44,012 nucleotides of DNA from Acidobacteriota bacterium. GTDB taxonomy: Bacteria > Acidobacteriota > Terriglobia > Acidiferrales > UBA7541. Shown here piece after piece: positions 1-44,012 of the stretch. Made by a program: the position numbers and the translations under genes. Every line of letters begins with the position of its first letter. The stretch's first letter is position 1. The notes under the pieces were generated by a model. It did not search any database, had not been told where the DNA came from, and was given only the letters and a program-made list of their open reading frames with translations. Where the stretch lies: NCBI GenBank assembly GCA_003223255.1, contig QHYJ01000011.1, positions 74,967-118,978 on the forward strand, given 5' to 3'.

Positions 1-1
1 G

Positions 2-13
2 CTGCCGGGATAA
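2..13 (+). CDS. Possible last codons of an upstream gene (YbaB/EbfC?)
   Basis: The first bases read L-P-G-stop in frame 2. In many bacteria recR directly follows the gene for the YbaB/EbfC nucleoid-associated protein, and those proteins often end in a Gly/Leu/Pro-rich tail. Only three codons are visible, so this is inference from gene order and not recognition. Confidence 0.2.
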
Positions 14-93
14 CCCGCTCATCGATACACTCAGAAGTTGGAACGCCAGTGAGCGATTTGCGCTTGCGCGCGCGCCTGTGCTACACATGCTGC

Positions 94-693
94 ATGCCTG
101 ATTTTGCCGCTCCTGTGGAACGACTTATCGATGAATTGAAACATCTTCCGGGCATAGGCCAGAAGACCGCGCAGCGCCTGGCGTTTTTCTTGTTGCGGGC
201 CGCGCCGGAAGATGCGCTGGCGCTGGCCGACGCCATCCGTGACGCCAAAGAAAAAATTAGCGAATGCTCGATCTGTCACAACATCACCGACGCGGACCCG
301 TGCCTTTATTGCGTCGGCCCGACGCGCAACAAGAAAACGATTTGCGTGGTCGAAGAGGCGCACAATATCCTGGCCATCGAGAAGACCCGCACTTACAGCG
401 GAATGTATCACGTTCTGGGAGGTTCCCTTTCGCCCCTGTCCGGACGCGGGCCAGACCAGCTCCATATCAAGTCGCTGATTGAACGTCTAAAGGGCAGCAC
501 GGTCGAGGAAATCATTATCGCCACGAACCCGACAGCCGAAGGCGAAGCCACCGCCGTCTATCTCTCCAAGCTCCTCAAGCCTCTGGGCGTCCGTGTTACC
601 CGCATCGGTGTGGGCATCCCTGTAGGCGCCGACCTGGAATATGCGGATGAGGTCACCATGCTGAAAGCCCTGGAAGGCCGCCGGGACCTGTAG
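94..693 (+). CDS. recR: Recombination mediator protein RecR
   Basis: RecR works with RecF and RecO in the cytoplasm to load RecA at single-strand gaps. The 199-residue product has the usual family length. A helix-hairpin-helix lies at about residues 11-35 ([13 protein letters not shown]). A four-cysteine zinc finger follows (C58, C61, C70, C73, in ECSICH and CLYC), then a Toprim domain from about residue 80 ([12 protein letters not shown]) and the C-terminal [12 protein letters not shown] motif. An in-frame ATG at 49 would add 15 residues that do not look like family sequence, so the start is placed at the ATG before [12 protein letters not shown]. No strong Shine-Dalgarno sequence is visible. 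The gene is intact and is followed by a 229-base spacer. Confidence 0.96.
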
Positions 694-816
694 CGGTCGG
701 ATTAGAGCAAAGGACTGGAAAACGGCAAGTTTCTGCTACGCGTGATGGTCCGGTTGATGTTCGAGGGTTTGGGGGCACAATAGGCGGATGGCAGCATGAC
801 TACTAGGAGATTCAGT

Positions 817-865
817 ACGCTCTAGGAATTTCCACAAATTAGGTATAGAGTCCACCTTAGAGCGT
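817..865 (+). repeat. Spaced inverted repeat in the recR downstream spacer
   Basis: ACGCTCTA (817-824) and TAGAGCGT (858-865) are perfect 8-base inverted arms separated by 33 bases. The spacer holds an AT-rich stretch with a -10-like TATAGAG (844-850). It could be a long-loop hairpin in the leader of the next gene or a protein-binding dyad. The sequence alone does not decide. Confidence 0.3.
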
Positions 866-887
866 GCAGGTCCCCACACCGCGACTT

Positions 888-908
888 GGCAGCCCGCAAA
901 TGGCTGCC
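888..908 (+). promoter_or_regulatory. Hairpin abutting the ribosome-binding site of the Mpo1-like gene
   Basis: GGCAGCC (888-894) pairs perfectly with GGCTGCC (902-908) around the loop CGCAAAT. The Shine-Dalgarno sequence GGGAGG starts at the next base (909), and the ATG is at 923. A 7-bp GC-rich stem touching the ribosome-binding site could affect initiation. No known riboregulator is recognised. Confidence 0.35.
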
Positions 909-922
909 GGGAGGTGCGCTCC

Positions 923-1258
923 ATGCCGAGCCTGGCGCACTACATAGTTCAGTACGATCACGAGCACGAGTCCGCCTCAAACAAGCTGCTTCATGCGATC
1001 GGCATCCCCATGATTTTTGCAGGGATCGTTCTTGTGCTCTTCTTGAAATGGATTTGGGGCGCAGGATTTTTTCTAGGCGGGTGGGCACTTTTGTTTCTCG
1101 GCCATCGGCTGGAAGGAAATCATCCGGCGTTCTTTCAGGGACCGATTTATTTGCTCGTTGGGCCAATCTGGGTCGCTCGAGAAGTCTGGCTGTTTCTCCT
1201 GGGAACAAGTTGCAAGTCGACCTCAGAAGGTACCCCGCGAAGCTCCGCCTCAAAATAG
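923..1258 (+). CDS. Mpo1-like (DUF962) membrane protein
   Basis: A 111-residue integral membrane protein of the Mpo1/DUF962 family. The yeast member is an Fe(II)-dependent dioxygenase that alpha-oxidises 2-hydroxy fatty acids; bacterial roles are mostly untested. Conserved histidines are visible in YDHEHESASNKLLHAIGIP (about residues 11-29) and LGHRLEGNHPA. Hydrophobic helices cover roughly residues 28-64 and 75-95. The start is set by the Shine-Dalgarno GGGAGG eight bases before the ATG; a GTG at 914 is in frame but overlaps that site. The C-terminal tail is Ser/Thr-rich and not conserved-looking. The downstream ORF is in a different frame and unrelated in function. Confidence 0.85.
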   Translation: MPSLAHYIVQYDHEHESASNKLLHAIGIPMIFAGIVLVLFLKWIWGAGFFLGGWALLFLGHRLEGNHPAFFQGPIYLLVGPIWVAREVWLFLLGTSCKSTSEGTPRSSASK

Positions 1259-1314
1259 CGCGGCGGGTTGCACTAGCGCGAAGTCAAGAACACTAAGGGA
1301 CGACGGCGGTTTGT

Positions 1315-3917
1315 ATGAACGACGCAAGCGGCAATTTTGCCGACGAGACTATCGAGATGGCTTCGGAGTCAGGGGTGAATGCAAACACGGAACCGAGGAA
1401 ACGCCGCAGCACGCGCATTGTTCAGGCCGTTCCCACGGTTGCCGGTACCAATCGAAGCATTACGTGCTGAAAAACATGTGGCTGACGCTGGAAATTCCTC
1501 ACCCGGAAACGGGCCAGCCGCCGAGATCGGTGCGTGGCCGCGTGGCCTGGATTCAGCGGCCCCGCACGGTTCGCCAGCTCTTTCAAGTCGCGCTGGAACT
1601 GGAAGTTTCCGGCAATGTTTGGGGCATCGCGTTTCCGCCGGAGGATTGGTTCCCGTTTCCGGAGGGTGTGCAGTTTCCACCCGTGCTGGACGGAGCGCTA
1701 GAACCGCCACCGTTGCCTTCGCCCCTAGAGCCCGAGGTGACGACAGCCGTCAGGGAGGCCGAGCTTTCCGCGGCGAACGCACCGGCGAGCGCAGGCGACA
1801 ACTTGTGCGTCTTCCCTTCCCCCACGAGCACCACCGACGCGTCGCTCCAGTTGGCACGCCAGGTCGCAAGGCTCGTCGCCGACGCGCGGCAGCAAATTCA
1901 AGCCGCCGCGCAGGAAGCCGCCTCCCATGCCGTTTCCGCCGAGCGCCGCCTCTCCTTCGAGCAATGGGAACAGAAGTTTGCCGCCGGACGCGCAGAAATC
2001 GCCAATGAAACCACGCGCGCGATCGAAAAGCTGCAGCAGGAAACCGACAAGCAGTCGCAAGAGGCGCAGGCCGCTGCGGCAGAAGTGTGGCGAACAGAGT
2101 TGCCCCGCTGGCTGGCTCCGCAGTTGGAACAGCTCACTCGCGAGTTCACGGAGAGGCTTGCGCGGGAGGCACTCACCGAGCGTGGCGCACACGCACAGCA
2201 ACTCGAAACCGCAGCGGAGTCTCTTAAAGCCACTTCCCAGCAAGCGGAAGAAACCGTCGCCCGGCTGAAGACCCAGGCAGAACAAGCCGAAGCGGAACTG
2301 ACCTCGACTTTCACGTCCGCGCAGTCTTCCTGGCGCGAGCAAGTCAGCCAAGAGTTCGAAGCCGCTCACGCGCAATTACGCGAACGCCTGGAAGGCGCGC
2401 TCGTTGAGGCGCAAGACCGCGCGGCGGGCGGGTTGAATGTGCACCTGCGCTCGCTGCTCGCTCAGCTTCAGGAAGAAACCGCTCGACACGCCGCCGTTTT
2501 GCGAGAATCTGCGGAAACCTCCGGAGGGGAATGGGAACAGAAGCTGGCGGCGACGCGCAAATCGCTGCAGGAACAGTCGCAACAATTGGAATCTGTCCTT
2601 ACGCGCGCCGCAGAGGCCCACCAAAACCTCGAGCAGCATTCCGCTGAACTCTACAGCGCCCAACAACAGACGCTCGCAGCGCTCCATGCACAACTTGCCG
2701 ACACGCTCAGCCAGAGCCGCAGCGAATTGCATCGGGAATCCGAATTTCTCACTGAGCAAATCAACGCGCGCATTCTTGCCACCTTCGAAGGGGCCGCCAA
2801 CAAAGCGCGGGAGCAATTCGAAACGCAGATTCAGGAGATCGTGCAACCGCACATCGCACATGCCGAGGAGGCGATTCAGCGCCTTGCAGGCAGCCGGTCT
2901 CTGGTAGACGCTGCACTTACGCTGCAACAGGAGCGCATCCGCGCTTCCGCCGACGAAGCCTTCGCGGAATCCCTGGCGCACTTCCGCGAGAACCTCGGCG
3001 GCGTCGAGCAGATCTTCCGCGAGTCCTCGCAATCCATCACTGGCCAGTCCCTCGCGGAATTGGAAGCAAAAGTTGGGGATCTAAAGCACCAAGTCCTGGA
3101 TGAGCTTCTAAAATCCGCCGAGTGGTATGAGAAGAAAGCGCAGACACAAATCCAAAATCATTCGGAGAAAGCGGTAGAGCACGCCGAAAGTCAACTGCGC
3201 GACAAAGCCAGGGAAATCTCGGGCGTCTTCGCTACCGAACTCGATCATTCCAGCCGCAACTTCCTCGGGCACACGCAAAGGCAAATGGAAGAGGTGGTGC
3301 GCGATTCCTTCGAACGGGCGCGCGCCCTTTTCGGCGAAGCGGCCGACACAACGACCGCGGCGTTCATCGACGAAATTCAGCGCACTGCCCAGCAAGAGCT
3401 GGGAGGATACAACGAAGAACTCAAGCGCACCACCATACAAGAGCGCACCGAACTGGCACAGCAGGTCAATTCGGAGCAGGAAGCTTTTCTGAAGCGCTTC
3501 CAGGAATCTTTGGGCGGCGTTCTCCAAACGCGTGTTGCCGAGGTGCAGAAGACCGTATCGGAAGGCTTTGCGCCGCTGCTGGAACAATGGAAAAGGATCA
3601 CGGATGCGCACCAGCAGGAGATGAAGCGCGTTTACGACCGCATTGGCGAGCAAGCGGCGGAACAGCACAAGACGCGGCTCGAAGGTGTTTCGAATCAGTG
3701 GTTGCTGGCAACGGTTGCTTCGCTCGATCACCAGTCACGCGAAATGATTGCAGGCGTCGCCGCCGCCGCGGAAGAAAAACTTCGCGCGGCTTGTTCGCAG
3801 GTTTTCGAAGGTGTGGGCGATTCGCTGCGGCAACGGCTTAGCGAAATCGCGAAAAACTTCACGCCCCCAACGGAACCTCCTTCTCCGCGGGCGAAAGGCG
3901 CAAGCACGGGGAGCTGA
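1315..3917 (+). pseudogene. PilZ-like domain plus long coiled-coil protein, broken by a short out-of-frame deletion
   Basis: The ATG at 1315 opens a frame encoding a basic stretch ending RRSTRIVQAVP. It then runs out of frame and stops at 1468-1470. From about 1440 the next frame continues with HGCRYQSKHYVLKNMW and WGIAFPPEDWFPFP, then more than 700 residues of Ala/Glu/Gln-rich coiled coil, to a stop at 3915-3917. From memory of acidobacterial proteins with this PilZ-like N-terminus, about 25 residues normally separate QAVP from the CHGC-RYQSKHYV segment. They are missing here, and the junction near 1430-1445 shifts the frame. The downstream part has no in-frame ATG before 1476. The function of the intact family is unknown; the long amphipathic helices suggest a structural or scaffold role. 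Lesion or assembly error cannot be separated from sequence alone. Confidence 0.8.
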
Positions 3918-4000
3918 ATCGAGACCCCTTTTTGACGCGAGCAGATCGCTTGATTCGCGACTTCCTTTTGAGCCCGGTATAATCCCAGGATTCAATCGTT

Positions 4001-4603
4001 ATGGCCAATCATGCTTATTTGCGCGTCTGGACTCGCGATTTCTCGATGGAAACAATGATACCCGAGTTCGCGCGTTTCCTGACCACCGCGCCGCTCTCCG
4101 CCTCCCACGAAACGTTTGAGGAATTGATCGTTCAGGCGGTCGACCCTGGCGAAGCTCCCATCGAGGAATGGAACTTGCGACCGCTCAAAGCAGGCCCTGC
4201 GCAAGTTGCTGCCATGGCCGCCCAGCATCTCAACTCCGATACGGCGTACATCGCTGGCGCAACCTGGGACTTGTGGAGCTTCGATATCGAAACTTTGAAG
4301 TGGCAGCGCAAACCGCAGCCCCTCGAATTGACTTGCCATGGACCAGACTATGACGACGGAATAGCTGCCTCCGCAGGACATTTTCAGGCAGACTTGGGTT
4401 TTGAGCATTTCTTCACTGGACACGGCGGGCTGCTCGCATCGGGGAGTTCGTCCAATTCCTCCAAATCTTCCAAGTCCTCCGAACCTTTCAATTCTTCCGA
4501 GCATCCTGTCGAGCACACCTTCCGCCAGTGGATGGCCGCCGGCAACAACCTGAAGGAATATCACGCCAAGACCCGCGAAAACATCCAACAATTGTTCTTT
4601 TGA
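4001..4603 (+). CDS. Conserved hypothetical protein, probably C-terminally interrupted
   Basis: A 200-residue soluble protein with no recognised domain. It begins MANHAYLRVWTRDFSMETM, is rich in Trp and acidic residues, and has no signal peptide. A low-complexity serine stretch (about residues 147-167, ASGSSSNSSKSSKSSEPF) splits it. The C-terminal helix runs FRQWMAAGNNLKEYHAKT to a TGA at 4601-4603. The same frame stays open for 34 more codons with charged, helix-like coding character (next entry). The ORF may therefore be the first 200 residues of a 235-residue protein cut by a nonsense codon. A spacer of about 80 bases separates it from the gene before, so an independent promoter is possible. 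Function unknown. Confidence 0.7.
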   Translation: MANHAYLRVWTRDFSMETMIPEFARFLTTAPLSASHETFEELIVQAVDPGEAPIEEWNLRPLKAGPAQVAAMAAQHLNSDTAYIAGATWDLWSFDIETLKWQRKPQPLELTCHGPDYDDGIAASAGHFQADLGFEHFFTGHGGLLASGSSSNSSKSSKSSEPFNSSEHPVEHTFRQWMAAGNNLKEYHAKTRENIQQLFF

Positions 4604-4708
4604 GTGGAGGCTATCGAGCGGGCCCTGCCCGTCGAGCGCACCGAATTATGGTCCGAAGGCGAGGAAAACATGGAAGCGCGGCTGGACGAGATTCTCGCCC
4701 AGCGCTAG
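4604..4708 (+). pseudogene. In-frame continuation of the preceding gene beyond a TGA
   Basis: Directly after the TGA the frame reads VEAIERALPVERTELW and ends EENMEARLDEILAQR before TAG at 4706-4708. This is amphipathic, Glu/Arg/Leu-rich and looks coding, in phase with the preceding ORF. The simplest reading is TGG (Trp) mutated to TGA. A readthrough or recoding event is possible but less supported, because the nearby hairpin lacks the loop guanosine expected of a bacterial SECIS. Confidence 0.5.
4614..4635 (+). repeat. Strong hairpin just after the in-frame TGA
   Basis: TCGA (4614-4617), a bulged G, CGGGC (4619-4623), loop CCT, GCCCG (4627-4631) and TCGA (4632-4635) form a nine-pair stem beginning 11 bases after the TGA. 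No T-run follows, so it is not a standard intrinsic terminator. Its triloop has no G, unlike known bacterial SECIS loops. It may be a chance product of GC-rich coding sequence. Confidence 0.35.
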
Positions 4709-4899
4709 CCCCGCGCCCAAGGCAATTGGGGTTCACAGAGTCCTTCCAGGAAACGCTGCTAGCAGTTAGAATTGTGATATTTGGCGATGGATTCGGCGCG
4801 TCCGGGAGTGCCGCCAAGGTTGGAAATTCCCAGCACTCCGGAGAAAGAGGGGAGCCCCGAGCTGATGGTCGGGACGATGCTCGCGGCCCCAAGGTTGGG

Positions 4900-5598
4900 A
4901 TGGAAAAGACCTCAACGAGCGAAGGTTCGCGTGCTAACGGGTCGAGGTGCGCCCCGTCCTTCCTAAAGAGGACAGTCGGTGTCGGGGCGGTCCGAACCGG
5001 GAAAATCTCTCTGCGCTTTTGTCTGAGTTTCTTGCCCATGGCTATTCTTCTGGGCGGGTGCAGCACGGACGCAACCAAACCTTCGGCGCAAGCCGAAGCC
5101 AAACCTGCTGCGCCGGCCGTCCCCGAGGAGATTCAATCGGCGGCGGAGTCCCTCCTGGGAAGGGAAACGCAAGTGTTGCTATTCGCGGATTTGGCGAAGA
5201 ATGGCAAGCAGCAATTTCTGGCGGCCAACGTCGTGCCCAAGACTCCCACGAATAATCTGCCCGGCACGATCGTGACCCGCGCCGTGGTCGCGGAAAACGA
5301 TGACGGAAAATGGTCGGAAGTTTTGCGCGTCGATGAGCATCTGAAAAACCAGAAAGGTTTTCTCGGCCTGACGCCTTTGACCGCGGTGACCGGCTGGCGG
5401 CTGCAGTATGAACAAAGCGAGGACAAAGGCTTGCAGCTTTACTTCACGCCGCTGAAGGGCATAACCGATTCGCACCCCCAGACTATCGGCGTGCGCTGGA
5501 ATTCCGCAACGAAGCGGTACCAGTCGCTCGATCGCAACTACGAGCATTTCCTGCTCGAGTCTCCGTCCATCGGCACGGCGAGGTCCACCCTGCGATGA
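4900..5598 (+). CDS. Putative lipoprotein upstream of the ABC exporter
   Basis: The product has a basic n-region (about residues 23-41), a hydrophobic stretch FCLSFLPMAILLGG and a lipobox ending LGGC, followed by an Ala/Pro-rich linker. This indicates export and lipid anchoring at that cysteine. The mature part (about 175 residues) has no family I recognise; it contains LLGRETQVLLFADLAKNGKQ and YFTPLKGITDSH. The start is uncertain: the frame is open from 4528, and the ATG at 4900 is the nearest upstream of the signal sequence, giving an unusually long n-region. The stop overlaps the ATG of the exporter gene by four bases (ATGA at 5595-5598), so the two are probably translationally coupled. 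I infer an envelope role linked to the exporter. Confidence 0.6.
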   Translation: MEKTSTSEGSRANGSRCAPSFLKRTVGVGAVRTGKISLRFCLSFLPMAILLGGCSTDATKPSAQAEAKPAAPAVPEEIQSAAESLLGRETQVLLFADLAKNGKQQFLAANVVPKTPTNNLPGTIVTRAVVAENDDGKWSEVLRVDEHLKNQKGFLGLTPLTAVTGWRLQYEQSEDKGLQLYFTPLKGITDSHPQTIGVRWNSATKRYQSLDRNYEHFLLESPSIGTARSTLR

Positions 5599-7553
5599 GC
5601 CAGGCAACGACCTGCGCGAGCTCGCCGTCCGGCACAGGACAGGAGCCACCTCCCAGCAAAGACTTGCGCGGACTGATGCCCTACCTTCGCCGGTATACAT
5701 GGAGCATGGTCTTCGGGTTATTGATGGTTTTTTTGATGGGCGTCGTGACCAACGTGCTCCCGCTGGCCACTGGCGTCATGACCGACACACTTGCCGGTAG
5801 CCCCGCCCCGTTCGAGAATTCGGGGGGCAAAGCTAAAGGCCCGGCGATTGCGGCAATTCCGCGCGTGTCCAAACTCAGCCAGGCCATACCGTTTTACGCG
5901 CCAAACAGCCGTCAAACGCTCGGCATTTACTGCCTCATCGTGGTCCTTTGCGTTGCGATCAAGGGCGTTCTTTCCTTTTCGGGGCGCTGGATTCTGATCG
6001 GCGTCTCACGCGACATCGAGTACGACATTCGTGGCGACGTGCTGAAACGCCTGCTGGCTCTCGAACCTGAGTTTTACGTGCGCAACCGTACCGGCGAACT
6101 GATGTCGCGCGCCACCAACGACCTCAATTCCGTTCGCATGGTGCTCGGGCCCGGCATCATGTATAGCGCCACCACGATCGTCACCATGATTATGGCCATC
6201 CTGGTCATGGTCACGTTGTCCCCATCGCTCACGCTGTGGGTCTTGCTCCCCGCGCCAGTGGTGGCCATCGCCGTGTGGTTCTTCGGCAAGACCATCCATG
6301 AGCTCTACGAAAACATTCAGGCCGCCCTGGCCACGCTCACCGCGCGCGTGCAGGAAAACCTCTCCGGCGTGCGCATTGTGCGCGCTTATGCGCAGGAAGA
6401 AGCGGAAATGCAGGCGTTCGACGAGCCCAATCGCGAGTACGTCTCGCGCAACATTCGCTTGATCCGCACCTGGAGCATGTTCATGCCTTCGCTCCAGGCG
6501 TTGGTGGGCACGAGCTTCCTAATCGTTCTCTGGCAGGGCGGCCACCAACTCCTTAACGGCCAAATCACGCTCGGCGCCCTGATCGCCTTCTTTTTCTACC
6601 TAAACCAGCTCGTCTGGCCGATGATTGCGCTAGGCTGGGTGACTAATATCTTCCAGCGCGGCGCCGCTTCCATGGGCCGCCTGAATTTCATCCTTACCGC
6701 GAAACCAAATATTGACGATCGCGCCGCGATCCTCCCCAAAGACGCGGCTCCGGTCGGCGAAATTGAGTTCCGGAATCTTACTTTTAGTTACCCAACTACT
6801 CTTTCTGGCGCGAACGGCTCCAATGGCTTTGGGAAATCCAACGGCGGCGGCCTGCACCCGGTTCTTTCCGACATCAACCTGAAGATTCCTGCCGGCTCCA
6901 CTCTTGCCGTAGTCGGGCCCACCGGATGCGGTAAAACCACACTCGCCGCCCTCGTCGCCCGGCTCTGGGAAGCGCCCAAAGGAACCGTGCTGATTGACGG
7001 TCATCCCATTCAAGATTGGCCGCTCGAAACCCTGCGCCGTTCCATCGGCTACGTTCCGCAGGACACTTATCTCTTCAGCGAGACCGTCGGCGGCAACATC
7101 GCCTTCGGATTACGGGATTACCATCCCGAGCGCGCCCGCGAAGCGGCGGAAATCGCCAGCCTTCATGGGGACATACAGGACTTTGCCGCCGGGTACGACA
7201 CGACCGTTGGAGAGCGCGGCATCACTCTCTCGGGCGGACAGAAACAGCGCACTGCGATTGCCAGGGCCATTGTGCGCGATCCGCGCGTTCTGATCCTGGA
7301 CGACGCGCTCTCCAGCGTGGACACACAGACTGAGGAAAAAATTCTCTCCGGCTTGCGCAGCGTCATGCGCCGCCGCACGACGATTCTGATTTCGCACCGC
7401 ACGTCCACGGTGCAGAACGCCGACCAGATCGTGGTTCTCCGCGAAGGCCGCATCATCGAGCGCGGCACACATGATCAGTTGCTCGGACGCGGCGGTTATT
7501 ACGCGGATTTGTACCAGAAGCAGTTGCTCGAAGAAGAGCTCGAAAACGCATGA
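5595..7553 (+). CDS. ABC exporter half-transporter, MdlA/YheI-like
   Basis: A 652-residue membrane protein: an ABC type I exporter domain with about six helices (residues ~30-340), then an ATPase domain. Visible motifs are Walker A GPTGCGKTT (~441-449), signature LSGGQKQR (~545) and Walker B VLILDD followed by ALSSVD. The residue after the Walker B aspartate is Asp, not the catalytic Glu, as in MdlA and the TM287 half of the Thermotoga exporter. The extracytoplasmic loop after helix 1 carries a roughly 45-residue insertion rich in Ala, Pro and Ser, and a Gly/Asn/Ser-rich insertion precedes Walker A. It overlaps both neighbours by four bases and should form a heterodimer with the next gene product. 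The substrate is unknown; lpxB downstream makes a lipid or envelope substrate conceivable. Confidence 0.93.
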   Translation: MSQATTCASSPSGTGQEPPPSKDLRGLMPYLRRYTWSMVFGLLMVFLMGVVTNVLPLATGVMTDTLAGSPAPFENSGGKAKGPAIAAIPRVSKLSQAIPFYAPNSRQTLGIYCLIVVLCVAIKGVLSFSGRWILIGVSRDIEYDIRGDVLKRLLALEPEFYVRNRTGELMSRATNDLNSVRMVLGPGIMYSATTIVTMIMAILVMVTLSPSLTLWVLLPAPVVAIAVWFFGKTIHELYENIQAALATLTARVQENLSGVRIVRAYAQEEAEMQAFDEPNREYVSRNIRLIRTWSMFMPSLQALVGTSFLIVLWQGGHQLLNGQITLGALIAFFFYLNQLVWPMIALGWVTNIFQRGAASMGRLNFILTAKPNIDDRAAILPKDAAPVGEIEFRNLTFSYPTTLSGANGSNGFGKSNGGGLHPVLSDINLKIPAGSTLAVVGPTGCGKTTLAALVARLWEAPKGTVLIDGHPIQDWPLETLRRSIGYVPQDTYLFSETVGGNIAFGLRDYHPERAREAAEIASLHGDIQDFAAGYDTTVGERGITLSGGQKQRTAIARAIVRDPRVLILDDALSSVDTQTEEKILSGLRSVMRRRTTILISHRTSTVQNADQIVVLREGRIIERGTHDQLLGRGGYYADLYQKQLLEEELENA

Positions 7554-9427
7554 GCACTTTGCAAGAAGAAGAGGCCTTAGGCAAAGCGTACGACTCGCGC
7601 TTGATGCGGCGGCTTTTGCAATACTTGAAGCCGTACCGCTGGCGTGTGGTGTTGGCGCTTGCGCTGGTGGCCGTCGTCACGCCTCTCGAACTCGCTCCTC
7701 CCGCGATTTTCCAGAAGGCCATTGATAACAACTTTGTCCCAGCAATGGACCACAAGATCGCTGAATCCAGCGCGTGGATTGGGATCATTTGGCTGAGTTT
7801 GCTGTACTTGGCCGTCCTGGCGTTCGATTTTCTCGCCCAGTACATTCAAATCCGCATCATGCAGCGCGTCGGCCAGCAAACCATGTACGACATGCGCCGT
7901 GAGATATTTGGCCACTTACAGCGCTTGCCCATGAGTTATTTCGACCGCCACCCCGTCGGTCGTTTGGTGACTCGAGTCACCACCGACGTCGACGCGCTCA
8001 ACGATCTCTTCGCCGCGGGCGTCGTCACCATGATTAACGATTTTTTCCTGCTCGTGGTTATGGCCGCCTTGCTTTTCAAGCTCGACCGCCGCCTGGCTCT
8101 TGACACGCTTGCCATCCTGCCCGGCATCCTGATCGTCACGCTGATTTTTCGCAAATATGTACGCGACGCCAACCGCCGCATCCGTATCGCCATCGCGCGG
8201 ATCAACGCTTTCCTCCAAGAATATATTTCGGGCATGAGCGTGGTGCAGCTTTTCAATCGTGAGAAAAAAGCCATGGAGGAATTCTCCAAGCGCAATCGCG
8301 ACAACATGCTCGCCTGGCGCGATGCTATTCTGGCCTACGCCCTCTTTTACCCCGCAGTCGAATTCCTGAGCTTTGCCACCATTGCTCTTATCTATTGGTC
8401 CGGCGGGAATCGCATCTTGCATGGCGCGCTTACGCTCGGCGTGCTCACGGAATTCACCATGTACGCGCAGCGTTTCTTCCGGCCCATTCAGGACCTCAGC
8501 GAGAAATTCAACATCCTGCAGTCCGCCATGGCCGCCTCCGAACGCATTTTCAAGCTTCTCGACGAACCGGTGACCATTCAATCGGACCCCAACGCCATCA
8601 CACTCGTCCGTCCACACGGCGAAATCGAATTTCGCAATGTCTGGTTCAGCTACCGCAATGTCCGCGAACCTTCCGAAGAAGATTGGGTGCTTCGCGATGT
8701 TTCTTTCCGCGTCGAACCCGGCCAGACTTTCGCCATTGTCGGTCACACCGGCGCCGGCAAGACCACTCTCATTTCCCTGCTTCTCCGCTTCTACGACATT
8801 CAGCGCGGCCAAATCCTGCTCGACGGCAAGGATATTCGCACCATCGAGCTGCAGGACTTGCGTCGCCAATTCGGTATCGTGCTCCAGGATCCTTTTCTTT
8901 TTACCGGAACGATTGCAGCCAACGTCCGCCTTGGCACGCCGAACATCGACACCGTCACCGTCGAGCGCGCCCTCGAAGAAGTCGGCCTCGGTGACTTCAT
9001 TCGCTCGCTCTCCGAAGGCCCCGCCACCAGCGTCAACGAGCGCGGCTCCACGCTTTCTGTCGGCCAGCGCCAGCTGATCAATTTCGCCCGCGCGCTGGCG
9101 CACAATCCGCGCTTCCTGATTCTCGACGAGGCCACCTCCAGCGTAGACACCAAGACGGAGTTGCAGATTCGCGAGGCATTGAATCGCCTGCTCTCCGGGC
9201 GCACCGCACTCGTCATCGCCCACCGCCTCAGCACCATCCAGCACGCGGATCGCATCCTCGTCTTTCACAAAGGGCGCTTGCGCGAGCAAGGTGCGCACCA
9301 GGAGCTTCTCCTCCAGCGCGGTATTTATTTCCGCCTTTATCAGCTCCAGTACAAAGAGCAGGAGCTGCACATTCCTCTCGAAGCCCGTGGCGCGGCCGAG
9401 CCGTCTGCTCTGCCGGCCAGCGACTGA
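7550..9427 (+). CDS. ABC exporter half-transporter, MdlB/YheH-like
   Basis: The 625-residue partner of the preceding gene, with the same fold. It has an N-terminal six-helix exporter domain (~30-320), Walker A GHTGAGKTT (~398-406), Walker B FLILDEATSSVD with the catalytic Glu present (~522), and the H-loop AHRLSTIQHAD. Its signature reads LSVGQRQL instead of LSGGQ, as in MdlB-type subunits. Combined with the Asp-for-Glu change in the partner, the pair shows the classic one-degenerate-site architecture: the nucleotide site made of the partner's Walker motifs and this subunit's signature should be hydrolysis-impaired. The ATG overlaps the previous stop (ATGA, 7550-7553). lpxB starts 18 bases after this stop, so all are probably one transcript. 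Confidence 0.93.
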   Translation: MSTLQEEEALGKAYDSRLMRRLLQYLKPYRWRVVLALALVAVVTPLELAPPAIFQKAIDNNFVPAMDHKIAESSAWIGIIWLSLLYLAVLAFDFLAQYIQIRIMQRVGQQTMYDMRREIFGHLQRLPMSYFDRHPVGRLVTRVTTDVDALNDLFAAGVVTMINDFFLLVVMAALLFKLDRRLALDTLAILPGILIVTLIFRKYVRDANRRIRIAIARINAFLQEYISGMSVVQLFNREKKAMEEFSKRNRDNMLAWRDAILAYALFYPAVEFLSFATIALIYWSGGNRILHGALTLGVLTEFTMYAQRFFRPIQDLSEKFNILQSAMAASERIFKLLDEPVTIQSDPNAITLVRPHGEIEFRNVWFSYRNVREPSEEDWVLRDVSFRVEPGQTFAIVGHTGAGKTTLISLLLRFYDIQRGQILLDGKDIRTIELQDLRRQFGIVLQDPFLFTGTIAANVRLGTPNIDTVTVERALEEVGLGDFIRSLSEGPATSVNERGSTLSVGQRQLINFARALAHNPRFLILDEATSSVDTKTELQIREALNRLLSGRTALVIAHRLSTIQHADRILVFHKGRLREQGAHQELLLQRGIYFRLYQLQYKEQELHIPLEARGAAEPSALPASD

Positions 9428-9445
9428 TCGCTTTCTTCGCCGCGC

Positions 9446-10612
9446 ATGCCACCTATTCCGCTTCTGCTCTCCGCCGGTGAAGCTTCCGGGGACATGTATG
9501 CCGCACGCCTCGCCTCTGCCCTAATGCAGCGCCTCGACGTCGCCATCTTCGGCATGGGCGGACCACAGATGCGCGCCGCCGGCGTGGAAATCATCACCGA
9601 CTATTCCGAAGTCTCCGTCGTGGGAATCACCGAGGTGCTGAAGCGCTTGCCCTCGCTCGTTCGCGCCATGCGTCATCTTGTCGAAGAAGCGGGTCGTCGA
9701 AAGCCCCCGCTCGCCATCCTCACGGATTTTCCCGGCTTTCACCTGCGCCTGGCGCGCAAGCTCTGTCCTAAAGGCATTCGGAACGTCTATTATATTTGCC
9801 CACAATTCTGGGCCTGGCGCCCTTGGCGTGTGAAGCTGGTGCGACGCCGCTTTGCCGAAGCGCTCTGCATTTTTCATTTTGAAGAAAAGTTCTATGCCGA
9901 CGCCGGCGTGCCTGTGAAATTCATCGGCCACCCGTTGGTGGGAAACGTCAACGCCAGCCTGACGCGGGAATTATTTTGCAGGAAATACGGTCTTCCAAAT
10001 GAAGGGCAAATCATCACCGTTCTTCCCGGCAGCCGTCGTGGCGAGATCGCCCATCATCTTCCGGTGTTAATCGAAGGGCTTCGTGAAATTCGCCTGCGCT
10101 TTCCTGGTCCACCACAGATAGTGATTGCCGTTGCGCCGGGCTTGGATGCCGCGAGGATTGAGAAAGACTTTCCCCGTGATTGGCACCTGAGACTCATTTC
10201 GAACGACACCTACAACGCCTTGGCGGCCGCCGACCTCGCGATCGTCTCCAGCGGCACCGCCACGGTCGAAGCCGCCCTCTTGGGTAAACCCATGATTGTG
10301 GTTTATCGCCTTTCGTCGCTCACCGCGCTCCTCGCTAAGCCGCTGGTGAAAACCAAGTTCTTCAGCATGGTCAATCTCATCGCAGGGCGCGCCGTCGTTC
10401 CGGAATTGATTCAGAACGGCTTCACGCCACAGCGTCTCGCCGCCGAGGCAGAATCGCTGCTGTCCGGCCCGCCTAGCCCCAATCCGCGCGTCTCAGAAAT
10501 GCGGTGCTGCCTGCAAGAAGTGCAAAAACTCCTTGGTCCTCCTGGAGCCGTAGACCGTGCCGCCGACGAAATCGTCCGGCTGCTAGGTACCGCCACAAGC
10601 AACGCGAAGTGA
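9446..10612 (+). CDS. lpxB: Lipid-A-disaccharide synthase
   Basis: LpxB condenses UDP-2,3-diacylglucosamine with lipid X to form the lipid A disaccharide at the inner membrane. The 388-residue product has the family hallmark AGEASGD near the N-terminus, FGMGGPQM, the TDFPGFHLRLA and YYICPQFWAWRPWR segments, FIGHPLVG, LLPGSRRGEI-like sequence (VLPGSRRGEI) and SSGTATVEAALLG. Length and order are normal. It marks the host as having an LPS-type outer membrane. It follows the ABC exporter pair closely, a context that fits envelope-lipid handling, although MdlAB-like pairs are not the canonical lipid A flippase MsbA. Confidence 0.96.
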   Translation: MPPIPLLLSAGEASGDMYAARLASALMQRLDVAIFGMGGPQMRAAGVEIITDYSEVSVVGITEVLKRLPSLVRAMRHLVEEAGRRKPPLAILTDFPGFHLRLARKLCPKGIRNVYYICPQFWAWRPWRVKLVRRRFAEALCIFHFEEKFYADAGVPVKFIGHPLVGNVNASLTRELFCRKYGLPNEGQIITVLPGSRRGEIAHHLPVLIEGLREIRLRFPGPPQIVIAVAPGLDAARIEKDFPRDWHLRLISNDTYNALAAADLAIVSSGTATVEAALLGKPMIVVYRLSSLTALLAKPLVKTKFFSMVNLIAGRAVVPELIQNGFTPQRLAAEAESLLSGPPSPNPRVSEMRCCLQEVQKLLGPPGAVDRAADEIVRLLGTATSNAK

Positions 10613-10660
10613 GCTCTTTGGTATCCTATTAGGTGTACAGTGATTGGGGATAGGCATCAC

Positions 10661-12832
10661 ATGGAAAGGGGTCCGATGACCCGTCGTCGAGGGATTTCAG
10701 ACACTATCGGTATGTTCCTGCTGCTCCTTTCGTTGGCCGCTGCGCCGCTCCATGCCCAGGCTCCGCGTCCGGTGAATTTTCTTGCCACCCACTACGACGT
10801 CTCTGCAACGCTCGACGCCATTGGCCAGTCGCTTTCTGCCACCGCCAAAATCGATCTCGTCGCTACCGAAGCCTCCAGCAACGTGCGCGTCGAGCTTCAT
10901 CCCAACCTCGTCGTCAAGGAAGTCAAAAGCCCCGAAGGCAAACCGCTCACCTTCGAGCGCGACAGCCAAAATCCTCTTTTTGTCAACGTCCAGCTTCTCA
11001 CTCCCGTCGCCTCGGGCGGCCACGTTACGCTCACTTTCACCTACGCGGGTTTGCTCTTCAACGAAGAAAACAGCCCCGTGCCCGGCATCCGCGTCGCTTC
11101 GATCACCAAGGATGGCGCCTATTTGCTTTTACCTGCGCGCTGGTTCCCGCTCACCGATTATCCGTCCAATCGCTATACCGCCTCGTTCCGGTTGAACGTT
11201 CCCGCAACTTTCGCCGTTGCAGGCTCCGGCAAAGCGCCGGCTCCCACGCCTGTACCGGGAAAAAACGCCGTCGAAGGCAGCCGCCTTCTCTACACCTTTG
11301 AGTGCAACCGGCCCGCGCAACATGGCACGTTTGTCGCCGGCAACCTGCAGCTCAATCCCAGACAAGCAGAGGGCATCAGCGTCAACGTTTACGCGCCGCG
11401 CAATATGTCCTCGAACGCGCAGGAGTTTGCTGCCGACGTTGCGCGGGCCGCCGTGGCTTTCTCCGACATGTTCGGCCCCATCCCCGATCCTTCTTTCGCT
11501 CTGATTCAATTGCCCGAAGGCACGCTCCGCGATTTCGCCGCTCCTGGCGCGCTTCTCCTGAGCCAGCGCATGTGGGACCCCAAAGCCAGCGACCGCGCCA
11601 TTGCCCGCCTCGTCGCCTCGCAATGGTGGGGAGTGCAGGTTGCTCCTGCCACGCCCAACGACGCCTGGATCAGCGACGGCCTCGCACGCTACTGTGAAGC
11701 GCTCTATGCTGAACAAACTTCCGGCAAGGAAGCGGGCCTGCGTGCCGTAGACGAATTCGCGGTTGGTGCGTTGATGTATGAGGACGCCGCGCCCGTCGGC
11801 CAAGCTGGCCGTCTCGCGACGTATTCCCCGGACTACCGCTCCGTCGTGATGAACAAAGGCGCCATGCTTTTTCACATGCTGCGCGCCATGATGGGCGACG
11901 TGGCCTTCAAGTCCGCGCTGCACGACTTTTACTTTCAGTTTGCCGAAAAATCCGCTCACATCGAGGATTTTGAGAATCTCGCCGAGCGCCGCGTCCAAGC
12001 TTCCACAAAGCAGGGGCAAGATCCGCCGAATCTGCGCAGCTTTTTCGCACAGTGGCTGAACTCCACCGGCGTCCCGGAATTTACGCTCGATTACGTCGTC
12101 TACCGCACGCCGAAAGGTTTCCGCGTCGTCGGCAAAATCAAGCAGCCTCTCGAAACCTTCCACATGCCCGTGGATTTGCGCATCGAAACGGAAGGCAACC
12201 CGGAAACCAAGACCATCGAATGTACCGGCCTTGAAACGCAATTTTCTGTCGACGTTTTCGGCCGGCCCAAGCCACTCGGCATCAAAATCGATCCAAACAA
12301 CGTCATTCTCAAATCTAGCGTCCCGCTGCGCGCTCGAGCGGCCATTGCCCGAGGCGAGGATCTCGCCGAACAAGGCCGCTTTTACGACGCCATCGCACAG
12401 TACCAGAAAGCGCTCAGCATCCAGCCCGGGCGCCCGCTCGCCAATTTCCGCATGGGCGAAGCGTTCTTCTACCAGAAAAACTACCAGGCCGCCGCCAACT
12501 CTTTCCGCGAAGCTCTGCAGAATGTTCCTGAGCCTTCGGAAAAATGGACCGAAGTCTGGAGCCATGTTTATCTCGGAGAGATTTTCGATTTGCTGGGTCA
12601 GCGCGAGCGCGCCGTCAACGAGTACAGCAAAGCCAAGCAGACCAACGACAATACCGGTGGGGCACAGGCTCGAGCGGAACAGTTGATCAAGAAACCCTAC
12701 TCTGAAAGCGGCGGCGAACTGGTTGCCACGCCCGCACCCACGGAACCTGCAAAGCCTGGTTCAACACTCGCCACCCCCGCTTCCGGCGAAAAGCCGGTCC
12801 TCAAGAAAAGGCCGGATCCTTCCCCGCAATAG
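10661..12832 (+). CDS. Secreted M1-aminopeptidase-like protein lacking catalytic motifs, with C-terminal TPRs
   Basis: A signal peptide (FLLLLSLAAAPLHAQA) precedes a beta-sandwich domain and a gluzincin-like domain similar to M1 peptidases. In that family GAMEN and HEXXH-x18-E bind substrate and zinc. Here the corresponding segments read APGALLLSQ and LVASQWWG, so the exopeptidase Glu and both zinc histidines are gone, while the flanking QWWG, DAWISDGLARY and VMNKGAMLFHMLR are kept. TPR-like repeats follow (GRFYDAIAQYQKALSIQP and relatives, ~555-675), then a Pro-rich tail. Starts at 10640 (GTG), 10661 (ATG) and 10676 (ATG, with AAGGGG four bases upstream) all leave the signal peptide intact. 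I infer a non-enzymatic binding or scaffold protein of the periplasm. Confidence 0.85.
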   Translation: MERGPMTRRRGISDTIGMFLLLLSLAAAPLHAQAPRPVNFLATHYDVSATLDAIGQSLSATAKIDLVATEASSNVRVELHPNLVVKEVKSPEGKPLTFERDSQNPLFVNVQLLTPVASGGHVTLTFTYAGLLFNEENSPVPGIRVASITKDGAYLLLPARWFPLTDYPSNRYTASFRLNVPATFAVAGSGKAPAPTPVPGKNAVEGSRLLYTFECNRPAQHGTFVAGNLQLNPRQAEGISVNVYAPRNMSSNAQEFAADVARAAVAFSDMFGPIPDPSFALIQLPEGTLRDFAAPGALLLSQRMWDPKASDRAIARLVASQWWGVQVAPATPNDAWISDGLARYCEALYAEQTSGKEAGLRAVDEFAVGALMYEDAAPVGQAGRLATYSPDYRSVVMNKGAMLFHMLRAMMGDVAFKSALHDFYFQFAEKSAHIEDFENLAERRVQASTKQGQDPPNLRSFFAQWLNSTGVPEFTLDYVVYRTPKGFRVVGKIKQPLETFHMPVDLRIETEGNPETKTIECTGLETQFSVDVFGRPKPLGIKIDPNNVILKSSVPLRARAAIARGEDLAEQGRFYDAIAQYQKALSIQPGRPLANFRMGEAFFYQKNYQAAANSFREALQNVPEPSEKWTEVWSHVYLGEIFDLLGQRERAVNEYSKAKQTNDNTGGAQARAEQLIKKPYSESGGELVATPAPTEPAKPGSTLATPASGEKPVLKKRPDPSPQ

Positions 12833-12859
12833 AACTCCCCTTGCTGCCCAATACTAAAC

Positions 12860-12895
12860 GGTCATCCTGAGCGAGGCAGCAGGCCCCGATGCGAG
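12860..12895 (+). repeat. Short dispersed repeat, CATCCTGAG type
   Basis: GGTCATCCTGAGCGAGGC and the following bases resemble a short repeat scattered through many acidobacterial and other soil genomes (CATCCTGAGCGAAG family). It fills the 101-base gap between two convergent genes. Related copies are at 30456-30500 and 34479-34510 in this window. Confidence 0.45.
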
Positions 12896-12933
12896 CCTTG
12901 CCACTGGTCCCTCCTGCGCTCGCAACCCACACT

Positions 12934-14031
12934 CTACCGCAGTCGTCCGCCAAGACCTTTCCGCTGGAGCAAAACCTGAAACCGTTCACCCATGCCCTCG
13001 GGATGGATGAGCGTCTTCAGTTGCAAGCGCGCGCGAATCTGCTCGGCTTCGTTTTGTCCCGGGTCGTAGAGGTCGGCGAACTCGTTCGCCTCCCCCAGCG
13101 CCAACAGAAAGGCCGTCTGCGAGGTAAGCGTCGCCGTTTCCAGGCCCGACCGTCGCCCCCAAGTTTCGAGGGCCGTGAAATTCACATGCGCGGTCAGGTC
13201 CTGCTCTCCCGGCGACGCGTAGAAATCCTCGCTCACGCAATGCTCCCGGTAAGCCAGCAACGTGCCGCGCATGTGGCGCTCGTCGAAGAGCTCCGCCGCG
13301 CGATGGCCGTAATCAACGGTCAGCACAAATCCCCTCGCGATGCGCCGCCCGATTTCCGTGATCCAATCGCACGCTTCGAGCCCCGCTTCCGCGTGCTGGC
13401 CTTCGTACAGTGTGATGCCTTGCGTCGCAAAATATTCGTTGATCGCGCACGTGGAAACCGTCGCGACCACATCTACAAATTCTTCGTTGTCGCAACCCAC
13501 ACAAATTTCTTGCAGCACGCCTTCGCGCATCACCATGCGGTGCACGGCCAGCGCGTCGATCAATTCATTCGAGAAAATGCAGCCCGCGGGAATCTGCGCT
13601 GCAATCTCCGCCGCAATCCGCAGGCGGCCCGCCGTCGCGTGGCGTTCCAATCGCGAAGCAGCTTGCTCGCGCCGCGACGCTGACCGCTCCACGGCGACAT
13701 AGCGCAGCGCCCAGTAAAATTCCGGCAGCCGCGCTTTGCAAAAATCCAGGACGTGCCCGGCCAACCGCCCTACTCCCGCGCCCACTTCCACGAGCAAAAA
13801 TTCTGTCGGCCGGTCTAGCTGCTCCCACATTTGGCCAAATTTCCGCGCGAGCAATCGGCCAAAAATCGGATGCACATCCACGCTGGTGTAGTAATCCGCG
13901 AACCGCTGCGATTCCGCTTTGCTGTAGTACCCATGCACCGGATGGTACAGGCATTCGCGCATGAAGTCGGCAAAAGGGATGGGGCCGTAGCGGCGAATCC
14001 GCTCCGCAAGCAATTCTTCGAGCGGCGTCAT
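12934..14031 (-). CDS. MidA-like SAM-dependent methyltransferase (COG1565)
   Basis: A 365-residue class I methyltransferase of the family that includes human NDUFAF7/MidA, which methylates an arginine of a complex I subunit. The N-terminus has RYGPIPFADFMRECLYHP and GYY, typical of the family. The SAM-binding loop is LLVEVGAGVGRLAGHVL (~79-95), followed by VAVERS at the next strand and FSNELIDALAVHRM. It starts with ATG at 14031, overlapping the macro-domain gene stop by four bases. The family link to complex I is known; whether that is the target here is inference, since no nuo gene is in the window. Confidence 0.88.
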   Translation of the reverse strand: MTPLEELLAERIRRYGPIPFADFMRECLYHPVHGYYSKAESQRFADYYTSVDVHPIFGRLLARKFGQMWEQLDRPTEFLLVEVGAGVGRLAGHVLDFCKARLPEFYWALRYVAVERSASRREQAASRLERHATAGRLRIAAEIAAQIPAGCIFSNELIDALAVHRMVMREGVLQEICVGCDNEEFVDVVATVSTCAINEYFATQGITLYEGQHAEAGLEACDWITEIGRRIARGFVLTVDYGHRAAELFDERHMRGTLLAYREHCVSEDFYASPGEQDLTAHVNFTALETWGRRSGLETATLTSQTAFLLALGEANEFADLYDPGQNEAEQIRARLQLKTLIHPEGMGERFQVLLQRKGLGGRLR

Positions 14032-14594
14032 GCGTCTGTTGCTCCCGCGGTTCCTGAGGACAGTTCAGCTTGCAGCTTGTTCCAAGTGCGCTCGAAGATT
14101 TCCTTAGCGACGTCGTCAAACAGCACGAAATGCACCGTCTCAAGCGAAGTTTCGCCACGCAGATGTTCCGCTGCCTCGCGCAGCATGATCTTCGCACACT
14201 CTTCCAGCGGAAACCCGGCGATGCCGGTACCGACCGCGGGAAACGAAATGCTTCTCAGTCCCCGGTCTTTCGCAATCCTCAGGGAGTGCGCGGTAGAACT
14301 CCGCAGTGTTTCCGCGGTTGTCGCTCCACCAAGCCGCATGCTTGCGGCGTGGATCACGAACCTGGCTTTCAGCTTTCCGCCGCTCGTAATCGCAGCGTAT
14401 CCCACGGGGATGGTACCGATCTCGTTGCACTCGCGCTGGATGGCGTCGCCGCCTTTTCGCCGGATCGCCCCGGCCACGCCTCCGCCAAGGATCAAATCGT
14501 TGTTCGCGGCGTTGACGATGACGTCCGTGTCCATCTCTGTTAGGTCGCCTTGCTGGATGACGATTCTTTCGGCCAGTGATTTCATTTCCGGCAC
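14028..14594 (-). CDS. Macro-domain protein, probable ADP-ribose/O-acetyl-ADP-ribose hydrolase
   Basis: A stand-alone macro domain of 188 residues. These proteins bind ADP-ribose and often hydrolyse O-acetyl-ADP-ribose or remove mono-ADP-ribose from proteins. Visible hallmarks are VIVNAANNDLILGGGVAGAI (the NAAN and GGGV motifs of the MacroD-type active site, ~26-45), FVIHAAS, and the phosphate-binding loop FPAVGTGIAGFPLEECA (~119-135). The ATG at 14594 is used; another at 14585 is possible. It overlaps the methyltransferase gene downstream and lies 49 bases after the ArsC-like gene. No ADP-ribosyltransferase toxin or NAD-sirtuin gene is adjacent, so the substrate is unknown. Confidence 0.92.
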   Translation of the reverse strand: MPEMKSLAERIVIQQGDLTEMDTDVIVNAANNDLILGGGVAGAIRRKGGDAIQRECNEIGTIPVGYAAITSGGKLKARFVIHAASMRLGGATTAETLRSSTAHSLRIAKDRGLRSISFPAVGTGIAGFPLEECAKIMLREAAEHLRGETSLETVHFVLFDDVAKEIFERTWNKLQAELSSGTAGATDA

Positions 14595-14643
14595 TCTTTT
14601 CTCTGCGTATGAACAAGCGCCTAAAAGTTATGCCAACTGCTAC

Positions 14644-14997
14644 TCATTTCAAAAGCTTTTTGTACGCTTCTTCGTCAAAACCAAGAACCATTTGCGAACC
14701 GCGCATCACAATGGGCCTGCGAATCAGATTGGGTTCCTTGGCCATCAGTTGGATCGCTTCCGCGCGCGAAGGCGGATGTTCCTTCATGTTTCGCGTGCGG
14801 AAGATTTCGTTGCGCGGATTCAAAAATTCCCTGCAATCGCGCTGGCCGATCAGCGCGTCCAGTTCGGCCTCGGTCAAACGCTCCGTGCGCAAGTCGCGCG
14901 ATTCGAGTTCCACACCCAGTTCCAGCAAGAGACCCCTTGCTTTGCGGCAGGTAGTTCAGGTTGGCTTGTTGAGAAACTTGACTCTCACTTTGGGCAT
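14644..14997 (-). CDS. ArsC/Spx-family thioredoxin-fold protein, candidate selenoprotein (UGA at the catalytic Cys)
   Basis: From the ATG at 14997 the frame reads MPKVRVKFLNKPT, then TGA (14956-14958), then TTCRKARGLLLELG, and runs in the same phase to 14644 (117 residues). ArsC/Spx/YffB proteins carry KPTCTTCRKA-like motifs, so the TGA sits exactly at the redox cysteine of CxxC. The rest is intact and family-typical: RDCREFLNPRNEIFRTRNMK, LIRRPIVMRG, LGFDEEAYKKLL. Length is normal (about 115-118). A SECIS-like hairpin starts 15 bases after the TGA. GAAGG precedes the ATG as a Shine-Dalgarno. I infer selenocysteine, giving a UxxC oxidoreductase. The alternative is a TGC-to-TGA nonsense change, plausible because other genes here are damaged. 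If translation restarted at TTG 14928, the active site would be lost. Confidence 0.8.
14924..14941 (-). promoter_or_regulatory. Candidate bacterial SECIS element
   Basis: On the transcript, bases 15-32 after the UGA read AGCAAGGGGUCUCUUGCU: a perfect six-pair stem (AGCAAG/CUUGCU) with loop GGGUCU. The E. coli fdhF SECIS hairpin also has GGUCU in its apical loop at a similar distance (about 19-23 bases after UGA there, 22-26 here). The codons include AGG, GGT and TTG, which are not those a GC-rich genome usually prefers. This fits selection on RNA structure. Functional proof needs SelB binding or homolog conservation. Confidence 0.6.
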
Positions 14998-15019
14998 AGG
15001 ACCTTCGACGCAGAGGGAC

Positions 15020-15036
15020 GGGGCAAGCCTCGCCCC
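15020..15036 (-). repeat. Small GC-rich hairpin upstream of the ArsC-like gene
   Basis: GGGGC and GCCCC flank a seven-base loop in the 88-base gap between the rhodanese stop and the ArsC-like start. It resembles short dispersed palindromes of GC-rich genomes. No T-run follows on the minus strand, so it is not an evident terminator. Confidence 0.3.
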
Positions 15037-15085
15037 CTCGGGAGATCGTACATGCAGCCGGGCACAAAATGAAAAACAAGGAGCG

Positions 15086-15409
15086 TTAATACCGCGGGAC
15101 TTTGGAGTCGACTTCGAGCGACCAGCGCTCGATACCCCCGGCCAGGGACTTGGCACGCTCGAATCCTTGAAAACGCAGCCATGCCGCCGCATCCAAGCTT
15201 CGCATGCCGTGATGGCAATAACAAATCACCTCGTCGACGTCCGGCAGTGTATCCAGGCTGGCAGCCAGCGCGCCAAGGGGAACGTGTTTCGCGCTCTCGA
15301 TTCGGCAAATTTCAAATTCCCACGGCTCGCGTACGTCAACGAGCACTACATTTTCTCCGCGGTCGAGCCGCGCCTTCACTTCTGTCGGAGTAATTTCCAG
15401 TTGGTCCAT
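15086..15409 (-). CDS. Single-domain rhodanese sulfurtransferase
   Basis: A 107-residue rhodanese domain (GlpE-like size). It moves sulfane sulfur via a cysteine persulfide. VLVDVREPWEFEICRIESA is the conserved N-terminal motif, and the active-site loop is CHHGMRS, with the catalytic Cys encoded by an ordinary TGC. GGIERW near the C-terminus is typical. No signal peptide is present, so it is cytoplasmic. The ArsC-like candidate selenoprotein follows by 88 bases and the broken enoyl-CoA hydratase precedes by 9 bases, so they are probably co-transcribed. A sulfur or redox relay with the ArsC-like protein is inference from adjacency. Confidence 0.92.
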   Translation of the reverse strand: MDQLEITPTEVKARLDRGENVVLVDVREPWEFEICRIESAKHVPLGALAASLDTLPDVDEVICYCHHGMRSLDAAAWLRFQGFERAKSLAGGIERWSLEVDSKVPRY

Positions 15410-15418
15410 GTTCTTATT

Positions 15419-16142
15419 TTATTTCACTCTCCAAACCGGCTTGCGCTTTTCGAGGAAGGCGCGAATGCCTTCCTGCGCATCGCGCATTTGCATCAGCTCG
15501 GACAGGTATACGCGTTCCGCTTCTTCGAGGTGCTTCAGAAAATCGGACGAGTGAAGGCGGGCGAGAGTTCGCCGGGTCAAGTGGAGCACGCTGGGGCTCA
15601 GCGCTCGAAGCTCTTCGAGAAGCGCATCCACGGCGGCGGGAAGCTCATAGTCGGGAACGACGCGTGTGACCAGGCCGAGGCGGTGCGCTTCCGTGCCACT
15701 AATTTGATGGCCGGTGAGAATCAAGTGCGCGGCCGCTTGCATGCCAACGAGGCGAGGCAACGTCACCATCGCTACCGGCGGATAGCATCCTAGCCTGATT
15801 TCCGGCTGACCGAACTGCGCTGATTCAGTAGCGAGGACGAAATCGCAAAACGTGGCAAGTTCCATGCCGCCGCCAAGGCAGTAACCGTGCACAGCGGCAA
15901 TGGTCAGGCAATCGGCTGTGGCCAGGCGGCGAAACACGGCGTGAAACGCGGAAAGCGCAAAACGCCTTAACTCCCGCGCCCTGGAAAATCACGAAATCCG
16001 ATTTGGGCAGGGCGCGCTCAAGCGCCGCATCGAGCGCTTCCATCGTCGCAATATCCAGGATGTTCAGGGGAGCGCGGTCGAGCGTGATCCAGGCGGTGCG
16101 GTGCTCTAGACGGAGCTGAATGGTTTCGAGATGAGTGGCCAT
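15419..16142 (-). pseudogene. Enoyl-CoA hydratase/isomerase broken by a short out-of-frame deletion
   Basis: A crotonase-fold protein split over two frames. The N-terminal part (ATG at 16142) runs through LDRAPLNILDIATMEALDAA to FQGAGVKAF. The C-terminal part resumes one frame over with LSAFHAVFRRLATADC, AAVHGYCLGGGMELATFCDF and ends AFLEKRKPVWRVK. Between them, near 15955-15970, about 15 residues expected in the family are missing. They include the first oxyanion-hole segment (AGxD-type). An ordinary CoA-ester hydratase cannot form from either piece. It lies between an intact paralog and the rhodanese, with tight spacing, so it was part of the same operon. Assembly error is possible. Confidence 0.85.
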
Positions 16143-16168
16143 GCTTACCAAGCGTTTACATTTTACAG

Positions 16169-16984
16169 CTATTTGCCACGAAACTGCGGGGACCGTTTTT
16201 CAAGGAAAGCGCGAATACCTTCCTGGCAATCTTCGGAAAGATAACAGCGAACTTGTTCCTGGACTTCCTGTTCCAGAGCTTTCTCGAGTCTTTCTTTTTC
16301 GCTGCTGAATAAGTTCCTTTTTACCGCCCGAATCGCCAGGGGCGGCCCTTGCGCGATTTTTTGCGCGAGGGACCGCACTTCCGCTTCGAGCTGCGCGCCG
16401 GGTACCAGCCGATTCACGATACCAAGCTGAAGCGCAGTCTTCGCGTCAATCATGTCACCGCTATAAAAAAGCTCGGCGGCTTTGGCGGGGCCGACGAGCT
16501 GCGGCAAGAAGTACGTTCCGCCAAAATCGGGGAACAGCCCAACTTTGGCAAAATTCTGGCCGAACGTGGCTTCTTCGGCAGCGATGCGAATGTCCGCGGC
16601 CAGAGCGATGTTCATTCCCGCGCCTGCTGCGGCGCCATTGACGGCGGCAATCACCGGTTGCGGCATGATGCGCATCTTGAGAACGGCTTGCATCCCGGCT
16701 CGCAGGAGCGGCTCCAACGACTGCGTCTGACCCGTCTCGCGGCCTTTGCCAATCAACGCAAGGTCGCCGCCAGCGCAAAAAGCGCGGCCGGCGCCGGTGA
16801 GTACTACAACGCGGACTGATTCATCCGCGGCAATGCGGCCCAGCGCATCGTTCAGAGCGGTCGTGAGTTCGTTATTCAGGGCATTCAGGCGGTCGGGCCT
16901 ATTCATGATCAGCACGGCGACGCCGTCGTGCTTTGCTTCGTGAAGGACCGGGCCAGCCTGTGCGGGTTGAGGAGAATGGCTCAT
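16169..16984 (-). CDS. Enoyl-CoA hydratase/isomerase (PaaG-like crotonase)
   Basis: A 271-residue crotonase-family enzyme acting on acyl-CoA substrates in the cytoplasm. IMNRPDRLNALNNEL is the N-terminal family motif. The oxyanion-hole segments are present: GRAFCAGGDLALIG (~68-81) and VNGAAAGAGMNIALAADIRIA (first 20 residues given in part; ~117-136). FGQNFAKVGLFPDFGGTYFL follows. The position usually holding the second catalytic Glu is occupied as in PaaG/isomerase-like members (PDFGG), so isomerase or hydratase activity cannot be assigned. The gene ends 26 bases before the broken paralog and starts 12 bases after the glycosylase gene. Confidence 0.9.
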   Translation of the reverse strand: MSHSPQPAQAGPVLHEAKHDGVAVLIMNRPDRLNALNNELTTALNDALGRIAADESVRVVVLTGAGRAFCAGGDLALIGKGRETGQTQSLEPLLRAGMQAVLKMRIMPQPVIAAVNGAAAGAGMNIALAADIRIAAEEATFGQNFAKVGLFPDFGGTYFLPQLVGPAKAAELFYSGDMIDAKTALQLGIVNRLVPGAQLEAEVRSLAQKIAQGPPLAIRAVKRNLFSSEKERLEKALEQEVQEQVRCYLSEDCQEGIRAFLEKRSPQFRGK

Positions 16985-16996
16985 CAGCTTCCAAAC

Positions 16997-17527
16997 CTAG
17001 TTTGCTTGGACTTCCCTGGTTTTTTCAACTTTGGCCACGAGTTTAGCCAACTTTCGAAAGTGCAACAATTTCTCGTTCTTGAATTTATTGTTGGCCCCGC
17101 TGGTGGAAGGCAAAACATAGACGCGCGCTCCGTACAGCAATTCTTTCTGGATTCCGTATTTGCAGCGGCGCTGCGCGAACTGTTCGTAGGTGAGCTTGCC
17201 ATTGAACGCCACGACGTGCGGAGCAAACTCCTCGAGTTTTTGCGAGAGCACGATGCGCCCTTCCGCAAAATCTTCTCGCTTCAGTTCCTCGACGCCTTTG
17301 GTTGGACGCTTCACCAAATCGGTGAGGCCGATGCCAAATTCGATCACTCGTCGGTCGTCGTGATAATCAAACGGCTCGGGCACGACGCCGCTCTCGTAAA
17401 GGATGGGCCAGAATTCATTACCGCGGCCGGCATAGTAGTGTCCGACGCGGACGGAGGATACACTGGGATTGCAGCCCCCGATGACAAGCTTCATACCTTT
17501 GCGAAGGTGGTCGGGGAGGGTTCGCAT
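16997..17527 (-). CDS. Mug/TDG-like G:T/U mismatch DNA glycosylase
   Basis: A 176-residue protein of the uracil-DNA glycosylase superfamily, family 2. It should excise uracil or thymine from mismatches with guanine. The motif GGCNPSVSSVRVGHYYAG (~17-34) matches the catalytic GINPG-type loop of Mug, with Asn in the catalytic position, followed by GNEFWPIL. LPSTSGAN (~150-157) corresponds to the NPSGLN helix-insertion loop. Intact and of normal length. It sits in a metabolic operon, 92 bases downstream of the OCD gene and 12 bases before an enoyl-CoA hydratase, so no functional link to neighbours is evident. Confidence 0.88.
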   Translation of the reverse strand: MRTLPDHLRKGMKLVIGGCNPSVSSVRVGHYYAGRGNEFWPILYESGVVPEPFDYHDDRRVIEFGIGLTDLVKRPTKGVEELKREDFAEGRIVLSQKLEEFAPHVVAFNGKLTYEQFAQRRCKYGIQKELLYGARVYVLPSTSGANNKFKNEKLLHFRKLAKLVAKVEKTREVQAN

Positions 17528-17619
17528 GATGACAGCTTACTATGCTCTCGCGATTTTTCTATTTTCGCTTGAACTCAGGTGCGCGCTTTTCTAAACAGGC
17601 AGCCGGACCTCCTCAACGG

Positions 17620-18612
17620 CTAATTGCCCGAACCGCCAGTCCAAAACGGCAATTCGCGGCCGAGTTTTTTCTCGCGGGCAGCGGCGTACACTTTAATTGC
17701 GACAGCCAGATCCCACGACGCAATGCCGTTGGACTTGAACAGCGTGACTTCCGAATCGCTCGTGCGCCCGCTGATTTTGCCGGCAACCACATCGCAAAGC
17801 TTGCGGACGCCAGTCCAGCAGATTTCGTCGTCTTTGAATGCCATGATCAGGTCGCCCGCTTCCTGCCGCGACTGCTCGATGGAGTCCACGACGACGACGT
17901 CGGCGCTGCTTACGGCTTCATCATCCAACTCGCGCTTGTGCGCATGGTTCGCGCCGATGGCGTTGATGTGAACGGCAGGCGCCAGGTCCGCGCCGAAGAC
18001 CACTGGTTGTGAGGAAGTGGTGGCGGTGCAAACGATATCTGCACCGTGGACGGCGTCGCCCGAGGAGCCGCTGGGGATCACGGAGATTTCCAGCCGTGCC
18101 GACATTTCCTTACAAAAGTTTTCACGCTTGGCGGTATCGCGGCCATAGACGTTCGCGGATTCGAGCTTTCGAACGGCGGCAACGGCTTCGAGCTGCGTCC
18201 GCGCCTGTCCCCCGGTTCCGATGATGGCGGCGACGTGCGAATTTTCGCGCGCCAGATACTTCGTAGCCACGCCAGAAGCGGCTCCGGTGCGCAATTGCCC
18301 CAGGTAATCGGCCTCGATGACTGCGAGGAGGTCGCCCGTGGCCATCTCGTAGAGCGGAACGAGAAATTGCAGCTTGCCGCGCACGTAAGTGTATTGCTTC
18401 AAGGCCACAAAACCCGCGGTATAGTCCGCGGCAGCCATGTAGTGAAAAAATCCGCCGTGAGACAATTCGAAGCGTCTCCGCGGGTGCACGACGACTTCTC
18501 CGGTGGCCTGCTTGCGGGAAATTTCTTCGACCGCACGAAGCGCCCACGGCATGTCGAGCACCTCGCGGACTTCTGCTTCGCAGATATGCAAGGTCATCCC
18601 GTTGTTCTCCAC
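17620..18612 (-). CDS. Ornithine cyclodeaminase/mu-crystallin family oxidoreductase
   Basis: A 330-residue NAD(P)-binding protein of the OCD/mu-crystallin family, which contains ornithine cyclodeaminase, alanine dehydrogenase and imine reductases. The N-terminal domain includes PRRRFELSHGGFFHYMAA and the lysine of ALKQYTY. The dinucleotide fold carries AAIIGTGGQARTQLEAV (~126-142), then ADIVCTATTSSQPV and INAIGANHAHKRELD. Full length and intact. The exact amino acid substrate cannot be read from sequence. It is 48 bases after the SH3 protein gene in the same orientation. Confidence 0.9.
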   Translation of the reverse strand: MENNGMTLHICEAEVREVLDMPWALRAVEEISRKQATGEVVVHPRRRFELSHGGFFHYMAAADYTAGFVALKQYTYVRGKLQFLVPLYEMATGDLLAVIEADYLGQLRTGAASGVATKYLARENSHVAAIIGTGGQARTQLEAVAAVRKLESANVYGRDTAKRENFCKEMSARLEISVIPSGSSGDAVHGADIVCTATTSSQPVVFGADLAPAVHINAIGANHAHKRELDDEAVSSADVVVVDSIEQSRQEAGDLIMAFKDDEICWTGVRKLCDVVAGKISGRTSDSEVTLFKSNGIASWDLAVAIKVYAAAREKKLGRELPFWTGGSGN

Positions 18613-18660
18613 CCGCGCCCCGAAGTGCAGCGGCAGATCGTAAGTTTTTCAGAACATAGG

Positions 18661-19719
18661 TTACCGCGGCGCTGGTTTAGTGCGCTTGGTAGCTACGCGT
18701 TTGCTTTTGGCCTCGCTCGGTTCACGAATGCGCCGCACCACAGTCTGCGTCAACCGATAGACGCGTTCCTCCTTATTTCTGTCCATGACATGGAAGTGAA
18801 ATTCGGGCTCGTCTTTGGGACCCTTGCCGAGGCGGATCGGCAATTGGCCGCAGAGCTTGTTTTCGATGAAGGCGGTTTCGTAGCGGCTTCTCTTTGCAAA
18901 CCAGGTGTAAACGCGCAGGGCGGTGAAGTCACATGGCTGACCTTCCGGCCCGCGCGTCGCAGCAAGAAGGTATTGCGGCTTGTCGCCGGAGGGATCTGGG
19001 ACGCGGTTCAACTCAAACCAAGCGAGGGGACGAATGTTGGCGGAGGCCGTGCCTTCGCGCACGGGATCCGGCAGATCCAGCTCAATGAAGCGCGCAACGA
19101 CCCATCCCGCAACCGGGACGGATTGATCGCCGGGCTCCGTGGTAGTGGTCTCCGCGGCGCGCGAGGATTCTCCGGGCGGGCGGGTGGCAATGCCCCGGAC
19201 CAGGAACCAATCTTCTTTCTTAGTTTCCAGCGGTTCGCCGGAATCCTTTTCATCGGTGGTCTGCATCCACTCGGCTACGCCGCGTCCCACAATTTCGACG
19301 GGAACATTGCGCGCAAATTGGTAGAGACGCGGTTCAGTGCGTCCGGGAAGCACGCGCAGATTCGTGGACACTTTGGTGCGGCCGCGCGCTTGCACGGGCA
19401 TGTTGCGGACTTGTTCGAGCAGCTTGATGCTGCGCTGCCAGAGGGCCGGCTCCATTAACTGACGGCTGTCCACCCATCCAACGGACCCGGAGGAAGTTCG
19501 AACCTTCATGTATTCATTGCGCTTACTGAGGACCTCGACACGCTCGCCGTAATGCAGCACTCCCACCTGTTGACGCACCTGGGCGATGCCGCTGAGCACG
19601 GGAGCGACTTTTTCGTTGACGAATGCTTCGCCTTGCGTTTCCCGCTTAGGACGAAACATCCAGGCGAAAAAAATCACAAGGCAAAGCAGCGGCACGGCGA
19701 TGAGAAGCTTGCGCTTCAT
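18661..19719 (-). CDS. Membrane-anchored SH3-domain protein
   Basis: A 352-residue protein with one N-terminal transmembrane segment (KLLIAVPLLCLVIFFAWMF) and at least one, probably two, bacterial SH3-like repeats: VGVLHYGERVEVLSKRNEY to SVGWVDSRQL (~50-90) and VSTNLRVLPGRTEPRLYQF onward (~116-150). These folds bind peptidoglycan or peptides. The C-terminal half is not assigned. A Lys/Arg-rich tail ends it. Its ATG overlaps by four bases the TGA that pfkA would reach in the corrected frame (19716-19719), which supports translational coupling and a frameshift in pfkA. Confidence 0.8.
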   Translation of the reverse strand: MKRKLLIAVPLLCLVIFFAWMFRPKRETQGEAFVNEKVAPVLSGIAQVRQQVGVLHYGERVEVLSKRNEYMKVRTSSGSVGWVDSRQLMEPALWQRSIKLLEQVRNMPVQARGRTKVSTNLRVLPGRTEPRLYQFARNVPVEIVGRGVAEWMQTTDEKDSGEPLETKKEDWFLVRGIATRPPGESSRAAETTTTEPGDQSVPVAGWVVARFIELDLPDPVREGTASANIRPLAWFELNRVPDPSGDKPQYLLAATRGPEGQPCDFTALRVYTWFAKRSRYETAFIENKLCGQLPIRLGKGPKDEPEFHFHVMDRNKEERVYRLTQTVVRRIREPSEAKSKRVATKRTKPAPR

Positions 19720-19789
19720 GCACTGTCCCCGAAGGTTGTGCCGATGGCGCGCGCAGCATGCACAATTTCGCTATCGGGCCCGACCAGCT

Positions 19790-20800
19790 TCATGGCTTCC
19801 ACGCTTTTTCGAGCGGCACGGACTCAATATGCATGCCTCGCAGGCAGACCATGCGATTAAACTCGCCGCGTGCGACGAGATCTACGGCATGCACTCCCCT
19901 GCGCGTGGCGGTCACGCGATCGAAAGGCGTGGGCGAACCGCCACGCCGGACATGGCCCAGAACGGTCACGCGAATTTCCTTGTGGAGCATTTCGCGAAGC
20001 GTGAAAGCGATGGTGTTGGCGACGGTTCCCGGGCCACACGGTGGAATAGGCTTGCCGCCGGGATCGGTGGCGGGAAGCTTCGCGCCTTCCGCCACAACGA
20101 TAAGGCTGTAATGGCAACCGCGAATTTCGCGCTGTCGAATGGCTTCGCTGACGGCTTGAAACGAAAAGGGAATTTCCGGGATGAGGATGATGTGTGCTCC
20201 GCCCGCGATGCCGGCGTGCAGCGCAATCCAGCCTGCGTCGCGTCCCATGACTTCAATGAGCATGACGCGATGGTGGCTCTCCGCAGTAGTGTGGAGGCGG
20301 TCGATGGCCTCGGTGGCGATGAGGATGGCGGTGTCGAAACCAAAAGTGACGTCGGTGGCGGAAAGGTCATTGTCAATGGTCTTGGGTACTGCAACGATGT
20401 GCATCCCTTTGCGCGCGAAATCGCGGGCGATGTGCTGCGTACCGTCACCGCCGATAACCACAAATGCATCAATGCCCAGGCGGCGGGCGTTTTCCAGACA
20501 AAGATTGGAATAGTCGCGCACCACGTCCTTGCCGTCTTCCTGGGTGCGGTAGGCAAAAGGATTGCCACGATTGGTGGTGCCAAGAATCGTGCCGCCGCGT
20601 GGCAAAATGCCGCTGACGGATTCCTCCGTCAATTCCTTCGCACCTTCCGGCCAGATGAGGCCGTCGAAACCGTTGTGAATGCCGAGCACGCGCATCCCGT
20701 GCGCATTGATCGCCGAGCGCGCCACGCCACGAATCGCCGCGTTTAACCCGGGAGCGTCGCCGCCGCCATTGACCACAGCGAAGGTCTTTCTTTTGCTCAT
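19790..20800 (-). CDS. pfkA: ATP- or PPi-dependent 6-phosphofructokinase, C-terminus frameshifted
   Basis: Phosphofructokinase, phosphorylating fructose 6-phosphate in glycolysis. The family motifs are GGDAPGLNAAIRG (~12-24), RGGTILGTTNRG, VIGGDGTQ, PKTIDNDL and MGRDAGWIALHAG. The residue pattern GGDGTQ with PKTIDND suggests the group III/clade with mixed ATP or PPi use, not resolved here. The frame ends prematurely (EKAWKP, stop 19790-19792). With one base restored near 19802 (GCGTGG for GCGGTGG) it reads EKAMKLVGPDSE-like sequence to AIGTTFGDSA and a TGA at 19716-19718 that overlaps the next ATG. The lost tail is about 25 residues, so the core is complete. Single-base deletion or sequencing error. 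Confidence 0.9.
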   Translation of the reverse strand: MSKRKTFAVVNGGGDAPGLNAAIRGVARSAINAHGMRVLGIHNGFDGLIWPEGAKELTEESVSGILPRGGTILGTTNRGNPFAYRTQEDGKDVVRDYSNLCLENARRLGIDAFVVIGGDGTQHIARDFARKGMHIVAVPKTIDNDLSATDVTFGFDTAILIATEAIDRLHTTAESHHRVMLIEVMGRDAGWIALHAGIAGGAHIILIPEIPFSFQAVSEAIRQREIRGCHYSLIVVAEGAKLPATDPGGKPIPPCGPGTVANTIAFTLREMLHKEIRVTVLGHVRRGGSPTPFDRVTATRRGVHAVDLVARGEFNRMVCLRGMHIESVPLEKAWKP

Positions 20801-20946
20801 ACGCTTCCTGTCTTTTCCCCAATCGCTAGAGATTGTACCTGAAAGGGCCGCTGGCGCCGGAGATGCCCATGGGCGCGATGCTTTTCTGTTAGAATGCCGC
20901 AGCTTCCGAAAAAATCACGCGCGAAATCCCTCCCGGAGGTTCTCTG

Positions 20947-21354
20947 ATGAAATCCCTCAACGCTCTCCAGCCCTTTGCGTTGCTGGCGCTGCGCCTCGCG
21001 CTCGGCGTGATTTTTTTCGCTCACGGTTACCCCAAGCTGGCGCACCTGGGCGGCGGCATGCAGGGCTTCTTCGTGGAACATGGGCTGCCGGGATACTTCG
21101 TTTATATTGCGGGAGTGCTAGAGGTCTTTGGCGGAGTGCTGTTGATGCTGGGATTGTTTACGCGGCCGGCGGCGCTGTTGCTGGCCGTGGAAATGAGTGT
21201 GGCAATCTGGAAAGTACACAGCAGCAAGGGCTACTTGGCCGTGCATGAATACGAATTCCCGCTGGCGCTTGCGGTGGCCTGCTTCGCGCTGGCAACGGTG
21301 GGCGCGGGGACATTTTCCTTGGACCAGCCCTTATTCGAAAAAGGGGGCAAGTAG
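20947..21354 (+). CDS. DoxX family membrane protein
   Basis: A 135-residue protein with four predicted membrane helices. DoxX relatives are subunits of thiosulfate:quinone oxidoreductase in archaea or redox-linked membrane proteins in bacteria. Diagnostic segments are RLALGVIFFAHGYPKL, FGGVLLMLGLFTRPAALLLAVEMSVA and EFPLALAVACFALATVGAG. GGAGGTTC before the ATG gives a Shine-Dalgarno. It is divergent from pfkA across a 146-base gap and is followed by oligopeptidase B. No sulfur oxidation genes are adjacent, so the partner is unknown. Confidence 0.9.
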   Translation: MKSLNALQPFALLALRLALGVIFFAHGYPKLAHLGGGMQGFFVEHGLPGYFVYIAGVLEVFGGVLLMLGLFTRPAALLLAVEMSVAIWKVHSSKGYLAVHEYEFPLALAVACFALATVGAGTFSLDQPLFEKGGK

Positions 21355-21470
21355 CGCGGTTCGAGAAATGCTGGATAGAACGAGCAGGCTCTTGCTGAAT
21401 CCTTGACAGGTCTCGCCAAAGGCTTGATATACAATCGAGGGGTTTCGCAACTCCTCGGAAGGACACTCCA

Positions 21471-23618
21471 ATGAACAAACTGTTCTCGCGCCTCCTTCTG
21501 CCTGCCTTTCTGGTGTTTGTGGCGCTACTGCTCGCCGCCGAATTGCGGCTATCTCCGGCGGATGATTCTTCATCGCTTCCTGCGCCACCGATAGCAAAGA
21601 AAGTCCCAAAGCTCACGGAGATCAACGGCCATAAGATGGTGGATAACTACTTCTGGCTGCGCGACAAGAAGAACCCGGAAGTGAAAGATTATCTCGAAGC
21701 CGAGAACGCCTACACCGACGCGGTGATGAAGCCTACCGAGGCTTTCCAGAAAAAGCTCTACGACGAAATGCTGAGCCGGATCAAGGAAACCGACGTGGAA
21801 GTTCCCTACAAGGAGGGAGGCTACTTCTATTACGTGCGGACGGAAGCGGGCAAGCAGTACCCGATTCGCTGCCGCAAAAAGGGCAGCATGGACGCGCCGG
21901 AAGAGGTGATTCTGGACGTGAATGAACTCGCCAAAGGACAGGCGTTCATGTCGCTCGGCTCGTTTGAGGTCAGCGACGACAGTAACCTTCTGGCGTACAC
22001 CACGGACAACACCGGGTTCCGGCAGTTCACGCTGGCCTTCAAGGATTTACACACGGGAAAGCTCCTACCAGACCATTCCGAGCGGGTCGACTCCGTGGCC
22101 TGGGCCAACGACAACAAGACGCTTTTCTACACCGTGGAAGATGCAACGACGAAGCGGGGATATCAGATGTACCGGCATGCCTTGGGCACGACCGGAAAAG
22201 ACACGCTGGTATACGAGGAAAAGGATGAGCGCTTTGACGTCTTCACGGGGAAGAGTCGCAGTAAGGCTTATATTTATCTCTTCTCCGGCAGCCACACCAC
22301 TACGGAAGCTCGTTACATTCCCGCCGACCAGCCGATGGCGGAATGGAAGGTTCTCGAACCTCGCAAGCAGGACGTTGAATACTATCCGGATCACAACGGC
22401 GACTTCTTTTACATCCGTGTGAACGATACGGGGCGCAATTTCCGGCTGGTGAAGGCGCCGGTTCCCGATCCCGGAAAAAAGAACTGGCAGGAGATTTTGC
22501 CGAATCGCCCGGACGTCATGCTGGAAGACACGGACTATTTCAAGAACTATTACGTTTTGTACGAACGCGAAAAGGGCTTACCGCAAATGCGCGTGTGCGA
22601 TCTGCACACGAACCAGTGCCGGCCCATCGAATTCCCTGAGCCCGCCTACGTAAGCTATCCCTACGCCAACCGCGTGTTTGACACGGGGAAGTTCCGCTAC
22701 GGCTACCAGTCGTTCGTCACCCCGCAATCAGTGTTCGAATACGACATGGCCAGCGGCGCTTCCACACTCCTGAAGCAGAAGGAGGTGCCCGGCGGGTACG
22801 ACCGGACGCGCTATCAAGTGGAGCGAATTCAGGCAACCGCATCCGATGGCGTGAAAGTGCCAATCTCCGTGCTGCACATGAAGGGCGCCAAGCTCGATGG
22901 AAAAGGGCCGCTCTATCTCACGGGTTATGGATCGTACGGCGCTTCGTACGACATCGGCTTTAACCCCACTTTGTTCAGCATGGTCGATCGCGGAGTGGTC
23001 GTGGCGGTGGCGCACATTCGCGGAGGCGGAGAAATGGGCAAAGCGTGGCACGACGACGGCCGCATGATGCACAAGAAAAACACGTTCACCGACTTCATCG
23101 CGTGCGCCGAGCATCTCGTGGCTCAGGGATACGGCTCAAAGGATAGGCTGGTCATTGAAGGCCGAAGCGCCGGCGGCTTGCTCATGGGCGCCGTCCTGAA
23201 CATGCGGCCGGACCTTTTTCATGCCGCATTGGTGGGCGTTCCGTTTGTGGATGTGATGAACACTATGCTGGACGATTCGATCCCGCTAACGGTGCCGGAA
23301 TTCGAGGAATGGGGCAATCCGAAGGAGAAGGCGGCCTTCGATTACATGATCACCTATTCGCCGTACGACAACATCGAGAACAAACCGTATCCCAACATCC
23401 TGGTGCGAACCTCATTTAACGACAGCCAGGTGATGTACTGGGAGCCCGCGAAGTACGTGGCCAAGATGCGGGCAGTGCGGACGGACCACCATCTGCTCAT
23501 TCTTAAGACCAAAATGGATCCCGGCGGTCATGGAGGCGCATCCGGGCGGTATGACCGGCTAAAGGATAATGCTTTTGATTACGCTTTCTTTCTGACGCAG
23601 ATGGGCATTCAGAACTGA
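21471..23618 (+). CDS. Secreted oligopeptidase B-like prolyl oligopeptidase (S9A)
   Basis: A 715-residue serine peptidase of the S9A group. A signal-like N-terminus (LLLPAFLVFVALLLAAELRL) suggests export, which is unusual for classic cytoplasmic oligopeptidase B. The seven-bladed propeller spans about residues 80-430. The catalytic domain has GYGSYGASYD, the nucleophile loop EGRSAGGLLMG (~561-571), the Asp region RTSFNDSQVMYWEPAKYVA and the His in GGHGG. NPKEKAAFDYMITYSPYDN is typical of oligopeptidase B, which cleaves short peptides after basic residues. The hydrophobic N-terminus and the preceding GAAGGACACTCC (near 21460) support the ATG chosen. Independent of neighbours. Confidence 0.9.
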   Translation: MNKLFSRLLLPAFLVFVALLLAAELRLSPADDSSSLPAPPIAKKVPKLTEINGHKMVDNYFWLRDKKNPEVKDYLEAENAYTDAVMKPTEAFQKKLYDEMLSRIKETDVEVPYKEGGYFYYVRTEAGKQYPIRCRKKGSMDAPEEVILDVNELAKGQAFMSLGSFEVSDDSNLLAYTTDNTGFRQFTLAFKDLHTGKLLPDHSERVDSVAWANDNKTLFYTVEDATTKRGYQMYRHALGTTGKDTLVYEEKDERFDVFTGKSRSKAYIYLFSGSHTTTEARYIPADQPMAEWKVLEPRKQDVEYYPDHNGDFFYIRVNDTGRNFRLVKAPVPDPGKKNWQEILPNRPDVMLEDTDYFKNYYVLYEREKGLPQMRVCDLHTNQCRPIEFPEPAYVSYPYANRVFDTGKFRYGYQSFVTPQSVFEYDMASGASTLLKQKEVPGGYDRTRYQVERIQATASDGVKVPISVLHMKGAKLDGKGPLYLTGYGSYGASYDIGFNPTLFSMVDRGVVVAVAHIRGGGEMGKAWHDDGRMMHKKNTFTDFIACAEHLVAQGYGSKDRLVIEGRSAGGLLMGAVLNMRPDLFHAALVGVPFVDVMNTMLDDSIPLTVPEFEEWGNPKEKAAFDYMITYSPYDNIENKPYPNILVRTSFNDSQVMYWEPAKYVAKMRAVRTDHHLLILKTKMDPGGHGGASGRYDRLKDNAFDYAFFLTQMGIQN

Positions 23619-23655
23619 GAGTCCTTTTGCCAGGGAAAGATCGGTCAGGAGGGCC

Positions 23656-23988
23656 CTATGGTGCCGCGGCGGCTGACGTCGGAATCACCCCACCAGGGGC
23701 GACGGGCAGAACGATCCAGAGAATCAAGTAAGCGAGCAAGCCCGTGCCAAAACAAAGCACGGCAATCAGCCAGAGCACTCGGATGATCGTGGGATCCATA
23801 TCAAAATAATCGGCAAGGCCCGCGCAGACACCGGCGATTTTCTTGTCGGTCCTCGAGCGCATCAACCTCTTCGTGCCGCCTGTCGCCGGCGAAAGACCTG
23901 GCGGAGGCGTCTCGGGCTGCTTGGCGCCGCAGTTGTAGCAAAACTTCGACCCAATCGCGATGTCCTTCTGGCAATTCGGGCAGATCAT
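23656..23988 (-). CDS. Zinc-ribbon plus PspC-domain membrane protein
   Basis: A 110-residue protein. A zinc ribbon (CPNCQKDI to CYNCGAKQ, C3/C6 and C17/C20) is joined by a Pro-rich linker to a PspC domain: [20 protein letters not shown] followed by two hydrophobic segments ([20 protein letters not shown]). PspC proteins belong to the phage-shock/envelope-stress system. No pspA or pspB is nearby. It converges with oligopeptidase B. Confidence 0.9.
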
Positions 23989-24092
23989 GGATTAACCCTC
24001 GCAGAACGCATTTTCGCGTCCCATCTACAGATACGAGAATCGTGGCCGAATAGTTTCCTGGGGTTCCCAGCGGTAGTCTAAACCAGGCAGGC

Positions 24093-26249
24093 TTAGTACT
24101 CCAGAAGCTGTTTCACGGCGGCGGCGATGTGGCCGGTTTGGGGAAGAATCACGTCTTCGAGCTTTGGCTGATACGCGCAAAACGTGTCCATGGCCGCCAC
24201 GCGCTTGACGGGAGCGTCCAGTTCGTCGAACAACTGGTCCGCAATGCGCGCCGCGATCTCCGCGCCGTAACCCCAGCTCAGCATGTCTTCGTAGGCCACC
24301 ATCACGCGGTGGGTCTTGCGAACGGTTGCGGAGATGGCATCCCAGTCGTACGGTGAGAGCGAGCGCAGGTCGAGGATTTCCACGTTGATGCCTTCGCGCT
24401 GCAATTGCGCGGCGGCCACTTCCGCGCGATGCACCACCGCACCGTAGGTGATGATGCTCAGGTCGCTGCCTTCTTTCAGCACGCGGGCTTTGCCAAAAGG
24501 AATCGTGAAATCCGGCCCTGGATTTTCCGACCGGTTATACGGCTGCCGGTACAGGTGCTTGTGCTCAAGGAACATCACCGGGTCGTCGCAGCGGATCGCC
24601 GTGCGCAAGAGCCCCGCAACATCCAGTGCCGTGGAAGGCATCACCACGCGCAATCCCGGGCAGTGTGTGAAAATCGATTCGCCGCTCTGGCTGTGATACA
24701 CGCCGCCGCCGGTCAGGTAGCCGCCAATCGGCACACGCAACACCACCGGCGCCTTGAACGCGCCATTGGAACGCCAGCGCATCACGCAAAGCTCGTCGCG
24801 AATCTGCATCATCGCCGGCCAGATGTAGTCGAAGAATTGAATCTCCGCCACGGGCTTCAACCCGCGCACGGCCATGCCGATGGCGCGCCCGACGATGCTG
24901 GCTTCCGCCAGGGGCGAGTTGAACACGCGGTCGTGGCCGTATTTCCGCTGCAAGCCCGAAGTCGCCTTGAAAACTCCGCCCTTTCCTTTTACCTGCTTCA
25001 GATTCTCCTCGCGGCTGGCGTCGGCCACGTCTTCGCCAAACACGACGATGCGTTCGTCACGCGCCATTTCGTCGGAAAGGGTCAACGCAACCATCTCCAC
25101 CATGGTCTTAGGGGCGTTGTGAAAATGCGGCTGCGTTTCGAAGGTCACCGACGTTGGATCAATCTCCGGCGAATAAACGTTGGTGAGAATGGAATCGATG
25201 GCGGGATGTTCCGCGGCGAGAGCCTGATCGGCAGCGACGCGGACTTCCTCATCTACTTCAGCTTCCAGGCTTTCAATTTGTTTCTGATCGAGAATCCCGT
25301 CGCGCACTAAAAGCATCGCCAACTTGGAAATGGGGTCGCGGCGCGCTTCTTCTTCGCGCTCTTCGGGAGCTTTATAGAGTTTTTCGTCGTCGGATAGAGA
25401 ATGAGAATACGGCCGCGTCACGTGCCCATGGACCAGCGCGGGGCCTCGGCGTTCGCGGCAATACTGCATGGCTTCCTTGCAGACCGAATAGCTTTCGAAG
25501 GGATCCGTACCATCGCATTCGCCGACGTGCAGCCCCGGGAATCCACGCACTAATTTGGAAATACTGCCGCCGGCGGTCTGCACTTCGATGGGCACGGAGA
25601 TGGCGTAGCCGTTGTCTTCAATCAAGTACAGCAGAGGCAGTTTTTTCGCGCACGCGATGTTCAGCGACTCCCAGAACTCGCCTTCGCTGGTGGCGCCATC
25701 GCCGCCGGAAACGTACACAATCTCGTCGCTGTGATGACCGACGTGCTGTCCGAGCGGTGCCTTCTTGGCTTGCGCGAGTGCTTTAGCGCGCCCCTGGTAA
25801 TACAGCGTGGCTTCGGCCGCACCTACTGCTTGCAAGAACTGCGTTCCCGTGCAGGACGACTTGCTGACAATGTTAAGCCGCGGCTGTCCCCAATGCGAGG
25901 GCATTTGCCGCCCCCCGGAGCTGGGATCGTCCTTCGCACCTACGGCCGCCAAAAGTGTCTCGTAAGGCGTTAAGCCCAGCATCAAGCAGAGCGCGCGGTC
26001 GCGGTAGTAAGGAAACAGCCAGTCCACCCCGGGACGCAAAAGTAACCCCATAACGGCGCAGACGGCTTCGTGTCCGGCGCTGGAAATTTGGAAGAAAATC
26101 CTGTTCTGGCGCTTGAGCTGGATTTCGCGGTCGTCCAGCCGCCGCGATAAGTACATCGTTCGGTACATGCGGATGAGGACATCGTGATCGAGGTCCAGGA
26201 GTCTGGAGGAGTCAAGCTTGGCCACTCTGACGCGCGTGTGAAGCGCCAT
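24093..26249 (-). CDS. Fused E1 alpha-beta subunit of a branched-chain 2-oxoacid dehydrogenase
   Basis: A 718-residue thiamine-diphosphate enzyme, E1 of a 2-oxoacid dehydrogenase complex (2-oxoisovalerate or related). Residues ~1-340 are the alpha part, with the TPP motif [20 protein letters not shown] and EDNGYAIS, and the phosphorylation-type loop [10 protein letters not shown] linker of about 60 residues leads to the beta part (~385-718): [34 protein letters not shown], and the C-terminal [18 protein letters not shown]. In most bacteria these are two genes (bkdA1/A2, pdhA/B); the fusion is a recurring variant. No E2 or E3 gene is near. The segments lacking a clear substrate specificity make pyruvate and branched-chain oxoacid equally open. 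The upstream spacer holds a T-free region with no obvious promoter. Confidence 0.9.
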
Positions 26250-26412
26250 TCGTCCATCCTCGTGTTTGGAATCAGGGGTTGAGGGTCAGCGGAAGCTCAT
26301 TATAGCGGATTCGCCCTTCCCGCCATCCCCAGATGCTCCCCTTGTCAAAGCCCTTGGCGCAAGGTAATCAGTCCAATTTGGCCTGGGCTTTCCTGCAAGC
26401 GTACAACCCTCC

Positions 26413-26886
26413 CTATGAGGAGATGGATTCGAACTGCTGGTCGGTTGCCTCGAATTCCGGATCCCCTTGATGGATCACTTTCGGTGACGCGCTTTTGAAC
26501 GGTTCCTCAGCAGGAATCCTCGCGAGCCAGCGCTGCTCGGAAAGCTTTTCGTGCGGAGAGAAATAGAGCCGAACCAGCAGCCCTACTCTGCCGTTGGCGA
26601 CACCGTCCGCCTTCGGCGCGGCGGGTTCCCCGGATTTGCCTCCTGCTTTGCGAGCGGCTTTTCCTGCGGGCTTTTCTTTAGCCTTGGCTGCAGCAGCTGG
26701 TTTTTCTGCCGCTGCTGGTTTTGCGGCTTCCGTTGAAGGGCTCACCGGCCTGTCCATTTTGTATTGCACCCTTTTGTCCAGCCGGAACGCTTGTCTCCAG
26801 CCGTCGAGTTTGTGCCGCGCCTGCTGGGCCTTTTCCTCGTCGGTCCCAAAATCGAAGCGGATATAAATTCCGTAAGGGTGAGCCAT
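26413..26886 (-). CDS. Conserved hypothetical protein with Lys/Ala-rich linker
   Basis: A 157-residue protein with no recognised domain. Two compact segments, HPYGIYIRFDFGTDEEKAQQ at the N-terminus and GRVGLLVRLYFSPHEKLSEQ near the C-terminus, flank a flexible Ala/Lys/Pro linker (~48-95). The similar beta-rich phrases suggest a duplicated small fold. The start is placed at the ATG before AHPYGIYI; an upstream ATG at 26946 would add a 20-residue extension without family character. Soluble and probably cytoplasmic. Function unknown. Confidence 0.65.
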   Translation of the reverse strand: MAHPYGIYIRFDFGTDEEKAQQARHKLDGWRQAFRLDKRVQYKMDRPVSPSTEAAKPAAAEKPAAAAKAKEKPAGKAARKAGGKSGEPAAPKADGVANGRVGLLVRLYFSPHEKLSEQRWLARIPAEEPFKSASPKVIHQGDPEFEATDQQFESISS

Positions 26887-27047
26887 ACATCGAGTCTGCG
26901 ACGCGGCGCACGCCAAGTCAAGATTCTGCCTTTCTGGCGCGCCCAAGGTTCCAGCCGCTTCGCTTCTGAAAGAAGCTTTCCTCAGAAATGCTGCCTTCTA
27001 ATCGATTTTGGCGTATCATAAAAGGAAAGTTTGGGATTCACGTGACC

Positions 27048-27458
27048 ATGCGGCCGCACAATCGCCTTCGCTCCCTTTTCGCAATGCTCTGCCTCGTGGC
27101 GGTCGTGCTGCTCTATGCCCCGCTTGGGGGGGCGGCCTGGTCTCTCTATACCGCGGCGTGTTGCACCGCGGGTCAATGTCCAATTCACGGAAATCAACCG
27201 TCACATGCACCTGCTGCCCCCAAGCAAGCTATGGATTGCGGCCACGACATGCCGGCCATGACCCAGTGCAGTATGTCCTGCTGCCAGCATCCTGACCGGC
27301 CTGTCATCGCGCCCGTCATTTTTGTGCTTCCTGCGCCTCTGGCAGTCTCTGCTTTAACGAACTTTGATCGGTTCGCTCCTCGGTCTGGGGCACGAAGCGC
27401 CGTCAGTTCGATTGAGCCCCTCTCTCCCCCTCCTCGAATCCTGGTTCCTGCCGCTTGA
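27048..27458 (+). CDS. Small Cys/His/Met-rich exported protein, possible metal binder
   Basis: A 136-residue protein with an N-terminal hydrophobic segment (LFAMLCLVAVVLLYAPLGG). A metal-ligand-rich region follows: CCTAGQCPIHG, MDCGHDMPAMTQCSMSCCQH. The CPIHG phrase resembles CPMHP heavy-metal binding motifs. A second hydrophobic patch and a Pro-rich tail follow. The clustering of Cys, His and Met fits copper or a similar soft metal, which is inference. A GTG at 27042 is an alternative start. The TonB receptor gene starts 80 bases later, so the two may be co-regulated. Confidence 0.6.
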   Translation: MRPHNRLRSLFAMLCLVAVVLLYAPLGGAAWSLYTAACCTAGQCPIHGNQPSHAPAAPKQAMDCGHDMPAMTQCSMSCCQHPDRPVIAPVIFVLPAPLAVSALTNFDRFAPRSGARSAVSSIEPLSPPPRILVPAA

Positions 27459-27538
27459 ACCGCGGCTCGCTCCCTCCAATTCGCTGATTCACTCGCTCCA
27501 CGCACTTGTACGCGCGTTCTGTCTATTTGGGGGCTTCC

Positions 27539-29791
27539 ATGCGACGCATTTGGTATTTCGCAGTTTTTCTATTTGCCGCTACTGGCGCTTTAGCCGCGAT
27601 TTTTGGAAGCGTTCGCGGCATAGTTCATGATCCGCAGCATCGCCCGGTGGAGAACATTTTGGTGATTCTCAAAGCTCGCAATTCGGAATTCACGCAAACC
27701 GCCGAAACCGACGCTGACGGACAATTCCACTTCGATGCGCTTCCGCTCGGTGAATATACAGTCTCTATCTCCGACGCCACTTTCGTCACCGAGCCGCAAA
27801 ACATCACCGTGCTCTCCGGCACCGCGCCGATTCTGCATCTGGAGTTGCGCCTTCCTTCACAAAGACAGGAGGTCATGGTTTCCGCCGACGCTGGGCAAAC
27901 GGAAACTGTCACGCCTTCGAGCCTTGTCGACCGCCTGCAGATTCAAGAGACTCCCGGGGCCTCACGCTCCAACAGTCTCTCCATGATTACCGACTTTGTT
28001 CCTGGCGCGTACCTGACTCACGATCAGCTCCACATTCGTGGCGGGCATCAGGTGAGCTGGCTCATCGACGGCGTGCCGATTCCCAATAACAACATCGCCA
28101 GTAACCTGGGCCCGCAAATTGACCCCAAGGACATTGACGCGCTCGAAGTGCAACGCGGCAGTTATTCCGCCGACTATGGTGATCGCACTTACGGGATCTT
28201 TAACGTAGCGCCGCGCACCGGCTTCGAACGTAACAACGTAGCCGAACTCACTCTTTCCGTTGGCAATTTCTATCAAACCGACGATCAGCTCAGCTTCGGG
28301 GGGCACTCCAGCCGCCTCGCATACTACGCCAGCCTCAACGGCAACCGCACCAACCTCGGCCTCGATCCTCCGACCGCCGCAGTAATTCACGATTCCGCAA
28401 ACGGCTTCGGCGGGTTCACTTCTTTCATTTTCAATTCCACTCCTGAAGATCAGCTTCGCTTCGTCGGTCAATCACGCCGCGATTTCTACCAGGTTCCTTT
28501 CGATCCGAACGATCCGAACAGCACGCCGGGACAATTCCTCCGCGACGCCAATCGCGAGAGCGATTCGTTTGCCGCTTTTTCCTGGGTGCATACATTCAAC
28601 CCCGGCTTGTTGTTTACGGTTTCGTCGTTCTACCACTTCAATTCCGCGGACTACGAGAGCAGCTCCCAAGACTTCCCTTCTTCGACCACCGAAAACCGCG
28701 CTTCTAAATATGCAGGCGGCCAGGCCACTCTTTCCCGGGTTGAGAAGCGCAATAACCTGCGTGCGGGTCTGTACGGTTTTGCGCAAGAAGATCACCAGAC
28801 TTTTGGCTTGGTCTGCCATGACCCATCGCAAAGCCAATGCCAAGGCACGCCGAGCAGTCCGCTCTCGGAAATCGATAATCCCCCCGGCAGCCAGCTCGCC
28901 GTTTATGCCGAGGATCAGTTCAAAGCCACCAACTGGCTCACCCTCAATGCCGGCCTGCGACAAACTCATTTTTCCGGCGGCGTAGTCGAAAATGCCTCCA
29001 GCCCGCGCGTCGGCGCATCGCTGCGCATTCCCAAACTGCATTGGGTCTTTCGCGGCTTCTACGGCCATTTCTACCAGGCGCCTCCGCTACTCACTGCTTC
29101 CGGTCCTCTCTTGCAAACGGCCAGCGCGCAGAATCTGAGTTTCATTCCGCTTGATGGCGAGCGTGACGAAGAACATCAATTCGGCGTAACCATTCCTTTC
29201 CGCGGCTGGACACTTGACGCCGATAACTTCCTCACACGGGCGAAAAACTTTTTCGACCATAACAATCTCAACAACTCCGACTTGTTTTTTCCGCTGACGA
29301 TGCAAGGTGCGCGCATCAACGGGTGGGAGCTGACGCTTCGCTCCCCGCGGATCCGGGGCCGCGCGCAGCTCTACCTCACTTACTCGAATCAGCTGGCTCT
29401 GAGTTTCGGTTGTATCACCGGCGGACTCGTTGAACCCTGCCCCGCGCCGCCGCCAGGTTTCAGTTTCCTGGACCACGATCAGCGCAACACGCTTCATATC
29501 GGCGGCCAGTTCAGTTTGCCCTGGCGCAGCTATGCCTCTACCGACGTCTATTATGCTTCCGGCTTTACGGCCTGCAGCGCCATCTCTTGCAGCCCCAATC
29601 ACTTGCCAGGTCACACCACTTTCGATCTTTCTCTCGGCAAGAACTTCGGCGAGCGCTTTTCCGTCAATTTTCAGTCCACAAACGTCGCCAACCGCCGCGT
29701 GCTGCTGGACAACAGTTTCACCTTCGGCGGCACGCACTTCCTTAAGCCGCGCGAGATGTTTCTCCAACTGCGCTACCGCTTCCATTATTGA
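27539..29791 (+). CDS. TonB-dependent outer membrane receptor with carboxypeptidase-regulatory-like N-terminus
   Basis: A 750-residue outer membrane protein. After a signal peptide (FLFAATGALAA) comes an immunoglobulin-like CarboxypepD_reg domain (~20-105; SVRGIVHDPQHRPVENI). The plug follows (~120-235) with LHIRGGHQVSWLIDGVPIPN, then a beta-barrel ending in an aromatic residue (LRYRFHY), as outer membrane barrels do. TonB receptors import chelated metals, vitamins or glycans. The substrate cannot be told, but the preceding Cys/His/Met-rich protein makes a metal plausible. The ATG at 27539 is chosen because the signal peptide follows at once. A fluoride riboswitch lies 36 bases past the stop and belongs to the next gene. 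Confidence 0.9.
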   Translation: MRRIWYFAVFLFAATGALAAIFGSVRGIVHDPQHRPVENILVILKARNSEFTQTAETDADGQFHFDALPLGEYTVSISDATFVTEPQNITVLSGTAPILHLELRLPSQRQEVMVSADAGQTETVTPSSLVDRLQIQETPGASRSNSLSMITDFVPGAYLTHDQLHIRGGHQVSWLIDGVPIPNNNIASNLGPQIDPKDIDALEVQRGSYSADYGDRTYGIFNVAPRTGFERNNVAELTLSVGNFYQTDDQLSFGGHSSRLAYYASLNGNRTNLGLDPPTAAVIHDSANGFGGFTSFIFNSTPEDQLRFVGQSRRDFYQVPFDPNDPNSTPGQFLRDANRESDSFAAFSWVHTFNPGLLFTVSSFYHFNSADYESSSQDFPSSTTENRASKYAGGQATLSRVEKRNNLRAGLYGFAQEDHQTFGLVCHDPSQSQCQGTPSSPLSEIDNPPGSQLAVYAEDQFKATNWLTLNAGLRQTHFSGGVVENASSPRVGASLRIPKLHWVFRGFYGHFYQAPPLLTASGPLLQTASAQNLSFIPLDGERDEEHQFGVTIPFRGWTLDADNFLTRAKNFFDHNNLNNSDLFFPLTMQGARINGWELTLRSPRIRGRAQLYLTYSNQLALSFGCITGGLVEPCPAPPPGFSFLDHDQRNTLHIGGQFSLPWRSYASTDVYYASGFTACSAISCSPNHLPGHTTFDLSLGKNFGERFSVNFQSTNVANRRVLLDNSFTFGGTHFLKPREMFLQLRYRFHY

Positions 29792-29826
29792 TTCTTCGAT
29801 GAAACTGTTACACTAGGAGGAAATTC

Positions 29827-29902
29827 AAAGGCGATGGAGTTCGCCATAACTGGTCCGCGAGTTTGACTTATTTGACCGGCTCTGATAACTCCTGGCAGCC
29901 TA
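29827..29902 (+). ncRNA. Fluoride riboswitch (crcB motif)
   Basis: The sequence AAGGCGATGGAGTTCGCC followed by ATAACTGG, a variable arm, and CTGATAACTCCTGG matches the conserved crcB-motif pattern (GGCGAUGG-GUUCGCC ... CUGAU-ACUCCU). It lies between the receptor gene and crcB, in the sense orientation of crcB. Fluoride binding normally stabilises the pseudoknot and lets transcription continue. Its 3' strand, ACTCCTGG, is also the 5' arm of the terminator downstream, giving a clear expression platform. Confidence 0.93.
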
Positions 29903-29960
29903 CCCCGATGCTTTGGGGCTTGCCCCAGCGTATTGGGGATTAGGCTCCCAGGAGTTTTTT
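29888..29960 (+). terminator. Riboswitch-controlled intrinsic terminator
   Basis: ACTCCTGGCAGCCTA (29888-29902) pairs with TAGGCTCCCAGGAGT (29941-29955), with one mismatch, enclosing a smaller stem (CCCC with GGGG). A run of Ts follows (29956-29960). The 5' arm overlaps the conserved 3' strand of the fluoride aptamer, so ligand binding would prevent terminator formation. Confidence 0.9.
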
Positions 29961-29999
29961 GTTAGCTGCGAAGCGAGCCCAAGCAATCCAGCGCCCGTC

Positions 30000-30393
30000 A
30001 TGCTGCGGAGTGGATACACTTTGCAACTGTTGCTGATTGCGTTCTTCGGTGCGGCGGGGACTCTCGCGCGCTACAGTCTCCAGGGTCTGGTTCAGGTTCG
30101 CGCGGGCAGCGCTTTTCCCTATGGGACGCTGCTGATCAATTTGACCGGCTGCTTTTTTCTCGGCCTCATTGGCCAATTCAGCTTGAATCGCCTAGTGCTC
30201 CCTTCGGACTGGCGTTTGGCCATCACTGTCGGGTTCTTCGGCGGATACACAACCTTTTCGAGCTTTGGCTGGGAGACCGCCAAGATGCTGGAGGGACGGC
30301 GAGTGGTTGCGCGCATCGGCCTACGTGGGCGCAAGCGTGGTGGCCGGCCTGCTGCTATCTGTGGCCGGCATTCGCCTCGCCAACAAATTCTAG
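30000..30393 (+). pseudogene. crcB: Fluoride channel CrcB/Fluc, frameshifted near the C-terminus
   Basis: CrcB exports fluoride as a dual-topology channel dimer. The visible segments are FFGAAGTLARYSLQGL, PYGTLLINLTGCFFLGLIG (NLTGC is the family N-x-x-G motif) and GFFGGYTTFSSFGWETAKML (GGYTTFSTF-type signature). After ETAKMLEG the frame breaks at 30291-30295 (GAGGG). In the next frame it continues DGEWLRASAYVGASVV and ends SVAGIRLANKF at 30391-30393, giving the expected 130 residues. One extra G explains it; the uncorrected ORF runs to 30533. The start ATG has no clear Shine-Dalgarno. The riboswitch and DUF190 gene flank it. Whether the base is real or a homopolymer error is open. Confidence 0.88.
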
Positions 30394-30455
30394 TTGCAGC
30401 GACCGTAGGGGCACTATATATGGAGCCCTTTGCCGAACATAGCGCAACCGAACCC

Positions 30456-30500
30456 CTCATCCTGAGTCTATCCGATGAGCATAGGCCAAGGATCTCAACC
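30456..30500 (+). repeat. Short dispersed repeat, CATCCTGAG type
   Basis: CTCATCCTGAGTCTATCC, a GATGAGCATAGGCC insertion and AAGGATCTCAACCC form a variant of the repeat also seen at 12860-12895 and 34479-34510. It lies in the 235-base spacer between crcB and the DUF190 gene, which otherwise holds AT-rich sequence and the heptad repeat. Confidence 0.45.
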
Positions 30501-30595
30501 CTCTGGGCTACCGGGAAGGGATCGTGTTTCTAATTTCTAGTGGTTGGAATTTAAAACATGGAATGTAATGGATTTTGTTTTCTTTTTTCTTACTT

Positions 30596-30623
30596 AAAAC
30601 TTAGAACTGAAAACTGACGACTT
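30596..30623 (+). repeat. Heptanucleotide tandem repeat upstream of DUF190
   Basis: Four seven-base units (AAAACTT, AGAACTG, AAAACTG, ACGACTT) stand in tandem just before the DUF190 start. The consensus is close to NNAACTG. A second array with similar units is at 31081-31108. Such heptad arrays recall the STRR repeats of cyanobacteria; here the role is unknown. Confidence 0.45.
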
Positions 30624-30628
30624 CCAAT

Positions 30629-30976
30629 ATGCCACATCAAAAATTCGAAGGCGAACGCACCTTGATGCGGATCCACATCGGCGAGTCCGACAAATGGCAC
30701 GGCAAGCCGCTCCACGAAGCCATCGTGGAAATGCTGCGCAAGGAAGGCTTCTCTGGCGCGACGGTCTTACGCGGCGTCGCGGGCTACGGCGGCTCCAGCG
30801 TCTACCACACCGACAAGATTCTTCGCCTCTCGCAGGATTTGCCCATCGTTCTCGAGGTCATCGAATCCACCGAGCGCATCGAGCAAATTCTTCCGCGCCT
30901 CGACGAAATGGTCGATGGCGGCCTCATCACGCTCGAAAAAGTCCGCGTCATCCTCTACCGCCCCGCAAAGAAGTGA
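30629..30976 (+). CDS. DUF190 family PII-like protein
   Basis: A 115-residue protein of DUF190, a PII-like fold often encoded next to crcB. Family segments are LMRIHIGESDKWHGKPLHEAIVEML (part), GATVLRGVAGYGG and LPIVLEVIESTERIEQILP, then GLITLEKVRVI. Intact, cytoplasmic, no signal peptide. The position after crcB supports a role in fluoride response, either as sensor or accessory; the biochemical function is not established to my knowledge. It is likely read from the riboswitch-controlled transcript, though the 235-base spacer could carry its own promoter. Confidence 0.9.
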   Translation: MPHQKFEGERTLMRIHIGESDKWHGKPLHEAIVEMLRKEGFSGATVLRGVAGYGGSSVYHTDKILRLSQDLPIVLEVIESTERIEQILPRLDEMVDGGLITLEKVRVILYRPAKK

Positions 30977-31080
30977 ATTTGGAGTGCGGCTGCCTTGCTG
31001 CCGCTTTCGAGTTCCTTCGCTCTTGAAATCAAATCGTATGCGTGATCCTAAGCCACGTGACGATTACGTTCTGAACTTTT

Positions 31081-31108
31081 AACTGTGAACTGTCGACTGT
31101 AAACTGCT
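31081..31108 (+). repeat. Heptanucleotide tandem repeat upstream of the MFS gene
   Basis: AACTGTG, AACTGTC, GACTGTA and AACTGCT are four tandem seven-base units ending five bases before the MFS start codon. They closely resemble the array at 30596-30623. No typical Shine-Dalgarno is visible between array and ATG. Confidence 0.5.
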
Positions 31109-31113
31109 TCCTC

Positions 31114-32313
31114 ATGCCTGAATCCGCGGAAAAACAGTCCTGGCTCAACCGCACCGTGCTTGGAGTGGGTCTCACCAGCCTGTTCAGCGACTGGAGCCAC
31201 GAAACCGCAACGGCGGTTCTGCCTGCGTTTCTCGCCGCGATTGGTGCTGGCCCCGCGTGGCTCGGCGCGATCGAAGGAGTCGCCGACGGGCTCTCGAGTT
31301 TCGCGAAGCTCATCGCCGGGCACTACACCGACCGGCTAAAGAGCCGCAAACCGCTTGCCGTATCTGGCTACGCGTTTACTGCGCTGTGCACCGCCTCGTT
31401 CGGTCTCGCTACACACGCCTACCAAATACTCCTTGGACGCGTCGGGGCCTGGCTTGGCCGCGGCGTCCGCTCACCCGCCAGAAAAGCTTTGCTCGCCGCG
31501 GACGTTCCGCCAAGCGCCTACGGCCGGGCGTACGGCCTCGAACGTCTGATGGACACGCTTGGTGCTATCGTTGGTCCCCTCAGCGCGCTTTGGCTACTTG
31601 AAGCCACAGGCCATTCCTATCGCAAAGTTTTTTTCTGGACCCTCCTTCCCGGACTCGTTGCCGTTGCCTGTTTCTGGCTGCTGGTTCGCGAACGGCTCGT
31701 CCCGAGCCGTTCGAAACGCTCTTTCTTCCCCGGACTAAAGGCGCTCCCGATTCCCTTCCGGCGCCTGCTCCTGGGCGTCGGGATTTTCGGTGCGGGCGAC
31801 TTTTCTCACTCGCTCCTGATTCTCTACGCATCCCGCATGCTCGCGCCCAGGTACGGCGTGGCAGGCGCCGCCAGCCTCGCCGTCGGCCTCTACACCCTGC
31901 ACAATGTCTTCTACGCCGGCTCGGCTTATCTGAGCGGCTGGCTCAGCGATCACGTCCCGGGCCGCAAAGCTGTGCTGGCGGCGGGCTACGCGCTCGCGGG
32001 AGTGACAGCGATTCTCCTTTGTACGGGAACGCGTTCGCTGCCGTTGCTCGTTATGATTTTCCTGCTGGCAGGTCTTTCCATCGGCACCGAGGAAGCTCTC
32101 GAAGATTCACTTTCTGCCGAACTTGTGCCCCAGGAGCAGCACGGCATGGCGTTTGGCACGCTAGCCGCCGTCAACGCCGTCGGCGACTTCGTCTCCAGCC
32201 TTCTGGTGGGCTCCTTGTGGAGTGCCTTCAACGTGCAAACCGCTTTCACCGCTTCCGCCATCCTCTTTTTTGCAGGATCGCTCCTAATCCTCCGTCTGCG
32301 CACCTCTTCCTGA
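31114..32313 (+). CDS. Major facilitator superfamily transporter
   Basis: A 399-residue protein with about twelve membrane helices and the MFS loop 2-3 motif (ADGLSSFAKLIAGHYTDRLKSR in part). It begins SLFSDWSHETATAVLPAFLA, a pattern of a group of MFS proteins with an N-terminal SDxSxE motif. LGRGVRSPARKALLAADV and GTEEALEDSLSAELVP are further family-like segments. The substrate is not determined. The start is the ATG right after the heptad repeat array. It is separated by 94 bases from the helicase gene, and co-transcription is uncertain. Confidence 0.88.
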   Translation: MPESAEKQSWLNRTVLGVGLTSLFSDWSHETATAVLPAFLAAIGAGPAWLGAIEGVADGLSSFAKLIAGHYTDRLKSRKPLAVSGYAFTALCTASFGLATHAYQILLGRVGAWLGRGVRSPARKALLAADVPPSAYGRAYGLERLMDTLGAIVGPLSALWLLEATGHSYRKVFFWTLLPGLVAVACFWLLVRERLVPSRSKRSFFPGLKALPIPFRRLLLGVGIFGAGDFSHSLLILYASRMLAPRYGVAGAASLAVGLYTLHNVFYAGSAYLSGWLSDHVPGRKAVLAAGYALAGVTAILLCTGTRSLPLLVMIFLLAGLSIGTEEALEDSLSAELVPQEQHGMAFGTLAAVNAVGDFVSSLLVGSLWSAFNVQTAFTASAILFFAGSLLILRLRTSS

Positions 32314-32407
32314 TTTCCTCTTGCACTGCAGCAAGCCGCATGGTAGCTTGGCGAATAAAAGGCGAATACATTTTGCGCTTGGCTGGCGCCTTTTTCTGCG
32401 GGGTCTT

Positions 32408-34763
32408 ATGCCGGAATCACTTGCGGTTCGCAGGGCTGACACGTCGGGCGCTATTGCGCGCGTTCACGACGTGCTGGACGCTTTCGCGGCGCGCGACCAA
32501 AACGGTGAAATCCTCACCGCGGTGCGGCACTTCCCTGCGCGCGAAGCACAGTGGGCCAACTTTCCCGAGTGGGTGAAAGCTGAGCTGGTTTCGGCTTACT
32601 CGGCAAAAGGTGTAAGCCAACTCTACACGCACCAAGCCGCTGCGGCCGAAGCTGTGCACGCCGAAAAAAACGTGGTCATTGTTACGCCCACGTCCTCCGG
32701 AAAAACGCTGTGCTACAACCTGCCAGTGCTAAACGCAGTTCTGGAAGATTCCGACACACGCGCACTGTATCTCTTCCCCACGAAAGCGCTCGCTCAGGAT
32801 CAGCTCGCCGAACTCTACGACCTGAACCAGCGGTTAGACAACTGCTTTGGCGTTTTCACTTACGATGGCGACACGCCCGCCGACGCGCGCAAAGCCATTC
32901 GCCAAAAAGGCCACGTCGTGCTGACGAATCCGGATATGCTGCACACCGGCATCCTGCCGCATCACACGCGCTGGACACGGCTGTTCGAAAATCTTCGCTA
33001 CATCATTCTCGACGAACTGCATACTTATCGCGGCGTTTTCGGAAGCCACCTCTGCAACGTTCTCCGCCGCCTGCGACGCATTGCGCGTTTCTACGAGCGC
33101 AAGCCCCAATTCATTTGCTGCTCCGCGACGATCGCCAATCCCGGCGAACTGGCTTCGCGGTTGCTCGAAACCGAGGTGGAAGTGCTGGATTCCAACGGCG
33201 CGCCTGCCGCGGAGAAAACTTTCGTCTTTTACAATCCGCCGGTGGTGAATCGTGCGCTGGGTATTCGCCGTAGCTACATCAACGAATCCGCGCGCGTGGC
33301 TCAGGAATTTCTGCGCCGCGACCTTCAAACGATTGTCTTTTCGAATTCGCGATTGAATACGGAAATCCTTCTCACCTATTTGCAGCAGGTAGATCCGAAG
33401 TTGCCGGGAAAACCTGAGAAAATTCGCGGCTACCGGGGCGGATATTTGCCGAACGAGCGGCGGGAAATCGAGCGTGGCTTGCGCGAAGGGAGGATTCGCG
33501 GCGTGGTCTCGACAAGCGCGTTGGAATTAGGAATCGACGTTGGCTCGCTCGACTCGGTGGTAATGGCTGGTTATCCCGGAACGATTGCCGCCACCTGGCA
33601 GCGTGCAGGACGCTCGGGACGCCGCCGCGGAAACTCCTGCGCCGTCCTGGTGGCGTCTTCGGCGCCACTCGATCAATTCATGGTGCGCCACCCGGATTAT
33701 TTCTTTGGCCGCACGCCGGAGCACGCGTTCATTCAGCCGGACAATTTGGAAATCCTCATCAACCACCTGAAGTGCGCGGCGTTTGAACTGCCAATCGCGC
33801 CTGATGAACAATTTGGCGACGTGGACCTTCCTGATCTATGCGCGCGGCTTGCAGAAGCGGGTTTTCTGCATCTGGCGGGCGCAAACTATCACTGGACGCA
33901 CGAAGCCTATCCGGCGGATACCATCAGCTTGCGTTCGGTCACCAGCGACAATTTCGTGATCATCGACATCACCGGTGAACCGAATGTCGTTGGCGAAATT
34001 GACTTCCCGAGTGCGCTCATTTTCGTGCACGAGAAAGCCATCTACCTGCACGCCGGCTAGCAATACTGTGAACTATTACACCGATGCGGTCCGCTACACA
34101 CAGGTGCGCGTGCTCGAAGTTGCCGCTTCCGAATCCGCTAGCTCCTCTTCTTCCTTGACCTCCTCCACCTCCCATTCTCATGGGGATGTCCTGGTCCGTT
34201 CGCAAGTTGTGGGCTTCAAGAAAATCAAGTTCTTCACCAACGAAACGATCGGCGATGGCAAACTCGATCTGCCCGAAAATGAAATGCACACGACTTCGTA
34301 CTGGATCACCCTGGAGCGGCCGCTGCTCGAATCGCTTCCTTTCTCCATTAGCGAACGCCAGTCCGGCATGTTCGGTCTGTTGTATGCGCTCGAATCCGTC
34401 GCCACGCTGCTGCTGATGTGCGACCGGCGCGACTTGGGCACGGCCATCGGCGAAAACCCGCCCTCTCTACGCGAGTCCGTCGCCCTGAGTGAAGCGAAGG
34501 GTCTCAACCCGGCCTCGCTAAACCTGCCACGTGAAACCGAGTTCTTCGAACCGAATCTTTATCTCTTTGACGCGTACCCCGGCGGCATCGGCTTTTCCGA
34601 ACCGCTGTTTCGCGCACACGATGTGCTGATGCAGAAGACGCGGGAGCTCATTTCCTCGTGCGAATGCGAGCAGGGGTGTCCTTCCTGCGTAGGGCCTGCA
34701 GAAGGTCTGTTGCCGCGCGCTAAGGAAGCCGCCCTCGCGATTCTCCACGGGTTGTGTGCGTAA
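32408..34763 (+). pseudogene. mrfA: MrfA/YprA-type DEAD-box helicase with DUF1998, interrupted
   Basis: A superfamily 2 helicase like Bacillus subtilis MrfA (YprA), which repairs mitomycin C damage with its partner nuclease. Visible are Walker A TPTSSGKT, DELH, SAT, the TSALELGIDVG and QRAGRSGRR motifs. The frame stops at a TAG (34058-34060) after EKAIYLHAG, where homologs read Q-Q-Y. From about 34068 the next frame continues YYTDAVRYTQVRVLEVA and the DUF1998 zinc motif CECEQGCPSCVG to 34763. About 18-20 residues between QY and the YYTDA region are missing, so there is a nonsense codon plus an out-of-frame deletion. A Ser-rich stretch and a dispersed repeat (34479-34510) are inserted in frame in the DUF1998 part. 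Decay or assembly error. Confidence 0.85.
34479..34510 (+). repeat. Dispersed repeat inserted in the helicase coding sequence
   Basis: GTCGCCCTGAGTGAAGCGAA followed by GGGTCTCAACCC resembles the CATCCTGAGCGAAG repeat at 12860-12895 and shares GGRTCTCAACCC with the copy at 30456-30500. It is in frame, encoding ESVALSEAKGLNPAS between IGENPP and ETEFFEPNLYL, where homologs run on directly. Confidence 0.5.
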
Positions 34764-36131
34764 ATGGCTGCAACGATTGACAAATTCTCGCGGCTGGCAG
34801 CGCTGAAACCAGCGCGGCCTGCTGCTGCGCACACGAAGAAAGGAGCGGTGCGTGCTCCGGATGAAGAGGATGCGCTTGGCCAACTCCTCGGAGCGGGTGT
34901 GGCCAGAAATCATTTTGGTGAGCATCTCGTGATTCGCAATTGGTATTCGACTCCGGAATATGAAGAGCCGTCCGGGGCGGCGCTGGAGCTTCTCTCGCGC
35001 GTGCGCGACCAATCTATTTCTCGAAAGACGCGTGCCGCGCTGGAGGATCCATCGAAATGGCTCTTTCTCGACACTGAAACGACAGGTCTGGCGGGAGGCA
35101 CGGGTACGTACGCGTTTCTGGTCGGGCTGGCGTGGTGGGATGCGGGGGGATTGCAGGTCGAGCAGTTCTTTATGCGCGATTTCACGGATGAATATTCGGT
35201 GCTTCAGGAGCTGGCGGCACGCATCAAGGAGCGGCCCGTGCTTCTAACCTTTAACGGCAGATCATTTGACTGGCCACTGCTTGAAAACCGTTTCGCGATG
35301 ACTCGCTCGATCGCCGCTCCGAAGCTTGCGGCACACCTTGACCTATTGCATCCCGCCCGTGCGCTGTGGAAGCTGCGGCTAGGCAGCGTCCGATTGGTGG
35401 AACTGGAACGCCGCGTCCTGGACGCACAGCGGCTGGGCTGGCATCGCGAAGATGATGTCGATTCGGCCTTGATCCCACAACATTACTTCGATTATTTGCG
35501 CGGCGGACCCCTGGCTCCCCTGGCCGGAATTGTGCGGCACAATCAGATGGACCTACGCGGGCTGGCCGCTCTTTACGGTAAAATCAACACGATGCTCACC
35601 GAATCGCCGGACGTGGTGAAGAAATGCGAGAGCCTGGACCTCTTGGGCCTATCTCGATTTCTGCAGCGCCGTGGCGACATCGGTCGTGCGCAATCCGCTT
35701 GCGCACAAGCCCTGGCAATCGGGCTGCCCGCCGATGTTCACCCCCGAGCGAAGCGGGAATTGGCCCTGATGGCAAAACGGCGCGGCGAACACCTGCGAGC
35801 TGCCGAAATTTGGGAAGAGATGGTTGCTGACTCTCAGGATGAGGTCCACGCCTGCGAACAGCTAACTATCCATTATGAGCGCCGCGCAAAAGACATTCAC
35901 CGAGCCAGAGAATACGCAAAACTCGGACTTGCCACACTCATACGAAAACGCACAGTCATCTCGCGCGGTTTACGCGATGCCTATTTGGCAGCCAGGATGG
36001 AGCGTTTGGAAAAGAACTTCAGGGAGCGGCTTGCGCGACTGGAGAGAAAAGCGTCGCCGCCGTCTTCTCCGGCGCGGCGCCAGGACGTTCCGGGGGTGGG
36101 GGCGCGGAAGGCCAATCCAGCGCTTTGGTGA
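34764..36131 (+). CDS. mrfB: MrfB/YprB-like RNase H-fold exonuclease
   Basis: A 455-residue protein with an RNase H-like exonuclease domain (~95-280). LFLDTETTGLAGGTGTYAFL gives the first acidic pair (D, E), LLTFNGRSFDWPLL the middle acid and HNQMDLRGLAALY the last Asp of a DEDD site. In B. subtilis MrfB (YprB) is the partner of MrfA in repair of mitomycin C adducts and interstrand crosslinks. The ATG follows the mrfA stop with no spacer, so the pair is co-translated. The rest (~290-420) is helical and TPR-like (RAQSACAQALAIGLPADVHP, RGEHLRAAEIWEEM). The last 113 bases overlap the convergent gene, which is unusual. If mrfA is truly broken this nuclease would lack its helicase. Confidence 0.88.
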   Translation: MAATIDKFSRLAALKPARPAAAHTKKGAVRAPDEEDALGQLLGAGVARNHFGEHLVIRNWYSTPEYEEPSGAALELLSRVRDQSISRKTRAALEDPSKWLFLDTETTGLAGGTGTYAFLVGLAWWDAGGLQVEQFFMRDFTDEYSVLQELAARIKERPVLLTFNGRSFDWPLLENRFAMTRSIAAPKLAAHLDLLHPARALWKLRLGSVRLVELERRVLDAQRLGWHREDDVDSALIPQHYFDYLRGGPLAPLAGIVRHNQMDLRGLAALYGKINTMLTESPDVVKKCESLDLLGLSRFLQRRGDIGRAQSACAQALAIGLPADVHPRAKRELALMAKRRGEHLRAAEIWEEMVADSQDEVHACEQLTIHYERRAKDIHRAREYAKLGLATLIRKRTVISRGLRDAYLAARMERLEKNFRERLARLERKASPPSSPARRQDVPGVGARKANPALW

Positions 36132-37428
36132 AGCCTTCAAAAAGCTTACGCGTGGCGCCTTCCATGGTTACGCAGCTATCGCCGAAACAATCGAGAAACA
36201 CGCCGCCATCGGGAGTGTCGAACTGGAAAAAATTCGGGCGCCGCATCAAGTTTGAGCGCTCGGAATGCTTTTTCTCCAGCGCCTCAGAATATTGCCCGAA
36301 GAAGCGCGCGGCGTGCTCCTCGCTATCGAGACGCACACGGGTTACCAGAATCAGCTTCTTCGTTTGCTTTTGCTCGTAAGTGGCGTAACGGTCGCCTTCC
36401 CAGGCCGCCGCCAGACCCTTTGCGCGGTCGTCGTCCAGAAATTGCTTCAGAACTTCCTTCCACCCGAATTCGCCCAGAATGTTTTCATCGAGCTTCGCCC
36501 AATCTTTGCCGAGCATCTTTTCGAATTGGGGTAATAAGACAGTCGAAGGAGTCTTGCCAGACTTATACAACGCCGGGTGCAAAATCTGCTGAGTGGAAAC
36601 TGGAGGTTTCTCAAAAACTCCGGATAGCGCGGGCCATCCATTACTTTTCAGCACGGCCGCCGAAAAATTCAGCCCGCTGATGTAGGGAAAGATCAGCGCG
36701 TCCTTCAGGAAGGGCGGTGCGCTCTTGAGCGTCGGCGTGCTTTCCAGTTCGCCGATCAGCATAGAGGGATCGAACTCCGGCAGATCGTTTAGCGAGCGCC
36801 CGGTCCCCACCATCAGGTAATCCACCATCGCAGCCATGGCACTGCCTTCGAGTACGGCATCGCGGGCAAGTTCCGCATCTTCATTGGGCCGCGCCGCACG
36901 GCTCCACGTTTCGATGTGAAAATGCTGGTCCTCGAGCGCATGAGTCAATTCGTGCGCCATGACCATGCGCTGGTCAGAGACCGGGCTCCAGTCCGCAATA
37001 TAAAATTCCTGAGTCTTGGGGTCGTATAGACCTTCGACCTGCTCCGTAAGCACATTCACCATGAACGTGTCGAGGTCAAACCCCTTGGGAAGCAAACCGA
37101 AGGCTTCGGCAGTGCGCGCGTCGGCGTAGCGCTCCGCGGGATTCTTTTCCTCGTTCATCTGCTTGATGACGTAAGCGCGAATCTCCTCGCGCGACCGCAG
37201 GGATTTCTTCAACGGCGAGAGCAGCTTCAAACCGGTGATTTCGCTCATCTGCTGGAGCACTTCGTCGGCGGCAGCAAGGAACTCGGCGTTGTTGGCGGTT
37301 TTGGACGAGGCACGAGGTGCCGCTGCGGAGCTATCCTGCGCGCGGGCAGCTGCCGGGATGGAACACCAGCCAAGGCCAACAGCCAGCGCAAGCAGTGCGC
37401 CATGCGCTCGTTTGGAGAACGAAGCCAT
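36019..37428 (-). CDS. Secreted gluzincin-like putative metallopeptidase
   Basis: A 469-residue exported protein. The signal peptide is ALLALAVGLGWCSIPAAARAQ. A zinc-site candidate HELTHALEDQHF lies at about residues 159-170, and a third-ligand candidate Glu at EGSAMAAMVDYL (~193-204), a gluzincin-like HEXXH-x-E layout. No named family is recognised; the combination is seen in acidobacterial hypothetical proteins. The C-terminus is Pro/Ala-rich (SAPPPPERPGAAPEKTAA). It converges with and overlaps mrfB by 113 bases. I infer a secreted peptidase; activity is untested. Confidence 0.75.
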   Translation of the reverse strand: MASFSKRAHGALLALAVGLGWCSIPAAARAQDSSAAAPRASSKTANNAEFLAAADEVLQQMSEITGLKLLSPLKKSLRSREEIRAYVIKQMNEEKNPAERYADARTAEAFGLLPKGFDLDTFMVNVLTEQVEGLYDPKTQEFYIADWSPVSDQRMVMAHELTHALEDQHFHIETWSRAARPNEDAELARDAVLEGSAMAAMVDYLMVGTGRSLNDLPEFDPSMLIGELESTPTLKSAPPFLKDALIFPYISGLNFSAAVLKSNGWPALSGVFEKPPVSTQQILHPALYKSGKTPSTVLLPQFEKMLGKDWAKLDENILGEFGWKEVLKQFLDDDRAKGLAAAWEGDRYATYEQKQTKKLILVTRVRLDSEEHAARFFGQYSEALEKKHSERSNLMRRPNFFQFDTPDGGVFLDCFGDSCVTMEGATRKLFEGFTKALDWPSAPPPPERPGAAPEKTAATLFSPVAQAAP

Positions 37429-37792
37429 ATCTTGAGCAGAATAGCAGAATCAAGATTTTCGTGCCGCCGCCCGGAGAGACCGGCCAGCTCCATGTCCTCT
37501 CTAACCCGACAGTTGTCAAAGTCGGGCTAACGGTCAGCATTGATGCACATTTCCAGGGTGATCGCTGTGCTGTCGCCGGACCGGAAGTCGGCGCGGGGGA
37601 ATAGTTCGAGAGGCTGCGTCTGAGGATCAGTTTCCTGTGGAGATCAGCTCATTCGAATGAGCTTGCTGGCAGGTTTCACTCCTTTGCCAGAAAATTAGCT
37701 ACTTGAGTAATCAGTTGAGCGCGTATAGTGTTCGCCTGGAAGAAGCCATGAGAGAGCTGGGCGAGCGCGCGGCGCTGGTGGCCGAGCTAGCT
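37429..37792. other. Intergenic region between the gluzincin gene and the histidine kinase gene
   Basis: A 364-base gap between two minus-strand genes. No ORF with family-like sequence is evident. It contains an 18-base perfect palindrome (next entry) and, on the minus strand after the kinase stop, the arms CTGGCA and TGCCAG with a 13-base loop. No T-run follows, so a standard terminator is not seen. Confidence 0.5.
37646..37663. repeat. 18-base perfect palindrome, candidate operator
   Basis: AGCTCATTCGAATGAGCT reads identically on both strands. It can form a 7-bp stem with a TCGA loop, but is also typical of a dimeric regulator's binding site. It lies about 220 bases upstream of the gluzincin gene start and just past the kinase gene end. 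No regulator is identified. Confidence 0.45.
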
Positions 37793-40700
37793 TCACCGTC
37801 CGACCGGCGCCGCATCCATCCTGTTTGGAAGCAGTTCATCCACGGCTGCGAGCAGTTCGCTGACTTTGAAGGGCTTTTGCAGTATCCGCGCATTGCTTTC
37901 CCCAATCCTGTCCGCAGCCTCACCAGAAGGCGCTACCGCGCACATCCAAATCACTTTACGGGAAAGAGTGGGCTTATGCTGGGCCAGCCAACTTTCCAGC
38001 CCGCCTGCATTGGGAGCATCCGCTAGCTGAAAATCGGCCACAATCACGTCGAAGTTTTGTTGCTCCAGCACGGTGCATGCCTCTTGCACATTCCTTGCGG
38101 AGTACACGTGATGCTCCCGGCCTCGCAAGAACGTGTTCACGGCTTCCAGAACCGCATCATCGTGGTCGAGCAGCAGGATCTGCCCATTCCTCCCCGGACC
38201 AGGATTGGGTGCATCCATCGGAGCGCCAAAAACCGCAACAGGCTGACAAGGCAGTTCGATGGTGAAACAGGCACCGCGTGCGGGAACATTCCGCACGCGA
38301 ATTGTTCCTCCATGCTCTGTAATGATTCCGTAGCAAATGCTCAAGCCGAGACCGGTCCCTTTTCCGACGGGTTTTGTGGTGTAAAACGGATCAAAAACCC
38401 GGGAAGGATCTTTCACGCCCGGGCCGCTGTCGGTGAATTCGATAACCAGCCGCTCACCCTCCATTCCCGTTCGGACCCACAGATCGCCTTCGCTGGAATG
38501 CTCCAGGATGGCGTCTACTGCGTTGTTCACCATGTTCAGAAAAACCTGCTGCAATTGATGAGGGTCGGCCGCGGTCACCGGGAGGTCGGGAGCCAGATCC
38601 AAGTGGACACGAATATTGTTCATGCGCAAGTCGTAATCTCGAAGAGCCAGGGTTTCCTCGAGGGTCTGATTCATCTTCACGGGAATGCGCTCAGGCTTGT
38701 GCTGGCGCGCAAAGCTCAGGAGGTTCTGCACGATGCGGTGGGTGCGCTGCGCTTGCTTGTAAAGTTTCTCGGAGTATTCAATTCCCTGCGGGCCTAATTG
38801 CCCGCTGGAGGTTAACAACTGGCTGTAACCAAGGATAGCGGTAAGCGGATTGTTGAGCTCATGGGCAACGCCCGAAATGAGTTGTCCCACGGCGGCAAGC
38901 CTTTCGCTGTGAAGCAACTGCTCCTGAGTGCGACGTAGATTTTCATAAGCTTGGCGTGTTTCTTCGTAAAGGATAGAGCGATCAATGGCGCTGGAAATCT
39001 GGCTGCCTACGGCGATGAGCAAGTTCACGTCCGCCGGAGAAAACTCTCGCGGCGTACGAGTTCCCACGACGAGACCGCCAATCACGCGGTCCTTGGACCA
39101 CAGGATCACAATATAGGCCGTGGCAATGCCTTCCTTGATTTGCGCGTCGCGGAAAACGACAGGCAGCGGCAGGCCTTGGGCGGAAATAAACGTCGCGTGC
39201 GCTTCTTTAATATGCCTCAACAACTCCGGCTTTACGGCAACCGCAGGAAAGTGGCGCGAGTACTCCGATCGATGACCCGCCGCGGCCACGCGCCGCAGTT
39301 TTGCGCCGCTTTCATCGAAGAGGTAAAGCGAAGTGGCGTCCAGGCTGAAAAGTTCCGCCATTTGCCGCAGCGTGCGGTGCAGCGAATCGCCGAGGTCCAG
39401 CGACTCCGTCAAGGTCTGGGCAATCGAGTTCAGCACCATGAGTTCGCGGTTACGTCTGCGGATTTCAAGCTCCGCTTGTTTACGCTCCGTAATGTCTTGA
39501 AGGAAACCCTGGTAGGCAGTGGCATTCCCCGCGGCGTCACGGACGGTGAAGGAGGTCTCCAGCATGGTGCGCGCTTCGCCGTCTTTGCGGCGCATCTCAA
39601 ATTCAAAATCGGCTACCGCGCCATGCTCTTGCAGCAGTCTCTGGAGTCTTTCCCGGTCTGCAGCATTCTTGTAAAACCCGCTGGGAATGTCGATGGCCAG
39701 TAATTCCTCACGGGTCTCATAGCCCGACATGCGCAGCAAGGCATCATTGAAGTCCAGAAAGCGGCCTTGCGGCGTGGAAATAAAGACGCCTTCCTGTACG
39801 TTGGAAACGAGCGTGCGGTATTTTTCTTCCGCCCGCTTTCGGTCGGTAATGTCTTTCAAAACATGCACGGTGCCCAGGTCCCGCCCGCTGGGATCTGCGA
39901 ACCTAGAGTTGGAGGCAAGAAAGTATCCGGGAAGCCATGGGTCAGGGTTGTCTCCTTCACCGGCGACCTCCTCGCAATATGGACAAAGTTTATAGGCCGC
40001 ATTTTTGACAGGTAGAAGCTCGCCAACGCTCCAGCCAACCATGGCTTCGCGTTCACGGCCCAGCAACTGGCGCAATCGTTGGTTGCTCCGCAGAACGCGC
40101 CCTTGCCCATCGTGGACCAGGATGGGGTCGCCGATCGAGTCGAACGTGTATTCCCACTGCTGCCGGACCGTGGCGACTTGCTCAAACAGGCGAACATTCT
40201 CCAGTGTCATCCCGAGCAGGTTGGCCATATTTACGAGGTAGGAGAGTTCGCCGGGAGCAAACCGTCGACGCTCCGTAGTGCCGACTGCGATCACTCCCAA
40301 AGGCCCGTTTTTCCCGGGGAGTGCAAGTGTCACGAGCGATTTCAACCCTGCTTCGTCCAGTCGTTTTTGCGCGGCGGGATCCCATTCATCCTGCGATTCC
40401 AGAAAGTGGCATTCCTCCTTCAATACTCGGTGCGCCCAGGGTTCCTGGACGGAAACTTTGGCATATTGCGCAAGAAACCGCGGCTCATAACCGACCGAAG
40501 CGCGAGCTACGAGTTGGGCGTCCTTGCCCTCTCCTTCCTTCAGGCGAACCATTCCATGCGTAGCGTCTAAACTTCCCACCAGTTGCGCGAGCACCTGGTC
40601 GATTACATCCTGCACGGAAAGAGTCTGCGTGCTGGCGGCGGTCAATAGCGACAGGCGCCGCATCTTATCGTTCAATTCTTCGCCGCGCGTGCGTTCACTC

Positions 40701-41311
40701 TCCAGTACCACCACGACCATGGCAATACCCAAGGCCACTTCCAAAATGTGGTCAAAGGCGATGCGCAGCAGAAAATAGGGATGCTGGAGCCAATAAGGGC
40801 GGTCCAACCCGTGCAATCCGATGAGAAGAAAGGCTCCCGCGAGAAGTTGCGAACCGTGTCCCCGCCGTATCGCCGCAGAGCGCAACAGCAGGAAGCCGGC
40901 GGCCAGACAAACGGCGCTTTCCAAAATAGTGGTTCCCCAATGCAAGGAGGCAAATCGTTGGGAGCCGTTTCTCTCCACGTAATAAACCGCTGCCAAAATC
41001 AAAGTGCCCAAAGGGAGGGCCAGGTGAATCCGGCGGTCCCAGCCAACCACGCGGTTCACCACTGCCACCAGGAAGAGCAGCAGAGCCGCGGCTTGGCCCG
41101 TCAGATAAGCCAAATTCAATCCCGCCAGGGGACGCGCAAGAAACAGCACCTCGCAGACGCTCGAAAACGTCAGGCAGAACCATCCTGCGAGCCAAAAACG
41201 AAAATAACTCCCCTGGTGATCGCGGCGAAGAAGGGAGAACAGCACCAGCAGTATGACGAATGCGCTGGCTTCGAAGAAGGTAATCGCGAGCGGGCCTTGA
41301 TTTTCCAACAC
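37793..41311 (-). CDS. Large hybrid sensor histidine kinase (membrane, GAF, PAS, PAS, GAF, HisKA, HATPase, REC)
   Basis: An 1172-residue membrane kinase. About seven hydrophobic helices fill residues 1-210. Then come a GAF-like domain (~225-390), a PAS domain (~395-505; SIGDPILVHDGQGRVLRSNQ) with CPYCEEV in its loop, a second PAS (~510-635; SNVQEGVFISTPQGRFLDFN), a second GAF (~650-800) and the kinase core. The phosphorylation site is GVAHELNNPLTAILGYSQLL (~H835). The ATPase motifs are NMVNNAVDAI, DSGPGV and GTGLGLSICYGI. A C-terminal receiver (~1053-1165) has DHDD, acceptor Asp in VADFQLAD and Lys in LQKPF. It is divergent from the HD-GYP response regulator 168 bases away, which suggests they signal together. 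Signal sensed is unknown. Confidence 0.93.
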   Translation of the reverse strand: MLENQGPLAITFFEASAFVILLVLFSLLRRDHQGSYFRFWLAGWFCLTFSSVCEVLFLARPLAGLNLAYLTGQAAALLLFLVAVVNRVVGWDRRIHLALPLGTLILAAVYYVERNGSQRFASLHWGTTILESAVCLAAGFLLLRSAAIRRGHGSQLLAGAFLLIGLHGLDRPYWLQHPYFLLRIAFDHILEVALGIAMVVVVLESERTRGEELNDKMRRLSLLTAASTQTLSVQDVIDQVLAQLVGSLDATHGMVRLKEGEGKDAQLVARASVGYEPRFLAQYAKVSVQEPWAHRVLKEECHFLESQDEWDPAAQKRLDEAGLKSLVTLALPGKNGPLGVIAVGTTERRRFAPGELSYLVNMANLLGMTLENVRLFEQVATVRQQWEYTFDSIGDPILVHDGQGRVLRSNQRLRQLLGREREAMVGWSVGELLPVKNAAYKLCPYCEEVAGEGDNPDPWLPGYFLASNSRFADPSGRDLGTVHVLKDITDRKRAEEKYRTLVSNVQEGVFISTPQGRFLDFNDALLRMSGYETREELLAIDIPSGFYKNAADRERLQRLLQEHGAVADFEFEMRRKDGEARTMLETSFTVRDAAGNATAYQGFLQDITERKQAELEIRRRNRELMVLNSIAQTLTESLDLGDSLHRTLRQMAELFSLDATSLYLFDESGAKLRRVAAAGHRSEYSRHFPAVAVKPELLRHIKEAHATFISAQGLPLPVVFRDAQIKEGIATAYIVILWSKDRVIGGLVVGTRTPREFSPADVNLLIAVGSQISSAIDRSILYEETRQAYENLRRTQEQLLHSERLAAVGQLISGVAHELNNPLTAILGYSQLLTSSGQLGPQGIEYSEKLYKQAQRTHRIVQNLLSFARQHKPERIPVKMNQTLEETLALRDYDLRMNNIRVHLDLAPDLPVTAADPHQLQQVFLNMVNNAVDAILEHSSEGDLWVRTGMEGERLVIEFTDSGPGVKDPSRVFDPFYTTKPVGKGTGLGLSICYGIITEHGGTIRVRNVPARGACFTIELPCQPVAVFGAPMDAPNPGPGRNGQILLLDHDDAVLEAVNTFLRGREHHVYSARNVQEACTVLEQQNFDVIVADFQLADAPNAGGLESWLAQHKPTLSRKVIWMCAVAPSGEAADRIGESNARILQKPFKVSELLAAVDELLPNRMDAAPVGR

Positions 41312-41470
41312 GATGGCTCAGCCTCCCGGCCGGACGTGCCGTCACAATGGCGCTTATGTTACCGCGAAATCTAGATAGACGGCGAGAAGCTCTGAATGGC
41401 GACCCCTTTTGACGCTAACATGCTATTTTCCGACAGGGCAAGGGGCCGCACAGTAAGGTGTGCTGTCCCT

Positions 41471-41476
41471 TATAAT
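41471..41476 (+). promoter_or_regulatory. Consensus -10 box for the HD-GYP response regulator
   Basis: TATAAT matches the sigma-70 -10 consensus exactly. No -35 consensus is found at 16-18 bases upstream. Transcription would begin near 41483, leaving 14 bases to the GTG at 41497, which would be an almost leaderless mRNA. Confidence 0.5.
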
Positions 41477-41496
41477 GTGTGCTGGAGCTGACCAGG

Positions 41497-42576
41497 GTGG
41501 ACACTGAGAACATACTTGTCGTGGACGACGAAGAAGCGATTCGCGAAGTCGTTTCAACCATGCTCGAATCCAAGGGCTACCGTTGCACCGTAGCGCACAA
41601 CGGCCGCACTGCCCAAGAGCACATCAAGCGCACCAGGCCCGACCTGATCCTGAGCGACATGATCATGCCGGAGATGGACGGCATCAAGCTTCTGGAATGG
41701 GTGCGCGAGTTTGACCCGGATGTCCCGGTCATCATGGTCACGGCAATTCACGACATCTCCACCGCGCTCGAAGCCATCCGCCGCGGCGCTTACGATTATA
41801 TCTTGAAACCTTTTGAGAAAGACCAGCTGTTCCTGGGTGTGGGCCGCGCGCTGCAGCATCGGCGGCTCGTCAACGAAAACCGAAAATATCAACGCGATCT
41901 CGAGCAACAGGTCGAAGATCGCACGGCAAGGCTCACGGAAGCTTTGGAGCAGCTTGAGCAGTCTTACGACGACACTTTGGAGGCTTTGGGCAGCGCGCTG
42001 GACTTAAAGGACGCCGAAACCGAGGGCCATTGCCAGCGCGTTACCGCATTCTGCATCTCCGTCGCCAAGACCATGCCGGTGCCCGACACGTATTTGCCGA
42101 TTCTGGCGCGCGCGGCGTTTCTCCACGACATCGGCAAGATGGCCATTCCCGATGGCATTCTGCGCAAGCCCGGCCCGCTGACCGACGATGAAAAGAAAAT
42201 CATGCGCACGCACTGCGAAATTGGCTACAACATGCTGATTCGCATCCCCTTCCTTCGCGACGCCGCGGAAATCGTGCTCGCGCACCAGGAATTTTATGAC
42301 GGCTCCGGCTATCCGCGCGGCCTGAGAGGCGACCAGATTCCTCTGGGGGCACGCATTTTCACTATTGCCGATTCGCTCGATGCCATGATCAGCGACCGGC
42401 CCTACCGCCGGGCGCTTCCCATGTCTCATGCCCGCGAAGAAATCAAACGGTGCTCCGGCACACAATTCGATCCCCAAGTGGTCAGGGTTTTCTCGTCGAT
42501 TCCGGAACAGCATTGGATCGAATTGCGCGAAAATCTTGGCTCGCCGTTCCGCCTGGCGCACCTCAAGAACCTGTAG
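41497..42576 (+). CDS. Response regulator with HD-GYP c-di-GMP phosphodiesterase domain
   Basis: The receiver domain (~1-120) has NILVVDDEEAIR, phosphoacceptor Asp54 in LSDMIMPEMDG and Lys104 in LKPFEK. A coiled coil (~125-165) joins it to an HD-GYP domain (~170-345) that hydrolyses cyclic di-GMP: HDIGKMAIPD, THCEIGYNML, and DGSGYPRGLRGDQIPLGARI, with HQE where many members have HHE. This is the RpfG architecture. GTG at 41497 fits the start of the receiver fold, with GGAG ten bases upstream; GTG at 41479 is an alternative that adds six residues. Divergent from the hybrid kinase gene, which is its likely partner. Confidence 0.92.
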   Translation: MDTENILVVDDEEAIREVVSTMLESKGYRCTVAHNGRTAQEHIKRTRPDLILSDMIMPEMDGIKLLEWVREFDPDVPVIMVTAIHDISTALEAIRRGAYDYILKPFEKDQLFLGVGRALQHRRLVNENRKYQRDLEQQVEDRTARLTEALEQLEQSYDDTLEALGSALDLKDAETEGHCQRVTAFCISVAKTMPVPDTYLPILARAAFLHDIGKMAIPDGILRKPGPLTDDEKKIMRTHCEIGYNMLIRIPFLRDAAEIVLAHQEFYDGSGYPRGLRGDQIPLGARIFTIADSLDAMISDRPYRRALPMSHAREEIKRCSGTQFDPQVVRVFSSIPEQHWIELRENLGSPFRLAHLKNL

Positions 42577-43175
42577 CCGCGGCCTGCCTGCGCAGCTTGC
42601 CTGCTGTAAGCAGGGCAGGCTTCACGCCGCTGACTGCAGCTGCCACATTTCAGCCGCAACTCGGAACCTGCGATATCGCGACTCTACTTTCTAGCGCACC
42701 ACACTTCCAGTACCGTCAGTACTTTTGGATCGTTATCAAAACAAAGGGCTTGCAAACCTGGGCAGTTCGGAACGTGTTGAAAATACGGAGTTGCTGATGG
42801 GCAAAAAACGCGGGGCAGTTCATACGCTCCGGCTCCACGCAAGAGAAGAGTCACTGAAAACTTTTGAGACCCAATGAGACAACGAACCTGAGAAGCCCGC
42901 ATATTGGCGACGGCCCTTCGCGGCTCTCCCCGAAGCTCAAAGTGAACAGGCTCAAACCGCGGTCAAAAATCCAGAAACCAGCTATCACAAGTATACTATT
43001 TTGTTAACACCCAATTAAGTGCTGTGAATGCTAGAGTTTGCGAACAGAGAGGGCCCCATTCGGGAAGCAAGAAATGCGCGCCAAAATGGCTGAATGGGGA
43101 TCGCGCCGATCGCGCCGACGGGCGCTTGCCCAGGTCGGCGATCTCATGTAGCATCACTGCGAAGGAATCTTCAAA
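42577..43175. other. Long intergenic region
   Basis: About 600 bases with no ORF that looks coding and no tRNA or rRNA. It holds the hairpin at 42595-42620. Around 42988-43017 the sequence is AT-rich (GTATACTATTTTGTTAACA), a possible promoter region for the small gene that follows. Confidence 0.5.
42595..42620 (+). terminator. Hairpin downstream of the HD-GYP gene, possible terminator
   Basis: GCTTGCCTGC (42595-42604) pairs with GCAGGGCAGGC (42610-42620) around loop TGTAA, ten pairs with one bulged G. No T-run follows, so it would be a non-canonical terminator or a dispersed palindrome. Confidence 0.4.
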
Positions 43176-43430
43176 ATGGCGCTCGTGCCCATTAAAACCG
43201 CTTCGGAAACCGGCTACTGCGACTGCATCTGCGGATGCTATGAGCTGGCTAGCCTGCGCGACGAAGACACAGGTAAAGGATATTGCCCCGCGGGCGGCAA
43301 AGATCATCTGGAGCTGAATACGGGCATTGGCCTCCCGAACCCCGCACCTGTCAAGGTTTCGCCCAACGCACCCGACGGTCGCCGCACTGCCTCCATGCCC
43401 GAACTGCATAAGCCTCCCGTTTGGGAATAG
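43176..43430 (+). CDS. Small Cys-rich hypothetical protein
   Basis: An 84-residue protein with a compact cysteine cluster, YCDCICGCYEL (C15, C17, C19, C21), and a fifth Cys in KGYCPAGG. The spacing C-x-C-x-C-x-C is not a standard zinc ribbon but could bind zinc or another soft metal. The Pro-rich C-terminal half (NPAPVKVSPNAPDG) looks disordered. AAGGAA nine bases before the ATG gives a plausible ribosome-binding site. No homolog family is recognised; the function is unknown. Confidence 0.55.
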   Translation: MALVPIKTASETGYCDCICGCYELASLRDEDTGKGYCPAGGKDHLELNTGIGLPNPAPVKVSPNAPDGRRTASMPELHKPPVWE

Positions 43431-43500
43431 CAGCGCTCAAGGCTATGCGTGAATTTCCAGAAATTCATTCCATCGTATCGCGATCTAATACAAGTGAGCT

Positions 43501-44012
43501 CTATTGAGATTTTTCAGCTTGTTTGGGGGTTCCGATGGTCTGTTTGTCTTCTACCGCGAAGAGCAGATAATCGTGGAAGCTGTGGATCCGATGGATGCGG
43601 TGTCCTTTTGTTTGAACATAATATTCCGCGCTGAGAGGCAGCCAGAGCTGTTTCTTGTCTTTCTGAAACCACACCGGCCCGTAACTGATGTCCGTGTGTT
43701 GAGCGACGAGCCCGGCGGCCTTTACCGGCTCCCGCAAGTCCGTTAATAGGCGGACCACCTGGTAATTCTGAGCGTCGATCCAGGCGCGACCCTTAAGGGG
43801 CACAGGATATCTGCGACCGTTGACGTAGTGCGCCTGCATGCGGCTCGGGAGGTTTTTCTTTTGCTCGAAGCGGACCTGCCAGGCGAATCCTTTTCCCGTG
43901 CGCGCCAAGCCCTCACACTTCATATCAAATTCATCTCGGTAGTAGGGGTGGAACACGAAGACTTGGGATGGCAAACCGCGAGTAGCAAAGTGTTCCGGAA
44001 AGACGGACTCAT
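43501..44012 (-). CDS. Hypothetical protein, 5' end beyond the window
   Basis: At least 170 residues, open to the window edge (the frame runs past 44012 as ESVFPEHFATRGLPSQVF). It has VFHPYYRDEFDMKCEG, GRAWIDAQNYQVVRLLTDLR and, near the end, SFHDYLLFAVEDKQTIG. The pattern of a beta-rich protein assessing an INAE-like parameter resembles outer membrane lipoprotein-sorting or acidobacterial secreted proteins. No signal peptide can be judged because the N-terminus is missing. A TTG at 43974 is only an internal codon. Confidence 0.6.
   Translation of the reverse strand, partial: ESVFPEHFATRGLPSQVFVFHPYYRDEFDMKCEGLARTGKGFAWQVRFEQKKNLPSRMQAHYVNGRRYPVPLKGRAWIDAQNYQVVRLLTDLREPVKAAGLVAQHTDISYGPVWFQKDKKQLWLPLSAEYYVQTKGHRIHRIHSFHDYLLFAVEDKQTIGTPKQAEKSQ

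Follow-up and report, generated by a model that had tools for sequence, protein, structure and literature searches.

A probable ArsC/Spx-like selenoprotein gene with a UxxC motif and a SECIS-like hairpin in an Acidobacteriota genome

The window, which is the whole stretch of 44,012 nucleotides analysed here, carries on its minus strand an ArsC/Spx-like frame at 14644-14997 that starts with ATG at 14997, comprises 117 codons and terminates with TGA at 14646-14644. A Shine-Dalgarno-like GAAGG, found by inspecting the sequence by eye, is located at 15002-15006 (-), 4 nt 5' of the ATG. The frame contains a single internal TGA, at residue 14 (14958-14956, minus strand), and its translation is MPKVRVKFLNKPT-U-TTCRKARGLLL...KLLK, with the terminator TGA as position 118. 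In the CxxC motif of the ArsC/Spx-like protein, KPT-C-TTCRKA, the internal TGA stands in place of the first Cys, so that read with selenocysteine (Sec) the motif is UxxC (residues 14-17). Cys17, presumably the resolving cysteine, is encoded by TGC at 14947-14949 (-). A hairpin resembling a bacterial SECIS, AGCAAG-GGGUCU-CUUGCU, occupies 14924-14941 (-), with a stem of 6 bp and the loop at 14930-14935. Upstream of the gene lies that of a rhodanese-domain protein (15086-15409, minus strand), a conserved neighbour and presumed functional partner. Next to the rhodanese gene, an enoyl-CoA hydratase gene at 15422-16168 (-) is frameshifted, with 172 aa left in frame; it is either a pseudogene or the product of an assembly indel.

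With Cys placed at residue 14, the protein matched Pfam ArsC (PF03960) over residues 11-114 with 65.9 bits (E = 4.1e-18) against a gathering cut-off of 24. The AlphaFold2 model, built on an 11-sequence alignment, comprised a complete ArsC-fold domain with a mean pLDDT of 94.6. The best solved fold match was the ArsC-related protein 3gkx (Z 16.8, rmsd 2.0, 113 aligned), followed by Vibrio arsenate reductase 3f0i and YffB 1rw1 (Z 16.4 each); Spx chains gave Z 12.9-15.6 and E. coli ArsC Z 14.2-14.4 at 22-23% identity. The sequence-only reading had described a KPT-TGA-TTCRKA frame from ATG 14997 with an ArsC/Spx-like protein on both sides of the TGA, which translation, Pfam match and fold confirmed. 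By its motif and its predicted fold, the window protein is an ArsC-type UxxC oxidoreductase.

More specific assignments were also considered. A redox switch of the Spx/MgsR type, which would bind RNA polymerase and carry Sec in its sensing pair, would fit the Spx structures among the fold matches and the fact that the best sequence matches in the PDB were Spx proteins. With Cys in place of Sec, TIGR01617 (Spx/MgsR) gave 72.9 bits, which is under its cut-off of 75.05. In the alignment to the Spx sequences of the PDB, moreover, the window protein has a two-residue gap in the region of Gly52, the residue by which Spx contacts RNA polymerase, and the Spx chains, with 131-132 residues, exceed it in length by about 15. 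Such a switch is therefore unlikely. Among the relatives scanned, TIGR01617 was passed by L027 (a Cys form) and by L030 and L035 (Sec forms) and failed by L051, L021 and L065. The nearest solved sequences and folds of the Spx/MgsR and YffB/ArsC-related proteins (3l78, 1z3e, 3gkx and 1rw1) carry Cys or a mutant residue at the site, whereas the window protein would carry Sec.

That the protein is an arsenate reductase proper, dependent on selenium, is quite improbable, and more so than the switch. Glutaredoxin-type arsenate reductases (TIGR00014) have a catalytic arginine triad. The fold match to E. coli ArsC speaks for such an enzyme, but the window protein reached 40.8 bits against the TIGR00014 cut-off of 106.05, and a Pfam scan of 12 other ORFs of the window found no ars gene. 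With the UxxS arsenate reductase of the Sargasso Sea (TIGR00014) the protein shares Sec in the redox motif, as far as the available parts of the sources describe it (PMC1088965; PMC13188914), but its own motif is UxxC where the reported Sec arsenate reductases have UxxS.

ArsC/Spx-like UxxC selenoproteins are already known from metagenomes, so that the window gene, read as an ArsC-type UxxC selenoprotein, adds a member, though one below the cut-off of NF041106 (ArsC_rel_Se_1; 36.5 bits against 85). In the available parts of the reports, a UxxS arsenate reductase selenoprotein was described from the Sargasso Sea (PMC1088965), ArsC-like selenoproteins from Deltaproteobacteria in a survey that counted four selenoproteins of three families for Acidobacteria (PMC1794560), and a UxxC 'Arsenate reductase 2' (cd03032) from GOS (PMC2398784), while the UxxC arsenate reductase-like family of a 2026 review is NF041106 (PMC13188914). 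The deep-Sep paper, likewise in its accessible part, tested a single Acidobacteriota genome, in which three selenoprotein genes are known (PMC12013277). The statement in the sequence-only reading that ArsC-like selenoproteins had been reported from metagenomes agrees with what these sources give in their available parts (PMC1088965, PMC2398784, PMC13188914). The terms 'Acidobacteri', 'Spx' and 'TIGR01617' are absent from the main text of the review, as far as that text was available (PMC13188914), and a description of the window-type subfamily was not found among the matches listed for open-licence selenoprotein literature (ArsC, Spx, Acidobacteriota, NCBIfam).

Like 'Arsenate reductase 2' and NF041106, as characterised in the accessible portions of PMC2398784 and PMC13188914, the window protein is of ArsC type with Sec first in UxxC. 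It falls below the NF041106 cut-off, whereas the acidobacterial L094 is above it with 97.7 bits; judged by the score of that model and not by GOS sequences, the window protein would belong to a separate subfamily. Several ArsC-fold groups with Sec at the same site occur in the phylum: the window type, the L030/L035 type, a TIGR00014-like UxxC group (L072 and L079, below the TIGR00014 cut-off), a UxxS group (L096, above it) and the NF041106 group (L094).

To read the codon in relatives, loci were collected at three levels. Named genomes provided 10 loci; the nine from Acidobacteria (8 MAGs) share TGA at the residue-14 codon, which encodes Cys in the tenth, from Bacteriovoracaceae. In the phylum, 142 of 396 genomes had a match, and the best match held an internal TGA in 69 of them. 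Sites were read in 90 of the 142 matching genomes, including all 69, and the internal TGA, written as C for the alignment, aligned to residue 14 in 69 of 69. Within the window's order, where 69 of 95 genomes had a match, the residue-14 codon was TGA in 42, TGC in 24 and TGT in 4 of 70 loci from 68 genomes (G408 and G485 counted twice; two partial matches of G401 and two of G484 left out). A division at one codon into 42 loci with TGA and 28 with TGC or TGT indicates that the TGA stands at residue 14 beyond chance. The pairing of Cys and TGA at this site, which the sequence-only reading had proposed to look for by aligning homologs, was thus found in the phylum, the order and the named genomes.

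The TGA was also associated with SelB. Taking genomes as they are, shared ancestry included, SelB scored over its cut-off in 68 of 69 TGA genomes of the phylum against 35 of 73 without TGA (Fisher 4.6e-13), and in 39 of 41 TGA genomes of the order against 19 of 27 others (Fisher 0.011). In this count G128, the genome of L028, was entered as no-TGA (the locus is TGA in the site reading and the motif counts), and the Cys genome G433 as without SelB, its SelB pieces lying on two contigs and below the cut-off. The TGA genomes without SelB over the cut-off were three: G277 (97% complete), G422 (77%) and G480 (73%). The G277 locus, L070 (G277:C2), has an in-frame TAG soon after its TGA, which looks like decay following loss of Sec decoding. 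In L028 (G128:C31, about 1750-1812, minus strand) the hairpin is kept and the sequence upstream is unrelated; the break may come from a chimeric assembly or be real.

The window's own genome (6.66 Mb in 428 contigs, 97% complete) has as its nearest named relatives Acidobacteria MAGs, mostly labelled gp2. A search of it for selA, selB, selD and the selC tRNA-Sec had been suggested in the sequence-only reading, and all four are present over their cut-offs: tRNA-Sec with anticodon UCA at 64.9 bits (Rfam cut-off 47), SelA at 566 (curated cut-off 267.9), SelB at 359.9 (242.25) and SelD at 350.1 (125). The selD gene itself holds a TGA, at AGUAAK. Two formate-dehydrogenase-like genes (L193 on C191 and L194 on C130) have one TGA each within the match, and a UHxP motif search gave UHAP and UHGP at the TGA; the first scored 638.2 bits over model positions 51-672, just under the cut-off of 666.25, and the second 174.1 bits. 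Given TGA at the Sec positions of selD and of these two genes, UGA apparently serves for Sec at other places in the genome as well. After the UGA of the first formate-dehydrogenase-like gene, GGUCU lies in a stretch that appeared pairable by eye, and the RNAfold minimum-energy fold differs from that pairing.

In the window gene, the hairpin (14941-14924) places 20 nt between the UGA and the loop. It satisfies all bSECIS limits given in the available part of the 2026 review: a loop of 3-9 nt, a stem of 4-16 bp, G in the first two loop positions and a distance of 16-37 nt (PMC13188914). As implemented here, this rule was passed in the order by 41 of 42 TGA loci and by 15 of 28 loci with Cys, in the phylum set by 15 of 20 loci with Cys, and by 45-56% of synonymous recodings; since about half of the recoded controls pass, the general rule was set aside as a test. 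Folding energy was likewise rejected as proof of a SECIS, because the window gene did no better than shuffles or recodings and Cys genes did nearly as well. The energy of the window hairpin was not unusual (z 1.72 over 76 nt and -0.20 over 34 nt; p 0.496 against synonymous recodings) and did not separate the two forms, with a mean z of -1.62 in 78 TGA loci against -1.39 in 21 Cys loci, and p <= 0.05 in 34 of the 78 and 8 of the 21.

Sequence conservation in the hairpin was more informative. We chose 15 window-type genes, leaving out the near relatives L028 (broken) and L058 (another hairpin). The loop, AGGUCU in 14 of them and GGGUCU in the window gene, presumably equals that of E. coli fdhF. 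The hairpin codons GCA, GGT and TTG are invariant in 15 of 15 genes, whereas elsewhere in the same genes a single codon is kept in 0 of 22 invariant columns of amino acids with four or six codons. A compensatory change was observed in the stem, AGA/AGG (Arg) to AAA (Lys) on one side accompanying CTC to CTT on the other. The covarying pair is G-C in 10 and A-U in 4 of 14 distinct rows, and 84 of 84 cells are paired, which was reached by 1 of 500 shuffles. A bSECIS-type hairpin downstream of the UGA is therefore conserved together with the UGA.

TGA genes and Cys genes of the window's order can be told apart by the loop sequence: GGTCT, 15-45 nt from the codon, was present in 38 of 42 TGA loci (absent from L142, L174, L185 and L186) and in 0 of 28 Cys loci, counts that are inflated by relatedness of the loci; for an independent-pairs test of the motif the pairs were too few. 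In the wider phylum set GGTCT occurred in 8 of 70 TGA loci and 0 of 20 Cys loci, so that it marks the window's group and not the whole family, other groups using other hairpins. Close relatives with Cys and no hairpin had been named beforehand as evidence that would count against Sec. Four genomes of the window's genus (G425, G426, G432 and G433) literally answer that description; since TGA and motif are retained together in many more relatives, we regard these four as cases of ordinary Sec/Cys switching.

With the sequence itself, the presence of the machinery genes, the conservation of the site, the covariation in the hairpin and the predicted fold in agreement, the 117-residue ArsC-fold protein is very probably a selenoprotein in which TGA codon 14 is decoded as Sec, and we infer with near certainty that Sec is really inserted at UGA 14956-14958. 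The UxxC selenoenzyme proposed in the sequence-only reading is thus supported by the Sec machinery, the Cys/TGA pairing at the site and the link of TGA to SelB and to the GGTCT hairpin motif. The same reading had warned that damaged genes nearby might point to a TGC to TGA nonsense mutation or base error in a decaying gene. The damage is real in the enoyl-CoA hydratase gene, which is whole in the relatives L051 and L055, and indels or errors therefore do occur nearby; the ArsC-like gene is not touched by it. TGA at the same codon in many other, separately assembled relatives, the conservation of the remaining protein and the Sec machinery in the genome make such an error very improbable. It is equally hard to maintain that the TGA is a plain stop and that the true product is the 94-aa ORF from TTG 14928, which does appear among the standard-code ORFs: the conserved first strand of the fold and its KPT are encoded ahead of the TGA, in Cys homologs this segment is continuous with the rest of the frame, and the 94-aa product would be without the active site. 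That UGA is a general sense codon of the organism can be practically dismissed, since the window gene itself terminates in TGA and the relatives, as far as read, have TGA inside their domains on one codon only.

In the selenoprotein reading, SelB carrying Sec-tRNA(UCA) would bind the hairpin at 14924-14941 and decode UGA 14956-14958 as Sec, and UGA 14644-14646 would keep terminating translation. In the UxxC redox site of this thioredoxin-like fold, Sec14 would act as the nucleophile and Cys17 as the resolving thiol; the resulting thiol/selenol oxidoreductase might, for example, reduce a persulfide or mixed disulfide on the upstream rhodanese or on a small thiol. In a manual count, 27 of the 31 distinct order loci with enough upstream sequence have a rhodanese gene immediately upstream, the short-flank loci L153-L192 being excluded; it is missing there in L058, L141, L145 and L149. 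It adjoins Sec forms and both Cys forms tested (L139 and L143). Genes for a macro-domain protein, a methyltransferase and enoyl-CoA hydratase are further common neighbours in the window's genus. At L021-L049, the loci from other families and classes, tblastn found none of the window's neighbours within flanks of up to 1.5 kb. We tentatively suggest that the protein may be a thiol/selenol oxidoreductase linked to the upstream rhodanese. The standard code truncates the window gene, so that redox selenoproteins of this kind, from a phylum common in soil, are easily missed. Translation of the window with TGA as an amino acid, for its part, produced no more than a long series of mechanical ORFs.

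On each of the two best trees, parsimony changed the Sec/Cys label 6 times; well-supported branches force 5 and 3 of the 6 changes on the two trees, which have few columns behind them. Both trees were made without duplicates of L050-L058 (L124-L129, L131, L174 and L191) and without the broken or partial L028, L059, L183 and L192. The first tree further omitted L070-L123, and the second, used for the AU tests, comprised only the order, L021-L027 and L050-L058, without L188 and L190; the motif and bSECIS counts kept all loci dropped from the trees. The TGA genes L058, L185 and L186 nest among Cys forms on the best trees and have a different hairpin sequence in a Cys-like protein background. By the perfect-stem rule a hairpin is present in L185 and L186, and L058 fails. 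Regain of Sec from Cys in these three genes was not established by the AU tests, which gave p 0.253 for the 14 same-genus Cys genes as one clade and p 0.0504 for the 21 Cys genes of the family. A wider scenario, in which soil Acidobacteriota possess a Spx-like subfamily with Sec that cooperates with a rhodanese to reduce persulfide or sulfane sulfur, and in which one bacterial family lost Sec to Cys and later regained it at that codon along with a new SECIS, is speculative and unlikely to hold as a whole. The loci include Sec forms and close Cys relatives, with the hairpin motif present or absent and at times within a single genus; they provide material to test the benefit of Sec in ArsC-fold enzymes and to follow how a SECIS is gained or lost.

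Further ArsC-fold groups with TGA at the same site were seen in phylum genomes among L071-L116, L094 and L096 included. The sequences after the TGA of the two formate-dehydrogenase-like genes, GGUCU in L193 and AAGUUU in L194, recur in ArsC-like genes, the former in those of the L020 type and the latter in L142.
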